NCBI RefSeq assembly: GCF_002237645.1 | Contig: NZ_MJUZ01000050.1 | Coordinates: forward strand, 1-64,000 | From: Desulfovibrio sp. MES5 | GTDB taxonomy: Bacteria; Desulfobacterota; Desulfovibrionia; Desulfovibrionales; Desulfovibrionaceae | Direction: 5' to 3' | DNA: 64,000 nucleotides | Part shown: in pieces, positions 1 through 64,000 of the stretch | Numbering within the stretch: the first letter of the stretch is position 1 | Layout: each line of letters begins with the position of its first letter | Translations under genes and position numbers: made by a program | The notes under the pieces: generated by a model | Seen by the model: the letters and a program-made list of their open reading frames with translations, nothing else | What the model was told of the DNA's origin: nothing | Databases searched by the model: none

Positions 1-135
1 GGGAGGGACCCTTTTGCAAAAGGGTCCCTCCCCCACGCCCCCACCCCCTAAAACTCTTATTGTATGTTAGTAGGGCGAACCGGATTTTCTGATCTGAAAG
101 GGGCAGAGGCAGCGTCTTTCTGGCATCACAGCTGA
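1..135 (+). repeat. Intergenic palindromic repeat, family A copy 1 (cut by window start)
   Basis: Positions 1-34 are a palindrome with arms reading GGGAGGGACCCTTTTG and its complement. By comparison with the 36.8 kb copy, the first two G residues lie outside the window. A C-rich tail and a CTAAAACTCTTATTGTAT segment follow. Similarity to 36.8 kb continues to about position 135 through TCTGATCTGAAAGGGGCAGA and GGCATCACAGC. I infer a dispersed noncoding element; the small ORFs drawn across it overlap each other in several frames and look spurious. Confidence 0.75.
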
Positions 136-919
136 CTTTATGAAGCTCGCTGTGGTATGAGATGTTCGCTGTCCGAGCAGAGGCGCGCGCCATGACCAGG
201 GCATGCCCCTGTTTGCTTCAGAGCCACGGCCCTTTTTTGCGCAAAACGGGGGAGGGACGCCCGGACATGGGTTTTGGAGAGATACATGGGCCTTCTCATG
301 CAAGGGCGGGCATGAGGCCACGTCCGGGGGGGCTCACCGGGGCTGGTCGTGGCAGGCATAAGGGCGTTCTCCTTCAGGGGGACGAGTGCCCTGCGGGCAC
401 GGAGCGGGAGAGGAGGGCAGGCCTCCTGGTACATCGGGAATGTCCTTGTTTGCATGGCCAGAGCATGATCTTTTTTATCTTTTAATTATATTCACTAAGC
501 TGAATTTATTTAATATTTAGCTTCAAGATGTCGCTTCTTGGTAATATTTCTTAAAAAAATATGCCCCGGTAAAAATGGCAAATGGTGCGGTTTTCCAGAG
601 GCCGATTCTGCAAAGCCGCAGTTGCCAAGGGTTTGATCAGTCTTGAAATCATCAGGGCAGTGCGCTAGATTGTAGCTCGCACCAAGGGAGTCATCAGCCA
701 AATATATAAGGCTGCGGAACTTTCAATGGCGGTTCCGGCAGTGTAGTTTTCGGGCAGGGTATAGCTCGCGCCCAGTACTTTTTTGCGGCCTTTTTTTGGA
801 CTTGAGAGAACGCTTTGTAATAAAATTTATCATTAAAAACTGAACTGTTCCCACGAGACTAGGAAGTCTTTTTTGCTTACCCCGATTGACATGATGCAGT
901 TCTTTTGAGATTTTCTAGA
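136..919. other. Gene-free region upstream of nrdD
   Basis: I find no convincing gene here. Positions 140-430 are GC-rich with only overlapping low-quality ORFs. Positions 460-850 are AT-rich. A short hairpin AGACT-agga-AGTCT followed by six T (856-874) could be a weak terminator. A TTGACA at 886-891 with a poor -10 (GATTTT at 909-914) may be the nrdD promoter, because it lies just before the riboswitch; this is low confidence. Confidence 0.4.
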
Positions 920-1075
920 CATTGAAAGCGCCCTATGGGCTTAATAGAGAATCCCGTGAAAAACGGGAGCGGACCCGCCGCCGTAAGCCGCACAAACGCC
1001 GCCTTTCTTCATGCGCCACTGGGGCAATGCCCTGGGAAGGCCGAAAGGCGGTCGGCAAGCCGGAAGACCTGCTTT
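920..1075 (+). promoter_or_regulatory. Cobalamin (B12) riboswitch
   Basis: The conserved blocks of the cobalamin aptamer occur in the right order. They are GGCTTAATAGAGAATCCCGT and GAAAAACGGGAGCGGACCCG with GCCGCCGTAAG, then GCGCCACTGG, CTGGGAAGGCCG, and the B12-box-like AGCCGGAAGACCTGC at 1058-1072. It lies about 230 nt before nrdD on the same strand. In other bacteria this aptamer is known to repress B12-independent isoenzymes when B12 is present. That fits control of a class III reductase in a cell that also has a B12-dependent class II enzyme, which is inferred because none is visible here. The expression platform in 1076-1300 is not obvious to me. Confidence 0.88.
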
Positions 1076-1300
1076 CAACAATACTCAACGGCTGTCGGAT
1101 ATACCCCTCATACAGCCAGATACGGATTGTCGGCACGGGGCCTTTGCCGGCCAATCCTTTGCGGGAGCGACCTGTTCCCGGCTACAGGCTTGCCCCTGGG
1201 TTTACTTACCGCCCCATACGTTACCGGTGTCCCCTTCGTTTGTTTTGCGAACGAACTTTTTCACAGTTGTTTTTCACAGCTCTTATGGGAGTCTTTCTCC

Positions 1301-3556
1301 ATGCCCGCCAGCATCACCAAGCGCGATGGCACGGCAGTGCCTTTTGATTCAGTCAAGATTCTCAACGCCATTACCAAGGCCAACCAGGCCGTTGGCGGTG
1401 AGGATATGTCCCCTACAGACCTTTTGTTTGTCACTGAAAAAGTGTGCAAAAAACTGGATGCCCGAGGCCTCAAGCACGTTGAGGAAATTCAGGATCTTGT
1501 TGAAGAAACGCTGATCCAGTACGACTACGCCAAGACCGCCAAGGCCTACATCCTGTACCGCGCCGAGCATACGAAAATCCGCAACGCGGAATCGTATCTC
1601 ATGGATATCTATAAAAAACTTACGTATTCCCCGGCCATTCACGAAGACATCAAACGTGAAAACGCCAATATTGACGGCGATACCGCCATGGGCACCATGC
1701 TCAAGTACGGGTCCGAAGGTTCCAAGTACTTCATCGACAACTATATTCTGCCCAAGGATGCCTCGGCCGCGCATATCAATGGCGACATCCATATTCATGA
1801 CAAAGATTTCTACATGCTCACGGAAACGTGCTGCCAGATAGATCTTATCCCGCTGTTTAAAAACGGTTTTTCCACAGGACACGGGTATTTGCGCGAACCC
1901 AACGCCATTGAAAGCTATTCGGCCCTGGCCTGCATAGCCATTCAGGCCAACCAGAATGAAATGCACGGCGGTCAGAGTGTGCCGCATTTCGACTTCGCCA
2001 TGGCAGAAGGCGTCATCAAGACGTATCGGCAGGAATACAAAAGGGCCTTCATCTCTTTTGTGCGCATTGCCATGCGTATGGAAGCCCAGGAAGCTGCGGA
2101 TTTTACTGAAAAATTGCTGGCCAGCGTTGACCTCTGCCCGCGCCTTGGCAATATGGAAGAATTTGGCCGCAAGCTTACTCAGGCTGCTTCTGCGGAACAG
2201 AAGGCCATGGTGGGCGATGCTCATGCCTATGCCGCCGATGAAGCCCTGAAATATACCGAGCGCCGCACCTATCAGGCCATGGAAGCTCTTATCCATAACC
2301 TGAACACAATGAACTCGCGTGCAGGGGCTCAGGTGCCCTTCAGTTCCATCAACTATGGCACTGACATCTCCGCCGAAGGGCGCATGGTGAGCAAGAATCT
2401 GCTCAAGGCCACCAAGGCTGGGCTCGGCAACGGGGAGACATCCATCTTTCCCGTGCAGATTTTCAAGGTAAAGTCCGGGGTCAATTACAACAAAGAAGAT
2501 CCCAACTACGACCTTTTTCAATTGGCCATTGATGTTTCAGCCATGCGGCTGTTCCCGAATTTCAGTTTTCTGGATGCTCCGTTCAACCTGCAGTACTACA
2601 CGCCGGGCGACTACAACACCGAAGTGGCCTATATGGGCTGCCGCACGCGGGTTCTCGGCAACGTGTATGACAAGGACAGGCAAGTGACCTGCGGACGCGG
2701 CAACCTGAGCTTTACCTCGATCAATCTTCCCCGGTTGGGCCTTGAGGCCAACGGCGACGTCAAAAAATTCTTTGCCCTGCTGGACGACAGAATTGATCTT
2801 GTTTTTCGCCAGCTTATGCACAGACTCAAAATTCAGAGCTCCAAAAAGGTGCGCAACTATCCCTTCCTCATGGGCGAGGGAATCTGGCTTGATTCCGAAA
2901 AGCTGGACTGGGACGACAGTATTGAAGAAGTCCTGAAGCACGGCACGCTCAGCATGGGTTTCATCGGCGTGGCTGAAGCCCTCATATCCCTGCTTGGCAA
3001 GCACCATGGCGAAAGTGAAGAATCCCAGAAGCTCGGCCTTGAGATCGTCGGCCATATGCGCAAGCGCTGCGATGAAGAGTCGGAAAAGGTCGGCCTGAAC
3101 TTCTCGCTCATCGCCACCCCGGCGGAAAGCCTCAGCGGCCGCTTTGTCTCTCTGGATAAGGCCAAGTTCGGCAGCATTCCCGGCATTACGGACAAGGATT
3201 ACTATACCAATTCCTTCCATGTGCCCGTGTACTGCCATATCAAGGCATTCAGAAAAATCGAGATTGAGGCCCCGTACCATGCGCTGACCAACGCGGGGCA
3301 TATTACCTATGTGGAGCTTGATGGCGATACCTGCAAGAATCCAGAAGCCTTTGAAAGCATTATCCGCTTCATGCACGATCAGGGTGTAGGTTATGGATCG
3401 GTCAACCATCCGCTTGATCGTGACCCTCTGTGCGGATATGTGGGCGTCATCAATGACTGCTGCCCACGGTGCGGCCGCAAGGAAGGCGAGGGCGTCAGCC
3501 CCGAGCTTCTTGACGAGCTGCGCAAAAAGTATCCCCATATTCCCAAATGGAGCTAG
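1301..3556 (+). CDS. nrdD: Anaerobic (class III) ribonucleoside-triphosphate reductase, large part without the glycyl-radical domain
   Basis: A 751-residue protein that reduces ribonucleotides to deoxyribonucleotides anaerobically in the cytoplasm. Residues 1-95 form an ATP-cone (starts MPASITKRDGTAVPFD). The catalytic barrel includes C177-C178 before QIDL. The C-terminus has a zinc-site region with C711, C720, C721 and C724 (DRDPLCGYVG and CCPRCGRKEG). Family members normally continue directly into an RRITGY-type radical loop. Here the protein instead ends with about 20 unrelated residues finishing in HIPKWS. The radical domain is found in the next ORF at 3757. I chose ATG 1301, preceded by GGGAG, because the longer open frame from 935 runs through the riboswitch. 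The gene is followed by the small ORF and nrdG. Confidence 0.93.
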   Translation: MPASITKRDGTAVPFDSVKILNAITKANQAVGGEDMSPTDLLFVTEKVCKKLDARGLKHVEEIQDLVEETLIQYDYAKTAKAYILYRAEHTKIRNAESYLMDIYKKLTYSPAIHEDIKRENANIDGDTAMGTMLKYGSEGSKYFIDNYILPKDASAAHINGDIHIHDKDFYMLTETCCQIDLIPLFKNGFSTGHGYLREPNAIESYSALACIAIQANQNEMHGGQSVPHFDFAMAEGVIKTYRQEYKRAFISFVRIAMRMEAQEAADFTEKLLASVDLCPRLGNMEEFGRKLTQAASAEQKAMVGDAHAYAADEALKYTERRTYQAMEALIHNLNTMNSRAGAQVPFSSINYGTDISAEGRMVSKNLLKATKAGLGNGETSIFPVQIFKVKSGVNYNKEDPNYDLFQLAIDVSAMRLFPNFSFLDAPFNLQYYTPGDYNTEVAYMGCRTRVLGNVYDKDRQVTCGRGNLSFTSINLPRLGLEANGDVKKFFALLDDRIDLVFRQLMHRLKIQSSKKVRNYPFLMGEGIWLDSEKLDWDDSIEEVLKHGTLSMGFIGVAEALISLLGKHHGESEESQKLGLEIVGHMRKRCDEESEKVGLNFSLIATPAESLSGRFVSLDKAKFGSIPGITDKDYYTNSFHVPVYCHIKAFRKIEIEAPYHALTNAGHITYVELDGDTCKNPEAFESIIRFMHDQGVGYGSVNHPLDRDPLCGYVGVINDCCPRCGRKEGEGVSPELLDELRKKYPHIPKWS

Positions 3557-3756
3557 GGCTATTCGCCCTGAAAGCTCCGGCGACTGCGCGTGTGAGCGTC
3601 CGCTACTGGAATTCCTTTGCCGGAGCGCGGTGGAAAAATTTTGAGAGCGCATGCTCTCAAAGCTGAAAAGTTCATGTTGTTTGCTGTTATGGCGGCCGCC
3701 CCGGCGGCCCGCCTGAACCTCATACTTATTATTTATTACGTGCAAGGAGAAAGTCT
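3557..3756 (+). other. Spacer with perfect 20-nt palindrome between the two nrdD pieces
   Basis: The 200-nt spacer contains the perfect palindrome TTGAGAGCGCATGCTCTCAA at 3641-3660. A GC-rich inverted segment follows near 3690-3712 (GGCGGCCGCC, then CGGCGGCCCG). It ends in AAGGAGA, a strong ribosome binding site six bases before the ATG at 3757. There is no in-frame continuation of nrdD here, so the split is not a simple frameshift. Confidence 0.7.
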
Positions 3757-3927
3757 ATGTTGATGAAATCGCGTTTGTTTGACGAAGTGAAGCCCGCGCA
3801 GAAGCTTGTGGGTCAGGGCATGACTTTTGAACGCACCCGCCGCATCACCGGCTATCTTGTGGGTACGCTGGACCGTTTTAACAATGCCAAACGGGCTGAG
3901 GAACGTGACAGGGTCAAGCATGCCTAA
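3757..3927 (+). CDS. Stand-alone glycyl-radical domain of class III ribonucleotide reductase
   Basis: A 56-residue protein. Residues 24-55 (from FERTRRITGYLVG on to DRVKH) match the C-terminal radical domain normally fused to NrdD, where a sequence like RRVCGYLG or RRITGYLVG carries the radical glycine. The equivalent here is G32. The first 20 residues (MLMKSRLFDEVKPAQKLVGQ) are not part of the standard domain and may be a docking segment. An excellent ribosome binding site (AAGGAGA) precedes it, and its 3' end overlaps nrdG by 8 nt. I infer that it binds the large NrdD protein and is activated in trans by NrdG, much as YfiD-type spare parts rescue pyruvate formate-lyase. Confidence 0.85.
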   Translation: MLMKSRLFDEVKPAQKLVGQGMTFERTRRITGYLVGTLDRFNNAKRAEERDRVKHA

Positions 3928-4456
3928 TGATGCGTCTTTGCAGCCCATGCGCCTGTCCGGCATTGTGGAGGAATCCATAGTTGACGGGCCGGGGTTGCGA
4001 TACGTTCTGTTTACCCAGGGTTGTCCGCACCGCTGCAAGGGGTGCCACAATCCGCAGACACACAGCTTTGAGGGCGGCTTTCTTTTTACAGTAGAAGAGG
4101 CGCTCAGGCAGTTTGACGAAAATCCCCTGCTAGCGGGGGTGACCCTTTCCGGAGGCGAACCATTTGCCCAGGCGGCCCCCTTGTGCTCAGTGGCACAGGG
4201 GGTGCGCGGCAAGGGCAAGACCGTGATTACCTACACGGGGTATACCTTTGAGGAATTGTGGCGGCGCGCTCAGGATGACGCCTGGACCGCACGCCTGCTG
4301 GATCTAACAGACCTCTTGATTGACGGCCCTTATATGGAAGAGCTGCGCGATCTGGAGCTGCTTTTCAGAGGAAGCGGCAATCAGCGTCTTTTGAGCAAAA
4401 AAGACCGTGAAAACATTGCGGCGGAGCTTGAAAGGTCGGAAGATCCTCCGCAGTAG
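3920..4456 (+). CDS. nrdG: Anaerobic ribonucleotide reductase activating enzyme, radical SAM
   Basis: A 178-residue radical-SAM protein that uses a 4Fe-4S cluster and S-adenosylmethionine to make the glycyl radical in NrdD. The CxxxCxxC motif is visible as CPHRCKGCHNPQ near residue 30. The family motifs SIVDGPGLRYVLFTQGC and TLSGGEPF are also present. ATG 3920 is chosen because it overlaps the upstream glycyl-radical ORF (ends 3927) and gives the normal family N-terminus. The longer open frame from 3827 lies inside that ORF. Overlap indicates translational coupling of the activase with its radical-bearing substrate. Confidence 0.93.
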   Translation: MPNDASLQPMRLSGIVEESIVDGPGLRYVLFTQGCPHRCKGCHNPQTHSFEGGFLFTVEEALRQFDENPLLAGVTLSGGEPFAQAAPLCSVAQGVRGKGKTVITYTGYTFEELWRRAQDDAWTARLLDLTDLLIDGPYMEELRDLELLFRGSGNQRLLSKKDRENIAAELERSEDPPQ

Positions 4457-4482
4457 CATAGTTTTTCGGTTTCATGTTTTGA

Positions 4483-4527
4483 CCATGAATAAAGCCCGCC
4501 AATGGCGGGCTTTATTCATGGTTTTTT
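4483..4527 (+). terminator. Intrinsic terminator of the nrdD-nrdG operon
   Basis: An 18-bp perfect stem runs from CCATGAATAAAGCCCGCC to its complement around an AAT loop (4483-4521) and is followed by TTTTTT. The stem also has A residues near its left side, so it may act in both directions towards the convergent hemerythrin gene. Confidence 0.9.
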
Positions 4528-4675
4528 ATGAGCAGTTTACCAATGAAATGCGTTAACTGCCTTACAAGGATTTTTCTGAAATACTTGCCGCGAAATTCGA
4601 GTTGGCCTTTTGCCTGGCATACGCGAGCATTTCAAGTGCTGAATGATCCAGATGAACCGGCAGGCGCGCCAATGT

Positions 4676-5743
4676 TCAGTTCTTGTCCTCTGTTGCGCTG
4701 TTGTCCCTTTTCAGCGTGATGCCGTGATGCTGCGCCACGTAAGGTGCAAAGGACACATCCATGCCCTGAATATGCTCAATGAGCCATGTTTTTAAAAATT
4801 CCAGCAGGGCTTGGTCCACATCAGCCTTGCCTTGCAGCAATGCTTCACGAAAGAGCACAAGTTTATTTTTAAATGCCTGATGCTCCTCAATATGTTCCTT
4901 GCTGCAAGGATAGTCGGAGTAGGCAAAGAAAATTTCTTCAGTAGTAAAGTGGGTAAAGGCGTAGCCAGCCAGTGAATCGAGAATTTCCAGAAGAAGGGCG
5001 GAATCACGGCCTTGCCGAAGGCCATTATGCAGCCTGTTTACGTATGAAAGCAGCAGCTTGTGTTGGCCGTCAATAACGGGCACCCCGGTGGAATAGCTGG
5101 GCGTCCATTGAAAGAACTCTTCTTCCTGCGCAGTTTTCGTCTGAATGGAGGCGGCAGGCGTATCACCAAGAAAGGCGTTCATCTGGGCCAGGTAGTTTTC
5201 GCAATATTCCAGCTCTGCCGCCACCTTGTCCAGCCATTGGGTGGTGAGCCCACCAAAAAAAGCCGTTTCCGCAAGTCCCGGGCAAATACCGGCAAGCTTG
5301 CGTTCCTGTTCTGCCTGATCGGCCGCCAGCACGCGCAGTTTGCGCGCGGCCTCGTGCAGGCTGTCCTTGGTCATGGCCTGACCTGACATGGCGAGGGTGT
5401 ATTTTTCATGGCATTCGGCGGCATCCTGCCGCATTTTGTCCAGGTCACGCCGGGCGGACGCGAGCTCACGGGTATGAGCTTCGCCGTGTGCGGCCATAAG
5501 TTCGGCCATGTGGCATAAGGACCCACAATCAGAGGCATGCGGAAGGTGAAGCGTGCCGGGTTTCCTGAGGCTGCTGCAAATGTTTTTAAAAGGTTTGAGC
5601 AGGTCTCGGTAAAGAAGAAAAAGCCCGCCAAAGCCGCAGACAAGCCCAGCCATACCCGCGACAAATGACAGTGGCGGGGAGAGGAGCAGCCCCAGTACGC
5701 TGATGGCTGGCGAAGCAGCTAAAAGAATAAAGAAAGCGGGCAT
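4676..5743 (-). CDS. Membrane-anchored hemerythrin-domain protein
   Basis: A 355-residue protein with two N-terminal hydrophobic segments (about 4-22 and 27-46), a helical, partly charged linker (about 85-150) and a C-terminal bacteriohemerythrin domain (about 212-342). All seven diiron ligands can be assigned: H228 (IDGQH), H265 and E269 (HFTTE), H284 and H288 (HIEEH), H324 and D329. Hemerythrins bind O2 reversibly at a non-heme diiron site. In anaerobes they are used for O2 sensing or delivery. No methyl-accepting, GGDEF or kinase domain is present, so the output is unknown. A long leader with a possible RNA structure precedes it (5877-5961). Start ATG 5743. Confidence 0.85.
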   Translation of the reverse strand: MPAFFILLAASPAISVLGLLLSPPLSFVAGMAGLVCGFGGLFLLYRDLLKPFKNICSSLRKPGTLHLPHASDCGSLCHMAELMAAHGEAHTRELASARRDLDKMRQDAAECHEKYTLAMSGQAMTKDSLHEAARKLRVLAADQAEQERKLAGICPGLAETAFFGGLTTQWLDKVAAELEYCENYLAQMNAFLGDTPAASIQTKTAQEEEFFQWTPSYSTGVPVIDGQHKLLLSYVNRLHNGLRQGRDSALLLEILDSLAGYAFTHFTTEEIFFAYSDYPCSKEHIEEHQAFKNKLVLFREALLQGKADVDQALLEFLKTWLIEHIQGMDVSFAPYVAQHHGITLKRDNSATEDKN

Positions 5744-6091
5744 GCTCTATCCTTGAGTCATAGCGGTTTTTGGCTGCGGACGAACTTCCAGAAGGCCTTT
5801 CTGGCAATGGTTCAAAAAGCAGCCAGCCCCTAGCATAGCGGCCGGAATGCCCTGTTGTTCCAGGCTTGGGCTTTGGGACTGCCCGCCGTGACCGATGAAA
5901 CCTCACTGGCCACGGCGGGGAGTGGAAAGAAACCGGCCGGACGAATCCGGCGGGTACAGTCTTGGCAGGTTACCATTGAGATTGTGCATTCTCAACGGTT
6001 TTGGCTCGCCTGTTACGGCGCTTGCCCGAGCCAACAAGTACGGCGGGCATCTTGCAATATAATCTACAGAGCAATTTCAGTGTAACGCGCT
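5744..6091. other. Intergenic region between nifS and the hemerythrin gene
   Basis: No ORF of quality lies here. It holds the candidate RNA structure at 5877-5961. At 6069-6094, just past the nifS stop, is an AGAGC/GCTCT inverted repeat with a 16-nt loop, a motif that recurs in other intergenic regions of this window. No strong intrinsic terminator for nifS was seen. Confidence 0.5.
5877..5961 (-). ncRNA. Candidate structured leader RNA (three-way junction) upstream of the hemerythrin gene
   Basis: Read on the minus strand, an outer helix GACTG/CAGTC closes two hairpins. The first is CCGGA-TTCG-TCCGG (5950-5937). The second has an 8-bp stem CCGCCGTG/CACGGCGG (5918-5883). It lies about 130 nt before the hemerythrin start, where a cis-regulatory leader would sit. 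I do not recognise a known riboswitch class. It could also be the 3' end of the nifS transcript. Confidence 0.35.
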
Positions 6092-7246
6092 CTAGTTCTT
6101 GAATGGTGAAATGGCTCTGAGAGTTTCAATGACCTGCGGGAAATGCTCAATCACAAAATTAACATCGTCTTCAGTGGTGTAGCGCGACAGGGAGAGACGG
6201 ATTGAGCCGTGCGCGTAGTTGAAGGGAACGCCCATGGCGCGAAGCACATGTGAAGGTTCCAGACTGCCGGACGTGCAGGCAGATCCGGAACTGGCACAGA
6301 TGCCCAGCCTGTCGAGCATGAGCAGGATGGCCTCGCCCTCAACATTCTTGAAGGAAATGTTGGAGGTGTTGGGCAGGCGGTTTTCCACATCGCCATTGAC
6401 CATGCAGTCGGGGATGCGCTCAAGAAGGCCTGCTTCCAGTTTGTCGCGCAGCATGGCCACCTGCACGCGCTCTTCCTGCATATGGTCCAGCGCCAGTTGC
6501 GCGGCAACGCCCATGCCCACGATGTAGGGCACGTTTTCCGTGCCGGCCCGGCGTCCCCTTTCCTGATGCCCGCCGCGCAGGAAGGGGCGGAAGCGCACGC
6601 CCTTGCGGATGTACAGGGCGCCTATGCCCTTGGGCGCGTGCAGCTTGTGCCCGGAAAGCGAGAGCATGTCTGCGGGCAGATGACTGAGGTCAATGGGGGT
6701 CTTGCCCACAGCCTGCACCGCGTCGGTATGAAAAAGTACGCCCTTTTCGCGGGCCATCTCGGCCATGCGCTGGATGGGGTAGATATTGCCCACTTCGTTG
6801 TTGGCAAACATGATGGACACAAGCGCCGTGTCTTCAGACAGGGCCTGTGCGTACTCGTTCATATCAAGTCTGCCCTTGTTGTCAACGGCAAGATAGGTGA
6901 CGTGATAGCCGTGACGCTCCCAGTGCTGCATGACGTTGAGCACGGCAGGATGTTCCACGCGGGTGGTGATGAGGTGGCGTTTTTCAGGCTGGGTTTGAAT
7001 GGCCGTCCAGATGGCGGAGTTGTCGCTTTCAGAGCCGCAGGAGGTGAACAGGATTTCGTCCGCGCTGGCTCCCAGAAGGTTGGCCAGGCTTTCCCGGGCG
7101 GCGTCCACGGCGTCGGCTACCTGCCCGCCAAAGGTGTGCATGCTGGAGGGATTGCCATAGAGGTCAGTAAGGTAGGGCAGCATGGCGTCCCGAACTTCGG
7201 GCGCCACCGCCGTAGTGGCATTGTTGTCCAGATAGATGGTTCTCAT
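6092..7246 (-). CDS. nifS: Cysteine desulfurase, NifS/IscS type
   Basis: A 384-residue PLP enzyme that takes sulfur from cysteine and hands it as persulfide to the NifU scaffold. K201 in SLSGHKLHAPKG is the PLP lysine, and C324 in SSGSACTSGSLEPSHVL is the persulfide cysteine. The N-terminus MRTIYLDNNATT is standard. ATG 7246 is chosen over a TTG at 7264 because GAGGAGG precedes it and the family N-terminus begins there. It starts 4 nt after the nifU stop, so iscR-nifU-nifS is an operon. Confidence 0.95.
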   Translation of the reverse strand: MRTIYLDNNATTAVAPEVRDAMLPYLTDLYGNPSSMHTFGGQVADAVDAARESLANLLGASADEILFTSCGSESDNSAIWTAIQTQPEKRHLITTRVEHPAVLNVMQHWERHGYHVTYLAVDNKGRLDMNEYAQALSEDTALVSIMFANNEVGNIYPIQRMAEMAREKGVLFHTDAVQAVGKTPIDLSHLPADMLSLSGHKLHAPKGIGALYIRKGVRFRPFLRGGHQERGRRAGTENVPYIVGMGVAAQLALDHMQEERVQVAMLRDKLEAGLLERIPDCMVNGDVENRLPNTSNISFKNVEGEAILLMLDRLGICASSGSACTSGSLEPSHVLRAMGVPFNYAHGSIRLSLSRYTTEDDVNFVIEHFPQVIETLRAISPFKN

Positions 7247-7250
7247 GGCC

Positions 7251-8087
7251 TTATGCCTCCTCAACCACTAGGTCGGGTTCCACATTTTCACGCAAAAGGC
7301 GCTGCACCAGGTCGCGGATGGTCACATCGCTGGAGCGGCATTGAGCGCAGCGTCCGCGCAGCGAGACCACCACGCGCATGCCGTCCACGTCCACCAGTTC
7401 AATGTCGCCGCCGTCGGCCGCAAGCAGAGGCTTGATTTCTTCTTCAATGGTCTTGAGCACCAGTTGCATGCGCTGCACATTGGTCATCCGCGGCTTGGGC
7501 TTCAATTCCACCAGGGGCTTCTGCTTGAGTTCGGCCGCGAGAATCTCGCCGATTTCATCCAGGCATTCGCCGCATGCGCCGCCAGCCTTGGTGTAGTTTG
7601 TAACCTCTTCAACGGTCTTGAGCCCGTTTTCGCGGATGGCGCGGATGATCTGGGCATCGGTCACGCCGAAACACTTACAGACAAGCTTGCCTTCTTCATG
7701 GGCGTGCGGCACAGGGGGTTCGCCCTTCCACTGCCGGATGGCGGCCTCCAGCGCTTCCTGCCCCATGACGGAGCAGTGCATCTTTTGCTTGGGCAACCCG
7801 CCAAGAGCATTGGCAATATCCTTATTGCTGATCTTGAGCGCATCTTCCACAGACATGCCCTTGATCATGTCAGTAAGTACGGAACTGGAGGCAATGGCGC
7901 TGGCGCAACCAAAGGTTTCAAAGGTTGCGTCCTCGATTATGCCCTGATCGTTGATCTTGAGATAGAGCTTGAGAGCGTCGCCGCAGGCCAGACTACCTAC
8001 TTCGCCGATGGCGTTGGCCCCTTCCAGCGGGCCCACGTTGTGGGGGCGCAGAAAATGGTCATGTACGGCTTCAGTGTAATTCCACAT
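7251..8087 (-). CDS. nifU: Fe-S cluster assembly scaffold NifU, three-domain form
   Basis: A 278-residue scaffold. Residues 1-125 are an IscU-like domain with C35, C61 and C105. Residues 134-180 are a BFD-like [2Fe-2S] domain (C137, C139, C172, C175). Residues 205-278 are an Nfu domain with the C247-x2-C250 pair (GRCAQC). It receives sulfur from NifS and assembles clusters for transfer. The 5' end overlaps the upstream iscR by 17 nt. No nitrogenase genes are in the window, so a housekeeping Isc role is inferred, as is usual in sulfate reducers. Confidence 0.95.
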   Translation of the reverse strand: MWNYTEAVHDHFLRPHNVGPLEGANAIGEVGSLACGDALKLYLKINDQGIIEDATFETFGCASAIASSSVLTDMIKGMSVEDALKISNKDIANALGGLPKQKMHCSVMGQEALEAAIRQWKGEPPVPHAHEEGKLVCKCFGVTDAQIIRAIRENGLKTVEEVTNYTKAGGACGECLDEIGEILAAELKQKPLVELKPKPRMTNVQRMQLVLKTIEEEIKPLLAADGGDIELVDVDGMRVVVSLRGRCAQCRSSDVTIRDLVQRLLRENVEPDLVVEEA

Positions 8088-8514
8088 AATTACCTCCCGA
8101 CGCGGAGTGTTTCTCTGTGTCTATGATTTCTTGCAGCGTTCGCTGTTGCAAAAAGCTGCGGATGTGTGCGTCCAGGTCACTCCAGAAGCTGCGCGTGGAG
8201 CAGTGTTTTTCCCGTTGGCAGGGACGTCCCTTGCCCAGGCAGCGCACTGGAGATATTTCGCCTTCAAGGTGCTGAAAAACTTCTTCCATATTAATGTCAG
8301 CCGGAGCTTTGGCCAGGGCGTAGCCGCCGCCGGAACCGCGTACCGCCCGCAGTATGCCCATGGGGCGTAATGCCCGTACAATCTGCTCCAGGTAGCCCGA
8401 AGAAATGTTCTCCTCGCGGGCTACTTGCCCCAGTTGCAAAAGGTTGCCCTGGGGTTGGGCTGCCAGCCGCAAAAGAAAGCGCAGTCCGTAACGGGTTCTG
8501 GTAGAAAATCGCAT
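8071..8514 (-). CDS. iscR: Rrf2-family Fe-S-responsive transcription regulator, IscR-like
   Basis: A 147-residue Rrf2 protein with an N-terminal winged helix (MRFSTRTRYGLRFLLRLA). Three cysteines, C92, C99 and C105 (RCLGKGRPCQREKHC), match the spacing class that binds [2Fe-2S] in IscR. It is expected to repress the Fe-S operon when clusters are plentiful. A GAGGAG ribosome binding site lies 6 nt before ATG 8514. It starts only 36 nt after the metA stop, with no terminator between, so transcription probably enters from metA. Confidence 0.9.
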   Translation of the reverse strand: MRFSTRTRYGLRFLLRLAAQPQGNLLQLGQVAREENISSGYLEQIVRALRPMGILRAVRGSGGGYALAKAPADINMEEVFQHLEGEISPVRCLGKGRPCQREKHCSTRSFWSDLDAHIRSFLQQRTLQEIIDTEKHSASGGNYVELH

Positions 8515-8550
8515 AGGCTCCTCGTCTCCGGCAAGCGGGCGGTTTAGGTA

Positions 8551-9492
8551 TCACATGAACCGCGATTCGCGGTTCTGGGCAATAGCTGTAAGGCTGAACG
8601 GAGTTTCCTGATACACGTAATAGTTGAGCCAGTTACAATAAAAAAGGTGCGCGTGAGCCCGCCAGTTCATGTGCGGCATGGCAGAAGCGTCGTCATTGGG
8701 GTAGTAGTGCTGCGGCACACCGGGGTTGAGGCCCCTGTCAACATCGCGGCGATACTCGGCGTCAAGTGTTCCACGATCATACTCCAGATGTCCGGTCATG
8801 AAAACTTGCGAGTGGTCCGTGCGTTCCGCAAGGGTGACTCCCGCTTCATCCGACTGGGCCAAAAGGCGCAGGCGTGGTTCTTCAAGGATGTTCTGCGCCC
8901 GCACTTCGGTATTGCGTGAATGCGGCGCGGTAAAGGTATCGTCAAATCCCCTGAAAAGACGGCAGCCCGGATGCAGTATGTCGTGGTTATAAATGCCTGA
9001 AAGTTTGCGCGGCAGATTGAACTTGGGGATGCCGTAAAAATGGTACAAGGCAGCCTGAGCCGCCCAGCAGATGTACAGGGTCGAATACACGTGGCTGGAG
9101 GCATAGTTCATGATGTCAAGCAGCTCATGCCAGTAGTCCACATCCTCAAAAGGCAGGTGTTCCACTGGCGCGCCGGTCACAATCATGCCGTCAAAGCTGC
9201 CATGTCGTATTTCGCTGAACGTTTTGTAAAAACGTTCGAGATGCTGGGCCGGGGTGTTCTTGGATTCGTGGGCCTCTGTGCGCAACAGTGTAATATTGAC
9301 CTGAAGAGGCGAGTTGCTCAAAAGCCGCAGCATCTGCGTTTCTGTAGCAATCTTGGTGGGCATCAGATTGACGATGGCTATTTCCAGCGGGCGGATGTCC
9401 TGCGCCACGGCGCGGTCTTCGGTCATGACGAAGATGTTTTCGTTTTCGAGATCTGCGCAGGCGGGTAAATCCGCGGGAATCTTGATGGGCAT
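8551..9492 (-). CDS. metA: Homoserine O-acyltransferase of the MetA fold, probably O-acetyltransferase
   Basis: A 313-residue enzyme acylating homoserine in the first committed step of methionine synthesis. The triad C142 (YICWAAQ), H235 and E237 (GHLEY) is intact. Position 111 is Glu (GAPVEHLPF). In this family Glu111 goes with acetyl-CoA use and Gly111, as in E. coli, with succinyl-CoA, so O-acetylhomoserine is the likely product. ATG 9492 is preceded by AAGGAAGAGG and gives the usual MPIKIP N-terminus. It heads a probable operon with iscR-nifU-nifS and is controlled by a palindromic promoter region at 9603-9632. Confidence 0.93.
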   Translation of the reverse strand: MPIKIPADLPACADLENENIFVMTEDRAVAQDIRPLEIAIVNLMPTKIATETQMLRLLSNSPLQVNITLLRTEAHESKNTPAQHLERFYKTFSEIRHGSFDGMIVTGAPVEHLPFEDVDYWHELLDIMNYASSHVYSTLYICWAAQAALYHFYGIPKFNLPRKLSGIYNHDILHPGCRLFRGFDDTFTAPHSRNTEVRAQNILEEPRLRLLAQSDEAGVTLAERTDHSQVFMTGHLEYDRGTLDAEYRRDVDRGLNPGVPQHYYPNDDASAMPHMNWRAHAHLFYCNWLNYYVYQETPFSLTAIAQNRESRFM

Positions 9493-9565
9493 GGCCTCTT
9501 CCTTGACCCTGAAGTTAATACGAAGGCAGTGATTTTCTTGCCGAGCCGTGTTCATGCCTAGCGTC

Positions 9566-9597
9566 GGGTCCCCGCTTTTTTGCTCTTGCGGGGACCC
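9566..9597 (-). other. Stable hairpin at the 5' end of the metA transcript
   Basis: Inverted repeat GGGTCCCCGC / GCGGGGACCC, 10 bp with a 12-nt loop. If the promoter at 9605-9632 is right, transcription starts around 9598, so this hairpin would be the very first element of the mRNA. There is no T tract, so it is not an obvious terminator. A role in mRNA stability is an inference. Confidence 0.55.
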
Positions 9598-9602
9598 TGG
9601 CT

Positions 9603-9632
9603 AAAACATAGCGATTTGATATGTTTTGTCAA
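9603..9632 (-). promoter_or_regulatory. metA promoter with overlapping palindromic operator
   Basis: On the minus strand TTGACA (9632-9627) and TATGTT (9610-9605) are spaced by 16 nt. The palindrome AAAACATA-N9-TATGTTTT at 9603-9627 covers the -10 and spacer, as expected for a repressor site. The regulator is not identifiable from sequence; a methionine- or SAH-responsive repressor is one possibility. Confidence 0.6.
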
Positions 9633-9685
9633 GACGCTATAAAGGCTATTTGTTTGTACAGACAGTAAGAGGGTCACTGTTCATG

Positions 9686-10417
9686 TTACACCGCAATTAT
9701 ATGGCACTCCACAGGAATATCGCTTTGCGCATCCTTCATGGCTTGCTGCACCAATCGCTCAAGCCCGCCACAGCAAGGTACGCTCATGCGCAACACCGTG
9801 AGCCTGGCTATCTGCCCAGACTTTATAATGGCCGTGAGTTTTTCCAGCAAGGCCGCGTTGTCTTCGAGTTTTGGGCAAGCAATGATGGGAATGCGGCCCG
9901 CTATCCAGTCCTTGTGCAGGCTAGGCAGGGCAAAACCGGCGCAGTGGGCGGCCAGCAGCACATGCGCGCCCTTGAGAAAGGCGGCAGTGGGCGGCACAAG
10001 GCGCAACTGTATGGGCCACGAGGGCAGGTCTGTGGCAAGGCCGGGATTGGCGGCCACAGCAGCGGGGCTTAACGGTTTGAGGGCCCGCGCCATACTTCCG
10101 GGGCAACCGCCGGTTTTATGCGGCATGTCGTGTGAAAGCCCGTGCTGGCCATGCCCGGCAGGCTTGCCTGCCAGCCCGTCGCGTTCAGCCTTGGCGGCAA
10201 GGGCCTCTTCTTCATCAAAATCTTCCGCCTCACGCTCAATAAGCTGTAAAGCGCCCTCGGGACAGTTCAGGCAGGCGCCCAGACCATCGCAGTAAGAGTC
10301 TTTTATAAGTTTGGCCTTGCCGTCAACAATAGCCAGCGCGCCCTCGGCGCAGTCAAGTATACACTGACCGCACCCGGTGCACTTTTCTTCATCAATCTGA
10401 ATAATAAGACGTTTCAT
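9686..10417 (-). CDS. Ferredoxin-like 4Fe-4S protein with C-terminal CCGG domain
   Basis: A 243-residue protein. Residues 1-60 resemble a 2[4Fe-4S] ferredoxin. C13, C16, C19 and C23 (CTGCGQCILDC) are complete. The second cluster motif is irregular: C43, C49 and C52 only (CDGLGACLNCPEGA). A His-rich linker (HGQHGLSHDMPHK, about 88-100) and a domain of about 130 residues with VPCCGG near the end follow. It probably carries electrons to an unknown partner. It starts 3 nt after the upstream phosphatase gene, in one operon. I do not know a characterised homologue. Confidence 0.75.
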   Translation of the reverse strand: MKRLIIQIDEEKCTGCGQCILDCAEGALAIVDGKAKLIKDSYCDGLGACLNCPEGALQLIEREAEDFDEEEALAAKAERDGLAGKPAGHGQHGLSHDMPHKTGGCPGSMARALKPLSPAAVAANPGLATDLPSWPIQLRLVPPTAAFLKGAHVLLAAHCAGFALPSLHKDWIAGRIPIIACPKLEDNAALLEKLTAIIKSGQIARLTVLRMSVPCCGGLERLVQQAMKDAQSDIPVECHIIAV

Positions 10418-10420
10418 GCG

Positions 10421-11077
10421 TTATTCCTCTTCCGCCAGTGTCGGCAGTTGGGAAGGACTGTCAATAATATGATCGGCCCCGGCACGGCGCAGTTCTTCTG
10501 CGCCACGGAATCCCCAGGCCACGCCTACAGAAACCACGCTCGCGTTATGTGCGGTCAGCACATCCACATCGCTGTCGCCCACATACAGAGTTTGTGGGAC
10601 AGAAATACGCATTGATTCCATCATGTCCAGAAGGGCACGGGGATGCGGTTTCAGGGGCGCGTCCTTTCGGGCGCCGCGAACCAAGGCAAAAGGAATGTCA
10701 GAAAAGTAGTGCTGTACGATTTCCAGAGTATGTTCTTCAGGCTTATTGGAAAGAACCGCCAGAGGGTGCCCGGCGGCCAGCAGCGTTTCCAAAGCTGCAA
10801 TAACGCCGTCGTAGGGGCGGCTGTGCTCGCACATATGCTGTCCATAGTATTGGCGGGCTTCTTCTACCATCTGCGCCATGGCCTGTTCGTCAAGGCTGGC
10901 GTCTGCGGGCAGGGTGCTGCGCACAAGGTTGCCAAAGCCGTTTCCCACAAACTGTCTGTAGCTTGACAGTGGGTGAGGGGGGTAGCCATGTTTTTCAAGT
11001 ATGGTGTTGCAGGCGGTACCTATGTCAGCAAGAGAATCGAGCAGGGTTCCGTCAAGGTCAAAGAAAAAGGCTTTCAT
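10421..11077 (-). CDS. HAD-family phosphatase, phosphoglycolate phosphatase-like
   Basis: A 218-residue HAD hydrolase with the nucleophile motif FFFDLDGTLLDS at the N-terminus, motif II in AVLSNKPEE, and the C-terminal acidic motif YVGDSDVDVLTAHNA. This matches the Gph group, but substrates in this family cannot be read from sequence. ATG 11077 follows GGGAG by 8 nt. The longer frame to 11119 is not needed. Upstream, an ACAATG/CATTGT inverted repeat (11116-11139) could be an operator. Confidence 0.82.
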   Translation of the reverse strand: MKAFFFDLDGTLLDSLADIGTACNTILEKHGYPPHPLSSYRQFVGNGFGNLVRSTLPADASLDEQAMAQMVEEARQYYGQHMCEHSRPYDGVIAALETLLAAGHPLAVLSNKPEEHTLEIVQHYFSDIPFALVRGARKDAPLKPHPRALLDMMESMRISVPQTLYVGDSDVDVLTAHNASVVSVGVAWGFRGAEELRRAGADHIIDSPSQLPTLAEEE

Positions 11078-11279
11078 CAAAACTCCCGTTGGTCCTTGGT
11101 AACAGTAGAAGCCCCACAATGGCGTTGTAAAAACATTGTAGCGGAAAAGCAGTACAAATCACAAGTCTGCACCCGTGCAAAAAAGCATCAAGGTGAATTT
11201 TAGACACAGGATTAACTGTTGGTCCCATATTGCCGGGCTGTTTTTTGTACAAAGGCTTTGCGTATTGTGTCAAATGGTT

Positions 11280-11309
11280 GCGCCGTGCTTCTGGACAGAG
11301 GCACGGCGC
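11280..11309 (+). other. Hairpin in the leader of the OTC-like gene
   Basis: Perfect 9-bp inverted repeat GCGCCGTGC / GCACGGCGC with a 12-nt loop, about 60 nt before ATG 11370. No T tract follows. It could end transcripts arriving from upstream or regulate the gene. Confidence 0.4.
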
Positions 11310-11369
11310 CTTGTTAGAGTCTTAGCACCAGGCTGAATTAACGTATGTGACCCTCGTCACGGAGGATTT

Positions 11370-12266
11370 ATGGCACGACATATTTTAACTCTCAAGAATC
11401 TGGGCGAGAAGGCATCCTGGCTCCTTGTGCAACAGGCCATGGGCATGCCGGACGCAAAAACCCGTACCAATTTTATGAATGAACGTGTGGCAATGCTCAT
11501 ATTTGCCGACTATTCCCTGCCGGAGCGGCTTTGCGTTTCGGCTGCGGTGCGGCAAATGGGCGGGGCTGTGGTATATGAAGGCAACCGTACTGTCTGGCGG
11601 AGAGAACTGGCTGCCTTTCGTGAACAGCTTATGCCGATCTTCAGTTATTATGTGGATTGTCTCTACACGTATGGCTTGTCTGTAAGCTCCTGGAATCCGG
11701 ACCGGCTTGCCTTGCGGTTTCCGATCATCAATGCGGGCAGCCCCGACGCGCACCCAGCGCACGCCCTAGCTGATATCGCCTGCATACTCCGCAATTCCAA
11801 AGACCTTCGCAATGTCACCTGCGCCTGGATAGGCTGCCTCAATGGCACCCTGCATTCCCTGGTGACGGCCACGGAGTGGTTCCACTTCAACTTGCGCATA
11901 GCCCTGCCGCCGCATGTGGACTCAACCTCCCTCAAAGAAGAAGCGGCGCGACTGGGAAGCAACATCGAATTTGTGGATACGCCCGAGGAAGCTGTTACAG
12001 GCGCAAATTATATCTCGGTCGGCTGCCGGGGCGGTCTTACCGCTGAAGAATATGATGACTGGAGCGTAAGCGAGGAACTGTTGGCCAAGGCAAAGCCCCA
12101 CGCCAAGGTCATGCTTGGCGCAGCGCCAGCCGATGCCATCATGGTGAGCAGCAACATCATGCGTAACGGCAAAACGTCCATGCTGGCGCAACAGTCCGAA
12201 TACCGGCTGCGCATGCACAAACGCATGCTGCACTGGGCATTTCTGGATAATGACGACGATGTCTAA
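11370..12266 (+). CDS. Ornithine carbamoyltransferase-like protein lacking catalytic motifs
   Basis: A 298-residue member of the aspartate/ornithine carbamoyltransferase fold. Recognisable family landmarks are LIF..YS (residues 44-49), the ornithine-domain motif region NAGSPDAHPAHALAD (121-135) and WIGCLN (153-158). The carbamoyl-phosphate loop STRTR is replaced by SLPER (49-53). The HCLP active-site motif is replaced by LGAAP (249-253), removing the catalytic cysteine. The frame is intact, with a strong GGAGG site before ATG 11370, so it is not decaying visibly. It may be a regulatory pseudoenzyme or a transcarbamylase with altered chemistry. It stands alone, divergent from the phosphatase operon. 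Confidence 0.7.
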   Translation: MARHILTLKNLGEKASWLLVQQAMGMPDAKTRTNFMNERVAMLIFADYSLPERLCVSAAVRQMGGAVVYEGNRTVWRRELAAFREQLMPIFSYYVDCLYTYGLSVSSWNPDRLALRFPIINAGSPDAHPAHALADIACILRNSKDLRNVTCAWIGCLNGTLHSLVTATEWFHFNLRIALPPHVDSTSLKEEAARLGSNIEFVDTPEEAVTGANYISVGCRGGLTAEEYDDWSVSEELLAKAKPHAKVMLGAAPADAIMVSSNIMRNGKTSMLAQQSEYRLRMHKRMLHWAFLDNDDDV

Positions 12267-12465
12267 AACTTGTGGACAAGCTGTTTTTCAGCGTGTGCAT
12301 TCATGCAATTCAGATCATGCCAATTACGGCGCACAATCCCGCTCATAAGCAGCGGCGTCGTCGTGGCCTGCAAGACCCTGTGGGCAACGACTCAAGCCGC
12401 GTTTGACGCCTTGCCGGCGGGTTTTTGCTCGCGTGGCCGCCTGAATTTTTTGCGGCAGTTTTACT

Positions 12466-12560
12466 TCGAAAGGTTTTGCGGGGGAGGGACCTTATGCAAA
12501 AGGTCCCTCCCCCCACGCCCCACCCTAAAACCTTTATTGTATTCTATGGCGCTGCAAAGT
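12466..12560 (+). repeat. Intergenic palindromic repeat, family A copy 2
   Basis: The arms GGGGGAGGGACCTT and AAGGTCCCTCCCCC (12480-12513) surround a 6-nt loop, followed by a C-rich tail and CTAAAACCTTTATTGTATTC. Relative to the 36.8 kb copy the stem is two base pairs shorter, with both arms changed together. It lies about 210 nt downstream of the OTC-like gene. Confidence 0.8.
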
Positions 12561-12625
12561 GTTTTCGGGGCTGGAGCGAGGGTTCCGAAACGGAGTCTTA
12601 AGGCACTATATTTTTTAATGTTGTC

Positions 12626-12729
12626 ATTCTGCCCAAATACGGTTTTTGGCAGAATTCACGTCACGTTACGGCGCGCCGCATTTTCGTGCAGCGGTAGAGC
12701 GTGTTGCCTTTGAAAAAGGTCATCACGCC
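12626..12729 (-). repeat. Intergenic repeat, family B copy (inverted)
   Basis: This matches 28935-29041 in reverse orientation. It shares an ATTCTGCC / GGCAGAAT inverted repeat (12626-12655), GTGAATTCTGCC, GCGCGCCGTAAC, GCTGCACG and an AGAGC element with CCTTTGAAAAA. It is noncoding, and its function is unknown. Confidence 0.7.
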
Positions 12730-12800
12730 AAAAAGTTATCTGCACAAAATGTTGGGAATCTGCATTTGCAATGTCGCAACGTTGCAATGCTGCAAGGCAA

Positions 12801-12838
12801 AAAAAGAACCGCCCGTTGGTACGGGCGGTTCTTTTTTT
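12801..12838 (-). terminator. Bidirectional intrinsic terminator
   Basis: A perfect stem AAGAACCGCCCGT / ACGGGCGGTTCTT lies around a TGG loop, flanked by A and T runs on both sides. It sits 15 nt after the stop of the minus-strand gene at 12853 and so ends the nuclease-queC-unknown operon. Confidence 0.92.
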
Positions 12839-12852
12839 ATGTGGCGAACGTG

Positions 12853-13437
12853 TCAGTCCGCCAGAATCTCGTATTGTTCCAGCTTGTCCCACACGGCGCT
12901 GATGAGCATGGCCATGATGGCCGCCAGGCGCGCCATGGACTGATTGTCCAGAGGCGTGGCCTCGCCGCGAATCCGGGCCGATTCCACAGCAAGGCGCTGG
13001 CAGAAAAGTTCAGGGCATTGTGACTGCTGCCCCTGGGCCAGCAACGGCATGTATTGGGCGAAGGGGCCATCCACAAAGGCTTCCAGCTCCGTGCCCGCGT
13101 CCTTTGTGTGTTTGCCGGACTCTTCAGGGTGGTCTGCGCTCTGGCCGGGCTGCTCAGCCTGATTTTGGCCAGCATGGTGCAAAAGGTTGCCTGTCTGGCG
13201 CAGGTAGCCCATAAGCACACTGTTGGGGGCGTACTGCATGAGGCCCGCCGTGACCACCGCATGAGTAAAGGCGCGCCACTCTGAACAAAAGCAGATAGCC
13301 CCCTGGCCATCAAGATAGCTGGACGGCAACTGGGCGCTGTGTGCAAGGCGAACCATGCCTTCCACATCCGTATTGATGGCAAAAAGAATGCAGGCCGCTT
13401 CAATGCCCTGCGCGGCATTCAACTGTTTTTTGGACAT
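12853..13437 (-). CDS. Uncharacterised protein downstream of queC
   Basis: A 194-residue protein I do not recognise. It has a hydrophobic stretch (EAACILFAI), a cysteine pair context (AICFCSEW, near residue 50) and a charged, Gln/Glu-rich middle (about 92-120). The C-terminal half is helical ([22 protein letters not shown]). No signal peptide or catalytic motif is evident. Its start overlaps the end of queC by 19 nt, so it is translated from the same mRNA. No function can be given. Confidence 0.7.
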
Positions 13438-14201
13438 GTTTTTTCACTTTCGGTCTGGCGGGCGGCTACGTACTCGGCATGCCCCGCTGCCCGCAATCGG
13501 CAGGCCGGGCACTGGCCGCAGCCATAGCCCCAGGTGTGACGGTCGCCGCGCTGGCCCGCGTAGCATGTATGGCTTTCCTCAACAATCAGGTCCACCAGGG
13601 CGGAACCGCCCAGGTTGGACGCCAGGGTCCAGGCGTCTTTTTTGCTGCGCCACATGAGCGGCGTGTGCAAAACGTAGCTCGCGCCCATACCCGTGTTCAG
13701 GGCCACCTGCATGGCCTTGATGCTGTCATCGCGGCAATCGGGGTATCCGGAATAATCGCTCTGGCACACGCCGAGCACCATATGGCGTATGCCCAGGCCA
13801 TAGGCCCAGGCGGCCGCGTGCAGAATAAAAATAAGGTTCCGGCCCGGCACAAAGGTGTTGGGCAGGCCGTCAGGGCCTTGCTCTTCAATGGGCGCTGATG
13901 ACGTGAGAGCCGTATTGGCCAGCTGGCGAAAAAGGTCAATATCCAGCAGGCAATCGGGGCCTAGGCGCTGCTCCCATTGAGGTTTCAGCGCGGCCATCCC
14001 CTGTCGCAGGTTCTGGCGGCAGGCCAATTCCACGGAATGGCGCTGCCCGTAATCAAAGCCAAGGGTGCGGACCTTGCCGAAACGCTCCAAAGCCCAGGCC
14101 AGACAGGTGGCGGAATCCTGGCCGCCGGAAAAGATGACCAGAGCCGTCTGATCCGCCAGCGGCCCGTGGGCGGCGTCATTCTGCTCAAGCCATCCACTCA
14201 T
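13419..14201 (-). CDS. queC: 7-cyano-7-deazaguanine (preQ0) synthase QueC
   Basis: A 260-residue ATP-dependent enzyme converting 7-carboxy-7-deazaguanine to preQ0 in queuosine synthesis. The PP-loop SGGQDS is at residues 25-30 and FDYGQRH follows. The C-terminal zinc site is seen as C-x(n)-CGQCPAC. ATG 14201 overlaps the stop of the upstream nuclease gene in an ATGA. The longer frame up to 14399 lies within that gene. Confidence 0.93.
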
Positions 14202-15250
14202 GGCGTCACCGGCCAGAAGGGGCAAACCCGCGCAGGGGCGTAACCAGCCATGAAGGCGTCCATCAGGTTGCCGAAATAGACACGGTTTCTTGGACGGATG
14301 CTCTGGGCTTCGGCACAGTCTGAGGGGAAGAAGCGCAGGGACTCCTTGTTGCCAAGATAGGTGTTTTTGGCCACAGGCTGCGAAAGCAAAAAGCCCCACA
14401 TGCCGCGCCGTTCGGCAATGGCCTCATGCTGCAGGGTGCGCAGGCGTTCCTGCAATTGCGGGCTCAGGTCGCGGTGCGGATAAAAATAGGCCGCGCCGTT
14501 GCGCACCATGATTTCATTGAGGGATCTGCCGTCAGGCAGCATAACTTCGGCCAGGATGCGGCCATACAGGTCGCGGTGCTTGACGCCCGCCTGAAGGAGC
14601 TTCACCTGCTGGCCCTGGGCCAGCGCTGCAAGCTGGACCCTGGCTTCGCGCGCAAAAAGCTGACCCCTGCGGTCGCCCCGGGCCAGTTCTGGCGCGTCAA
14701 TGCCCGCCAGACGCACGACGCGCCTGTCCGTGAGCTTGAGGGTGTCGCCGTCAAAACAGGTCGCCACAAAGCCAAGAGGCTGGGGCAGAGGAGGGGCCTC
14801 CGGGGCCGTGTTGGGGGCTACCTGAGGCGCAGGAGCTGCTTGAGTCGTGGGGGATGCCTGAGGCGTGGAGGCCGGGCTTGGGGCCGCCTGAGGAGTAGGG
14901 GCCGCTTCGCTGGCGGCGGGGACGGTGCTGTCCGGCACAGCAGCGGCAGCCGGTTCAGCGGGGGAAACTTCAGCTTCAGCGGTGTCCGTGAGTATTGCTG
15001 TGGCGTCACGGGGGCTGTCAGCCTTGCTCGGGATTGCGCTGGCAGCAGCGTCCGCGTTGTCCGGATTTGCGGCTGCGGGTGTGGGGGCGGCGGTCTGCTG
15101 TTGCGTCTGGGCCCAGGAACAGACAGCAGGTGAAAGGCTCAACAGGGGCAGGAGAGCCAGCAGACAAACAAGGCCAAAAAACCTGGGCGCACTGTACAGC
15201 CGCCCGAACCTGCGCAAAGCTGACACAATCACTATGGTATCCTGCTGCAT
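14198..15250 (-). CDS. Exported staphylococcal-nuclease-like (thermonuclease) protein
   Basis: About 350 residues. The N-terminus has an Arg-rich start and a hydrophobic segment ([20 protein letters not shown]) fitting a signal peptide or anchor. A long Ala/Pro/Thr-rich low-complexity linker of about 110 residues follows. The SNase domain comes next, with [26 protein letters not shown] and a C-terminal RRGMWG. It probably cleaves nucleic acid outside the cytoplasmic membrane. The start is uncertain: ATG 15250 has no clear ribosome site, and a TTG at 15286 preceded by GGGA is an alternative. It forms an operon with queC. Confidence 0.8.
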
Positions 15251-15335
15251 ATGTGAAAAAGTAGCGGAGCCATGCCGCCCTTTCAAAATTTTGAGTCCCG
15301 TAAAACCGGTTTCAGCTCTGGGCGGCCATAAAGCC

Positions 15336-15368
15336 GGGGCGGTCTGGCAGTATATGCCAGGCCGCCCC
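15336..15368 (-). terminator. Strong hairpin after rpoD, probable terminator
   Basis: A 14-bp stem GGGGCGGTCTGGCA / TGCCAGGCCGCCCC with one mismatch-type wobble and a 5-nt loop, 8 nt after the rpoD stop (15376). There is no long T run on the minus strand, so termination may be partial. Confidence 0.6.
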
Positions 15369-15375
15369 GCATGAA

Positions 15376-17131
<1,756 letters not shown>

Positions 17132-17145
<14 letters not shown>

Positions 17146-18874
17146 GCCCTTTCTCCAAGGTTTCCTTAAGTGCGCGAAGATAGTCCAAATCAGCCTCAAA
17201 GTCACCTGTGCCGGTATTGGCTCTCAAGGCCGCGGATAGAGATGATTTTTGCGCTGAGGCGTAGTAATTGTTCAGATAATGCCGCAGTGATTCCAGTTCC
17301 CTGTCGCCGTTGTCACGCGGGGCGGCCTCCGGGCCGCAACATTTGCACCAGAAATTTTTTTCTCTCTGGTCCAGTTGATGAAAAACCGCTTCCGAGCCGT
17401 GCGTTTCGATCTTGTCCCACAGCTGGCGGGCCACGGGGGATTGCAGAACGAGGTCAGCCCCCATTTCCTGCATGTCCGTCAGCCGATGCGGGTAGCGCAC
17501 GGCGTACATCATGACTTCACGATCGCGTATGTTCTGTCGCGCGCGCCCGGCTGAAGTCCCGCCAGTTTCGGCGCGCGTTTTGTCGGCCCGTGAACCGCGC
17601 GACTGGACAAGCCCCTCGCGCAGGTCGGTCTCTGAAAGTTGAAGATGATTGGCCAGCCGTGAAACGTAGGGGCTGACCAGTTCGGGAATCTCCACCTGAC
17701 GCAGAAAATTTCGCGCCCATTCCACGGTTTCGCGCGGGGCAAGCGCCTTGAGCACATCGACGCAAAACCTGAGGCCGTCCGGGGCCTGGGCCTGCAGTTC
17801 CTCAAACGCTTCCGGGCCTGCGCCGCGCAGCAGGCTGTCGATGTCTTCTCCATCAGGCATCAATACAACCGAGCAGGACAGGCCGCGCGTAAGCAGCATT
17901 TCACACGAACGCAAGGCCGCCTTGCGCCCGGCGCGGTCGCCGTCAAAAAGCAGGGTCATCTGCGAAACAAAGCCAGAAAGCCGTTTGATCTGCTCCGGCG
18001 TCAGTGCCGTGCCAAGTACGCCCACGGCATTGTCGTAGCCGAACTGGTGCAGGGTCAGCACGTCCATATACCCTTCGGTCAGCAGCACCCGCCCCTTGGT
18101 GACCAGGCCCTTGCGGGCCTGCGCCAAACCGTAAAGATGCTCGCCTTTTTTATAAATGGGCGTGTCGGCGCTGTTTATGTACTTTGCTTCATCCTCGTCG
18201 CCGATGATGCGGCCGCCGAAGGCTATAATCTGGTTGGACAGGCTCTTGATGGGAAAAATGAGCCGTCCCCTGAAGCGGTCATAGGCCCGCCCGTTGCCGG
18301 ACTGCCCCAGCAGCCCGGATTCAATCGCCATACGCCCGTCAAAACCCGCGCGCCGCAGGGCATCCGCCAGGGACTGCCATTCTCTCTTGGCCCAGCCAAG
18401 GCCAAAGCGCTGCACTATTTCCTGGCTCAGGCCGCGCTTGTCTATGTAGGCCCGGCATTCTTCGCCGTCAGGGCCGTTGAGGGTGGCGGCAAAGTGCCCG
18501 GCAGCCAGCTCATACATGCGCAGCATTTGCTGCCGCGAGGAGCGGCGTTCGCGTTCTTCGCCCTGCTGGCGGGCGCTATTGGGGCCGCGTTCAATGGTTA
18601 TGCCGGCCTCAGCGGCCAGCTGTTCAAGTGTTTCCTTAAAATCAAGGCCATTAATGCGGCTGTAAAAATCAAAGATGTCGCCCGAGGCGTGGCACCCGAA
18701 ACAGTAAAACAATCCCTGGTCTTCGTTGACGGAAAAGGAAGGCTTGGTTTCCTGGTGAAAGGGGCAGGGCGCTACCCAACGTGGGCCGTTGCGCCTGAGC
18801 TCCACATAGCGGCGCACAATGTCCACAATATTCATGCGCTCCTTGATGGCGCGTATGGCGTCCTTGGACTGCAT
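17132..18874 (-). CDS. dnaG: DNA primase
   Basis: A 580-residue primase that makes RNA primers at the replication fork. The N-terminal CHC2 zinc finger is C37, H40, C58, C61 (CPFH, CFGC). The core has the TOPRIM motifs LTEGYMDVL and LFDGDRAG. The C-terminal DnaB-interacting region is divergent. ATG 18874 follows AAGGAAAA with good spacing. A 331-nt gap separates it from mutS2 upstream, and it overlaps rpoD downstream. Confidence 0.96.
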
Positions 18875-19205
18875 TGCAGATTCTTTTCCTTGGCGAGAGA
18901 GCAGTGTGCGCGTGTTTCGGCACTGTTGTCGTCAGCGGCGACAGCCTGTTACGCAAAAATCCTGTTCTCTGGCAGTAACAAAACGTGTTTCGTCAGAATG
19001 CTGCCCGGCTGCTTCCAACGCAAGCTTTTGCACCCATACTCTGTTCAGCGCGCCATTATCCGAGCGTTTTTGCCTTGAAATGCACGGGCGGCTGCGTGAG
19101 CCGACGCCCCGCCCTGAAAGCGTAAACGCCCCATGTTTATGTGGCCAAGCGCCATAACGGGCGCGTCATAAACGTCGCAAATGCCACTTCTAACGGTATT
19201 CCGCA
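18875..19205 (-). other. Gap between mutS2 and dnaG
   Basis: No gene is supported. A GCGCC/GGCGC hairpin about 40-60 nt after the mutS2 stop could slow or end transcription. A promoter for dnaG-rpoD is expected here, but no strong -35/-10 pair was recognised. Confidence 0.4.
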
Positions 19206-21659
19206 CTAGCGCAGGGTTACAATGGTCATGCCGTCGCCCCCCTGATCTTCGGGGGCGAGATTGAAATTCTCCACTGCCGGAAAGGCCCGCAAAAACTCGT
19301 GAACCTGTCGGCGCAAGGCTCCCGTGCCGCGCCCGTGCACAACTTCCACTTCCCTGAAGCCCGCCAGCAGCGCCTTATCCATGAAGCGCTCCAGTTCCGC
19401 AAGCGCTACATCGGCACGAAGGCCCCGCATGTCAAGACGTAGAGACGCTCCATCAGCCGCTCCGGCAGGTCGGGCTGATCCGCCGCTTTCAGAAGCAACG
19501 GGCTGGCGCGGCGCGCTGTCCAGAATGGAAGAGGGCTTGCCGGAAGGACTTTGAACAGCCTGACGCCCCGGTATGCGCAGGGCTTTCATGTCGGCCCATA
19601 GGTTCACGCCGTTCATGTCCAGACGCACGCGGTTGCGGCGTTCGTCCACATCGGTGACTACGCCGCGCTTGTTGAAAATGGTGTGCAACACTTGCTGGCC
19701 CACAACAAAATGCTCCGGGCTGGGCAATACAGACTGGCTTTGCGTGACTTCGCTTTCCGTTGCCAGCGACGCCCGCAACCGGGACATCTCTTTCAGGGCC
19801 TGCTTGTGCGTCGCGCGGCCTTCTTTCCAGGCGCGCATAAGCTCGGTGGCCTTGGCGCGCACCTCGTCATGCAGGCGCAGGCGCTCTTTTTCCATCTTTT
19901 CGCGCTCAAGCTTTGTGGCCGTGCGCGCCTTGTCCTGCTCCTGACGGAGGAGAACAAGCTCTTCTTCACGCTGGGCGGCAAGATCATTCAGGCGGCCAAG
20001 CAAGGTTGTGGCGTCCTGGCCGTCTTGCAGCAAATAGTGCTCAGCCCTGCGCACGATACTCTCCGGCAGGCCGTGTTCGCGCGCCACATCCAGAGCCTGG
20101 CTGGCTCCAACCTGGTCATAAGCCAGTTTGAACAAAGGCTTTTTACTCTGAGGATCAAAGAGCATTGAAGCCGCCCTGGCTCCTTCTCTGGTGAGGGCGT
20201 AGCTCTTGAGCGCGGGAAAATGTGTGGCCGCCAGAACAAAGGTATGTTTGTCCAGCAATTCGTCAAGTACCGCCTGGGCCAAAGCTGCGCCCTGGGCCGG
20301 ATCCGTTCCTGCGCCAAACTCGTCCAGCAGCACAATGCCGCTGTCGTCAAGATGCTTCCAGGCTTTGGCCAGGTGTTCTATCTGGGCCGTAAAGGTGGAC
20401 ACATTGTCTGCAAGACTCTGTTCGTCGCCGATGAAGGCGTCCATGCGGCTGAACCACGGCAAATGTGAACCAGCCCCCACAGGCACGGGCAGTCCGCTCA
20501 GCGTCATGGCAGCAATAAGGCCGAGGGTTTTCAGGCAGACGGTCTTGCCGCCCGCGTTGCCGCCGGTAATGACCAGGGCGCGCTCGCCGGGGCGCAGAAT
20601 GATGTCCAGCGGACGCACGGAAGCCGCAGCCGAGGCTGCGCCTTTTGAACCCTGTCCAGCGGCGCTGTTGTTGGCCGCTTTTGCCCTGTTGAGCATAAGC
20701 AGGGGATGCCGGGCCTCAAGCAGCTGTATGCCCTCGGCCACGGGGGTAAGAGGCAGGCAGCGCCCGTCCAGCAATGCGGCCAGACGGCGTTTGGCCTGCA
20801 ACAGGTCAAGATGGGCAAGAAGTTCCAGCGCCGCCTGAGCTCCCGGCAGTTCGGCTTCCAGCAGGCTGCGCAGGTAGAGCAGCACCTTGCGCTCTTCTTC
20901 GCGCTCCTCGCGCTTGAGTTCCTGAAGGCGGTTATTGATCTCCACCAGGAACATCGGCTCGAAATAGCAGGTTTCGCCGGTCTGCGACCAGTCGTGGATG
21001 ATGCCCTGCATGCGGCCCTTGAAGTTGGCCTTGAGGGGCAGCACGTAGCGGTCTGACGAAAGGGTCATGAACTCGTCCTGCAGGTAGGCCAGCATGTTGT
21101 ACTGCAGGGCAAAATCCTTGACCTTGCGCATGCAGTTCTGGTGCAGGCGACGCAGTTCGCCGCGCAAACGATAGAGTTCGGGCGAGCTTTCGTCCTTCAG
21201 AAGGCCATCGTCAGAAATGCAGCGCAAAAGGGCGGCTGTAAGCTGCACCGGCAAGGGAGCGCCGTCGGCCATGGCAAGGAGGTGCGGCCACTGTCGCGGC
21301 GCATCGGGCACGGCAATGGAGGCGTGGGCGTCGCGCGCCAGGCGCAGCACTTCCCGCAGCGCCCAGAAGGCGTCCACGTCGGGCTGAAATGCGTGGGCAC
21401 GCGAAGTTTGCGCCGCATGCAGAAAGCCCGATACGTCGGGAAAGGCGTTAAGCGTAAAGACCGCGCCGCCAGAGGCAGGACGCGAGGACCAGTCCGCGGC
21501 TTCCTCATAAACGCGTGCGGCAAGGTTCACATCCTCTGCCGTGTCCAGCGGGGTCAGGTTCAGGGCACGTTCACGTCCGACGCCTGAAATGCACAGCGAA
21601 GAGAGATGGCTGGTAATATGATTGAATTCAAGGGCCAGAAGCGTGCGGGTGTGGATCAT
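19206..21659 (-). CDS. mutS2: Endonuclease MutS2 (MutS-like ATPase with Smr domain)
   Basis: An 817-residue protein. The N-terminal MutS-like core and lever regions are followed by an ATPase with Walker A TGGNAGGKT (usual TGPNTGGKT) and Walker B-type VLLDEFGAGTDP. A long coiled-coil region (RQEQDKARTATKLEREK) follows. The C-terminal Smr nuclease domain has LDMRGLRADVAL and VVHGRGTGALR. MutS2 proteins restrain recombination or rescue collided ribosomes; which role applies here is not known. Its place in the rpsU-yqeY-dnaG-rpoD row favours a translation or genome-maintenance link. Start ATG 21659. Confidence 0.93.
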   Translation of the reverse strand: MIHTRTLLALEFNHITSHLSSLCISGVGRERALNLTPLDTAEDVNLAARVYEEAADWSSRPASGGAVFTLNAFPDVSGFLHAAQTSRAHAFQPDVDAFWALREVLRLARDAHASIAVPDAPRQWPHLLAMADGAPLPVQLTAALLRCISDDGLLKDESSPELYRLRGELRRLHQNCMRKVKDFALQYNMLAYLQDEFMTLSSDRYVLPLKANFKGRMQGIIHDWSQTGETCYFEPMFLVEINNRLQELKREEREEERKVLLYLRSLLEAELPGAQAALELLAHLDLLQAKRRLAALLDGRCLPLTPVAEGIQLLEARHPLLMLNRAKAANNSAAGQGSKGAASAAASVRPLDIILRPGERALVITGGNAGGKTVCLKTLGLIAAMTLSGLPVPVGAGSHLPWFSRMDAFIGDEQSLADNVSTFTAQIEHLAKAWKHLDDSGIVLLDEFGAGTDPAQGAALAQAVLDELLDKHTFVLAATHFPALKSYALTREGARAASMLFDPQSKKPLFKLAYDQVGASQALDVAREHGLPESIVRRAEHYLLQDGQDATTLLGRLNDLAAQREEELVLLRQEQDKARTATKLEREKMEKERLRLHDEVRAKATELMRAWKEGRATHKQALKEMSRLRASLATESEVTQSQSVLPSPEHFVVGQQVLHTIFNKRGVVTDVDERRNRVRLDMNGVNLWADMKALRIPGRQAVQSPSGKPSSILDSAPRQPVASESGGSARPAGAADGASLRLDMRGLRADVALAELERFMDKALLAGFREVEVVHGRGTGALRRQVHEFLRAFPAVENFNLAPEDQGGDGMTIVTLR

Positions 21660-21934
21660 GCTGATGCCTCAAAAGCGATGGTGCGGCGAACCGCAGAAAA
21701 AAGGGCGCACGAAATGTCAGGCATTGCAGCCCGGATAGTCTGGAGGGCGCTTCTTCGCCAGGCACACAGTCTTTCCATTTGCGAGGCAACTCCCGGCTGG
21801 ACGGTATATCTGGCCATGGCGATTGACGCTGGAATGCTGCGGCATGCCCACCTGCGGGAATGCGGCTTGAAAATGGAGCGCGACCGCGTACGCCGAAGGA
21901 TGTCGCAAAAATATCCTTCGGCAGCGCGGACTGG
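21660..21934 (-). other. Gap between yqeY and mutS2
   Basis: The 275 nt hold no ORF of quality. No strong terminator or promoter was recognised, so read-through from rpsU/yqeY into mutS2 remains possible. Confidence 0.35.
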
Positions 21935-22402
21935 TCAGGACTGCAGGCGTTTTTTGACGGTCTCGGACAGAACCTTGCCGTCCACCTGGCCTTTGTGCCC
22001 GGCCATGATGGCGGAAATAACCCGGCCCATATCCTTGGGGGACGTTGCGCCAAGTTCGGCCACCGTGGACTCGATGAGAGCCTGCAGTTCTTCCTGGCTG
22101 AGGGCCTTGGGCAGGTATTCTTTGAGAATGACCAGCTCAGCCGCCTCTTTGTCCGCCAGGTCGGGGCGCTGCGCCGCAGTGTACTGTTCAATGGAGTCCT
22201 GGCGCTGCTTGCCTTCCTTGACGATGACGTCAAGCATTTCTTCATCGGAAAGGCTGCCGCCGGGCCGCCGCATGTCCACCAGGCGGTTTTTGACCGCCGT
22301 CTTCAGCAGGCGCAGCACAGTGAGCCGCACGCTGTCTTTAGCTTTGTAGGCCTGAATGTAGTCTTTTTCGATCTGCTCAAAAAGCGTGGTGGTGACGGTC
22401 AT
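21935..22402 (-). CDS. yqeY: YqeY/GatB-like protein
   Basis: A 155-residue helical protein of the YqeY family, related to the tail domain of the GatB amidotransferase subunit. It starts MTVTTTLFEQIEKDYIQAYK and has LTVLRLLKTAVKN and the conserved tail MGRVISAIMAGHKGQVDGK. A tRNA-linked role is suspected for the family but not settled. It sits directly after rpsU, the usual place. ATG 22402 is chosen for the family N-terminus although no clear ribosome site is seen. Confidence 0.88.
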   Translation of the reverse strand: MTVTTTLFEQIEKDYIQAYKAKDSVRLTVLRLLKTAVKNRLVDMRRPGGSLSDEEMLDVIVKEGKQRQDSIEQYTAAQRPDLADKEAAELVILKEYLPKALSQEELQALIESTVAELGATSPKDMGRVISAIMAGHKGQVDGKVLSETVKKRLQS

Positions 22403-22439
22403 AACAGTAGTGGGGGTGGAGTGTGGAGTAATGCAGAAA

Positions 22440-22469
22440 ATGCGGGAAACCCCAAGGGGCTTCCCGCAT
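22440..22469 (-). terminator. Hairpin between rpsU and yqeY, probable attenuator
   Basis: A stem ATGCGGGAAnCCCC with its complement around a 4-nt loop, followed on the minus strand by ATTTTCTGC. It lies 41 nt after the rpsU stop, where partial termination would keep S21 output above the downstream genes, a known arrangement in this type of operon. Confidence 0.6.
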
Positions 22470-22510
22470 GACTGGCCGGATGAAGGCCCCGGGCGCATAT
22501 GCGCAGCCGG

Positions 22511-22714
22511 TTAAGCCATGTTCATCTTCCTGATTTTTTTCATCAGCCGCTTCCGGGCGGCGGCCTTTTTCTTTTTGCGCATAACGCTGGGCTTTTCGTA
22601 GTGCTGGCGTTTTTTCATTTCTGAAAGAACACCGGCCTTTTCTACCTGCTTCTTAAAGCGACGCAGCGCGATGTCAAAGTTATAATCGTCTTCGTTAAGA
22701 AAAACTCCGGGCAA
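22511..22714 (-). CDS. rpsU: 30S ribosomal protein S21
   Basis: A 67-residue S21 with the typical [17 protein letters not shown] core and a Lys/Arg-rich tail ([12 protein letters not shown]). The likely start is TTG 22714, because the purine-rich AAGGGGGTGAT ends 5-6 nt before it and the usual N-terminus PGVFLN follows immediately. A GTG at 22723 lies inside that ribosome site. It is the first gene of the macromolecular-synthesis cluster running to rpoD. Confidence 0.93.
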
Positions 22715-23070
22715 GAAAATCACCCCCTTCGGCGGCAGGGCTGGCTCTTGGCAGCCCCAAAAATAACCGTCAACGGTCTTACCCGTACACGGACAGCGAC
22801 AGAGTCGCCAAATGAGTGGGTTATATAGCTCGCATACTATAAAAGGGCAAGCCTTTTTTCACTGAAACAGGATGGGCAGAAGGCGGGCTGCGCCAATGCA
22901 GCGCAGCGGCGAGGAGCTAAAAACCCAAGACAACATGCATGTCTTCGGCTCCCAGTCGCCTCCGGCATACATGTTATCTGAGTTTTTTCGGTTTTGCCCG
23001 GCATCGGCAAAAGCCGTGGCGGGCCTGTGCGGTTTTGGCCGCTATGCCCTGAGGCATAGCGGCAGGAAGA
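22715..23070 (-). other. Leader/promoter region of rpsU and 3' region of the HU gene
   Basis: No gene is supported. A TATAGT-type -10 within the AT-rich patch near 22820-22850 may drive rpsU. A hairpin GCCGCTATGCC / GGCATAGCGGC (23038-23063) lies 8 nt after the HU stop without a T run. An AAGACA/TGTCTT inverted repeat lies at about 22924-22942. Confidence 0.45.
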
Positions 23071-23343
23071 TCAGTTCAAAGAGTCTTTGAGCATCTTGCC
23101 GGGGCGAAATTTGAGAATTTTGCACGCTGGAATGGTAAGCGTATCACCGGTACGGGGGTTGCGGCCCTGCCGGGCTTTGCGATGTTCTACCGCAAAGGTG
23201 CCAAAGCCAGTAAGAGTGAGTTTGGATTCCTTGACAAGAGCGTCTTCAACGGAAGCGAGAAAAGCATTGAGGGCCCGCTCAGCAGCGGCCTTGGTCAGAT
23301 TGGCCTTGGCAGCGATTTTTTCAACCAGATCAGCCTTAGTCAT
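23071..23343 (-). CDS. HU/IHF-family DNA-binding protein
   Basis: A 90-residue nucleoid protein with the N-terminal helices (MTKADLVEKIAAKANLTKAAA), GFGTFAVEHRKARQGRNPRTG and the arm RNPRTGDTLTIPA, ending FRPGKMLKDSLN. This is the HU form, which bends DNA without strong sequence preference. ATG 23343 is chosen because GGAGG lies 8 nt before it. ATG 23349 would leave only 3 nt. It stands alone between rsmA and the rpsU cluster. Confidence 0.94.
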   Translation of the reverse strand: MTKADLVEKIAAKANLTKAAAERALNAFLASVEDALVKESKLTLTGFGTFAVEHRKARQGRNPRTGDTLTIPACKILKFRPGKMLKDSLN

Positions 23344-23463
23344 CAGCATGTCCTCCTGAAAAGTTCCCCGGCATTGTTTTCAAGCGGCCTTTTGCAGGGC
23401 CACTTGCCTGAAATACGCTAATGTCGCACAACGCAGCAAGATTATGGATAGACTGAAAACTTT

Positions 23464-24303
23464 TTATGCCATGTTGTCAAGCTGTGACGCCCAAAAAGCG
23501 GAAATACGCTGAAAATCGTGATGAGAAAGCACTTCTGGACGTAAATTTGGCGCAATTTGGGTACTTTCGAATGCTTTTTCAAGACCATGTTGAGCCGCTC
23601 GGCGAAATATGCCGCCGAGTTGCTTGCGTCTTTGCTGAAAACAGATGCGCAACAGTCGGGACAAGAGCGCGGGATGCGCAGGGCGCTCGCAGAGGGGCAG
23701 GGGGGTGAAGCTCAAGACCGCCGAGTCCACCTTTGGTGGAGGACTGAAGGCCCCCGGGCCCACCACAAATTCCATACGCGGGCGCGAATAGCTCTGCACC
23801 CAGACAGAAAGCGCCCCGTAATGACCGGTGTCCGGCTGCGCCGCAAGACGCTGGCCCACTTCTTTCTGCACCATAAACGCCGCCATCTGCCAGCCTTCAG
23901 ACAGGGATACGATGTCCCATATAAGCGGGGAGGCCACATTGTAGGGCAGGTTGCCTATGACCTTCCACGGCTCCTGCACGCTGATGCGCCGCCAGTCAAA
24001 CCGCAGGGCATCGGCAAGCACCGCCTGCGTGTTCGCGCCGCCAAGGCGCTGGCGCTCGGCGGCCCAGTGGCGGTCTTTTTCGATCAGTAGCAGCCGGGCA
24101 TGCGGGGCAGCCTCAATGGCGCGGGTCAGCGCACCGGGGCCAGGGCCGATTTCAACGATGCGGTCCTGGGCGCACGGGGCGATAAGGGCCGCAATGCGGT
24201 GGCAGATATCTTCACGGCGCAGAAAATGCTGGCCAAGGCTTTTCTTGGCGCGGGGGGCATGCCCCTTGCCGCCGGTTTCTGTAGTGTGGTGGGTCACGGG
24301 CAT
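23464..24303 (-). CDS. rsmA: 16S rRNA dimethyladenosine transferase
   Basis: A 279-residue enzyme that dimethylates the two adjacent adenines in the 3' hairpin of 16S rRNA. Motifs: KSLGQHFL, SAM-binding VEIGPGPGALT, the catalytic-type NLPYNVASPL and FSPPPKVDSAVL. Its start lies 6 nt after the stop of the EF-G gene, so a ribosome biogenesis factor is co-transcribed with a translation factor. Confidence 0.95.
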   Translation of the reverse strand: MPVTHHTTETGGKGHAPRAKKSLGQHFLRREDICHRIAALIAPCAQDRIVEIGPGPGALTRAIEAAPHARLLLIEKDRHWAAERQRLGGANTQAVLADALRFDWRRISVQEPWKVIGNLPYNVASPLIWDIVSLSEGWQMAAFMVQKEVGQRLAAQPDTGHYGALSVWVQSYSRPRMEFVVGPGAFSPPPKVDSAVLSFTPLPLCERPAHPALLSRLLRICFQQRRKQLGGIFRRAAQHGLEKAFESTQIAPNLRPEVLSHHDFQRISAFWASQLDNMA

Positions 24304-24309
24304 ACGGCC

Positions 24310-26352
24310 TCAGGGCAGATCAAAGCGGTCAAAGGTCAATACCAGCCCGGCCCGGCCCTGTGTGGCTGAGCGAAGGGAGGTGGAAAAGCCGAACAGGCGA
24401 CGCAGCGGGGCGGTGCCGCTCAGAATTTTGCGTGTTCCGTTATCTTCAAGATTTTCAACCTTGCCGCCGCAGGTGTTGAACATGCTGATTGACGAGCCCA
24501 GAAAATCTTCAGGAACAACTATCTCCACGCGCATGACAGGCTCCATCACAACAGGTGAAGCTGCGGCCAAAGCCTCGCGCAGGGCCTGGCCTGCCGCCAT
24601 GCGACAGCCGGGCAGGGTGGTCAGGCCTTCGCGCCGTTCTACGCTGGTGAGGACAACTTCCACATCTTCTACGGGGTAGCCTGTGAGTTCGCCGCTCTGC
24701 ATGGCGTCGCGCACGCCTTCAAGCGCCGCGTCAAGATATATCTGGGGCAGCAGTTTGCGGGCCTCGGCAGGGTCGGCAGGCAGAAAATCGCCCACAGTCA
24801 CGAGGTTGCCGCTGCCGCGCGGGCGGGGCGACACACGAAGCGCAACCGCTCCCTGGTGATGCTCTTTGCCCAATTCGCGGTCAAAAACCACACTGGCGTC
24901 GGCGGACTTGCGTATGGTTTCGCGCAAAACCACCTGGGGGTTTCCAGCACGGGGGCTGATGCCGTATTCACGCCGCATGCGCTCCAGCAGCACATCCAGG
25001 TGCAGTTCGCCCATGCCGGAAACCATGCGCGCGCCCGTATCGTCATCCAATTGCGCCCTGAGCGTCGGGTCTTCCTCAACATAGCGGGCGAGCGCTTCGT
25101 CAAGAATCTTGCCCTCATCGGCATTGCGCGGCTCAAGGGCAAGCGTGATGACCGGCGCGTTGGCCTCAATGCTTTCGAGCGTTAAAGGCCGCTCGCGCGC
25201 GGTATAGGTTTCTCCCGTATGGGCAGACCGTAACCCAACGGCGACCACGATTTCACCCGCTCCAGCTTCTTCAAGCTGCTCGCGCCTGTCTGCGTGGGGC
25301 CGATAAAGGCGGCCCAGGCGGTCGTCCTTGTTCAGCGTGGCATTGCGTAAATTGTCCCCTTCATGAACACGCCCAGCATACATGCGTATAAAGGAGTGCT
25401 TGCGGTTTTCTTCAAGCAGGACTTTGAAAACCAGGGCAACGGCCGGGGCGTCGGGATCAGGGGTGACGATAATCTCTTCTCCCTGAGGATCCACACCCAC
25501 AGGCGCGGGCACGTCCAGAGGCGAGGGCAGCCATCGGCAAACGGCGTCCAGCACGGGCTGCACGCCCGCGTTGCGCAGGGCTGAGCCGCAGAGAACAGGA
25601 GTGATGCGACGCGCCAGGGTGGCCCGCCGAAGAGCCGCATGGATGTCATTGATGCTGAATGCGCCTTCAAGGTAGGGCTCAAGAAAGTCTTCATCAGCTT
25701 CGGCCAGTTTTTCCAGCAGCAGTTCACGCCAGGGGTCTGCCAGAGCGGCCTGTTCCGCCGTGAAGGGCGCGCGGCCTATGGTCTGGCCCTGATCGTTTTC
25801 ATCAAACGTCAGGCATTCTTCATGAATAAGGTCAAGAACAGCGCTGAAATCCTCGCCCTGTCCAAGGGGGGCAGTAACGGCCACGGCGTTGGCCTGAAGC
25901 CGCTGGCGCATGGCTTCAAGAACTGATTCAAAGTTCGCCCCAAGCCTGTCCATCTTGTTGATGAAGGCTATCTTGGGCACGCCGAAGTCTTCCGATTGCC
26001 GCCACACGGTTTCAGACTGCGGCTCCACGCCGCCCACGGCGCAAAAAACGCCCACGGCTCCGTCCAGCACGCGCAGGGAGCGCTCGACTTCAATGGTGAA
26101 GTCCACGTGGCCGGGAGTATCTATAAGATTGATGGTGTGGTCGTTCCACTGGCAGGTGGTGCAGGCCGACATGATGGTAATGCCGCGCTCCTGTTCTTCG
26201 GGCATGTAATCCATAGTGGCGGCGCCGTCGTGTACTTCGCCCATCCGGTGAATCTTGCGGCTGTAGAAAAGCATGCGCTCGGACAGTGTGGTCTTGCCAG
26301 CGTCAATATGGGCAATGATGCCGATGTTGCGGATGCGGTTGATGTGGGGCAT
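24310..26352 (-). CDS. fusA: Elongation factor G-like GTPase
   Basis: A 680-residue translational GTPase. G1 [10 protein letters not shown]2 region ERGITI, G3 DTPGH and G4 NKMD are present. Domains II-V follow, with the domain IV part [19 protein letters not shown] and the C-terminal [25 protein letters not shown]. It moves tRNA and mRNA through the ribosome, or acts in ribosome recycling as some EF-G2 paralogues do. Its place between an arginine gene and rsmA, not in a str operon, suggests a second EF-G. Start ATG 26352, 22 nt after the upstream gene. Confidence 0.9.
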
Positions 26353-26373
26353 GACGGCTCCAGAGCACAGGGT

Positions 26374-27324
26374 TTATGGCAGCATGCCAAAGGTCAGGCA
26401 ACGCACGCGGAAAAAATCCGGCGTCAGGCCGGGGTGCAGCCAAAAGCCCTCGCAGCCCGGCGTCAGGGTCAGGCCTGGGGCACTGGCGGAAAAGGCTTTG
26501 CCATGTAGCAAATCTGCCTGCTCCTGGTCGCCGGAAGCCAGATAAAGGGCGTCCGGCAGTTGCGCATCCCGCGCAAACGGCATGTCCGTGCCGCGCGGGC
26601 CGCCACTGGGCATCTGGGCCGTGATGCTTGTGGCCATGCCCAGGGCTTCTGCCTGGGCAAAATACAATGCCTCAAGATCAATGCGGCTGCCATCGTCCGC
26701 AAGGCTCTTACCGTCGTCGGAATTATCGGCTTCCACCAGGCCAAGTTTTGGTGGACGATATTCCTGCCAGCAGGGCAGGCCCATGCTCTGGGCCAGTTCC
26801 ACGGTGGGGGCCAGTTCGCCCGCGTGCAGCAGCACCAGCCGCCCTGGTCCCGGGCGGCTTTCTTCAAGCAGTTTGTGAAGCCCGGGGGCATTCAGCACAA
26901 AGACGTCTTCAATACCGCTGAGTTCCAGACTGACCATGGCTGCGCGGTGGGGCTGGCCGCCCACACAGACGGCCCCTATCAGTGGAACCCCGGCCAAAAT
27001 GGCCGGAATGCAGGCGGCCGCCAGCCTGGCGGCCGCCGCGTAGGCAGGGGTAAAGGCAATTATGGCCCACGGGGCGGCATGGCTTTCGCTACGCCGCCAG
27101 AAACCCAGATGCCCGTCACTGCGCATGTCCCGCAATTGGCCGGGATCAGAGCCAAAGTGCATATGGGCCAGGGCAAGCCCTGTCTTGATGGCCGCCCGCC
27201 ATTGCGGTGGGGTGCCCTCATAGGCCTGGGCCGCAAGGCTGTCATTGAGGCGCGCTTCTTCAACCCACTGGGGCCAGGAAGCGCCTTGTGCGACTTCAGG
27301 ATTCTGGTCCGTGAAAAAAGGCAT
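26374..27324 (-). CDS. Uncharacterised protein with weak HisD-like segment
   Basis: A 316-residue protein I do not recognise with certainty. The segment from AIIAFTPAY through CIPAILAGVPLI to GIEDVFVL resembles the nucleotide-binding half of histidinol dehydrogenase (IPAKVAGV, GVDEVY), but the HisD zinc and catalytic signatures are not seen. No signal peptide or membrane segment is clear. ATG 27324 lies 16 nt after the argH stop. The longer frame would lie inside argH. Co-transcription with argH, the EF-G gene and rsmA gives no clear hint of function. Confidence 0.6.
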   Translation of the reverse strand: MPFFTDQNPEVAQGASWPQWVEEARLNDSLAAQAYEGTPPQWRAAIKTGLALAHMHFGSDPGQLRDMRSDGHLGFWRRSESHAAPWAIIAFTPAYAAAARLAAACIPAILAGVPLIGAVCVGGQPHRAAMVSLELSGIEDVFVLNAPGLHKLLEESRPGPGRLVLLHAGELAPTVELAQSMGLPCWQEYRPPKLGLVEADNSDDGKSLADDGSRIDLEALYFAQAEALGMATSITAQMPSGGPRGTDMPFARDAQLPDALYLASGDQEQADLLHGKAFSASAPGLTLTPGCEGFWLHPGLTPDFFRVRCLTFGMLP

Positions 27325-27340
27325 GGCGGTCTGTCCCGGT

Positions 27341-28738
27341 TTATATGTTGCCGTCCATGCCGGCAAGCCAAGTCCTGAGTTGGGCCACCTGCGCGGCAAC
27401 GGACTGCGGGCCCGTGCCGCCGGGGGTTTCGCGCCGACGAACGGCGGCCGCATAGTCCAGTATGGCGTACACGTCTTCCTCTATACGTGGCTCAAGCGCC
27501 TGCATTTCAGCCAGGGTGAGGTCTTCAAGCCCCTTGCCCTGGCTTTCGGCCGCTGCCACGCACTGCCCGGTGACGTGATGGGCCTCGCGGAAGGGCAGGC
27601 CCTTGCCAACCAGATAGTCGGCCAATTCCGTGGCGTTAAGAAAACCGGCCTTGCAGGCTTCGCGCATGCGGTCAGTGCGAAATCTCAGTTCTTCCATCAT
27701 GCCCGCCATGAGGCGCAGTGAGGCTTCCACCGTGTTGTCGGCGTCAAGAAAGCCTTCCTTGTCTTCCTGCATATCGCGGTTGTAGGCCAGAGGCAGGCCT
27801 TTCATGATGGTGAGCAGGCCCATGAGCGAACCGTAGACGCGCCCTGTCTTGCCGCGCATAAGTTCGGCCACGTCGGGGTTCTTTTTTTGCGGCATGATAG
27901 AGGAGCCGGTGGCGTAGCTGTCTGGCAGGCGTACAAAGCCAAAGGCCGGGTTGGCCCACAGGATAATTTCTTCACACAGGCGTGAAAGGTGCATCATGAT
28001 GGCGGACCCGCAGAAAAGCGCTTCAAGCACAAAGTCCCTGTCGGAAACCGCGTCCATAGAGTTGTTGTAAATTCCGGAAAATCCTACGTCTTCCGCCACA
28101 CTCAGCGGATCAAGAGGATAGGTCGTGCCCGCCAGGGCAGCCGCGCCCAGAGGGGATATGCGAACCCGGTCAAGGCAGTTGTTCAGGCGCATGACATCAC
28201 GCCTGAACATCCACGCATAGGCCAGCAGGTAGTGCGCAAGACTTACGGGCTGTGCGGGCTGCAGGTGGGTACAGCCGGGCAGGATGTCGGAAGTGTGCTC
28301 CGTGGCGCGCTGCACCAGCACGGAGCACAGGCCTGCGGCGCGCTGTCGCCATATTTCAAGCCTGTCCGCCACAAAGAGGCGAAAGCTTAATCCTACCTGA
28401 TCATTGCGGCTGCGGCCAGTGTGCAGTTTTTTGCCCACGTTGCCCATAATTTCTGTAAGGCGCGCCTCAATGTTCATGTGCACGTCTTCCAGTTCCGGTT
28501 TCCAGATAAAGTTGCCGGAGTGGATTTCTTCGCGCACGCGGTCAAGCCCTTCAACCAGTAACTGGGCTTCACCGGGCGGGATAATGCCCTGACGACCCAG
28601 CATGCGCGCATGGGCTTGCGAGGCGCGGATATCCTGAGCATACAGCGCCCTGTCGTAAGATTGGGAGTCCGTATACTGGGCCACGGCTTCTTTGGGGCCT
28701 TCGGCAAAACGCCCGCCCCAGCTCTGGTTGGTTTTCAT
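27341..28738 (-). CDS. argH: Argininosuccinate lyase
   Basis: A 465-residue enzyme splitting argininosuccinate to arginine and fumarate, the last step of arginine synthesis. Superfamily signatures are the [13 protein letters not shown] [33 protein letters not shown] and the flexible loop [19 protein letters not shown] 28738 ([11 protein letters not shown]) is preferred over ATG 28750. Neither has a strong ribosome site. A 342-nt gap with a family B repeat separates it from argG upstream. Confidence 0.95.
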
Positions 28739-29080
28739 GGCAGTGTCCATTGCTTTTTAAAGTAATGATTCGGGGGCAGGGGCGCTTCATAAAAAACGCC
28801 TCTGCCCCCGAAGTTCCAGTACGCTTGAGCGGTACAGAGTGGAGCCGTGCTCCACTGCGGGAGGCTTTGCCGAACAGGCTGGTCCGGGGGACCGCCGCCT
28901 GCCCGGCGGAGGCTTTTGCAGGCCAGCCGGGGCTAGAGCATTGTACCTTTGAAAAAATTGCATGCTCTGGTGCTGCACGAGCGCGCAGCGCGCCGTAACC
29001 TGGCGTGAATTCTGCCGAAAAATAACATTTTCCGGCAGAATGACAAATTGAAATGCAAAGCCTTTCGGCGATAATCTGGT
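28739..29080 (-). other. Gap between argG and argH
   Basis: No gene is supported. The region carries the family B repeat (28935-29041), whose hairpins could act as a terminator or processing site for the argG transcript, and a GC-rich inverted stretch near 28780-28810. Confidence 0.5.
28935..29041 (+). repeat. Intergenic repeat, family B copy
   Basis: An AGAGCAT / ATGCTCT inverted repeat (28935-28968) is followed by GCTGCACG, GCGCGCCGTAAC, GTGAATTCTGCC and a second inverted repeat ATTCTGCCG / CGGCAGAAT (29009-29041). It matches 12626-12729 in reverse orientation. A partial, weaker copy is seen near 59502-59556. Confidence 0.7.
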
Positions 29081-30286
29081 CTAGTCCTTCAGCTTGCTTT
29101 TAACAGCCGAGTGCAGGCGCAGGCGCAGGCTGTTGAGGCGGATGAAGCCCGCAGCATCCTTGTGGTCATAGTCGCCGCCCTCAAAGGTGGCCAGGTCTTC
29201 GGAAAAAAGCGAGTTGGGAGAAGTGCGGGCCAAGGGCCAGACGCCGCCTTTATACAGCTTGGCGCGCACAGTGCCGGTGACGGTTTCCTGCGACTTGTCC
29301 ATAAATGCCTGCATGGCTTCGCGTTCGGGCGAGTACCAGAAGCCGTTGTACACGCACTGGGAATAGCGCACGGCCAGCATGTCGCGAATGCCGAGCAGCT
29401 CGCGGTCAAGGCAGATGCCCTCAAGGTCGCGGTGCAGCTTGAAGAGCAGGGTGCCAGCGGGATTTTCATACACGCCGCGGCACTTCATGCCGACAAAACG
29501 GTTTTCCACCATGTCATCGCGGCCAATGCCGTTGCGCCCGGCGATTTCGGCCAGGGTGCTGATGATGGCGGCGGGCGAAAGGGCCTTGCCGTTGACGGCA
29601 ACGGGGTTGCCGCGCTCAAAGTCCACGCTGACGATTTCCGGCGTGTCCGGGGCAAGTTCCACGGGCACGCAACGCTCGTGGCAGGATTCGTGCGGCTCGC
29701 TGCCGGGGTCTTCAAGCTCGCTGCCTTCAAAGCTTGTGTGCAGCATGTTGGCGTCCATGCTGTAGCGCTTCGCGGCGCTGGAAATGGGGATGCCGTGCTT
29801 TTCGGCAAAAGCGGTGAGCGCTGTGCGGGACATGAGTTCCCATTCGCGCCAGGGCGCGATAACCTTGATCTCGGGGGCCAGAGCGGCGGCGGCGAGTTCA
29901 AAGCGCACCTGATCGTTGCCCTTGCCGGTGGCGCCGTGCGAAATGGCGTCAGCGCCTTCCTTGCGGGCTATATCCACCAGGGCCTTGGCAATGAGGGGCC
30001 GGGCAATGGAAGTGCCGAGCAGGTAGCGGCCTTCGTAGATGGCCGCGCCACGCATCATGGGAAATACGAAGTCTTTGGCCATCTCTTCGCGCAGGTCAAG
30101 CACATATGCCTTGGAGGCACCGGTTTTGAGCGCTTTTTCTTCCACACCCGAAAGGTCTTCAGGCTGGCCGAGGTTGGCGGTGACGGCTATGACCTCACAC
30201 TTGTACGTCTCGATAAGCCATTTCAGGATGACGGATGTATCAAGCCCGCCGGAGTAGGCGAGAACAACTTTTTTGATGTCTTGCAT
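29081..30286 (-). CDS. argG: Argininosuccinate synthase
   Basis: A 401-residue ligase joining citrulline and aspartate with ATP. The N-type PP-loop is [11 protein letters not shown]. Family motifs include [15 protein letters not shown] and the citrulline/aspartate region [14 protein letters not shown] [13 protein letters not shown] 30286 has AAGGGGG 8 nt upstream. A TTG at 30292 is less likely. It is divergent from carB, which supplies carbamoyl phosphate to the same pathway. Confidence 0.96.
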
Positions 30287-30493
30287 TATCAATGCCCCCT
30301 TGTGTATTCAGGACCAGAAGTATTGCGTAAATCTGGATGGTGCGCAAGGGCTTAATGGCGAGAACCCAGTTTGCCTGGTCAGAGAAAATGTTGACCTTAT
30401 CCAGAAGTGCATGTATTATTCTTTAGTTTGAGCAAACGGTGGCCCTCAGAGCCGCCCCTTTCGTACCGATCTCCAAAGCCGCAGGAATGTCCA
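30287..30493. promoter_or_regulatory. Divergent promoter region argG / carB
   Basis: The 207 nt between the divergent starts must hold both promoters. I did not find a clear ARG-box or PyrR-type element. TTGACC at about 30391 on the plus strand with TATTAT (30413-30418) 16-17 nt later is a reasonable carB promoter candidate. Confidence 0.4.
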
Positions 30494-33400
30494 ATGCCTA
30501 AGCGTACGGATTTACACAAGATTCTTGTCATTGGCGCGGGACCCATCATCATAGGCCAGGGCTGCGAGTTTGACTACTCCGGCTCACAGGCCGTCAAAGC
30601 CCTCAAAGAAGAAGGCTACGAAGTGGTGCTGGTCAACTCCAATCCCGCCACCATCATGACCGACCCACAACTGGCGGACGCCACGTATGTGGAACCCATC
30701 GAACTCGACACCCTGACTGCCATTATCCGCAAGGAACGCCCGGATGCGCTGTTGCCGACCCTTGGCGGGCAGACGGCATTGAACGCCGCTCTTGGGCTTG
30801 CCAAGGGCGGCGTTTTGGCGGAGTACGGCGTTGAACTCATAGGCGCACGGGCCGAGGTTATCGAGAAAGCCGAAAGCCGCGAGCTTTTCCGTGAAGCCAT
30901 GGAGCGCATCGGCCTCAAGATGCCCGCCAGCGGCATTGCCCGCAACCTTGACGAAGTGCGCCAGCTTGGCAACGTGCTGCCCTTCCCGCTGATTGTGCGC
31001 CCGGCCTTTACTCTTGGCGGTACTGGCGGCGGCGTGGCCTACAATCTTGCCGACCTTGAAGAGGTGGCAAGCAACGGTCTGGCCGCGAGCCCCACTACCG
31101 AGGTCATGATAGAGCAGAGCGTGCTCGGCTGGAAAGAAATTGAAATGGAAGTGATGCGCGACACCAAGGATAACTGCGTCATCATCTGCTCCATTGAAAA
31201 CCTTGATCCCATGGGCGTGCACACGGGCGACTCCATAACCGTGGCTCCGGTGCAGACGCTTACGGACTCCGAATACCAGCAGATCCGTGATTACTCCATT
31301 GCCATCATGCGCGAAATCGGCGTTGAAACCGGCGGCAGTAACGTGCAGTTCGGCATCAATCCCGCCAATGGCGAAGTTGTGGTTATTGAAATGAATCCGC
31401 GCGTGTCGCGTTCTTCAGCGCTGGCCTCCAAGGCGACGGGTTTTCCCATTGCCAAGATTGCGGCCAAACTGGCGGTTGGCTACACGCTGGACGAGCTGCG
31501 CAACGATATCACGCGTGAGACCGTCGCCAGCTTTGAGCCTGCCATCGACTATTGCGTGGTGAAAATTCCGCGCTTTACCTTTGAAAAGTTCCCCGGAGCC
31601 AAGGACGAGCTGACCACCTCCATGAAGAGCGTGGGCGAAGCCATGAGCATTGGCCGCACCTTTAAAGAAGCCCTGCAAAAGGGTTTGCGGTCAATGGAAA
31701 TCGGGGCTACGGGCCTTGGTTTTAACTTCAACGCCGAGCTGCCCGCCCGCGAAGACATCCTCGAATCTCTGCAGCGCCCCAATTCACGCCGCATTTTTGC
31801 GCTGCGTCAGGCCTTGCTCGCAGGCATCACGGAAGAAGAAATCTTTGCCGTGTCCGCCATTGATCCCTGGTTTGTGCGCCAGTTGCAGGACATTGTGGAG
31901 ATGGAGCAGCGCATCCGCAACTTTGGCATGGCCAATGACATGACCGCCAGCAACGCCGACCTTACGGTGATTCTGCGCGAAGCCAAGGAATACGGCTTTT
32001 CCGACAGGCAGCTTGCCGAAATGTGGAAGCGCCCCGAAGCGGACATTCGCCGCTTGCGTCAGGAAATGAACATCCAGCCGACATACTATCTGGTCGACAC
32101 CTGCGCTGGCGAGTTTGAAGCCTATACTCCCTATTTTTACTCGACCTATGAAAAAGGCGAAGAGCTCAAGGTTGAAAACCGCCGCAAGGTGCTTATCCTT
32201 GGTGGTGGCCCCAACCGCATCGGTCAGGGCATCGAGTTTGACTACTGCTGCTGCCACGCCTCCTTCGCCCTGCGCGATGCCGGAGTCATGGCCATCATGG
32301 CCAACTCCAACCCTGAAACTGTCTCTACGGACTACGACACTTCAGACCGTCTTTACTTTGAACCGCTGACGTTCGAAGACGTCATGAACATTGTGGAAAA
32401 AGAAAAGCCCGAAGGCGTCATCGTGCAGTTCGGCGGACAGACTCCGCTGAACCTGGCCGTGCCGCTCATGCGCGCCGGAGTGCCGATTCTCGGAACCAGC
32501 CCCGATGCCATTGACCGTGCTGAAGACCGTGAGCGCTTCCAGGCGCTCATCCAGAAGCTGGGCCTGCTGCAACCGCCCAACGGCACGGCCATGAGCCTTG
32601 AAGACGCCCTGGAAGTGGCCGAGCGCATCACCTATCCCGTGGTTGTGCGGCCAAGCTACGTGCTCGGCGGCCGCGCCATGGCCGTGGTGTATGACGCCTC
32701 GGAACTGACAGCGTATTTTCACGCCCAGGTGCCCGAAAAGCCGGAGCATCCCATCCTTGTCGACAAATTCCTCGAACATGCGGTGGAAGTGGACGTGGAC
32801 GCCCTGTCCGACGGCAAGGACGTGTATGTGGCAGGCATTATGGAGCATATCGAAGAAGCTGGCATCCACTCCGGCGATTCGGCCTGCGTGCTGCCTTCCT
32901 ATTCGCTGTCCTACGACCATGTGGCGCTTATCGCTTCCCAGGCCGAGGCGCTGGCCCGCGAACTCAAGGTTGTGGGCCTCATGAATATCCAGTTCGCCAT
33001 CAAGGGCGACGATATCTATATCCTTGAAGTCAACCCGCGCGCCTCGCGTACTGCGCCTTTCGTGTCCAAGGCCACAGGGGTTCCCCTGCCGTATCTGGCC
33101 ACACAGGTCATGTTGGGCAAGACCCTGGACGAACTGGACCCCTGGAGCATGCGCAAGGGCGGCTTTACCTGCGTGAAGGAAGCGGTCATGCCCTTCCAGC
33201 GCTTCCCCGGAGTGGACGTGATACTCGGCCCTGAAATGCACTCCACCGGCGAAGTTATGGGCATGGGTTCCAACTTTGGCGAAGCCTTCCTTAAAAGTCA
33301 GCTCGGTGCAGGTCAGGTGTTGCCGCAGGGGGGTAAACTTTTCCTCTCCGTCAATGACCGCGACAAGCCTTTCCTGCCAGAGGTTGCTGAAAAGTTTGCC

Positions 33401-33736
33401 AATTTGGGCTTTGATCTGCTGGCCACCAAGGGCACTGCGGCCGTACTGCGCGACCACGGGCTCAAGGTTGAAGAAGTGCGCAAGGTCTATGAAGGACGTC
33501 CCAACATTGTGGACCTGCTCATCAATCACGAGGTGGCCCTGGTCGTGAATACGGCTTCGGGCAAGCATACGGCCAAGGACTCCAAGGCCATCCGCCATGC
33601 GGCCCTGAACTACAAGGTGCCGTACTGCACCACCATTGCTGCGGCCCGCGCCACTGCCACAGCCATAGGCTCGCGGCGGGACGAAATCCATGTGGAAAGT
33701 TTGCAGGAATACTATGCGCGGGACGCGCAGGGGTAA
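30494..33736 (+). CDS. carB: Carbamoyl-phosphate synthase, large subunit
   Basis: A 1080-residue enzyme with two ATP-grasp halves. The first begins [20 protein letters not shown], with [14 protein letters not shown]. The second begins [22 protein letters not shown]-terminal MGS-like allosteric domain follows. It makes carbamoyl phosphate for arginine and pyrimidines. ATG 30494 is preferred to the 87-nt longer frame, which lacks homology. carA follows after 3 nt, the reverse of the usual carA-carB order. Confidence 0.97.
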
Positions 33737-33739
33737 GCT

Positions 33740-34870
33740 ATGAAAGCATTACTGGTGCTGGAAGATGGATTTACGCTGGAAGGCAAGTCCTTTACCGGCG
33801 AATTTGAAACCGGCGGCGAGGTTATCTTCACCACCGGCATGACCGGATATCAGGAGGTTCTTACAGATCCCTCCTACTACGGGCAGATGGTCTGCATGAC
33901 CTATCCCCTCATAGGCAACTACGGCACCAGCCGTGAAGATATGGAATCCGCAGGCGTGCATTGCTCGGCCCTGCTGGTCAAGGAGTGCTGCAAAAAGCCC
34001 TCCAACTGGCGCTCCACAATGTCTTTGCCTGCCTTTCTGAAGCGCTACGAAACGCCTGGCATGGAAGGGCTTGATACTCGTGCCCTGACCCTGCATTTGC
34101 GCATCAACGGGGCCATGCGCGGCATCATTTCCACAAAGGAAATGGACCCGCGCGTGCTTCAGGAACGCGCCAGGGCTCTGCCCCCCATGAAGGGGCGCAA
34201 CCTTGCGCCCTTTGTGGCGGCCCAGAAGCCCTATGCCTGGTATGACAACGCTGTGCAGGAGGCTCCTTTGGCCGAAGACGGCAGCTATGCCTGGCGTGGA
34301 ACGGGGCTGCCCCTGCTGGTTTATGACTATGGCATCAAGTGGAATATCTTGCGTCGCCTCTGTGAAGCGGGTTTTGAGCCCCTGGCAGTGCCGCCCAGTT
34401 TCAGCGCAGCTCAGGCCAAGGCCAGCGGCGCGAGGGGGGCGTTTTTGTCCAACGGCCCCGGCGACCCGGCCACGTTGACCAATGAAATAGCCCTGGTACG
34501 TGAGCTTATCGGTTTGTTCCCGGTTACAGGCATCTGCCTTGGCCACCAGCTTATCGGGCATGCGCTCGGCGGCACTACCGACAAGCTCAAGTTCGGCCAT
34601 CACGGCTGCAACCATCCGGTCAAGGACCTGACCACGGGCCGTATCGAAATTTCTTCGCAGAACCACGGGTTCCACGTTGTTCTTGACGGCGTGGAGGATG
34701 TGGAGGCTACCCACATCAACCTTAACGACAACACGCTCGAAGGCTTGCGCCACAAGACGCTGCCTGTCATGAGCCTGCAGTATCACCCTGAAGCCGCCGC
34801 CGGACCTCATGACGGCGAATATCTGTTTAACCGGTTCCGACAGGTCATCGGCGAATCCGTCGGAGCCTGA
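33740..34870 (+). CDS. carA: Carbamoyl-phosphate synthase, small (glutaminase) subunit
   Basis: A 376-residue subunit that hydrolyses glutamine and passes ammonia to CarB. The N-terminal domain has [12 protein letters not shown] and [12 protein letters not shown]. The class I glutaminase domain contains the nucleophile Cys in [15 protein letters not shown] and the histidine in [14 protein letters not shown]. It starts 3 nt after the carB stop. Confidence 0.97.
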
Positions 34871-34880
34871 TAAGGCGGAA

Positions 34881-34905
34881 AAGACTTGATATGGAAGTCT
34901 TCTTG
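34881..34905 (+). terminator. Weak terminator after carA
   Basis: Hairpin AGACTT / AAGTCT with a 7-nt loop, followed by TCTTGT. The stem is short and the T run poor, so this is only a candidate. Confidence 0.4.
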
Positions 34906-35015
34906 TGGCTAGACTAGGAGCAAGCACTGATAGCGATTAGCGCTTTTGATCTATTGGTATGAGTGTTCCTCCGGCGGCTAATACCGTCTGTTCTGTAAAC
35001 TGCAAGGAGCTTCGA

Positions 35016-35447
35016 GTGAAAAAGTCAGTTTTGAGCCTTGGGCTGGTTCTGGCTCTGGTTCTGGCCTGCGCTCCCGTTCGTGCGGCTGAAACAGCCGCCA
35101 GCGCTGTGCCTCATAATAATCCCGTTGAACAGCTTACAGGCGTCGTGTGGCAAAAAACGACAGAAACCGATAAGGCTGCTTTTCTGCTTGGGGTGGAATC
35201 GGCCATTACAGTGGAATACTTCGTTAACAGCAAGATAACGGAAAAAGCTGCCAAAACGGGCAAAAAACCGACGAGTACCCTGTCGCCCTTTGAAAAGGGT
35301 TGGATGAAGGCATTTAATAACGTCAACCGCGCAGAAATCATCAAGCAGGTGGATGCTTGGTATGCTGCCAACCCCGACAAGCTTGACCGCCCGGTTATGG
35401 GTGTTATCTGGTATGAACTGATCACCCCGCGTCTTGCCGCGAAATAG
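35016..35447 (+). CDS. Small exported protein of unknown function
   Basis: A 143-residue protein with a clear signal peptide (VKKSVLSLGLVLALVLACAP then VRAAE). The mature part is about 115 residues and has no cysteine. It contains TDKAAFLLGVESAITVEYF and a conserved-looking IIKQVDAWYAANPDKLDRPV. It is presumably periplasmic. GTG 35016 is chosen because AAGGAG lies 7 nt upstream. The frame from 34959 would bury the signal peptide. The glycine-zipper lipoprotein follows 47 nt later. Confidence 0.75.
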   Translation: MKKSVLSLGLVLALVLACAPVRAAETAASAVPHNNPVEQLTGVVWQKTTETDKAAFLLGVESAITVEYFVNSKITEKAAKTGKKPTSTLSPFEKGWMKAFNNVNRAEIIKQVDAWYAANPDKLDRPVMGVIWYELITPRLAAK

Positions 35448-35494
35448 GGCCAATGCCTTTTGAAGCGATGACAGGACTTTTCAGGAGAATTGCC

Positions 35495-35737
35495 ATGAAA
35501 AAAGTTTTAATTATAGGTCTGCTGGCCGCGATGCTTGCCAGTGGCGTTGGTTGCACCAATATGAACAAGACCCAGCAGGGTGTTGCCAGCGGCGCGGCTC
35601 TTGGCGCTCTTGGCGGCGCAGGTATTGCCGCCATTTCAGGCGGCGCGGCCGGATGGGGCGCTCTTGCCGGCGCTGGCGTAGGCGCTCTGGCTGGCGGTAT
35701 TGTGGGTCATGAACAGAGCAAGGGCAACAGCTGGTAA
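35495..35737 (+). CDS. Small glycine-zipper lipoprotein
   Basis: An 80-residue protein. A lipoprotein signal ends at C20 (MLASGVGC). A Gly/Ala-rich glycine-zipper hairpin follows (GAALGALGGAGIAAISGGAA and AGAGVGALAGGIVG), as in YmgG/OmpA-like small envelope proteins. It is expected in a membrane facing the periplasm. ATG 35495 follows AGGAGAAT. It has its own strong terminator downstream. Confidence 0.8.
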   Translation: MKKVLIIGLLAAMLASGVGCTNMNKTQQGVASGAALGALGGAGIAAISGGAAGWGALAGAGVGALAGGIVGHEQSKGNSW

Positions 35738-35770
35738 AACAGTAGCGTCCTGAGCTTTTCGCAACACTTT

Positions 35771-35802
35771 AAAAGGGCCGGAGAGTATATTCCGGCCCTT
35801 TT
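35771..35802 (+). terminator. Intrinsic terminator of the lipoprotein gene
   Basis: Stem AAAAGGGCCGGA and its complement around about 8 nt, ending in CCCTTTTG. It lies 34 nt after the stop codon. Confidence 0.85.
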
Positions 35803-36020
35803 GCCATGGGCGGGCCAGAACGGACTGCCCGTGTGAACATGTTTCCGCTTGCCCTTGAGAATATATATTCCAAAGGCAGAAGACGCCCGCTCGGGTATTT
35901 ACATGCGCAAAGGCACTGGTGCCGGTCTTCACGGCGGGCGCTTGCTTATGCAGCCGCCAGAGCAGGATATGAACATGAATTACCCCATATTCGCTGTCAT
36001 GCAACCCAAGAGAGGCTCAC

Positions 36021-36803
36021 ATGAGCGGTATACTGCACGCTGTTTTTTTCAGCCCCACGCACAGCAGCAAAAAACTTGCTCTGGCCGTGGCTTGGCCCTT
36101 GGCGCAAGCCCTTGGCAAGGAACTTTGCGAGCATGACCTGACATACCCGCCAGGGCGTGCAAAAAAATTGCGCTGTGGCCCGGATGATGTGCTGCTTCTG
36201 GCTTTCCCGGTGTATGGCGGGCGTGTGCCCCGGCTGCTTGACGGCTTTTTGTCTGCACTTGACGGCGGGAGAGCGCGGGCCGCAGTTCTGGCCGTATACG
36301 GCAACCGCCACTACGACGACGCCCTGCTGGAAGCTGTAGATACACTGCAAAAACACAACTGCGATGTTGTCGCAGCGTCGGCCTTTATCGCGGAACACTG
36401 CCTGACGTCAGCCATCGGCGCGGGCAGACCCGACGCGCGGGATATGGAACTCGCCGGGGAATTCGCCCGTCATACGGCCCAGGCCATACTTTCAGGCCAT
36501 GCCGGCCCGGTGGCCGTTCCGGGCAAACATCCGTACAAGGAACTGCCGCCTGCTGCGGACATCCGTCCGAAAACTTCAGAGGCATGTACCCAATGCATGC
36601 TCTGCGCAAGCCAGTGCCCTGTGCAGGTCATCAGTGAAGACGATGCCACTGTCGTGGCTCAGGGCTGCATACGTTGTTGCGCCTGCGTGAAGGTATGCCC
36701 GGAGCAGGCCAAATTTTTCGACCAGGAGCCCGTGTTGAAGATCATCGCCATGCTGGAAGAAAAATGCAGGGACAGGAGAGAACCGGAAATTTTTACGATG
36801 TAG
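36021..36803 (+). CDS. Flavodoxin-like protein with two C-terminal 4Fe-4S motifs
   Basis: A 260-residue EFR1-type protein. Residues 1-150 are flavodoxin-like, with FFSPTHSSKKLA as phosphate loop and LAFPVYGGRVP. The C-terminal part (about 190-240) has two cluster motifs, CTQCMLCASQCP and CIRCCACVKVCP. It should pass electrons between FMN and Fe-S clusters in the cytoplasm. The partner is unknown. It stands alone, with a GAGAGG site near ATG 36021, and a family A repeat begins 12 nt after its stop. Confidence 0.82.
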   Translation: MSGILHAVFFSPTHSSKKLALAVAWPLAQALGKELCEHDLTYPPGRAKKLRCGPDDVLLLAFPVYGGRVPRLLDGFLSALDGGRARAAVLAVYGNRHYDDALLEAVDTLQKHNCDVVAASAFIAEHCLTSAIGAGRPDARDMELAGEFARHTAQAILSGHAGPVAVPGKHPYKELPPAADIRPKTSEACTQCMLCASQCPVQVISEDDATVVAQGCIRCCACVKVCPEQAKFFDQEPVLKIIAMLEEKCRDRREPEIFTM

Positions 36804-37113
36804 CCCAGGTTGTTGAAATGCTTTGTGGGGGAGGGACCCTTTTGCAAAAGGGTCCCTCCCCCACGCCCCCCCACCTAAAACTCTTAATGTATTTTAGTAT
36901 GGTACAAAGAGTTTTCTGAACTGAAGAGGGGGCAAGAGACAGAGCCTTTCCGTCATCACAGCATCGCAATGTTTATATGCTCTGGATCAGAATAACTTTG
37001 GAATGCTTCACATTTCACAGTGATAAATCTGTCGGGTATACGACTTTCGGAAGAACCAACGCCGTGTGGCGGCGCGTTTGCGGTCGCCAAAAAGGTTTCG
37101 CGTTGCGATTGCC
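36804..37113. other. Convergent intergenic region
   Basis: It contains the family A repeat (36815-36968). After it, 36970-37113 is unremarkable, with no terminator recognised for the minus-strand dehydrogenase. Confidence 0.5.
36815..36968 (+). repeat. Intergenic palindromic repeat, family A copy 3
   Basis: GAAATGCTTTGTGG leads into a perfect 36-nt palindrome at 36827-36862 (arms GGGGGAGGGACCCTTTTG and complement). A C-rich tail, CTAAAACTCTTAATGTAT and a downstream part shared with copy 1 up to GTCATCACAGCAT follow. It is immediately 3' of the flavodoxin-like gene and in the same orientation. Confidence 0.85.
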
Positions 37114-38118
37114 TTATTTTTTGCAGAGGCCATAAAGCTGTTCAAGCAGCGGATCTGGCAAATCAATTATTTCTTTTGCCCGCGCGGCCGCCTCCAGCGA
37201 CAGCCTCCTGTCGCCGGGCAGGCGCACGCCATCCTGTTCGGCGATAATACGCAGCAGGGCGTCAATGCGATCAGTAAAGCCGTCTCCCGCCGTGGCCACC
37301 GGATCCATTACCAAAAAGCTTTGCCCGATGCGCGGGGAAGGCCCTTCGGGCGCAAACAGCGAGCTTGCTTCGACCGCCAAAGCTGCACCCGGCAAAACAG
37401 CAGCCATGATTTCCACCATCAACGCCAGCGCATAGCCCTTGGGGCCGCCAAAAGGCAGCAGCGAGCCAGCAAAAGCCTTGGCCGCATCGCGTGTGGGTTT
37501 GCCCTCGGCGTCTACAGCCACGCCTTCAGGGAGGAGTTCTCCTTTCTCGGCCGCTTGCAAAACCTTGCCGCGCGCCATGACCCCCATGGATATGTCAATA
37601 ACCAGAGGCGGCGCATTTTTCCTGGGGCATCCCATGGCCATAGGATTGGTGCCAAAAACGGCTTTGCTGCCCCCATAAGGCGCGAGAGCGGCGGGGCTGT
37701 TGGCAAACGCCATGGCCAGAAGCCCCTGTTCCGCAAGATCTCCGACAGGAAGGCCCAGCACTCCCGCGTGGTGTGAATTCTTTATTGCCAGCAGCGCCAC
37801 GCCGTTTTCTCTGGCTGCCTGGGCCGTCAGGGGCAGGCTGTCAGCCATGGCCCGAAAGGCAAAGCCGCACCGGGCATCCGTAAGCACTGCGCCCGGTCTT
37901 GGACGCGACATCTGCGGCTTTGCAAAACCGTCTATCTTGCCTACGACTGCCTGGCCTGCATAATAGGGAATCCGTGAAAAGCCGTGCGAGGGAATCCCTT
38001 GCATCTCCGCCCGGAGCAGGGCGTCAATGGTCACGGCAGCGTTTTCAGGACTGACCTTGTGCCTCATGAGGGCACGCTGGCCCAGGTCGCGTGCTTCATC
38101 CAATGAAATGGAGCCCAT
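37114..38118 (-). CDS. LDH2/malate dehydrogenase-family oxidoreductase
   Basis: A 334-residue NAD(P)-dependent dehydrogenase of the LDH2/MDH2 (YbiC/ComC) family, unrelated to the classical LDH fold. Motifs: EMQGIPSHGFSRIPYY, IKNSHHAGVLG, the catalytic-type FGTNPMAMGCP and FGGPKGYALALMVE. The substrate could be malate, lactate, sulfolactate or ureidoglycolate. Sulfolactate would be notable in a sulfate reducer but cannot be decided. ATG 38118 is preceded by AGGTGG. The longer frame to 38184 is not supported. Confidence 0.83.
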   Translation of the reverse strand: MGSISLDEARDLGQRALMRHKVSPENAAVTIDALLRAEMQGIPSHGFSRIPYYAGQAVVGKIDGFAKPQMSRPRPGAVLTDARCGFAFRAMADSLPLTAQAARENGVALLAIKNSHHAGVLGLPVGDLAEQGLLAMAFANSPAALAPYGGSKAVFGTNPMAMGCPRKNAPPLVIDISMGVMARGKVLQAAEKGELLPEGVAVDAEGKPTRDAAKAFAGSLLPFGGPKGYALALMVEIMAAVLPGAALAVEASSLFAPEGPSPRIGQSFLVMDPVATAGDGFTDRIDALLRIIAEQDGVRLPGDRRLSLEAAARAKEIIDLPDPLLEQLYGLCKK

Positions 38119-38409
38119 ATTTCCACCTGTAAAAGTTGGGTCGTTATCGCCATATGGGTAAAGGCATCTTTGCCTCATTTGCATCAGAACAAATTATCTT
38201 CGGAGCGTTTTCCAGTGTTACAGCGCCCGTGTTGCCGCTTGCCAGCGCAGAGACCCTGTGCCTCCACGGCGAACGCTTGTTCGTGGAGCCGTCAGAGCAG
38301 TTTCAAAAGGAAATGGCCTTCAAGCCAAGCAGGCAGATATCAGTTAATGTTATGAACAGGAAGCCCGTAGGACACGGATCGTACAACAGGGCTTTGGGCA
38401 GAAACGTGA

Positions 38410-38434
38410 AAGACCGCGCCTTGAGCGCGGTCTT
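38410..38434 (-). terminator. Hairpin terminator downstream of the pyk operon
   Basis: A perfect 10-bp stem AAGACCGCGC / GCGCGGTCTT with a 5-nt loop, followed on the minus strand by TTTCACG. It would stop transcripts of pyk and the HD-GYP gene before the LDH2 gene. Confidence 0.65.
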
Positions 38435-38558
38435 CTGTCATGCTGCCCTGCAAGGTGACGGGATGGAGCAGATAAGCTTTGCGGTAGGTGACGCATGGAA
38501 GCCGCTGTTTCTAACATCGCTCCCAATCAGAAACCCCTTAACGCTATACGCAGACATA

Positions 38559-38650
38559 ACAAGAATTTTGGGGGGTGGGGGCGTGGGGGAGAGACCCTTT
38601 TGCAAAAGGGTCTCTCCCCCACAAATTATTCCCCACAAAGCATTTCAAAG
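38559..38650 (-). repeat. Intergenic palindromic repeat, family A copy 4 (inverted)
   Basis: On the minus strand it reads GAAATGCTTTGTGG, then a perfect 36-nt palindrome at 38585-38620 and a C-rich tail. Both arms carry AGAGACCC/GGGTCTCT where copy 3 has AGGGACCC/GGGTCCCT, a compensatory pair of changes. It starts 9 nt after the HD-GYP stop, in the same orientation as that gene. Confidence 0.85.
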
Positions 38651-38658
38651 ATAATGCT

Positions 38659-39702
38659 CTAAAGCTGGGTGTCCACGCCCTGATCCATATCCACCATCTG
38701 GCCAATATTGCCGGAAGCAAAACCCGAGAGGAGCAGGTTTGAAAGCTCCCCGTCGTACCGGGCGTCGCCAGCCAGCTCTTTGGCGGCTGTTAGAGGCTCT
38801 TTGGCTTCGCTGTAAGGCCTGTGACTGATCATGGCTGAAAAGGAATCCGCAATGGCTGTGATGCGTCCCACCCGGCTGATCTGATTCCCCTTCAGATGCT
38901 GGGGGTATCCAGAGCCGTCCATGCGTTCATGGTGTTCATAGCAGGCCCGCACCAGCTCTTCAAAACTTACATCCATTTTGTGCATGAGTTTGATGCCCAC
39001 AAGCGGGTGAGGTAAAATTTTTTCCCGCTCTTCGGGCTTGAGCGGCCCGGGCTTGTTGATCAGAAAGGCAGGAACCTTACTCATACCCACATCATGCAGC
39101 AAAAGGGCGAGCGCCATGCGGTCAAGGTCTTTGCGTCTGTATTCTCCGCCAATCTGCATCCACAGCCAGAGCCCGACGCTCATGGTGTTTATGGCATGGC
39201 GGGCAGGCTGATGCTTGTGGAACAGCCTCCGCATGAACGTGTTGATACGGTGCTTGTCTGTCCACAGGTATTCCGTGATTACCATGACGTCACGGTACAG
39301 AGGCTCAAAAAGGGCCTTTATGGGCTGGCTGTCGAATTCGGTATAACGAAGAAACAGTGCACGGATGCAGATATCAGCGATTTCGGCTTCTTTGAGATTT
39401 TTGTCCTGCAAAACAAGGTCGAGCTGTTTGACGATGTGGCGCGAATAGATGTGGTGGTCTGAGCGCGCCACAAAAAGATCGCCCTTGTCGCAAAGACGGG
39501 CCACCTCTTCAACCTGTTCGTTGGTCAGGCGCGTTTCTTTTTTGCAATACGGCGCCAGCACCATGATGTCTTCACGAAAGCTGAAAAGGTCCACCGGGGG
39601 GCGGTATTTGGGAAAGCTCGAAAGAATTTCGCCGCTTATCTGATAATACTCCTCATTGATGTTCTGGGGAACCTCTTTTGCTGTCCGTGCGCTTTCGGCC
39701 AT
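38659..39702 (-). CDS. HD-GYP domain protein, probable cyclic-di-GMP phosphodiesterase
   Basis: A 347-residue soluble protein. The C-terminal half is an HD-GYP domain with H203-D204 (LLHDVG), H232 region PHPLVGIKLM, HHERMDGSGYP (257-267) and IADSFSAM (285-292). All expected metal-site motifs appear intact. The N-terminal 160 residues are unassigned and have no receiver domain. It probably hydrolyses cyclic di-GMP or a related dinucleotide. It starts 3 nt after the pyruvate kinase stop, so it is co-transcribed with a glycolytic enzyme. Confidence 0.87.
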   Translation of the reverse strand: MAESARTAKEVPQNINEEYYQISGEILSSFPKYRPPVDLFSFREDIMVLAPYCKKETRLTNEQVEEVARLCDKGDLFVARSDHHIYSRHIVKQLDLVLQDKNLKEAEIADICIRALFLRYTEFDSQPIKALFEPLYRDVMVITEYLWTDKHRINTFMRRLFHKHQPARHAINTMSVGLWLWMQIGGEYRRKDLDRMALALLLHDVGMSKVPAFLINKPGPLKPEEREKILPHPLVGIKLMHKMDVSFEELVRACYEHHERMDGSGYPQHLKGNQISRVGRITAIADSFSAMISHRPYSEAKEPLTAAKELAGDARYDGELSNLLLSGFASGNIGQMVDMDQGVDTQL

Positions 39703-39705
39703 GGT

Positions 39706-41124
39706 CTACTTCCAGTAGATTTTGACGAGGTTGGTACCCCTTGGGGTGGAGGAGGATCCCTTGACCTGACCGGCGGTGATGACAACGCAGTCATCCGGTT
39801 CAAAATCATCGCTGTTATGGATGAAGTGCTCTGCACGGATAAGATGGCTCTCTTCATCCTGCGGCCGGGCCACAAAGGCGGGCTTGACGCCCCAGACAAA
39901 GTTCAGGGCCTTGACTGTCACCGGGTCGGGCGTGAGGGCGTAAATCTGCTGCGGAGGACGCCTGGCAGAGACCTGCCGGGCAGAACTGCCGGAAAGACTG
40001 TGCGAAACAATGGCCTTGGCCTTGGCCTTGTCTGCCAGCAGGCAGGCAGAATAGGCCAGAAACTCGGGAATTCCCTTGTCGGCATCAGGCTCTTCAAGTC
40101 TGTGGTTGATCAGAAGCAGCTTTTCGGCCTCGTCGGTTATGCGCCGCATGTAGCGAACTGTTTCAACAGGAAAGTTCCCCATGGCGGTTTCTTCCGAGAG
40201 CATCACGCAGTCGGCTCCGTCCAGCACGGCGTTGGCCACGTCAGTGGTTTCAGCGCGGGTAGGGGCGGGGCTGTTCACCATGGAAAGCAGCATTTGCGTG
40301 GCCACGATAACGGGCTTGGACGCCTTGTTGCAGGCGCTGATGATGCGTTTTTGCAGGGCGGGCAGCAGGGGCAGCGGGCATTCAACGCCAAGGTCGCCGC
40401 GCGCCACCATGACTACGTCCGTTTCAGCCAGAATTTCGGCCAGATTGTCCACGGCGCTCTGGCGTTCCAGCTTGACCACAACGGGCAGCTTCTGCCCGGC
40501 GGCGGCTATGAGCTCCTTGGCTTCGCGCACATCGTCAGCCGTCTGTACATACGAAATGGCTACCGCATCCACGCCAAGCTTGAGGCCGTCCGCAAGGTCT
40601 TTTTTGTCCTTGTCGGTCAGGGCGCGTACCTTGGTGGCCTTGCCGGGCAGTGCCAGACCCTTGCGGGACGTGACGATGCCAGCGTTGTCGGCTTCAAGCA
40701 GCACAAGGCCGTCAGGGCGACGCTCTTGCACGATGAACTGAAGTCCGCCGTCGGCCAGCACAAGGCGGTCGCCGGGGTCAAGGCTTTCCAGAATGACCTG
40801 ATGGTCAAAGGGCAGGTAGGGCATTTCATCCGTACGGCTGGCGCTTGGGCCCAGCAGAAGGCGCATGCCCTTGTCTACATCAATTGTCCCTTCAGGCACT
40901 GTACCAAGGCGGATTTTCGGGCCGGAAAGGTCTTGCATGATGGTGATGGGACGCCCGAGGGTACGCTCCACCTCACGTATATTTTGTATGATGGTGACGA
41001 AATCCGCTGCCGAACCGTGCGAGAAGTTGAGGCGAAAAACACTGACGCCAGCTTCAGCGAGCTCATGCAATTTTTCTTTACTGTTTGAAGCGGGGCCTAT
41101 GGTTGCGACAATTTTTGTTCTCAT
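39706..41124 (-). CDS. pyk: Pyruvate kinase
   Basis: A 472-residue glycolytic enzyme making pyruvate and ATP from phosphoenolpyruvate. It starts MRTKIVATIGPAS and has VFRLNFSHG, VKLERQSAVDNL and the signature MVARGDLGVECPL, then PVIVATQMLLSM. The C-terminal regulatory domain is present. ATG 41124 is preceded by AAGGA. An unusual inverted repeat surrounds its likely -10 region (41152-41204). Confidence 0.96.
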   Translation of the reverse strand: MRTKIVATIGPASNSKEKLHELAEAGVSVFRLNFSHGSAADFVTIIQNIREVERTLGRPITIMQDLSGPKIRLGTVPEGTIDVDKGMRLLLGPSASRTDEMPYLPFDHQVILESLDPGDRLVLADGGLQFIVQERRPDGLVLLEADNAGIVTSRKGLALPGKATKVRALTDKDKKDLADGLKLGVDAVAISYVQTADDVREAKELIAAAGQKLPVVVKLERQSAVDNLAEILAETDVVMVARGDLGVECPLPLLPALQKRIISACNKASKPVIVATQMLLSMVNSPAPTRAETTDVANAVLDGADCVMLSEETAMGNFPVETVRYMRRITDEAEKLLLINHRLEEPDADKGIPEFLAYSACLLADKAKAKAIVSHSLSGSSARQVSARRPPQQIYALTPDPVTVKALNFVWGVKPAFVARPQDEESHLIRAEHFIHNSDDFEPDDCVVITAGQVKGSSSTPRGTNLVKIYWK

Positions 41125-41151
41125 GGTGTGTCCTTACTTTAAATGCCAGAA

Positions 41152-41204
41152 GGTGCTGGTTCGGCGCATGGGCGCAGAATGAAGAATATTATAAAACCAG
41201 CACC
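41152..41204 (-). promoter_or_regulatory. pyk promoter region flanked by a 10-bp inverted repeat
   Basis: Perfect arms GGTGCTGGTT and AACCAGCACC are separated by 33 nt. Between them, on the minus strand, is TATAAT (41193-41188), a consensus -10. A start would lie near 41181, so only one arm would be transcribed. I therefore read the repeat as a pair of protein sites rather than an RNA stem. The -35 is poor, as expected for an activated promoter. Confidence 0.45.
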
Positions 41205-41481
41205 ATAAATCATCCTGATTTTACCACATATTGTCAAGGCATCCAGTCTTCCGCGCTAATGGAGTGCGTGATGGAGTGCATGATGGGGCGCCTGCCCGGC
41301 ACAGCGGTGTATGAAAGATTATTTTTTTAAAAATTCGTCCGCTGGAACCTCATGCCCATTTTGCGTGGGAAAAACCACTTTTTACCACCGAACCCTCCGG
41401 GTTGAAAAAGCTTTTTTCCTGCCCCTGATAATCCCAAAAATTGGCTCCAGACATAAATAATACACTTTTATCCCAGTTAGC
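41205..41481. other. Upstream region between pyk and mraZ
   Basis: No gene is supported. It contains an inverted MraZ-like box set at 41365-41388 and an AACCC/GGGTT hairpin followed by a T run near 41389-41416 that may insulate mraZ. Confidence 0.5.
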
Positions 41482-41550
41482 TTGACACCCCCATTGCCTT
41501 GGGGCATAAGTGGGAAAAAGTGGTAATTATAAGTAATAAAGTGGTAAAAA
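41482..41550 (+). promoter_or_regulatory. mraZ (dcw cluster) promoter and MraZ operator repeats
   Basis: TTGACA (41482-41487) and CATAAG (41505-41510) are spaced by 17 nt. From 41508 the sequence repeats AAGTGGGAAA, AAGTGGTAAT, AAGTAATAAA, AAGTGGTAAA with about 10-nt periodicity and one gap. MraZ proteins are known to bind direct repeats of GTGG-type boxes at their own promoter, so this is the probable autoregulatory site. Confidence 0.75.
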
Positions 41551-41551
41551 A

Positions 41552-41998
41552 GTGCAAAAGCTCTTCACAAAAAGCCTCTCCCGCAGCCTCGACCCCAAGG
41601 GTCGTCTTATGCTGCCGCCGGAATACCGGGACGGGCTTTGCGCTGAAGGGGGAACGGGCGCTTTCTGGCTTACCGCTTACTATGGCCGTCTTGTGGCCTA
41701 TCTGCCTGAAGACTGGGAAAAAATCACAGAACAGCTGAGCAGTATTCCCATGCCTTCTCCCCGCCTTTCGCACTTTAAAACCAAGGTTATGGGTCTCGCG
41801 CAGGAAATGCTGCCCGACGCTCAGGGCCGGGTGCGCATTCCGCAATCCCTCATGCGTGAAGCTGGCCTTCAGAAGGACGTCATGCTGGTGGGTATGCTCA
41901 GTAAGTTTGAAATTTGGGATCAGACCCGCTTTGACGCCCTGGAGCTTGAAGACGTCTCTGACGAGCTTGCAGCCAGCGGTGTGACAATCAGCCTCTAG
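41552..41998 (+). CDS. mraZ: Transcriptional regulator MraZ
   Basis: A 148-residue protein with two SpoVT/AbrB-like halves: SRSLDPKGRLMLPPEYR near the N-terminus and EMLPDAQGRVRIPQSLM in the second. It binds the repeats at the dcw promoter and represses the cluster. The start is GTG 41552, which itself lies in the last box of the operator (AAGTGCAAAA). A ribosome site is not obvious. First gene of the dcw cluster. Confidence 0.94.
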   Translation: MQKLFTKSLSRSLDPKGRLMLPPEYRDGLCAEGGTGAFWLTAYYGRLVAYLPEDWEKITEQLSSIPMPSPRLSHFKTKVMGLAQEMLPDAQGRVRIPQSLMREAGLQKDVMLVGMLSKFEIWDQTRFDALELEDVSDELAASGVTISL

Positions 41999-42005
41999 GT
42001 TTATC

Positions 42006-42989
42006 ATGATGCAGACCATGCACGATAATGCGGAACAGGCGCCTCATGTTCCTGTCCTGCCTGTGGAAACGCTGGCCGCGCTCGAACCGCGCGCCGGGGG
42101 GCGTTATCTTGACGGCACCCTGGGAATGGGCGGACATGCCAGCGCCGTGCTGTCGTCAGCCCCTGACATAGAATTGTGCGGCCTTGACCGCGATGAAGAC
42201 GCCCTGAATTTTGCAACGCAGCGCTTGGCCGCCTTTGGCCCCAGGGCGCATTTGTTCCATTGCCGGTACAGCGACTTTGCCGCCGCTCTGGGCGAGCTCG
42301 GCTGGAGCAAGGTGGATGGGGCCCTGCTGGATATCGGCGTTTCCTCTTTTCAGCTGGATGAAGCCGGGCGCGGATTCAGTTTTTACGGCGATGGGCCGCT
42401 GGATATGCGTATGGACCAGGGGTCGGGTCAGCCGTCGGCCTGGCATTGGGTAAACCGCGAAAGCTTCGACAAACTCAAAGATTGCATTGCGACCCTTGGC
42501 GAAGAGCCGCAGGCGGGGCGTATCGCCCGCGCCATTGTGGATGCCAGGCAAAAAGACCCCATAGACACCACGGCGCAGCTGGCCGCCCTTGTGGAAAGGG
42601 CCTATCCCGCAGCCTGGCGGGCCAAGGCCCGCCGCCATCCGGCCACGCGCACCTTTCAGGCTTTGCGCATGGCCGTCAATGACGAACTTGGCGAACTGCA
42701 ACGCTTTCTTGATCAGATTTTGGCCTATTTGCCGATCGGTGGGCGTCTGGCCATCATTACGTTCCACTCGCTTGAAGACCGCATGGTGAAGCAGGCCATG
42801 CGCCATTGGGCAGAGGGCTGCCGCTGTGCAAGGCATATCCCGCGCTGCGTGTGCGGGCACCAGCCTGAAGTGCGCATTCTGCATAAAAAACCCGTCCAGG
42901 CCGGGCCGGACGAACTGGCCGTCAATCCCCGCGCCAGCAGCGCCAAGCTGCGGGCCGTGGAAAAAATAGCCGAGGCGTCAGGCTCGTGA
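42006..42989 (+). CDS. rsmH: 16S rRNA (cytosine-1402-N4) methyltransferase
   Basis: A 327-residue SAM-dependent enzyme modifying C1402 in the decoding centre. It has HVPVLPVETL, the motif I region YLDGTLGMGGHA, LLDIGVSSFQLD and the C-terminal ITFHSLEDRMVKQ. It follows mraZ by 7 nt, its usual place. In-frame ATGs at 42009 and 42018 are possible alternatives. Confidence 0.96.
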   Translation: MMQTMHDNAEQAPHVPVLPVETLAALEPRAGGRYLDGTLGMGGHASAVLSSAPDIELCGLDRDEDALNFATQRLAAFGPRAHLFHCRYSDFAAALGELGWSKVDGALLDIGVSSFQLDEAGRGFSFYGDGPLDMRMDQGSGQPSAWHWVNRESFDKLKDCIATLGEEPQAGRIARAIVDARQKDPIDTTAQLAALVERAYPAAWRAKARRHPATRTFQALRMAVNDELGELQRFLDQILAYLPIGGRLAIITFHSLEDRMVKQAMRHWAEGCRCARHIPRCVCGHQPEVRILHKKPVQAGPDELAVNPRASSAKLRAVEKIAEASGS

Positions 42990-43288
42990 AGCGTAACGTC
43001 TCGGCAAAGCCTGTTGGGGGCAGAGGGTGGCTGTTGTTTCTTGTGCTTGGTCTGCTGGCCTGTATGGTCATGGGGCTGGTGCTTGTCTGGAGCAACATTG
43101 AGCGTATGGACACCACCTATTTTATCAATATCGCGCAGAACACCATGCGTGAACGCCGCGCGCTGCGCGCCAAGCTTGAAGTTGAACGGGAACGCCTGCT
43201 TTCGCCCTATGAGCTTCGCCGCAGGGCAGAAGAGTTTTCAATGCGCGAACCCAAACCCGGCCAGATCCGCCGCATGGACGCGCAATAG
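42986..43288 (+). CDS. ftsL: Cell division protein FtsL
   Basis: A 100-residue bitopic membrane protein with a short cytoplasmic tail, one membrane span (WLLFLVLGLLACMVMGLVLV) and a periplasmic leucine-zipper-like coil (ERRALRAKLEVERERLLSPY). It fits FtsL by size, topology and position between rsmH and ftsI. FtsL bridges FtsB/FtsQ and activates FtsWI. The start is GTG 42986, overlapping the rsmH stop (GTGA). Confidence 0.85.
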   Translation: MKRNVSAKPVGGRGWLLFLVLGLLACMVMGLVLVWSNIERMDTTYFINIAQNTMRERRALRAKLEVERERLLSPYELRRRAEEFSMREPKPGQIRRMDAQ

Positions 43289-43385
43289 CCGCATACGCCG
43301 GACCCGCGACCGTAACCGGAATGTCCGTCAGGACAGCCCGAACCACACCGTTTTGTGATAACCCGAAAGTCATTTGGGATAAGCC

Positions 43386-45524
43386 ATGTTCAAATTCTCT
43401 TCCCGCAAGGGCAATAGGCACACGGATGCCCCAAGAACAGAAAAAAAAGCCCGTCCCGCCAATCGCGCACGGGTCAATGTTTCTGAGGGCAAGGCGCGTT
43501 TTGCCTGGGCGGAAAAGGTAGATTGGGGCCGCGTACGCATCAGGCTTGTCGTGGTCATTTTTTGTCTGCTGTGGACTGGCCTGTGGGGCCGCGCCTGGTA
43601 TCTTCAGATGATTGAGGGGCCACGTCTGGCCGAACGCGCACGGCGGCAGCATATGGCCTCTGAACTGGTCACCGGACGCCGTGGCATGATCCTCGACCGC
43701 AACGGACAGGTTCTTGCCCGCAGTATCGAAGCGCGTTCCGTGTATGCGCGTCCGCAAGAAATTGAAGACTTTCAGGTCATGGCCAATACTCTTGGCCCCA
43801 TCCTGGGTATTGAGCCGAAAAAGCTTTATGACGATCTTTCGCAGACCAAACGCCGCTTTGTCTGGATAAAGCGCAAGGTGGACGACTACACCGCCGAGGC
43901 GGTGCACAAGACCAATCTTGCAGGCATCGGTCTGTCAAAAGAATACGACCGCGTGTACCCCTTCAAGCACATGGCCGGACAGGTGCTTGGCTTTGTCGGT
44001 CTGGACGACAAAGGGCTTGAAGGCATCGAGCGCTCTATGGAGTCCCGCCTGGGCTGCATCCCCACCAGGCAGATCGTGCAGCGTGACGCCATGGGCCGCC
44101 GTTTTTACCTGCATGAAGAAGGGCAGAGCGAGCCGCGCGGTCAGGACCTTACCCTGACCATTGATGTGCAGATGCAGTTTATAGTCGAAGAAGCCGTTGC
44201 CCGTGCAGTAAAAGAGTATGACGCGCGCTGGGGCGGAGCCATCGTGGTGGACGTGCCCTCTGGCGAAATAATGGCCTGGGCGCAGTATCCTTTCTTTAAT
44301 CCCAACACCTACAAGGACGCCAGTCCGCTTGTCTACCGCAATCGCATGGCGGCTGACGCGCTGGAGCCTGGCTCCACGTTCAAGCCCTTTGTCATGGCCA
44401 CAGCCATTCAGGAAAAAAAGATCACTGCCAATACAACCATTGATTGCGAAAGCGGCAGGTGGGAAACAAAGAATTTCACTATCCGCGACACGTCGCGGCA
44501 GGGCGTGCTGCCCGCCAGCAAGGTGCTGCGCTATTCGTCAAACATTGGTATGGCGAAAATCGGGCTCATGATCGGCGTGCCCACGTTCCACAAATATTTG
44601 CAGGCGCTTGGCTTTGGCCAGCGCACCAGCGTGCCCGTGGCCGACAGCCGGGGCATTTTGCGCATCCCGCGTGACTGGAGCGAAGTGGACATCATGTCCA
44701 CGTCCTTTGGGCAGAGTATCTCGGTCACGGGCCTGCAAATGGCTCAGGCCTACCTTACCCTGCTGAATAATGGCGTGTACAAGCAGCTGACGCTTACGCG
44801 CGACGAAAATAATGTGGAAGAAGCGCACACGAGGGTCTTTTCGCAATCCACCGCGCGTGAAGTCATGCGCATGATGCGCGACGTGGTGGAAGAAAACGAC
44901 GGCACAGGCAAGCGCGCCCGCATTGAAGGCATTGAAGTGGCGGGCAAGACCGGCACGGCGCAGAAGGCCGACCATCGCGCCGGAACTTACGGCAGCAAGC
45001 GCCTCGCTTCCTTTGTCGGCTTCTTCCCTGCGGACAAGCCCAAATACCTTATCCTTGTCATGGTGGACGAACCCACGCGCAACCAGTACGGCGGCGTGGT
45101 GGCGGCCCCCGTGTTCAAGGAAATAGCCAGCCGGACCCTGACCTTTACGGGCATCATGAGCGATTCCAAGGTCGCCAAGACCGAAGAAAGCCCCACAGCC
45201 GCTCCTGTTTCGGGACGCAGGCGCGGGCTCAAGCTGGCCAGCCTCGATGTTCCCTACGTGGCCGACGCCATCAAAAAGGAAGATGCGCCCGCTCAGGATC
45301 AGGGCATGCGATTGCCCGGCCATCTGGCCAAGGCTGGCAGCCGTGTGCCTGATGTTATGGGCAAGTCTGTGCGCAACGCTGTGGAGCTGTTTGCCAGGGC
45401 CGGGGTAGTGCCTGAACTCAAGGGATCGGGCAGCCGTGTTGTCAAGCAGACGCCAGCCCCTGGTTCGGTCTGGCCCGATGAAGACAACAAGGTGGAATAC
45501 ATCCTGTGGCTTTCGGAAAGATAG
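43386..45524 (+). CDS. ftsI: Septal peptidoglycan transpeptidase FtsI (PBP3) with C-terminal PASTA domain
   Basis: A 712-residue class B penicillin-binding protein. It has a charged N-terminal tail (about 1-48), one membrane span (RLVVVIFCLLWTGLW), a dimerisation domain, and a transpeptidase with S330-x-x-K333 (GSTFK), SSN at 384-386 and KTG at 521-523. Residues about 650-710 (SRVPDVMGKSVRNAVELF) form one PASTA domain, which E. coli FtsI lacks. It cross-links septal peptidoglycan with FtsW. A 97-nt gap lies before it and a 126-nt gap after it. Confidence 0.94.
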   Translation: MFKFSSRKGNRHTDAPRTEKKARPANRARVNVSEGKARFAWAEKVDWGRVRIRLVVVIFCLLWTGLWGRAWYLQMIEGPRLAERARRQHMASELVTGRRGMILDRNGQVLARSIEARSVYARPQEIEDFQVMANTLGPILGIEPKKLYDDLSQTKRRFVWIKRKVDDYTAEAVHKTNLAGIGLSKEYDRVYPFKHMAGQVLGFVGLDDKGLEGIERSMESRLGCIPTRQIVQRDAMGRRFYLHEEGQSEPRGQDLTLTIDVQMQFIVEEAVARAVKEYDARWGGAIVVDVPSGEIMAWAQYPFFNPNTYKDASPLVYRNRMAADALEPGSTFKPFVMATAIQEKKITANTTIDCESGRWETKNFTIRDTSRQGVLPASKVLRYSSNIGMAKIGLMIGVPTFHKYLQALGFGQRTSVPVADSRGILRIPRDWSEVDIMSTSFGQSISVTGLQMAQAYLTLLNNGVYKQLTLTRDENNVEEAHTRVFSQSTAREVMRMMRDVVEENDGTGKRARIEGIEVAGKTGTAQKADHRAGTYGSKRLASFVGFFPADKPKYLILVMVDEPTRNQYGGVVAAPVFKEIASRTLTFTGIMSDSKVAKTEESPTAAPVSGRRRGLKLASLDVPYVADAIKKEDAPAQDQGMRLPGHLAKAGSRVPDVMGKSVRNAVELFARAGVVPELKGSGSRVVKQTPAPGSVWPDEDNKVEYILWLSER

Positions 45525-45650
45525 CAAACCAGCTGTAATAAATTTCGGCGGGTATGGCATTGTACGCGCAGTTGTGGAGCTGATTGGTCGCCTGCCCGCT
45601 GAAACTTTGGCCGATTAAAAATAGAATTCGGCAACTCAAAGAGGTTACTT

Positions 45651-47105
45651 ATGAATCGGGAATTTGCGGCCCTTTTGGATGAGTGCGGGCGCGGCGGCAT
45701 TGAAGTGCGCGCTGATTCACGTCAGGTCGGTTCTGGCGATATCTTTGTGGCCGTGCCCGGCGTCAAGGAAGACGGGGCCCGCTTTATTCCCGCCGCAGTG
45801 GAGGCTGGAGCCAAAGTTGTTGTCTGCGCGGCCAGAAGCGAAGAGGCCGCAGCGGCGGCCAGCGCCGGTTGCAGGGTCGTCTATCACGCTGATCCGCGTG
45901 AAGCCCTCTGGCGTCTGGCGCAAGCCCGCTGGCATACTGACACCTTGCCCATCCGCATCGTTGGTGTTACAGGCACCAACGGTAAAACGACCTGCACCTA
46001 TCTGCTGGAGCGTCTTTTTGCCCAGGCCGGGCACAAGCTCGGCGTGATGGGTACAGTGAGTTACCGCTGGCCGGGGCACAATGAGGCCGCCCCCCTGACC
46101 ACCCCTGACGCTTTGAGCGTACACGCCATGCTGGCGGCCATGGCCAAAGACGGCGTAGATGTGGCGGTTATGGAAGTATCCTCGCATGCCATCGATCAGC
46201 AGCGCGTGTGCGGCGTGCCATTTTCCGGCGCGGCGTTCACCAATCTGACCCAGGATCACCTTGACTATCATCAGGGGATGGAAAGCTACTTCCAGGCCAA
46301 GGCGCGGCTTTTTCTTGAATTGCCCCGCGCTGACAAAGCCATGGCCGTGAACGCCGACGATGCCTGGGGCCGACGCCTGCTGGAACTGTGCCCTACGGCC
46401 CTTTCCTTCGGGCTGCAAAAAGGAGCGCCCAACAGGCGGCACCTGTGGGGTGAACTGCTGTCTTCCACGACAGAAGGCTGCCATTTGCGTATGAGTCTTG
46501 AGGATATGCGCTGGGATCTGCGGTCTCCGCTGGTGGGCGCGTTTAATGCGTCCAATCTGCTTGCCGTTCAGGCTGTGGCGCTGGAAATGGGTATTGACCC
46601 CGAAGCCTTCAAGGCTCTGGAAAGCTTTACCGGAGTGAGCGGCAGGCTGGAACGAGTGGATAACCCCCAGGGCCTCAGCGTCTTTGTGGACTACGCCCAT
46701 ACCCCCGATGCGCTTGAGAACGTGCTCAAGGCATTGCGCGAAGCCGGGTTCAAACGCATTGTCACCGTCTTTGGCTGTGGAGGAAACCGCGACCGCACCA
46801 AGCGCCCCATAATGGGAGAAGCCGTGGCCCGCTGGTCGGATGTGGCCGTGCTGACCTCGGACAATCCCCGCTTTGAAGATCCGGAGGCCATCCTCAAGGA
46901 TGTGCTGCCCGGCCTTGCCACGGCCAAGGAAGTGGTGGTCGAGGTTGACCGCCGCGAGGCCACGTCCAAAGCCCTTTCGATGCTTGGCAAAAATGACGCT
47001 CTGCTTATTGCCGGCAAGGGGCATGAGGACTATCAGATCATCCAGGGCGTAAAGCACCACTACAGCGATCAGGAGGTGGTGCGGGAGATACTTCGGTGCG
47101 CCTGA
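45651..47105 (+). CDS. murE: UDP-MurNAc-L-Ala-D-Glu:meso-diaminopimelate ligase
   Basis: A 484-residue Mur ligase adding the third peptide residue. The ATP loop GVTGTNGKTTCTYLLE and the carbamylated-lysine region are present. The DNPR motif at residues 404-407 (TSDNPRFEDPE) marks enzymes specific for meso-diaminopimelate, as expected for a Gram-negative wall. A GAGGTTAC site precedes ATG 45651. Its 3' end overlaps murF by 10 nt. Confidence 0.96.
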   Translation: MNREFAALLDECGRGGIEVRADSRQVGSGDIFVAVPGVKEDGARFIPAAVEAGAKVVVCAARSEEAAAAASAGCRVVYHADPREALWRLAQARWHTDTLPIRIVGVTGTNGKTTCTYLLERLFAQAGHKLGVMGTVSYRWPGHNEAAPLTTPDALSVHAMLAAMAKDGVDVAVMEVSSHAIDQQRVCGVPFSGAAFTNLTQDHLDYHQGMESYFQAKARLFLELPRADKAMAVNADDAWGRRLLELCPTALSFGLQKGAPNRRHLWGELLSSTTEGCHLRMSLEDMRWDLRSPLVGAFNASNLLAVQAVALEMGIDPEAFKALESFTGVSGRLERVDNPQGLSVFVDYAHTPDALENVLKALREAGFKRIVTVFGCGGNRDRTKRPIMGEAVARWSDVAVLTSDNPRFEDPEAILKDVLPGLATAKEVVVEVDRREATSKALSMLGKNDALLIAGKGHEDYQIIQGVKHHYSDQEVVREILRCA

Positions 47106-48562
47106 CAATACAAGAAGTGGCGTCCTGCCTGGGCTTGCCCCGGTTTTCAGGACCCGAGGAGCATATTGTCCTGACTTCTGTCGCCACTGACAGCAGGGCG
47201 GTTGTGCCGGGTTCCCTCTTTGTATGTGTTTCGGGCTGCCGGGTGGACGGACACGATTTTGCCGCCAAAGCGGTCGAGCAGGGGGCCGGAGCCGTATTGG
47301 CCTCGTGCCCTTTGCCCCATGTAGCGGCGCCTGTTTTTGTCGTGCCTGACACGGTAAAGGCGCTGGGCTGTCTGGCCGCGTTGTGGCGCGACCGCACAAA
47401 GGCCCGCGTTGTGGGCGTGACTGGCACTGCGGGCAAGACAACCGTCAAGGAAACCTTGGCCCGCATACTGTCCCTCGCGGGAAAAACCGCGCGCAATGCC
47501 ATGAACAACAATAACCAGATTGGCATGCCCCGGTCCGTTCTGAATACGGACGGTGATGAAGATTTCTGGGTTATGGAAGCAGGCATCAGCCAGCCCGGGG
47601 ATATGGACGACCTGGGCGCGGTGCTGCGGCCTGACCTTGCGCTCGTCCTCAATGCGGGCGCGGCCCATACCGAGGGCCTGGGCGAAAAGGGCGTGGCCTG
47701 GCACAAGGCCCGGCTGCTCAGTTATCTTGCCAAAGGCGGCAAGGGGCTGGTCAGTGCGGACTATCCCGATCTGGCGCGTGAGGCGCGCGCAACCGGCGCA
47801 GACATCCGCTTTTTCAGCGCCGCCGGGCAGGATGCCGCGTTTCGCGCGTCCTATCTGGGGGCAGCCCCGGTCGCGGTTGGCGAGGGTGCTGTTAGCGAGG
47901 ATGGGACTGGCAAGGATGTGTCCTTGGCCGCATCGCGCGGCAAATACCACCTCTGGCTTGACGGTACGGAGCTCGACGTTATCGCTCCCTTCAGAGGGGA
48001 GTATGGGGCTGAAAATGTGGCGGCTGTGGCTGCTGCCGCGCATATGCTTGGCGTTGACGCCAGCATCATCGCGCAGGGACTGGCTGATGCCAAGATGCCG
48101 GCGCAGCGGTTCAATCAGGTTCAGGCCGGGTCATGGCTGCTCATTGACGATACGTACAATGCCAACCCTCTTTCCATGCGGCGCATGCTTGAAGCCGCCG
48201 CAGAGCAGGCGGGTTCCCGCCCCTTTGTGGCCGTGCTGGGCGCCATGCTGGAACTTGGCGAGCAGGCCGCCTTGGAGCATGAGGAACTGGGCAGGCACCT
48301 GGCGAGGCTGAACCCCGCCGCCGTTATATGGAAAGGCTCCCATGCGGAAGACGTGCGCAAGGGGCTCGACATGGCCGGCTATGCTGGCATCTGGCAGCCC
48401 GTGGCTGATGCCGATGATTTTGCGAAAGTGTGGCGCGCCGTGCAGAGCCAGGGGCTTGAAGCCAGCGCCAGTACCAGCGGCGGCGTGGCTTTGTTCAAGG
48501 GCTCACGCAGCAACAAGCTTGAAACGCTCATGGCTGTTCTGACCAACGGCTGCGAGCAGTAG
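47096..48562 (+). CDS. murF: UDP-MurNAc-tripeptide:D-Ala-D-Ala ligase
   Basis: A 488-residue Mur ligase that adds the D-Ala-D-Ala dipeptide. It has GVTGTAGKTTVKETL, MNNNNQIGMP, a HTEGLG region and IDDTYNANPLSM. The start is GTG 47096, overlapping murE, so the two are translationally coupled. A CTGGCG/CGCCAG hairpin follows its stop (about 48571-48592). Confidence 0.95.
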   Translation: MRLTIQEVASCLGLPRFSGPEEHIVLTSVATDSRAVVPGSLFVCVSGCRVDGHDFAAKAVEQGAGAVLASCPLPHVAAPVFVVPDTVKALGCLAALWRDRTKARVVGVTGTAGKTTVKETLARILSLAGKTARNAMNNNNQIGMPRSVLNTDGDEDFWVMEAGISQPGDMDDLGAVLRPDLALVLNAGAAHTEGLGEKGVAWHKARLLSYLAKGGKGLVSADYPDLAREARATGADIRFFSAAGQDAAFRASYLGAAPVAVGEGAVSEDGTGKDVSLAASRGKYHLWLDGTELDVIAPFRGEYGAENVAAVAAAAHMLGVDASIIAQGLADAKMPAQRFNQVQAGSWLLIDDTYNANPLSMRRMLEAAAEQAGSRPFVAVLGAMLELGEQAALEHEELGRHLARLNPAAVIWKGSHAEDVRKGLDMAGYAGIWQPVADADDFAKVWRAVQSQGLEASASTSGGVALFKGSRSNKLETLMAVLTNGCEQ

Positions 48563-48678
48563 TTTTTTCTGGCGGCGTAAGGTTCGCCAGACCGACAAGG
48601 ATGGCGGATTGCAACAGGGGCCGTCCCTGCCGCTGACAGTAACGGTCGTAGTGTGGCCAAACGAACGGATTCACATGC

Positions 48679-49755
48679 ATGTTTTATAATTTCCTTTCTC
48701 CCCTCGCCTCTGAATGGACATTTTTTAATGTCTTTCGCTACATTACCTTCCGTTCTATGGCCGCGCTCATGACGGCGTTGCTTGTTTCCATCATTCTTGG
48801 TCCGCGGTTTATCGGCTGGCTCCGCCACCTGAAGTGCGGCCAGTATATTCATGAAGATGTGGCCGCGCACGCCTGCAAGGCGGGAACACCCACCATGGGC
48901 GGCCTGCTTATGCTGTTCAGCCTGACCGTGAGCCTGCTTTTGTGGGCTGACCTGACAAATATCTATATCTGGCAGGCGTTCTTTGTGTTCGCCGGTTTTG
49001 GGGCCGTGGGATTTTGGGACGACATGACCAAACTGCGCCACCACAAAAACCGGGGCATTTCCGGCAAGGCCAAAATGGCCGGGCAGCTTGGCATTGCCAG
49101 CGTGGCCATGCTGCTGCTTTTTGTGAACCCCGATTACAGCAGCAAGCTCACCATTCCTTTTTTTAAGGAAGTGACCTTTGACCTTGGCTGGTTTTACCTG
49201 CCTTTTGGGGTTTTTGTCATGGTGGCCGCCTCAAATGCCGTCAATCTTACCGACGGGCTGGACGGCCTCGCCATCGGGCCTGCCATTGTCGCCTGCATCG
49301 TTTTTTCCATCTTTATCTATATTACGGGTAATGCCCGATTTGCAGGTTATCTGCTGGTTCCCTATATGCCCGGCGTTGGTGAAGTGACCATTTTTTGCGC
49401 CGCGCTTGTGGGAGCCGGGCTGGGTTTTCTCTGGTTTAATGCCTATCCCGCTCAGGTGTTCATGGGGGATGTGGGCTCGCTTTCCATCGGCGGCGTGCTC
49501 GGCTATCTGGCGCTGCTGTGCAAGCAGGAACTTGTGCTCGCCGTTGTGGGCGGCCTTTTTGTGGCCGAGACCCTGTCAGTCATTGTGCAGGTAGGGTATT
49601 TTCGCTGGACTGGCGGCAAGCGCTTTTTTCGTATGGCGCCCCTGCACCATCACTTTGAACTCAAGGGCGTTCCTGAATCCAAGATCATTATCCGCTTCTG
49701 GATAACATCAATACTGCTGGGCCTCATGGCGCTCTCAGTCCTGAAGCTGCGTTGA
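48679..49755 (+). CDS. mraY: Phospho-MurNAc-pentapeptide transferase
   Basis: A 358-residue polytopic membrane enzyme making lipid I. Family motifs: [46 protein letters not shown] and the C-terminal [12 protein letters not shown]. About ten membrane spans are apparent. It lies 116 nt after murF and 11 nt before murD. Confidence 0.97.
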
Positions 49756-49766
49756 GGAGAACTGCT

Positions 49767-51071
49767 ATGGCATTGGAAAAAATGCGCGGTAGACGCATCA
49801 GCGTTGGCGAAACGGCTGTGGTGATCGGCGCGGGACGTTCCGGCCTTGCGGCTGCACGTCTTTTGAACCGTGAGGGCGCTCGCGTACGCCTTTTGGACAG
49901 CAATGCCCAGGCCTTTTCCGGTCGTGAAGACCTGGCCCGCGAGCTGGGGCAGCTGGGCATTGTTATTGATCTGGGGCCGCACAGTGCTGCGCAGTTTGAA
50001 AACGCCGCCTTTGTAGTGCCGAGCCCCGGCATGCCCGTGGCCCGCCTTGACGGTCTGGTGGACGTGGAACACACGGAAATTCTGGCCGAAATGGAACTGG
50101 CCTGGCGCTATCTGGACAATGAACCCGTTCTGGCCATTACCGGCACCAGCGGCAAGACAACGACAGCCTCGCTTGCGGCGGCCATGCTGCATGAGCAGGG
50201 ATATTCCGTTTTTCTTGGCGGCAACATAGGCACGCCTTTGTCCGAGTACATATTGTCGGGCCGCAGGGCTGACGTTCTGGTGCTGGAAATTTCGAGCTTC
50301 CAGTTGCAGACCTGCACTACTTTTTGCCCGAGGGTGGGCATATTGCTCAATATTACGCCCAATCACCTGGATTATCACAAAGATATGGAAGAATACACGG
50401 AAGCCAAGTTCCGTCTGTTCCGCTGTCAGGATGAGGGCGATCTGGCCGTGCTTGGCGAGAACCTGAAGGATCAGGCCGCCCGGCACAATCTCAAGGCCCG
50501 CCAGGTGTACGTCAAGGCTACGGAGCGTTTTGCCGGGAGCAGCCTCATGGGCCTGCACAACCGCATCAATGAAGAAGCCGCCTGGCAGGCATGCCGTTTC
50601 TTCGGCGTCAGTGAAGAAAACGCGGCACGAGCCGTGGCCCGTTTTGCGCCGTTACCGCACCGCCTTGAACGTGTGCGTGAACTTAATGGCGTTCTTTATG
50701 TCAACGATTCCAAATGCACTACGGTTTCTTCGATGAAGGTAGCCCTTGAAGCGTTTGACCGCCCGGTACGTCTTTTGTGCGGCGGCAAATTCAAGGGGGG
50801 CGATCTGGAAGCGCTGGCGGATCTGGTAAAAGCGCGCGTCGTCGAGATAGCGTTGTTTGGCGCCAGTCGGGAATATTTTGAAAAAGCCTGGCAGGGCATT
50901 GTGCCCATGACCTGGCATGCGACGCTTGAACCGGCCATAAAGCATCTTGCGGCCGGGGCACAGGCGGGCGACGTGATTCTTATGGCTCCGGCAACCTCAA
51001 GTTTTGACCTTTACGCCAACTATGAAGAGCGCGGCAAGGATTTCAAACGGATAGTGGGCAGGTTGGCATGA
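49767..51071 (+). CDS. murD: UDP-MurNAc-L-Ala:D-Glu ligase
   Basis: A 434-residue Mur ligase adding D-glutamate. It has an N-terminal nucleotide fold (VVIGAGRSGLAAARLL), the ATP loop ITGTSGKTTTASL, LNITPNHLDYHKD and NDSKCTT. ATG 49767 follows GAGGAGA by 6 nt. The frame from 49752 begins inside mraY. ftsW overlaps the stop by 4 nt. Confidence 0.96.
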   Translation: MALEKMRGRRISVGETAVVIGAGRSGLAAARLLNREGARVRLLDSNAQAFSGREDLARELGQLGIVIDLGPHSAAQFENAAFVVPSPGMPVARLDGLVDVEHTEILAEMELAWRYLDNEPVLAITGTSGKTTTASLAAAMLHEQGYSVFLGGNIGTPLSEYILSGRRADVLVLEISSFQLQTCTTFCPRVGILLNITPNHLDYHKDMEEYTEAKFRLFRCQDEGDLAVLGENLKDQAARHNLKARQVYVKATERFAGSSLMGLHNRINEEAAWQACRFFGVSEENAARAVARFAPLPHRLERVRELNGVLYVNDSKCTTVSSMKVALEAFDRPVRLLCGGKFKGGDLEALADLVKARVVEIALFGASREYFEKAWQGIVPMTWHATLEPAIKHLAAGAQAGDVILMAPATSSFDLYANYEERGKDFKRIVGRLA

Positions 51072-52249
51072 AAAACGTCTTTAAAGCCAAGGCAAAGCCC
51101 GGCAAAGCGCACAGCGCCATGGCCCGGGCAACCGAAAGAGGGCCCTTTGCGCCCTTTGACTGGTGGCTGTTCACCATCATGCTTATCATTCTGGCTATCG
51201 GCCTTGTCATGGTGCTTTCGGCCAGTGGCATTGTGGCGGAGCAGGTAAACGGCGACAAATACTTTTTCTTCAAGCGTCAGGTGCTTTTTGCGCTGCTGGG
51301 CGGCGCCGTGTTATGGGGTGCGGCCCTGATGCCACGCGAGTGGCTCTACAAATTGCAGTACCCCGCGCTGTTTCTGGCTCTTTTGCTGCTGCTTGTGACG
51401 CTTTCGCCCCTGGCCCCTGCCATCAACGGCGCAAAACGTTGGATTCCTCTGGGCCCCGTGAACATCCAGCCGATGGAATTCGTCAAGGTGGCTCTAGCCC
51501 TTTACCTCGCGTATTTCATGAGTTCCAAGCAGGACATCATCAAAACCTTCAGTCGTGGCGTCATACCGCCTTTCGCAGTGACGGCGCTGTTCTGTTTTCT
51601 CCTGCTGTTGCAGCCGGACTTCGGCAGCGCCGTCGTTTTGGCCAGCATCCTGTTCTTTATGTGCGTGGCCGGGGGAACCAGATTTGTCTATCTCTTTTTC
51701 TCCATAGCCCTGGCCTGCGCGGGCGCCATGGCCCTGGCCATTTCGTCTCCCTATCGTCTTCGTCGTCTGCTGGCTTTTCTTGATCCGTTCGAGGATGCCC
51801 ACAATACGGGTTACCAGCTCGTGCAGTCTCTGCTGGCCATCGGTTCGGGCAGTTTTTTTGGCGTTGGCGTCGGCGCAAGCAAGCAGAAGATGTTCTATCT
51901 GCCTGAAGCGCACAACGACTTCATTATGGCTGTTCTGGCTGAAGAAATGGGTTTTGTGGGCATGAGCGTGGTCATGATACTCTTTGGCCTTTTGTTCTGG
52001 CGCTGCTACAAGATCATACAGGGGCAGCGCAATCTGCGTGACCGCTTCACCGCCTTTGGCATTACCACCATTCTCGCCATGGGCGCGGTCATGAACCTCG
52101 CCGTGGTTATGGGGGTTGCGCCGCCCAAGGGCGTGCCCATGCCGCTCATGAGTTACGGCGGCAGTAACCTGCTGGCTACCATGCTCTGCGTGGGTCTGCT
52201 TATGAACTTTTCACGGACGGCGGACACATGGACATCAACATCCTCCTGA
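51068..52249 (+). CDS. ftsW: Lipid II polymerase / division SEDS protein FtsW
   Basis: A 393-residue SEDS glycosyltransferase with about ten membrane spans. It begins with a basic cytoplasmic tail, then WWLFTIMLIILAIGLVMVLS. Signatures are NGAKRWIPLGPVNIQPMEF, ANTGYQ-type HNTGYQLVQSLLAIGSG, AHNDFIMAVLAEEMG and the C-terminal MSYGGSNLLATM. It polymerises septal glycan with FtsI. It overlaps murD and murG at its ends. Confidence 0.95.
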   Translation: MKNVFKAKAKPGKAHSAMARATERGPFAPFDWWLFTIMLIILAIGLVMVLSASGIVAEQVNGDKYFFFKRQVLFALLGGAVLWGAALMPREWLYKLQYPALFLALLLLLVTLSPLAPAINGAKRWIPLGPVNIQPMEFVKVALALYLAYFMSSKQDIIKTFSRGVIPPFAVTALFCFLLLLQPDFGSAVVLASILFFMCVAGGTRFVYLFFSIALACAGAMALAISSPYRLRRLLAFLDPFEDAHNTGYQLVQSLLAIGSGSFFGVGVGASKQKMFYLPEAHNDFIMAVLAEEMGFVGMSVVMILFGLLFWRCYKIIQGQRNLRDRFTAFGITTILAMGAVMNLAVVMGVAPPKGVPMPLMSYGGSNLLATMLCVGLLMNFSRTADTWTSTSS

Positions 52250-53304
52250 CCACGGGCGGCACTGGCGGTCATATTTTTCCGGCTCTGGCGGTGGCTGAAG
52301 AAGTGCGGCGGCGGCATCCCCAGGCCAAACTGCTTTTCGTGGGCTCCCTGTATGGGCCGGAAACGCGTCTGGTTCGCATGGCGGGCATACCCTTTGAAGG
52401 GCTGCCTGTGCGCGGCGTTCTGGGACGCGGCCTGCGCTCGGTGGAAGCCGGTTTTCGTATGACCTGGTCAGTTGGTAAGGCTCTGGGCATTGTGCAGCGC
52501 TTTAATCCAGACGTTGTGGCCGGGTTCGGCAGTTATGCGGCCTTTGCCCCCATGCTTGCCGCACGTCTGCTTGGCGTGCCAACCATGCTGCATGAACAGA
52601 ACGCCATAGCCGGGGCCAGCAACCGTGTGCTGGCAAAGCTGGCGCGGCGCATCTGCCTTTCACTGCCGGATACCGAGGGCTTTGATCCCGCCAAGTGTGT
52701 GCTTACGGGCAATCCCGTGCGCGCCGGAGTGAATGAAGCCGGGCGGCTGCCGCGAGCCAGAGGGGCCAGGCGTCTACTGGTTATGGGCGGCTCGCAGGGG
52801 GCGCACTCTCTCAACATGTTTATAATCGAGCATCTTACCGCTTTGCGCGAAGCCGGGGTGGACATTCGCCACCAGACCGGCAGCGCGGATGAAACCTTTG
52901 TGCGGGCTGCCTATACGGCGGCAGGCTATGATCCTTCCTGCGTGTCGGCCTTTATTGACGACATGGCGGCGGCCTACGCCTGGGCCGATGTGGCCTTGTG
53001 CCGCTCCGGGGCCACGACTGTGGCGGAACTGTGCGCCGCAGGCCTGCCTTCTGTGCTGGTGCCTTTTCCATACGCCATACACGACCACCAGACCCGCAAT
53101 GCCGAAGTGCTGGCCAAAACAGGAGCAGCCATTCTGGTGCCGGAATCGCGCATGATTGAAGACGGGCTGGAGCAGACCCTTATCCGCCTGCTGAATGACG
53201 GCGGCGAGCGCACGCGCATGTCTTCGGCAGCCCTGGCATCAGCCTGGCCTGATGCTGCCGCGCGCGTGGCTACCGTTCTGGAAGAAATAGCTCGTCCCCG
53301 GTAA
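52228..53304 (+). CDS. murG: Lipid II synthase (GlcNAc transferase) MurG
   Basis: A 358-residue peripheral membrane glycosyltransferase converting lipid I to lipid II. It has the loop TTGGTGGHIFPALA, HEQNAIAGASNRVL, MGGSQGAHSLN and the donor-site region CRSGATTVAELCAAGLPSVLVP. The 5' end overlaps ftsW by 22 nt. A 72-nt gap precedes murC. Confidence 0.96.
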   Translation: MDINILLTTGGTGGHIFPALAVAEEVRRRHPQAKLLFVGSLYGPETRLVRMAGIPFEGLPVRGVLGRGLRSVEAGFRMTWSVGKALGIVQRFNPDVVAGFGSYAAFAPMLAARLLGVPTMLHEQNAIAGASNRVLAKLARRICLSLPDTEGFDPAKCVLTGNPVRAGVNEAGRLPRARGARRLLVMGGSQGAHSLNMFIIEHLTALREAGVDIRHQTGSADETFVRAAYTAAGYDPSCVSAFIDDMAAAYAWADVALCRSGATTVAELCAAGLPSVLVPFPYAIHDHQTRNAEVLAKTGAAILVPESRMIEDGLEQTLIRLLNDGGERTRMSSAALASAWPDAAARVATVLEEIARPR

Positions 53305-53376
53305 CTGCCGGAGAGGGATAGGTTTTATAAAAGACTGTTTTCGTTGTATTATCTAGACTTTCTTTAAAGGTGCCAC

Positions 53377-54750
53377 ATGAACAGCAAGATTCGTCACATA
53401 CATATGGTGGGCATCGGCGGTGCAGGCATGAGCGGTATTGCCGAGGTTCTGCTTAATCTCAAGTACGAAATATCCGGTTCGGATATGAGCGACTCCGCCG
53501 TGGTGCGCCACCTGCGCAAGCTTGGCGCGCGTATAGCCATCGGCCATGCCGCTGAAAACGTGGGGGATGTGCAGGTATTGGTCAAATCCACAGCCATCAG
53601 TGATGATAATCCCGAACTGGTTGAAGCGCGCAAGCGCAATATCGCCATCATTCCCCGTGCTGAAATGCTGGCCGAGCTTATGCGCCTGCGGCAGGGCATA
53701 GCCATTGCAGGCACCCACGGCAAAACAACGACCACTTCGCTCACAGCCTCCATTTTTGACACAGCCGGGCTTGATCCCACCGTCATTATTGGCGGTCGGC
53801 TCAATGTCTATGGCGCGAACGCGCATCTCGGCCACGGTGAATACCTCATTGCCGAAGCCGATGAGTCTGACGGCTCCTTTCTCTGCTTGTTGCCAATCAT
53901 CAATGTTGTCACCAATGTGGATGAAGATCATCTGGACCACTATAAAAACCGCGAGGCCATTGACAGCGCCTTTGTGCAGTTCATGAACAATGTGCCCTTT
54001 TACGGGCTGAATATTGTTTGTGGCGATGACCCCGGCGTTCTGGCCCTGTTGCCCAGGGTCAAGCGCCCTGTGCTCACGTACGGATTCGCCGAGGACAACG
54101 CGCTTCGGGCCATCCCGCTGGAAAGCGGGCGCATCAATCGCTTTGAGGTCTTGCTGCACGACAAGCCCTTGGGCGAGGTCAGTCTGCCGCAACCGGGACG
54201 CCATAATATTCTTAATGCTCTTGCCTCCATTGGCGCTGCCATGGAGGTGGGCATTCCTTTTGCCAAATGCGCGGAAGGCCTGGCGGGATTCAAGGGAGTG
54301 GGGCGGCGGTTCGAGTTCAAGGGCGAAAAAGAGGGCATTACCGTGGTGGACGATTACGGGCACCACCCGGCGGAAATTGCCGCGACCCTGGCCACCGCAC
54401 GACAGGTCTTTGCGGGCAGGCGTATTGTGGCGGCATTTCAGCCCCACAGGTTCAGCCGCACCGAGGCCCATTTTGGCGAGTTTTGCAAAGTTTTTGATGC
54501 CGTTGACCAACTGCTGCTGACCGAAATCTACGCAGCCTCTGAAAAGCCCATTCCCGGCGTTTCCGGGCAAAGTCTGGCGCAGGGCATACGGCAGGTTTCC
54601 GATACCCCTGTGGAGTATTTTCAGAATCTGGATCAACTCATGCTGGCCTTGCCCAAGATTTTGCGCAAAGGGGATGTTCTGCTCACATTGGGGGCAGGCA
54701 GCATCACCAGGCTGGGCCCGGCCTGGCTGGAAGGACGAGATCATGCGTGA
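53377..54750 (+). CDS. murC: UDP-MurNAc:L-alanine ligase
   Basis: A 457-residue Mur ligase adding the first residue, L-alanine. The N-terminus has [18 protein letters not shown] and the ATP loop is [31 protein letters not shown] and [12 protein letters not shown] follow. A ribosome site AAAGGTG precedes ATG 53377. Its 3' end overlaps murB by 8 nt. Confidence 0.97.
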
Positions 54751-55633
54751 AATAGCTTCGCCGCTGCTGTCCCAGCGTACGACGCTGCGTCTGGGCGGTA
54801 CAGCTATAGCAGAGCTGATTCTTGAAAACCCGGCAGACGTGGCGGGGTTGCCGGATCGTCTGCGCGCTCTTGGCGGCGCTCCCGTAATTATGGGCGCGGG
54901 CAGCAACATTCTGGCTCAGGACGGCGATTTGCCGCTGGTGCTGGTGCGCCCGAACTTTACGCGGGGGCCTGAAGTGGTCGGAGAAAGCGCGGGCAAGGTC
55001 TTTGTGCGGGCTGGCGCTGCTGTGCCCCTGCCAAGACTTTTGCGGTTTTGCGCAACGCACGGTCTTGCCGGGCTTGAAGGCCTGGTCGGCATACCCGGTA
55101 CTGTTGGCGGCGCAGTGGCCATGAATGCGGGGTCTTTTGGCGTTGAAACGTGCAGAAAGATTGAAAATATTCACATAGCTAGCAATGGTGAAGTGCGTGT
55201 TGTTGTTGCGCAAGCACTGCAATACTCGTATCGCAGCCTGTGCATTGATGATAAAAAGAATGATTTTATCGTCTTGGAAGCCACATTTGGCTTGACCAGA
55301 ACTGCAAGGGATGGCATCTCTAATTGCATGCGTCACAACTTTTTTGAGAAAAAGTCTAAACAACCTGTGACGGCCTGGAGCGCTGGCTGCGTATTCAAAA
55401 ACCCCTCCCCGGAAATGCCTGCTGGCAAACTTCTGGATCAAGCGGGATTCAAAGGTAAAAAAATGGGCGGCATGGCTTTTTCAACCCTGCACGCCAACTT
55501 CATGATCAATGAGGGCAAGGGCAGCGCGACTGCGGCTCTGGCTCTTATGCAGGAGGCCAAAGAGGCTGTGCTGGAAAGGTTCGGCATTGCGCTGGAACCG
55601 GAAGTCAGGATAATCCCATGCCTCTTTCCCTGA
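54743..55633 (+). CDS. murB: UDP-N-acetylenolpyruvoylglucosamine reductase
   Basis: A 296-residue FAD enzyme making UDP-MurNAc. It has [12 protein letters not shown] [43 protein letters not shown] and the C-terminal catalytic region GCVFKNP with the following [16 protein letters not shown]. Length and motifs fit the short type II form. ATG 54743 overlaps murC. Codons from about 55145 to 55375 are distinctly AT-richer than the flanks, which suggests a recombined segment. Confidence 0.93.
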
Positions 55634-56511
55634 AAAAAAACGCCCGTAAGGCCCGTAACTCGTATACAAGAACAAGCAATGTATCGGGCAGAAAGGGGCA
55701 GAGAACCGCAAAGCTGCGCATGCCAGCGTTTTTGGCAGCATGCTTTGGCAGGATCAGGGCCCTCAGTGGCCTGAAAAGTCTTGCAGCCATTGCGGTGTTG
55801 TTAGTGGGCATGGGGCTGGTGCTCGCCGGGGTGTGTTTTACATCCCTGTGGCTTTACAACAAGGCCATCACCAGTGACTTTTTTACAACCCGGCACATAG
55901 ATGTGGCAGGTAATGTCCGCCTCTCCCGCGATATGGTTTTGCAATATGGCGGCCTTCAGGAAGGCGACAACAGCCTGGCCGTAAGCATAGCCAAAGTGGA
56001 ACACAACCTGAGGCAGACCCCCTGGGTGGAAGAGGTCTCGGTAAAGCGCCTTCTGCCTGACAGGTTTGTGATAAAGTTGAAGGAGCGCATGCCCTCCTTC
56101 TGGGTGCACAAGGACGGCGTCCTTTATTACGCCAATGAACGCGGGGTGGTCATCGCCCCGGTAGAAAGCAAAAATTTTCTGTCGCTTCCCACCTTGCGGG
56201 TAGAATCGGGGGCTGAAGACGCCATCCCCTTTCTGGCCCGCCTGATGAAGGACATACAGAGCGGGGTGCTGCCTGTCGAGGCTGGAGCCATAGCTTCCAT
56301 CACCCTGAGCCCCGGACGGGGCATTGAAGTGTATCTTGAAGACAGGGAAATGCGCCTCTCCATCGCTACCGATGATTGGGAGGGCAACCTGGCCCGGCTG
56401 GGAGTCACCCTTGGAGATCTGGCCCGAAGACACGAACTGCGTAATGTGCGCGAGGTGCGGGCCGTAAATGGCAACGTATGGGTTTTGCTTAATCAGGCTG
56501 TATCAAACTGA
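55618..56511 (+). CDS. ftsQ: Cell division protein FtsQ
   Basis: A 297-residue bitopic protein with a basic cytoplasmic tail of about 58 residues and a membrane span (LAAIAVLLVGMGLVLAGVCF). A POTRA domain follows (TRHIDVAGNVRLSRDMVLQY), then the FtsQ domain (WVEEVSVKRLLPDRFVIKLK). It links FtsL/FtsB to the early divisome. It overlaps murB by 16 nt. No ddl gene separates murB and ftsQ, unlike in enterobacteria. Confidence 0.9.
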   Translation: MPLSLKKNARKARNSYTRTSNVSGRKGQRTAKLRMPAFLAACFGRIRALSGLKSLAAIAVLLVGMGLVLAGVCFTSLWLYNKAITSDFFTTRHIDVAGNVRLSRDMVLQYGGLQEGDNSLAVSIAKVEHNLRQTPWVEEVSVKRLLPDRFVIKLKERMPSFWVHKDGVLYYANERGVVIAPVESKNFLSLPTLRVESGAEDAIPFLARLMKDIQSGVLPVEAGAIASITLSPGRGIEVYLEDREMRLSIATDDWEGNLARLGVTLGDLARRHELRNVREVRAVNGNVWVLLNQAVSN

Positions 56512-56559
56512 TATGGAATGGTTGTTGCGCGTGAAGAACAGGCGTCTTAGGAGAATGGC

Positions 56560-57795
56560 ATGAATAAGTCCGAGCTCATCGTTGGTCTCGACATCGGCAC
56601 CACAAAGATTTGCGCTGTGGTGGGTGAACTTACGGAGTCGGGCCTTGTTGATGTGGTGGGCATCGGCACCAGCGTTTCCACCGGCCTGCGTAAGGGCGTG
56701 GTGGTCAATATCGAGCAGACCGTACAGTCCATCCGCAAGGCGGTTGAAGACGCCGAACTGATGGCAGGCTGCGAAATCCACTCTGTCTATGTGGGGATTG
56801 CAGGCAGCCATATAATGGGCATCAACAGCCACGGCGTTATTGCCGTCAAGGGCGGCGAAGTGGCCCAGCGCGACGTAGAGCGCGCCCTGGACGCCGCGCG
56901 CGCCGTGGCCATTCCCGCTGACCGCGAGGTCATCCATATTCTGCCGCAGGAATATATCGTCGATAACCAGCGCGGCATTGCCGACCCTCTCGGCATGGCT
57001 GGCGTGCGGCTTGAGGTGAAGGTGCACATTGTCACCGGAGCCGTGTCTTCGGCGCAGAACATCGTGCGCTCCTGCCACCGCAGTCAGCTTGAAGTTTCTG
57101 ATATCGCCCTTGAATCGCTGGCTTCGGCCAAGGCCGTGCTCACAGAAGAAGAGCGCGAAATTGGCGTGGCCCTTGTGGACCTTGGCGGCGGCACCACTGA
57201 TATTGCCGTTTTTGCCAATGACGCCATAAAGCACACGGCGGTGCTTGCCCTAGGCGGTCAGAACCTTTCCAACGACATTGCCTTTGGTTTGCGTACCCCC
57301 ATCGCCTCGGCCGAAAAAATCAAGCTCAAATACGGTTGCGCCCTGGCTGATCTGGTGCGCCACGACGAATTTATCGAGGTGCCCAGCGTGGGCGGCCGCG
57401 AGCCGCGCCGCCTTTCGCGTCAGGTACTTGCTGAAATCTGCGAGCCGCGTATGGAAGAAATCCTCTTCCTTGTGGATCAAACCCTTGTACGCTCCGGCTA
57501 CAAGGACATGATCGGCGCTGGCGTCGTGCTTACTGGCGGCACCGCCCTGATGGAAGGCTGCCAGGAACTGGGTGAGCAAATTTTCAATCTGCCTACGCGT
57601 ATTGGATACCCCCGGAACGTGGGCGGCCTCAAAGACGTTGTAAACAGCCCCAAGTTTTCTACAGCTGTGGGTCTGCTGCGCTATGGGGCTGAAAAAGAAC
57701 TTTCCGGACAAAAGAAGTTTACCACCAGAAGTGAGAGCGGCGTCTTTGATGGCGTTTTGGCTCGCATGAAAAAGTGGTTTGCTGATATTTCGTAA
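56560..57795 (+). CDS. ftsA: Cell division protein FtsA
   Basis: A 411-residue actin-fold protein that tethers FtsZ to the membrane. It has [16 protein letters not shown], the SHS2-type 1C domain, [13 protein letters not shown] and [11 protein letters not shown]. The C-terminal end ([16 protein letters not shown]) is the membrane-binding amphipathic helix. AGGAG precedes ATG 56560 at good spacing. Confidence 0.97.
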
Positions 57796-57848
57796 ACAAA
57801 GCAACCTCAAGCGGGCACTTTGAGGATAGTTTAAACAGGAGAGGAACC

Positions 57849-59177
57849 ATGTCTCAATCAATCGTCGATGATATCGACACCTCGTTGGCAAGTAACGCTA
57901 AAATCAAGGTCATCGGGGTTGGCGGCGGCGGCGGCAACGCGGTACAGAATATGATTGCCTCTGGCTTGCGCGGCGTGCAGTTTGTCTGCGCCAATACGGA
58001 TGTGCAGGCTCTGGCCAAAAACGGCGCGTCCGTAAAAGTGCAGATGGGCGAAAAGCTCACCAAGGGCCTTGGCGCTGGGGCCAATCCTTCGGTGGGTCGT
58101 GAAGCCGCTGTGGAAAGCGTCAACGCTATCCGCGAAGCCATCGGCGATGCAGATATGGTGTTTGTTACCGCTGGCATGGGCGGCGGCACCGGAACTGGCG
58201 CAGCTCCTGTTGTGGCGCAGGCTGCAAAGGAAATGGGCGCGCTTACCGTGGGCGTGGTGACCAAGCCTTTCAGTTTTGAAGGCGCAAAGCGCAAGCGTGC
58301 TGCCGAGGCCGGCCTTGAAGAGTTCAAGCAGCATGTGGACTGCCTTATCACCATTCCCAATGACCGTCTGCTTGCCTTTGCTCCCAAAAAAGCTCCCTTT
58401 GCGGAAATGCTGCAGAAAGCCAATGACGTGCTGTACTATGCCGTGAAGGGCATTTCTGACGTGATTGTGGGTGACGGCCTCATCAATCTTGACTTTGCCG
58501 ACGTGCGCACCACCATGGGTGAAGCTGGCCTGGCCCTTATGGGCACTGGCATTGCCTCGGGTGAAAACCGCGCTCGTGAGGCTGCCCAGCGCGCCATTAT
58601 GAGCCCGCTGCTGGAAGACGTCTCTCTGGAAAGCGCCAAGGCCGTTCTTTACAACATCACTGCGCCTGACGACATCACCGCTGAAGAAATTGCCGAGATC
58701 GGCGACATCATCGGCGACGCAACTCCTGAGGATTCCAACATCATCTTTGGTGTTGTTTTTGATGACAATATTGGTGATGAAATTCGCCTGACCGTCATTG
58801 CCACGGGTATTGAAGCTCCTCAGGCTATCCAGAGTGCCCAGCCCCAGGCTGCCGCCACTGTGACCAACTTCCGCAAGCCTGGCCCCGATGCTGTTATGGC
58901 CGAACCGCGCCGCATGGGTCGCATGGTTCCGCAGTCCGGCATGGTGCAGGGCAATATGGATGAGCATGAAATGGGCGAAAGCCGCCTGCCGCGCACCTCG
59001 CGCCGCTCTGAAGTGGAGCGCTGGTACGATGAAAACAGCAGCCGTCCGCCGTATCTGCTCAAGCGTGAAACCATGAGCCAGGGCCGCCATCGTACGCACA
59101 ACCCCGGCCAGGAAGATTTCACCTACGATGAGGACGATTTCGAAATTCCGACCTTTATTCGCACCCAGGCCGATTAG
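57849..59177 (+). CDS. ftsZ: Tubulin-like division GTPase FtsZ
   Basis: A 442-residue GTPase forming the Z ring. The nucleotide fold has [12 protein letters not shown] and the tubulin signature [10 protein letters not shown] at residues 111-120, with the catalytic T7 loop [10 protein letters not shown] variable linker of about 110 residues follows. The conserved C-terminal peptide [10 protein letters not shown] binds FtsA and other partners. GGAGAGGAACC precedes ATG 57849. It is the last gene of the dcw cluster. Confidence 0.98.
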
Positions 59178-59738
59178 GCTCAGGCCGGGAAGCGTATAGA
59201 AAAATTTTCAGGGCTTGCCTCTTCGGCCCTGAAATGCCCGCCGGGAGGCCCATTGGGGGCCTCCCAGTGCGGGGCGTTATGCTCCGCTGATGTCCGTGAA
59301 TCCAAAGGATTCGCGGCTTTTTTGTTTTTAAGAAAGCCGCTGGATTCCGTGTGGTTCCAATCACGTGGGTAGCCACGCCGCGTGCGCCAGCCCCGCCTGG
59401 GTCGCGGAATAAAGAATGGCAGCGCGGCGACAGCACGCTGTTCTCGAGGCTGCTGCCGAAACCGAAGAGGTTTGAAGACCTGAGGCTGCCCAATTTGTCT
59501 TGCTCTAGAGTTTTTTGGCTTTGAAAAAGTTTACATGTCCAACGCTGCACAAGAGTGTTGCACACCACAACTATGATGTGGCGGCAAAAGAGCGCCGCGC
59601 AGAGATTCCACAACGTAAAAGTTTATTTTAAAGAATATTATATATGCAATATATTGTTATTGTTCTGCTGTATTGCCAAAATATGCCAATAGACAAATGC
59701 CCTTTGACGGCGGCATTTTCATTAGCTACTGTTTGCTT
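59178..59738. other. Region downstream of ftsZ
   Basis: It contains the terminator at 59295-59330, a GGGAGGCCC/GGGCCTCCC hairpin at about 59243-59266 and a partial family B motif near 59502-59556 (GCTCTAGAG, CTTTGAAAAAG, CGCTGCAC). A minus-strand frame across 59155-59613 has no domain and overlaps ftsZ. I reject it. Confidence 0.5.
59295..59330 (+). terminator. Terminator of the dcw cluster
   Basis: The hairpin CGTGAATCC-aaa-GGATTCGCG is followed by GCTTTTTTGTTTTT. It lies about 120 nt after the ftsZ stop. Confidence 0.75.
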
Positions 59739-59939
59739 ATGGAAAAAGAAAATTCTCTAATTGTCATTCGTCCCTGCATCAAGTGCGGCAAACTTTCAAC
59801 AACAATTGAAACTTCGCGCCCGCTTGGCCGTACCCGTGACCTTTATCGCATCGTTTGTGAGTGTGGCAATGGCCCCTTACGCTGGTCGCTCAGCGAGCCT
59901 GCGGCCATCCGGTTGTGGAATTCTCATGACGCCTCTTGA
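59739..59939 (+). CDS. Small zinc-ribbon protein resembling phage Lar-type proteins
   Basis: A 66-residue protein from ATG 59739 (MEKENSLIVIRPCIKCGK). Two CxxC/CxC-type knuckles, CIKCG and CECG, and the C-terminal AAIRLWNSHDAS resemble the Lar-like family (CPFCG, C..CG, EAIEAWN) common on phages and accessory DNA. The upstream ATG at 59673 is an alternative. No ribosome site is clear. The setting is AT-rich and outside any operon, so it may be a phage remnant. Confidence 0.5.
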   Translation: MEKENSLIVIRPCIKCGKLSTTIETSRPLGRTRDLYRIVCECGNGPLRWSLSEPAAIRLWNSHDAS

Positions 59940-60589
59940 AGCGGGTTCTGGCGCTTTTGAGGCTGTGGCGGCCGAGCTTTCCGTAAACCTTGCTGTCTTT
60001 CACTGTCGCCATTGTGCTGTCATTTCATCGTACAGCGTGCGCATGGTCAGTAGAGCAGGCTGTTGTTTGCGATTGTACCCCAGCGGTTAGGTTAGCCTGC
60101 CAGGGCGGATAAGCGCGCGATAGGTCGCGCCTGCATTGGCCTTCACGGCAGGTGGCAGTTCACACGGATGACAGTGTTCCCCAAGGGGACCACACAAGCC
60201 TGCTCCTGGCAATGGGGGCGGGCTTTCTACTGCCTGTCTCGGAAAGAAGCTCCTGAACTCGGAGTTTAACTGGCGCGAGCGGCGCGCAGGATCACGCCGT
60301 GTAGCGGCGGCCGCATTGTATCGCAGGCAAGCAGACTGGCTGTGAATCCGCAGTGACAGTGGTCAGACCTGTTTGTCCTGGGGTTACGTAGCGCGCCGTT
60401 TGCCGCCAGCAGAGAATGCTTGCGCATCTACGGGGGGTAGGGCAGATGGCTGCGCTGATTTTCAGCATGGCAGCGTACGGTTCGGATTGCGGCGAAACGT
60501 TGGCTGGACTTTGTGTGCAGCGTATGGATCTTCTATATGCAATACTGCAACGGAAAGGAGACAAGAGGGCAAGAAAGCAAAAAGTCGTG
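59940..60589. other. Gene-free region before the diguanylate cyclase gene
   Basis: Only overlapping low-quality frames are present. The main content is a set of potential helices between about 60097 and 60260, described separately. Nothing else could be supported. Confidence 0.45.
60154..60234 (+). ncRNA. Candidate structured noncoding RNA (three-way junction)
   Basis: Helix GGCAGT / ACTGCC (60154-60159 with 60229-60234) encloses GTG-ttCCC / GGG-accaCAC (60174-60195) and an 8-bp helix AAGCCTGC / GCGGGCTT (60196-60203 with 60218-60225). Just upstream CCTGCC / GGCAGG (60097-60102 with 60146-60151) encloses a GCGCG/CGCGC hairpin. It lies between convergent genes, so a stand-alone RNA is possible. 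I cannot match it to a known class, and the strand is not certain. Confidence 0.3.
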
Positions 60590-61783
60590 CTACATTTGTC
60601 CACGTAGTATCTGTTGGGATTTGAATTTTTCCTTGTACAGGTACATGTTTGCATCGGCACGGTTGAGAGCGGAATGCACAGTGTCATCCACACTTGGGTC
60701 AAAAACGGCCATGCCATAGGAAAAAGTCAATTGAAAACCCTTGATGGTTATCTTTTCTGCCATGGAACAAAGTTTGAGCATCTGTTGTTCAAGCGACTCG
60801 ATGGTAATATCGCGTAATAGTGTGGTGAACTCGTCACCACCAATGCGGTATGTTTTGCCCAAATCCATAAATTGATTGCGCAGCAGGTGGGCAAGCACGC
60901 GGATGTGAGCGTCCCCGGCTGCGTGCCCGGAACGGTCATTAATGGTCTTGAGTCTGTTCAGGTCACAAACGAGTATCACCAGTCCCTCTGCATCGCCAGC
61001 AGACATGTGGCGAAGATCCAATTCAAATGCGTTTCTGTTGTATACGCCGGTCAGCAGGTCTGTATAGGCCAGTTTGCGATATAGTGGAGCGGAGATTTTC
61101 TTCAGCAGCCATGCGGTCACAGCAGTTACCAATATGGCCACGCCAAAGGAAAATGCGAGACATATCAGCGCGGTGCGCCGTGTATTATTTACAAAAGACT
61201 GCACGTCAAACTCGATCACCAGTGCGCCTATGGTGTTGCCATCCTGTTTGATAGGCTCGCAGGCGGGTATGATTATCCCCCATGACGTGTCCATAGCCTT
61301 TTCGCCGCGCATCGACTGCCCATCAAGACAACGCGCCACAATGGGGATAATTTCTCCTTCAATGGGCGCGCCAATGGGGCGAAAATCTTCCGAGTCGGGC
61401 GAGAGGCCGTCAACAACGTATATGGGTTCGCCCCCGGCATCTCGTTTTACTGTATACAGATAACGCACATTGGTGGTTTTACGAAGGCCTTCAAGAACTA
61501 TCTGGGTTCTTTTGTATATCTCGGAATCAGCGTCGCCTGGGGTATTAAGATGGGTGATGCTCTGTGGGGGAATGCGGCTTAACAGCATGGAAAATATGGC
61601 ATCGGACCGACCTAAAAGCCTGTCGTCAAGATCGTAAAACAAAGAACGGTAAAAAATGAAAACAGTAACCAGGGCTGTGAGGAACGTAGAGCCTATAACA
61701 AGCAGTAAAATTTTCCTTTCAGTCCCGGGTATCGGCTTTTCTGCGATTAACTTGTGTATGTTAGTTGCATTTTCTGTCGGCAT
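60590..61783 (-). CDS. Membrane diguanylate cyclase with periplasmic sensor
   Basis: A 397-residue protein. Membrane spans at about 24-45 and 205-227 flank a periplasmic sensor region of about 155 residues, Cache-like by size and ending ALVIEFDVQSF. The GGDEF domain follows (TDLLTGVYNRNAF, DLNRLKTIND, GGDEF at 315-319). The active site is intact, but the RxxD inhibitory site five residues before GGDEF is absent. It should make cyclic di-GMP on an external signal. The start is at ATG 61783, with weak ribosome-site support. It is a single gene. Confidence 0.88.
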   Translation of the reverse strand: MPTENATNIHKLIAEKPIPGTERKILLLVIGSTFLTALVTVFIFYRSLFYDLDDRLLGRSDAIFSMLLSRIPPQSITHLNTPGDADSEIYKRTQIVLEGLRKTTNVRYLYTVKRDAGGEPIYVVDGLSPDSEDFRPIGAPIEGEIIPIVARCLDGQSMRGEKAMDTSWGIIIPACEPIKQDGNTIGALVIEFDVQSFVNNTRRTALICLAFSFGVAILVTAVTAWLLKKISAPLYRKLAYTDLLTGVYNRNAFELDLRHMSAGDAEGLVILVCDLNRLKTINDRSGHAAGDAHIRVLAHLLRNQFMDLGKTYRIGGDEFTTLLRDITIESLEQQMLKLCSMAEKITIKGFQLTFSYGMAVFDPSVDDTVHSALNRADANMYLYKEKFKSQQILRGQM

Positions 61784-61911
61784 GTGAGTGGTCCCTACGA
61801 TGTGACATATTGGGATAGTCAGCGACTATAGTATGGGCTGTTCTGGTTTTAATATTTATTGTTGAGTATTGGTGTGTTTGTAATAATGCGCAACGCTATT
61901 TTCGTGAAATA

Positions 61912-62103
61912 ATGAATTTATATGGCAATAAATACATTGTGCAGATTTTGTTGTATGCTGTTGTTTTGTATGTCAGTGTAAACAGTATGGTTATATTAAT
62001 GGTTATTGTTTGTAAACATCATGGATGCAGAACGGATTTGCCATGTGTACTGCCTGCATTTTATTCATTAGGCATGTTATTTATTAGCATTTTTATAATA
62101 TAA
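61912..62103 (+). CDS. Possible small hydrophobic protein
   Basis: A 63-residue ORF starting MNLYGNKYIVQILLYAVVLY with two predicted membrane spans (about 8-33 and 48-63) separated by a short Cys/His-containing loop (CKHHGC). It is low GC like its surroundings. There is no clear ribosome site and no recognisable family. Small membrane peptides of toxin systems look like this, but so do chance ORFs in AT-rich DNA. Confidence 0.25.
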   Translation: MNLYGNKYIVQILLYAVVLYVSVNSMVILMVIVCKHHGCRTDLPCVLPAFYSLGMLFISIFII

Positions 62104-62493
62104 GTCTACCCTGCGCTTTTGGTAGGGCAAATCATCCAGGAAAACTCTTTGGTCTGCCTGCCCGTAAAACAGATTTTTAAAGGCGAAATGCTCTGGATTT
62201 TTTCATTATTCCATACAGGGCAGCCCCAAGGGCATCCCCCGGTTTGGCAGTGTACGCCCGCTGCTTCCATCATAACGAGCCGTGCCGACTGTTTGCAGGG
62301 CAAACGCAGTGACGGGGTTGGTGCAGTTCGTGGGACGTGCGTTTTTCAAGGGCAGTCTTCATCTGCGTTGTCGCAGGCAGGTGTCCCCCCATTCGTTCGC
62401 GCGTTGCCGACAGGCTGTGCCTTTCTGGCAGTCAAACTTGAAGAACTGGCCATCGGCTGACCCGTTGTGGTTGCTCTTGCCCTTGCCCGGTCG

Positions 62494-62511
62494 GCACGCT
62501 ATTTTGCGTGC
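62494..62511 (+). promoter_or_regulatory. Inverted repeat abutting the umuD start, candidate SOS operator
   Basis: GCACGC-tatttt-GCGTGC ends at the base before ATG 62512. It could be a repressor site for a LexA-type regulator or an RNA hairpin hiding the start. It is not a known LexA box that I can name. Confidence 0.4.
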
Positions 62512-62955
62512 ATGAAGATTTCACCTGCGCATCTGGAAATTCTTGGCGTGGCCGACAGCCCCACAGAAAGGGAAGGTCTGCCCCTGTACCTTTCACCGGT
62601 AGAAGCCGGATTTCCCTCGCCTGCTGACGACTTTCTTGATCGCCGTCTTGATCTGCACAAATTTCTGGTTCGCAATGAGAGCGCCACGTTTTTTTTGCGG
62701 GCACATGGTGAATCCATGATCAATGCGGGCATCCACGATGGCGACCTTCTGGTGGTGGACCGTTCGGAATCCGCCGGTCACAATCGTATTGTCATCGCTG
62801 CGGTGGACGGCGAATTGACCGTCAAGCGGCTCATCCGACGCCGTAACAAGGTGCTGCTTGCGCCGGAAAATCCAGACTATCCTGAAATTGACATAACAGA
62901 GCATGAGTATGTTCATATATGGGGAGTGGTGACCTATGTCGTCCACAAACTGTAG
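62512..62955 (+). CDS. umuD: SOS mutagenesis protein UmuD
   Basis: A 147-residue S24-type self-cleaving protein. The cleavage site A32-G33 is in PVEAGFPSPADD, the catalytic Ser is S68 (GESM), and the Lys is K105 (TVKRL). After RecA-aided cleavage UmuD' joins UmuC as DNA polymerase V. ATG 62512 gives the usual N-terminus. No ribosome site is evident because an inverted repeat occupies that position. It overlaps umuC by 20 nt. Confidence 0.9.
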   Translation: MKISPAHLEILGVADSPTEREGLPLYLSPVEAGFPSPADDFLDRRLDLHKFLVRNESATFFLRAHGESMINAGIHDGDLLVVDRSESAGHNRIVIAAVDGELTVKRLIRRRNKVLLAPENPDYPEIDITEHEYVHIWGVVTYVVHKL

Positions 62956-64000
62956 CCAGCCCTTATGGGCGCTTGTGGACTGCAACAATTTCTATGCCTC
63001 ATGCGAAAAATTGTTCCGTCCCGATCTGGCGGCCAGGCCGGTAGTGGTTCTTTCCAACAACGACGGCTGTATAGTTGCGCGTTCTGCTGAGGCCAAGGCT
63101 CTGGGTATTCCCATGGGCGAGCCGGAGTTCAAGGCCCGGCCGCTGCTCCAGCGACATAATGTGGAAGTTTTTTCCTCCAATTATGCCTTGTACGGGGATA
63201 TTTCAGCCCGTGTCATGGCCACGCTTGAGCAGCTTTGCCCCCATGTAGAGCAGTATTCCATTGATGAAGCTTTTGTGCATCTTGAGGGGCCCATGGCCGC
63301 CAATGCCAGCGACATTGCCGAACAACTGCGGCAGACAGTGCGCCAATGGACGGGCATGACGGTGTCTGTGGGGGTTGCGCCCACGCGGACGCTGGCGAAG
63401 GTTGCCAACCATCTGGCAAAAAAATCTTCTGGCGTCTATGTATGGAATTCTGCTTTGCCCGAGGCTGAAGCAGTATTGCGCGCATTTCCCGTGTGCGAGG
63501 TGTGGGGCATCGGCTGGAGGCAGAGTAAAAAGCTGCTTGAAATTGGCGTGACATCGGCATGGGGGTTACGGGAGGCCAATGATGTGTGGCTGCGTAAGTT
63601 TTTAACCATTTCAGGTTGGAAAACGGCCATGGAACTGCGGGGGATCCCGTGCATCAACGAGGCAGACGGCCCGGTCCCACGCCGCACCCTGGTGTCGTCC
63701 CGTTCATTTGGCAAAAAGGTTTATGATCTGGCTTCTCTGGAGCAGGCCGTAGGAACCTTTACGGTTCGGGCCGCTGAGCGTTTGCGCCGTCAGGAACTTG
63801 TGGCAGGCGGCATTGCCGTGCATATACGTACCTCCCGGCATGGCAGCCGACCGTCCTTCGATGTAACCGCGCAGCAGCCCTTTTTTCCGCCCACGGCGGA
63901 TACGGTCACCATGCTGCAGGCCGCCAGAAAAACACTGGGCGCCATGTACAAAAAAGGGCCCGCCTATGCCAAGGCCGGCATCATGCTCTACGATCTGTGC
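62936..64000 (+). CDS. umuC: Translesion DNA polymerase subunit UmuC (cut by window end)
   Basis: 355 residues are visible of a Y-family polymerase, open to the last base. The N-terminal metal site is D15 (WALVDCNNFYASCE) and the second acidic pair is D110-E111 in SIDEAF. GDISARVMATL, VSVGVAPTRTLAKVANHLAK and the thumb and little-finger regions (RSFGKKVYDL) follow. It replicates past damaged bases together with UmuD'. ATG 62936 lies within the umuD end, so the two are coupled. About 60-70 residues at the C-terminus are expected outside the window. Confidence 0.93.
   Translation, partial: MSSTNCSQPLWALVDCNNFYASCEKLFRPDLAARPVVVLSNNDGCIVARSAEAKALGIPMGEPEFKARPLLQRHNVEVFSSNYALYGDISARVMATLEQLCPHVEQYSIDEAFVHLEGPMAANASDIAEQLRQTVRQWTGMTVSVGVAPTRTLAKVANHLAKKSSGVYVWNSALPEAEAVLRAFPVCEVWGIGWRQSKKLLEIGVTSAWGLREANDVWLRKFLTISGWKTAMELRGIPCINEADGPVPRRTLVSSRSFGKKVYDLASLEQAVGTFTVRAAERLRRQELVAGGIAVHIRTSRHGSRPSFDVTAQQPFFPPTADTVTMLQAARKTLGAMYKKGPAYAKAGIMLYDLC

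Follow-up and report, generated by a model that had tools for sequence, protein, structure and literature searches.

The split nrdD locus

How can a class III ribonucleotide reductase work when its NrdD chain ends before the glycyl radical domain (GRD)? The question was raised by a locus in the window (the whole stretch of 64,000 nucleotides analyzed), where the first-pass annotation had described a 751-residue NrdD without a GRD, a 200-nt spacer, and a 56-residue ORF with a ribosome site and an overlap with nrdG. All of these were found in the sequence (Table 1), and the operon order is riboswitch - nrdD - GRD - nrdG.

Table 1. Features of the nrdD operon, with positions in the window
Feature	Position	Strand	Evidence
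Cobalamin riboswitch, upstream of nrdD	909..1090	+	Rfam RF00174, 92.3 bits, full model 1-189
nrdD core, class III reductase without GRD, 751 aa	1301..3556	+	NF005497, 1058.8 bits; PF13597 1-531/562
ATP cone, core residues 5-91	1313..1573	+	PF03477, 75.6 bits
C-terminal tail of the core, residues 727-751, KEGEGVSPELLDELRKKYPHIPKWS, occupying the place of the GRD	3479..3553	+	Alignment with fused relatives
Spacer, no GRD coding, 200 nt, length variable among relatives	3557..3756	+	
AAGGAG, ribosome-site-like, before the small ORF	3744..3749	+	
Free-standing GRD, 56 aa; Gly32 codon 3850-3852	3757..3927	+	PF13597 533-562; 8p23 alignment; pN/pS
nrdG, radical SAM activase overlapping the GRD gene by 8 nt	3920..4456	+	TIGR02491, 137.3 bits, cut-off 126.1

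The core scored 612.9 bits with PF13597 and carries the NrdD catalytic domain with radical cysteine and flap (C447 and N121/N123 invariant). An ATP cone is present together with the NrdD domain, and the chain ends after the zinc region; no GRD follows in the same chain, the match of the core stopping at position 531 of 562 while positions 533-562 are found in the other ORF. Catalytic and zinc residues (N121, N123, C177, C447, C711, C721, C724) were invariant across 22 split cores. When the core was modeled alone, pLDDT was 81.5, the best PDB match was 8p2c (P. copri NrdD, 40% identity), and the tail formed a short helix of low confidence. Aspartate in place of the first zinc-site cysteine was considered as a mark of the split form and rejected, as fused relatives have it too.

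Two comparisons agreed with the earlier proposal that the small ORF is the missing radical domain, with its glycine at residue 32. Residues 24-55 matched PF13597 positions 533-562 (31.0 bits vs. a curated cut-off of 26.2), and the ORF also aligned with residues 707-738 of the solved P. copri NrdD 8p23 (E 3.8e-7), where Gly32 pairs with the radical glycine Gly711 if an inferred offset of 4 in the 8p23 chain numbering is assumed. Gly711 is given as the radical glycine of P. copri NrdD in the accessible part of PMC11226230. The pN/pS of the GRD was 0.083 vs. 0.348 for the N-terminal extension (10 distinct relatives, 44 pairs), a ribosome-site-like word stood upstream of the GRD gene in 10/10 distinct genes examined, and standalone proteins of equal length are known, with up to 98% identity to the 56-residue GRD; the ORF is thus more than a chance reading frame. 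Some databases name 55-residue proteins of this kind 'anaerobic ribonucleoside-triphosphate reductase'. The activase gene nrdG is in the same operon, and its TIGR02491 score is above the cut-off. Just downstream of nrdG, on the opposite strand, lies an ORF (4676-5743, -) whose C-terminal half we take to be bacteriohemerythrin-like, that is, presumably an oxygen-binding protein beside an oxygen-sensitive enzyme. Two ORFs at 6092-8087 (-) presumably resemble NifS- and NifU-type iron-sulphur assembly proteins.

A second full-length nrdD elsewhere had been named as something to look for. The whole genome was searched with PF13597, and one core and one GRD were found, both at this locus, with no second nrdD and no full-length NrdD. 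The GRD is therefore read as the obligate radical part here and not as an optional spare. The genome also encodes the B12-dependent class II reductase NrdJ; for D. vulgaris, the available sections of PMC545781 describe a B12 element that precedes nrdDG, NrdJ being the alternative enzyme.

Core and GRD as separate products

Across 95 distinct operons, the distance from the core stop to the GRD motif was 43-356 nt, and the GRD lay in the three possible frames relative to the core in 33, 32 and 30 operons, counted on distinct cores with near-duplicate loci excluded. Core and GRD of the window are in different reading frames, and in same-frame operons one or more stop codons stand between the two. 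The view of the first-pass annotation that the break is not a sequencing frameshift was borne out, since related genomes are also split and the frames are random; no GRD coding was found in the spacer that it had called noncoding, and both pieces keep a linker at the break.

A single NrdD chain restored by an intron, an intein, a programmed frameshift or stop-codon readthrough was judged hardly credible. The accessible parts of PMC3653736 and PMC12363816 report that introns and inteins often interrupt nrdD in phages, and in some operons core and GRD do share a frame with one stop between them. Against such a chain, no intron family was found in the window among Rfam matches at the gathering threshold, the GRD gene starts independently behind a ribosome site of its own, and in six genomes it lies on another contig, where neither frameshift nor readthrough can join the pieces. 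Frameshift, readthrough and splicing are poor explanations because of the random frames and the GRD on another contig, and on these grounds, together with the lack of an Rfam intron, sequencing error, frameshift, readthrough and an intron or intein were rejected.

The split within the genus

The 56-residue query matched in 47/61 genus genomes and PF13597 in 57/61. Arrangements were typed in 55 genomes, with two that held N-terminal pieces only being excluded: core and GRD were side by side in 35, a core was without an adjacent GRD match in 11, full-length NrdD alone was present in seven, and a GRD alone in two. Of the seven full-length NrdDs, L202 and L203 were inspected; both belong to a different NrdD type, with VVGYLRP at the end. 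Extra GRDs were found in 13 of the 35 genomes with a split operon. Two lone GRDs in one single-contig genome (G167; L071, L072) are identical in sequence and lie by tail genes, and it is these tail genes whose downstream parts differ.

Six of the 11 genomes (G183, G175, G201, G170, G158 and G196) have nrdG starting within about 20 nt of the nrdD end, with no GRD between the two genes; in each of them a second contig carries the GRD ORF intact. A neighbor of the 6-phosphogluconolactonase family was common to 5/9 distant GRD loci compared. In the loci scanned, a GGDEF protein was encoded near the distant GRD, as was a MiaB-like radical SAM protein; the surroundings of the five loci that share this neighborhood are chromosomal, not phage. 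All six genomes are draft assemblies, in which a binning error is possible in one, but the same error in five is not credible given the shared neighborhood. From gene location, the GRD gene on another contig is regarded as the strongest evidence for action in trans. In the rest of the 11 genomes, the absence of a GRD neighbor is, or may be, due to contig ends or, in G150, to a broken copy. In G150 (L352, L354), the GRD and nrdG behind nrdD are broken, and an intact GRD-nrdG pair lies on another contig with no core near.

Distribution beyond the genus

Conservation in related genomes, which the first-pass annotation had left to be checked, was found in the genus, in the family and beyond. A single-sequence search of 395 phylum genomes found the GRD piece in 12, all of the same genus, but this search was too insensitive, and later searches reached further. 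Within the family, split operons were present in at least 11/44 sampled genera (this genus and ten more), with 149 genomes searched and 39 genomes among the matches listed followed up. The search of named genomes gave 588 matches. In the best 80, a list biased toward split forms, a small GRD ORF accompanied an NrdD core within one stretch in 63 cases, 13 were fused and 4 were lone GRDs; titles in this list include Bacilli, Clostridia, Butyricicoccus, Mogibacterium, Massiliimalia timonensis (an isolate) and Anaerobiospirillum. Two samples were less biased. The order of an Erysipelotrichaceae genome, within the Bacilli, had the split in 17/60 genomes (the starting genome included), with three more in which the match ran across a stop. 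In the Clostridia sample, where 72 genomes had a match, the split was seen in the chosen center and possibly in a single other genome. The distribution of the split is patchy, common in some groups and rare in others. In three genomes (G649, G655, G725), a fused NrdD of the same type is accompanied by an additional lone GRD, as would be expected of a true spare part.

GRDs in phages and prophages

In the viral collection, 427 stretches encode a GRD relative. Among the best 80 of these, the fetched stretch showed a small GRD ORF but lacked an NrdD core in 71 cases (62 distinct proteins); a core with a separate GRD was seen in 5, and a fused NrdD in 4. Whole records were searched for 50 of these 80 virus loci (the 30 omitted include the fused NrdDs of L143, L146, L155 and L163), and a GRD without a core was found in 45/50 records, none of which was rated at least 90% complete. 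Virus records with an NrdD core and a separate GRD were L157, L144, L109, L100 and L158; that of L157 has core, GRD and nrdG in the order of the window. Deposited phage records gave 14 matches in 50,697, none over 80% of the query, and in Eggerthella phage EL753P1 the match is unannotated and slightly downstream of the annotated nrdD.

Five prophage GRD loci of the genus were scanned with PHROGs, and phage genes surrounded the GRD in each: a RusA resolvase and an endolysin with the GRD between them, a phage with a transposase, two baseplate genes likewise on either side, a terminase, and nearby tail fiber genes (one locus each). No constant gene was found beside phage GRDs in the loci compared, and the PHROGs scan gave no separate family for the GRD. 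The presence of the GRD in unrelated phages at unrelated places suggests repeated gain under selection. Across 71 phage rows, the residues outside the search motif were highly conserved (F 99%, N 100%, K 100%, E 100%, R 100%, H 99%); the rows had been chosen by a motif that contains the radical glycine, so conservation of the glycine in them is no evidence. Departures from the compact form were also seen: a prophage-type GRD ORF (L082:9904-10140) has ~27 residues inserted between RRI and TGYLVG, before the radical loop, and two viral GRDs (L147:4272-4838 and L149:3855-4421) continue for ~140 further residues in the same ORF. The phage copies, which the first-pass annotation had not seen, are the best sign that the GRD may be exchangeable.

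Origin of the split

The linker sequences of the two pieces were compared with those of fused relatives. Fused relatives read CPxCGR-(4-8 residues)-FERIRRITGYLVG, split cores read CPRCGR-xEGEGV and then a different tail, and free GRDs have a variable start followed by VGxGVxFERxRR; both pieces thus retain the linker. A profile of 33 fused GRDs was used to score 99 distinct split tails (101 minus L337 and L341, which are real GRDs of another NrdD type), and 17/99 outscored all 200 of their own shuffles. The best-scoring tails were from other genera of the family and align over most of the GRD, e.g., GEGISLERLRAVKGYVTDYLTPEERREEEDKISH (L172). The core tail of the window had no detectable similarity to the fused-GRD profile, with 109/200 shuffles scoring as high. 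Some related cores, unlike that of the window, end in a detectable decayed GRD. A free GRD that came first, followed by decay of the attached one, would be the simplest account, and the same course is inferred for the window.

For 150 distinct cores (99 split, 33 fused, 18 other), a quickly built tree required 10 changes of the split label, at least 7 of which were forced by well supported branches. Gains and losses of the split are indistinguishable in this tree, as sampling favors split forms and the tree has no established root. The small-domain tree was poorly resolved (3/208 branches starred), so phage and host GRD copies cannot be ordered.

Proposed mechanism and alternative explanations

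What the sequences themselves show is that the enzyme is split, that the split is conserved, that both parts are under selection, that the GRD gene of some genomes lies apart from the core, and that phages carry copies; a GRD acting in trans is the best reading of the split. It is very probable that the locus encodes a two-piece class III ribonucleotide reductase, made of an NrdD core and an obligate GRD subunit, with the split produced by decay and the phage GRDs serving the NrdD of the host. The 751-residue NrdD would supply the ATP cone, barrel, radical cysteine (Cys447, in MGCR) and zinc region, and the 56-residue protein, translated on its own, would be the glycyl radical subunit that the enzyme requires. 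On the basis of known class III chemistry, NrdG would make the radical on Gly32 and the RITGYLVG loop would dock in the barrel beside Cys447, with catalysis then presumably as in an ordinary NrdD. The MGCR motif points to formate as the probable reductant, by a rule given in the accessible part of PMC9669993. In a joined model (core and GRD of a relative, connected via the native spacer), the GRD was not placed (pLDDT about 30-37), and the alignment was shallow and misaligned there. The split may have been gained or lost repeatedly; the likeliest occasion is the presence of a free GRD copy, which would allow the domain at the NrdD end to decay. The small protein standing alone elsewhere in some genomes and in phages suggests that the radical part is supplied separately, and the lone GRDs of phages and prophages would probably fit the host NrdD and sustain anaerobic dNTP synthesis in infected cells. 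More speculatively, the small subunit could be exchanged after damage, as in pyruvate formate-lyase, with phage copies acting on the host enzyme; repair of oxygen damage by swapping of the GRD would follow by analogy with YfiD.

Other functions of the small protein were weighed against this two-piece enzyme. That it is an optional spare, as YfiD is for pyruvate formate-lyase, with a full-length NrdD as the normal partner, would suit the fused NrdD and further lone GRD of G649, G655 and G725; this genome has no full-length NrdD, so the piece is not optional here, and the idea was held to be quite improbable. Of what the first-pass annotation had proposed, the real split and the separate radical-domain gene stand, as does action in trans if the enzyme works, a point made much stronger by the six genomes with the GRD on another contig. 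Its idea of repair by swapping would be an analogy with YfiD, and this genome has no full-length NrdD to repair. For phage GRDs in hosts with a fused NrdD, the spare-part reading stays open. It is very improbable that the split enzyme is a relic, with NrdD inactive and the class II NrdJ doing the work: NrdJ is encoded in the genome, and the cobalamin riboswitch means that the nrdD operon may be off when B12 is present, but the catalytic residues are invariant in the split cores, purifying selection on the GRD is strong, and the split arrangement persists across genera and phyla. Phage GRDs as decoys that block the host NrdD or NrdG were considered unlikely, as the residues outside the motif are conserved in the way expected of a working domain and phages need dNTPs, although a small domain could in principle compete for the barrel or for NrdG.

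Beyond the two-piece enzyme itself, a broader proposal is made tentatively, at somewhat short of even confidence. The GRDs could form a class of free, mobile subunits, obligate in bacteria with a split enzyme, whose versions in several types of phage dock on the host NrdD and either replace spent or oxygen-cut GRDs or lower the sensitivity to dATP shut-off, so that the host reductase works for the phage. In P. copri NrdD, dATP shut-off works by loosening the GRD, according to the portion of PMC11226230 available.

Relation to known systems

The NrdD/NrdG systems of P. copri, S. thermophilus and phage T4 share with this locus the catalytic core, the ATP cone, the operon with NrdG and the sequence of the GRD. 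Their solved structures show the GRD at the C-terminus of the NrdD chain itself, unlike the 56-residue protein encoded separately here. YfiD/GrcA and phage T4 Y06I, which act on pyruvate formate-lyase, are likewise small free GRDs on a larger partner, found in bacteria and phage (PMC8683613, accessible part). They repair a full-length enzyme cut by oxygen (same sections of PMC8683613), while the NrdD here never has its own GRD, and no full-length NrdD partner is present in the genome. YfiD/GrcA is of the PFL family and the GRD here of PF13597; homology to a PFL-type GRD was not found for the small ORF, which matched PF13597 and, weakly and below cut-off, one other Pfam family. According to the text available of PMC8683613, validation of spare parts was lacking for other glycyl radical enzymes.

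The split class II reductase NrdJa/NrdJb also has two chains and is divided near the C-terminus, but as a class II enzyme it has no glycyl radical, and its separated part is IscU-like with a zinc finger (available sections of PMC9669993). Phage nrdD genes fragmented by introns, inteins and homing endonucleases are also in pieces (PMC3653736 and PMC12363816, as far as these are accessible), and Jug phages have a boundary between a 230-aa and a 91-aa nrdD fragment without splicing (same two sources, in part). Those breaks are ascribed to mobile elements in the accessible parts of PMC3653736 and PMC12363816; the split seen here falls at a single domain boundary and is met repeatedly in different phyla, and the detached piece can be located elsewhere in the genome. 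No description of a free NrdD GRD was found in the open-access papers searched. The sequences are already known, and as far as the searches of that literature tell, the arrangement has not been described; a class III reductase with YfiD-like logic is probably new.

Significance

The annotated 55-residue 'NrdD' fragments in these genomes are to be read as real genes. If the two-piece reading is true, a class III reductase runs with its radical on a 55-residue exchangeable subunit, and activation, docking and regulation of the radical domain would be directly studiable apart from the core. The idea of a spare part, validated so far for pyruvate formate-lyase alone (PMC8683613, accessible part), would gain a second enzyme, one in which the small partner is obligatory. 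A small phage gene, without a PHROGs family of its own in the scan, would then be a way in which gut phages may control the dNTP supply of their hosts.
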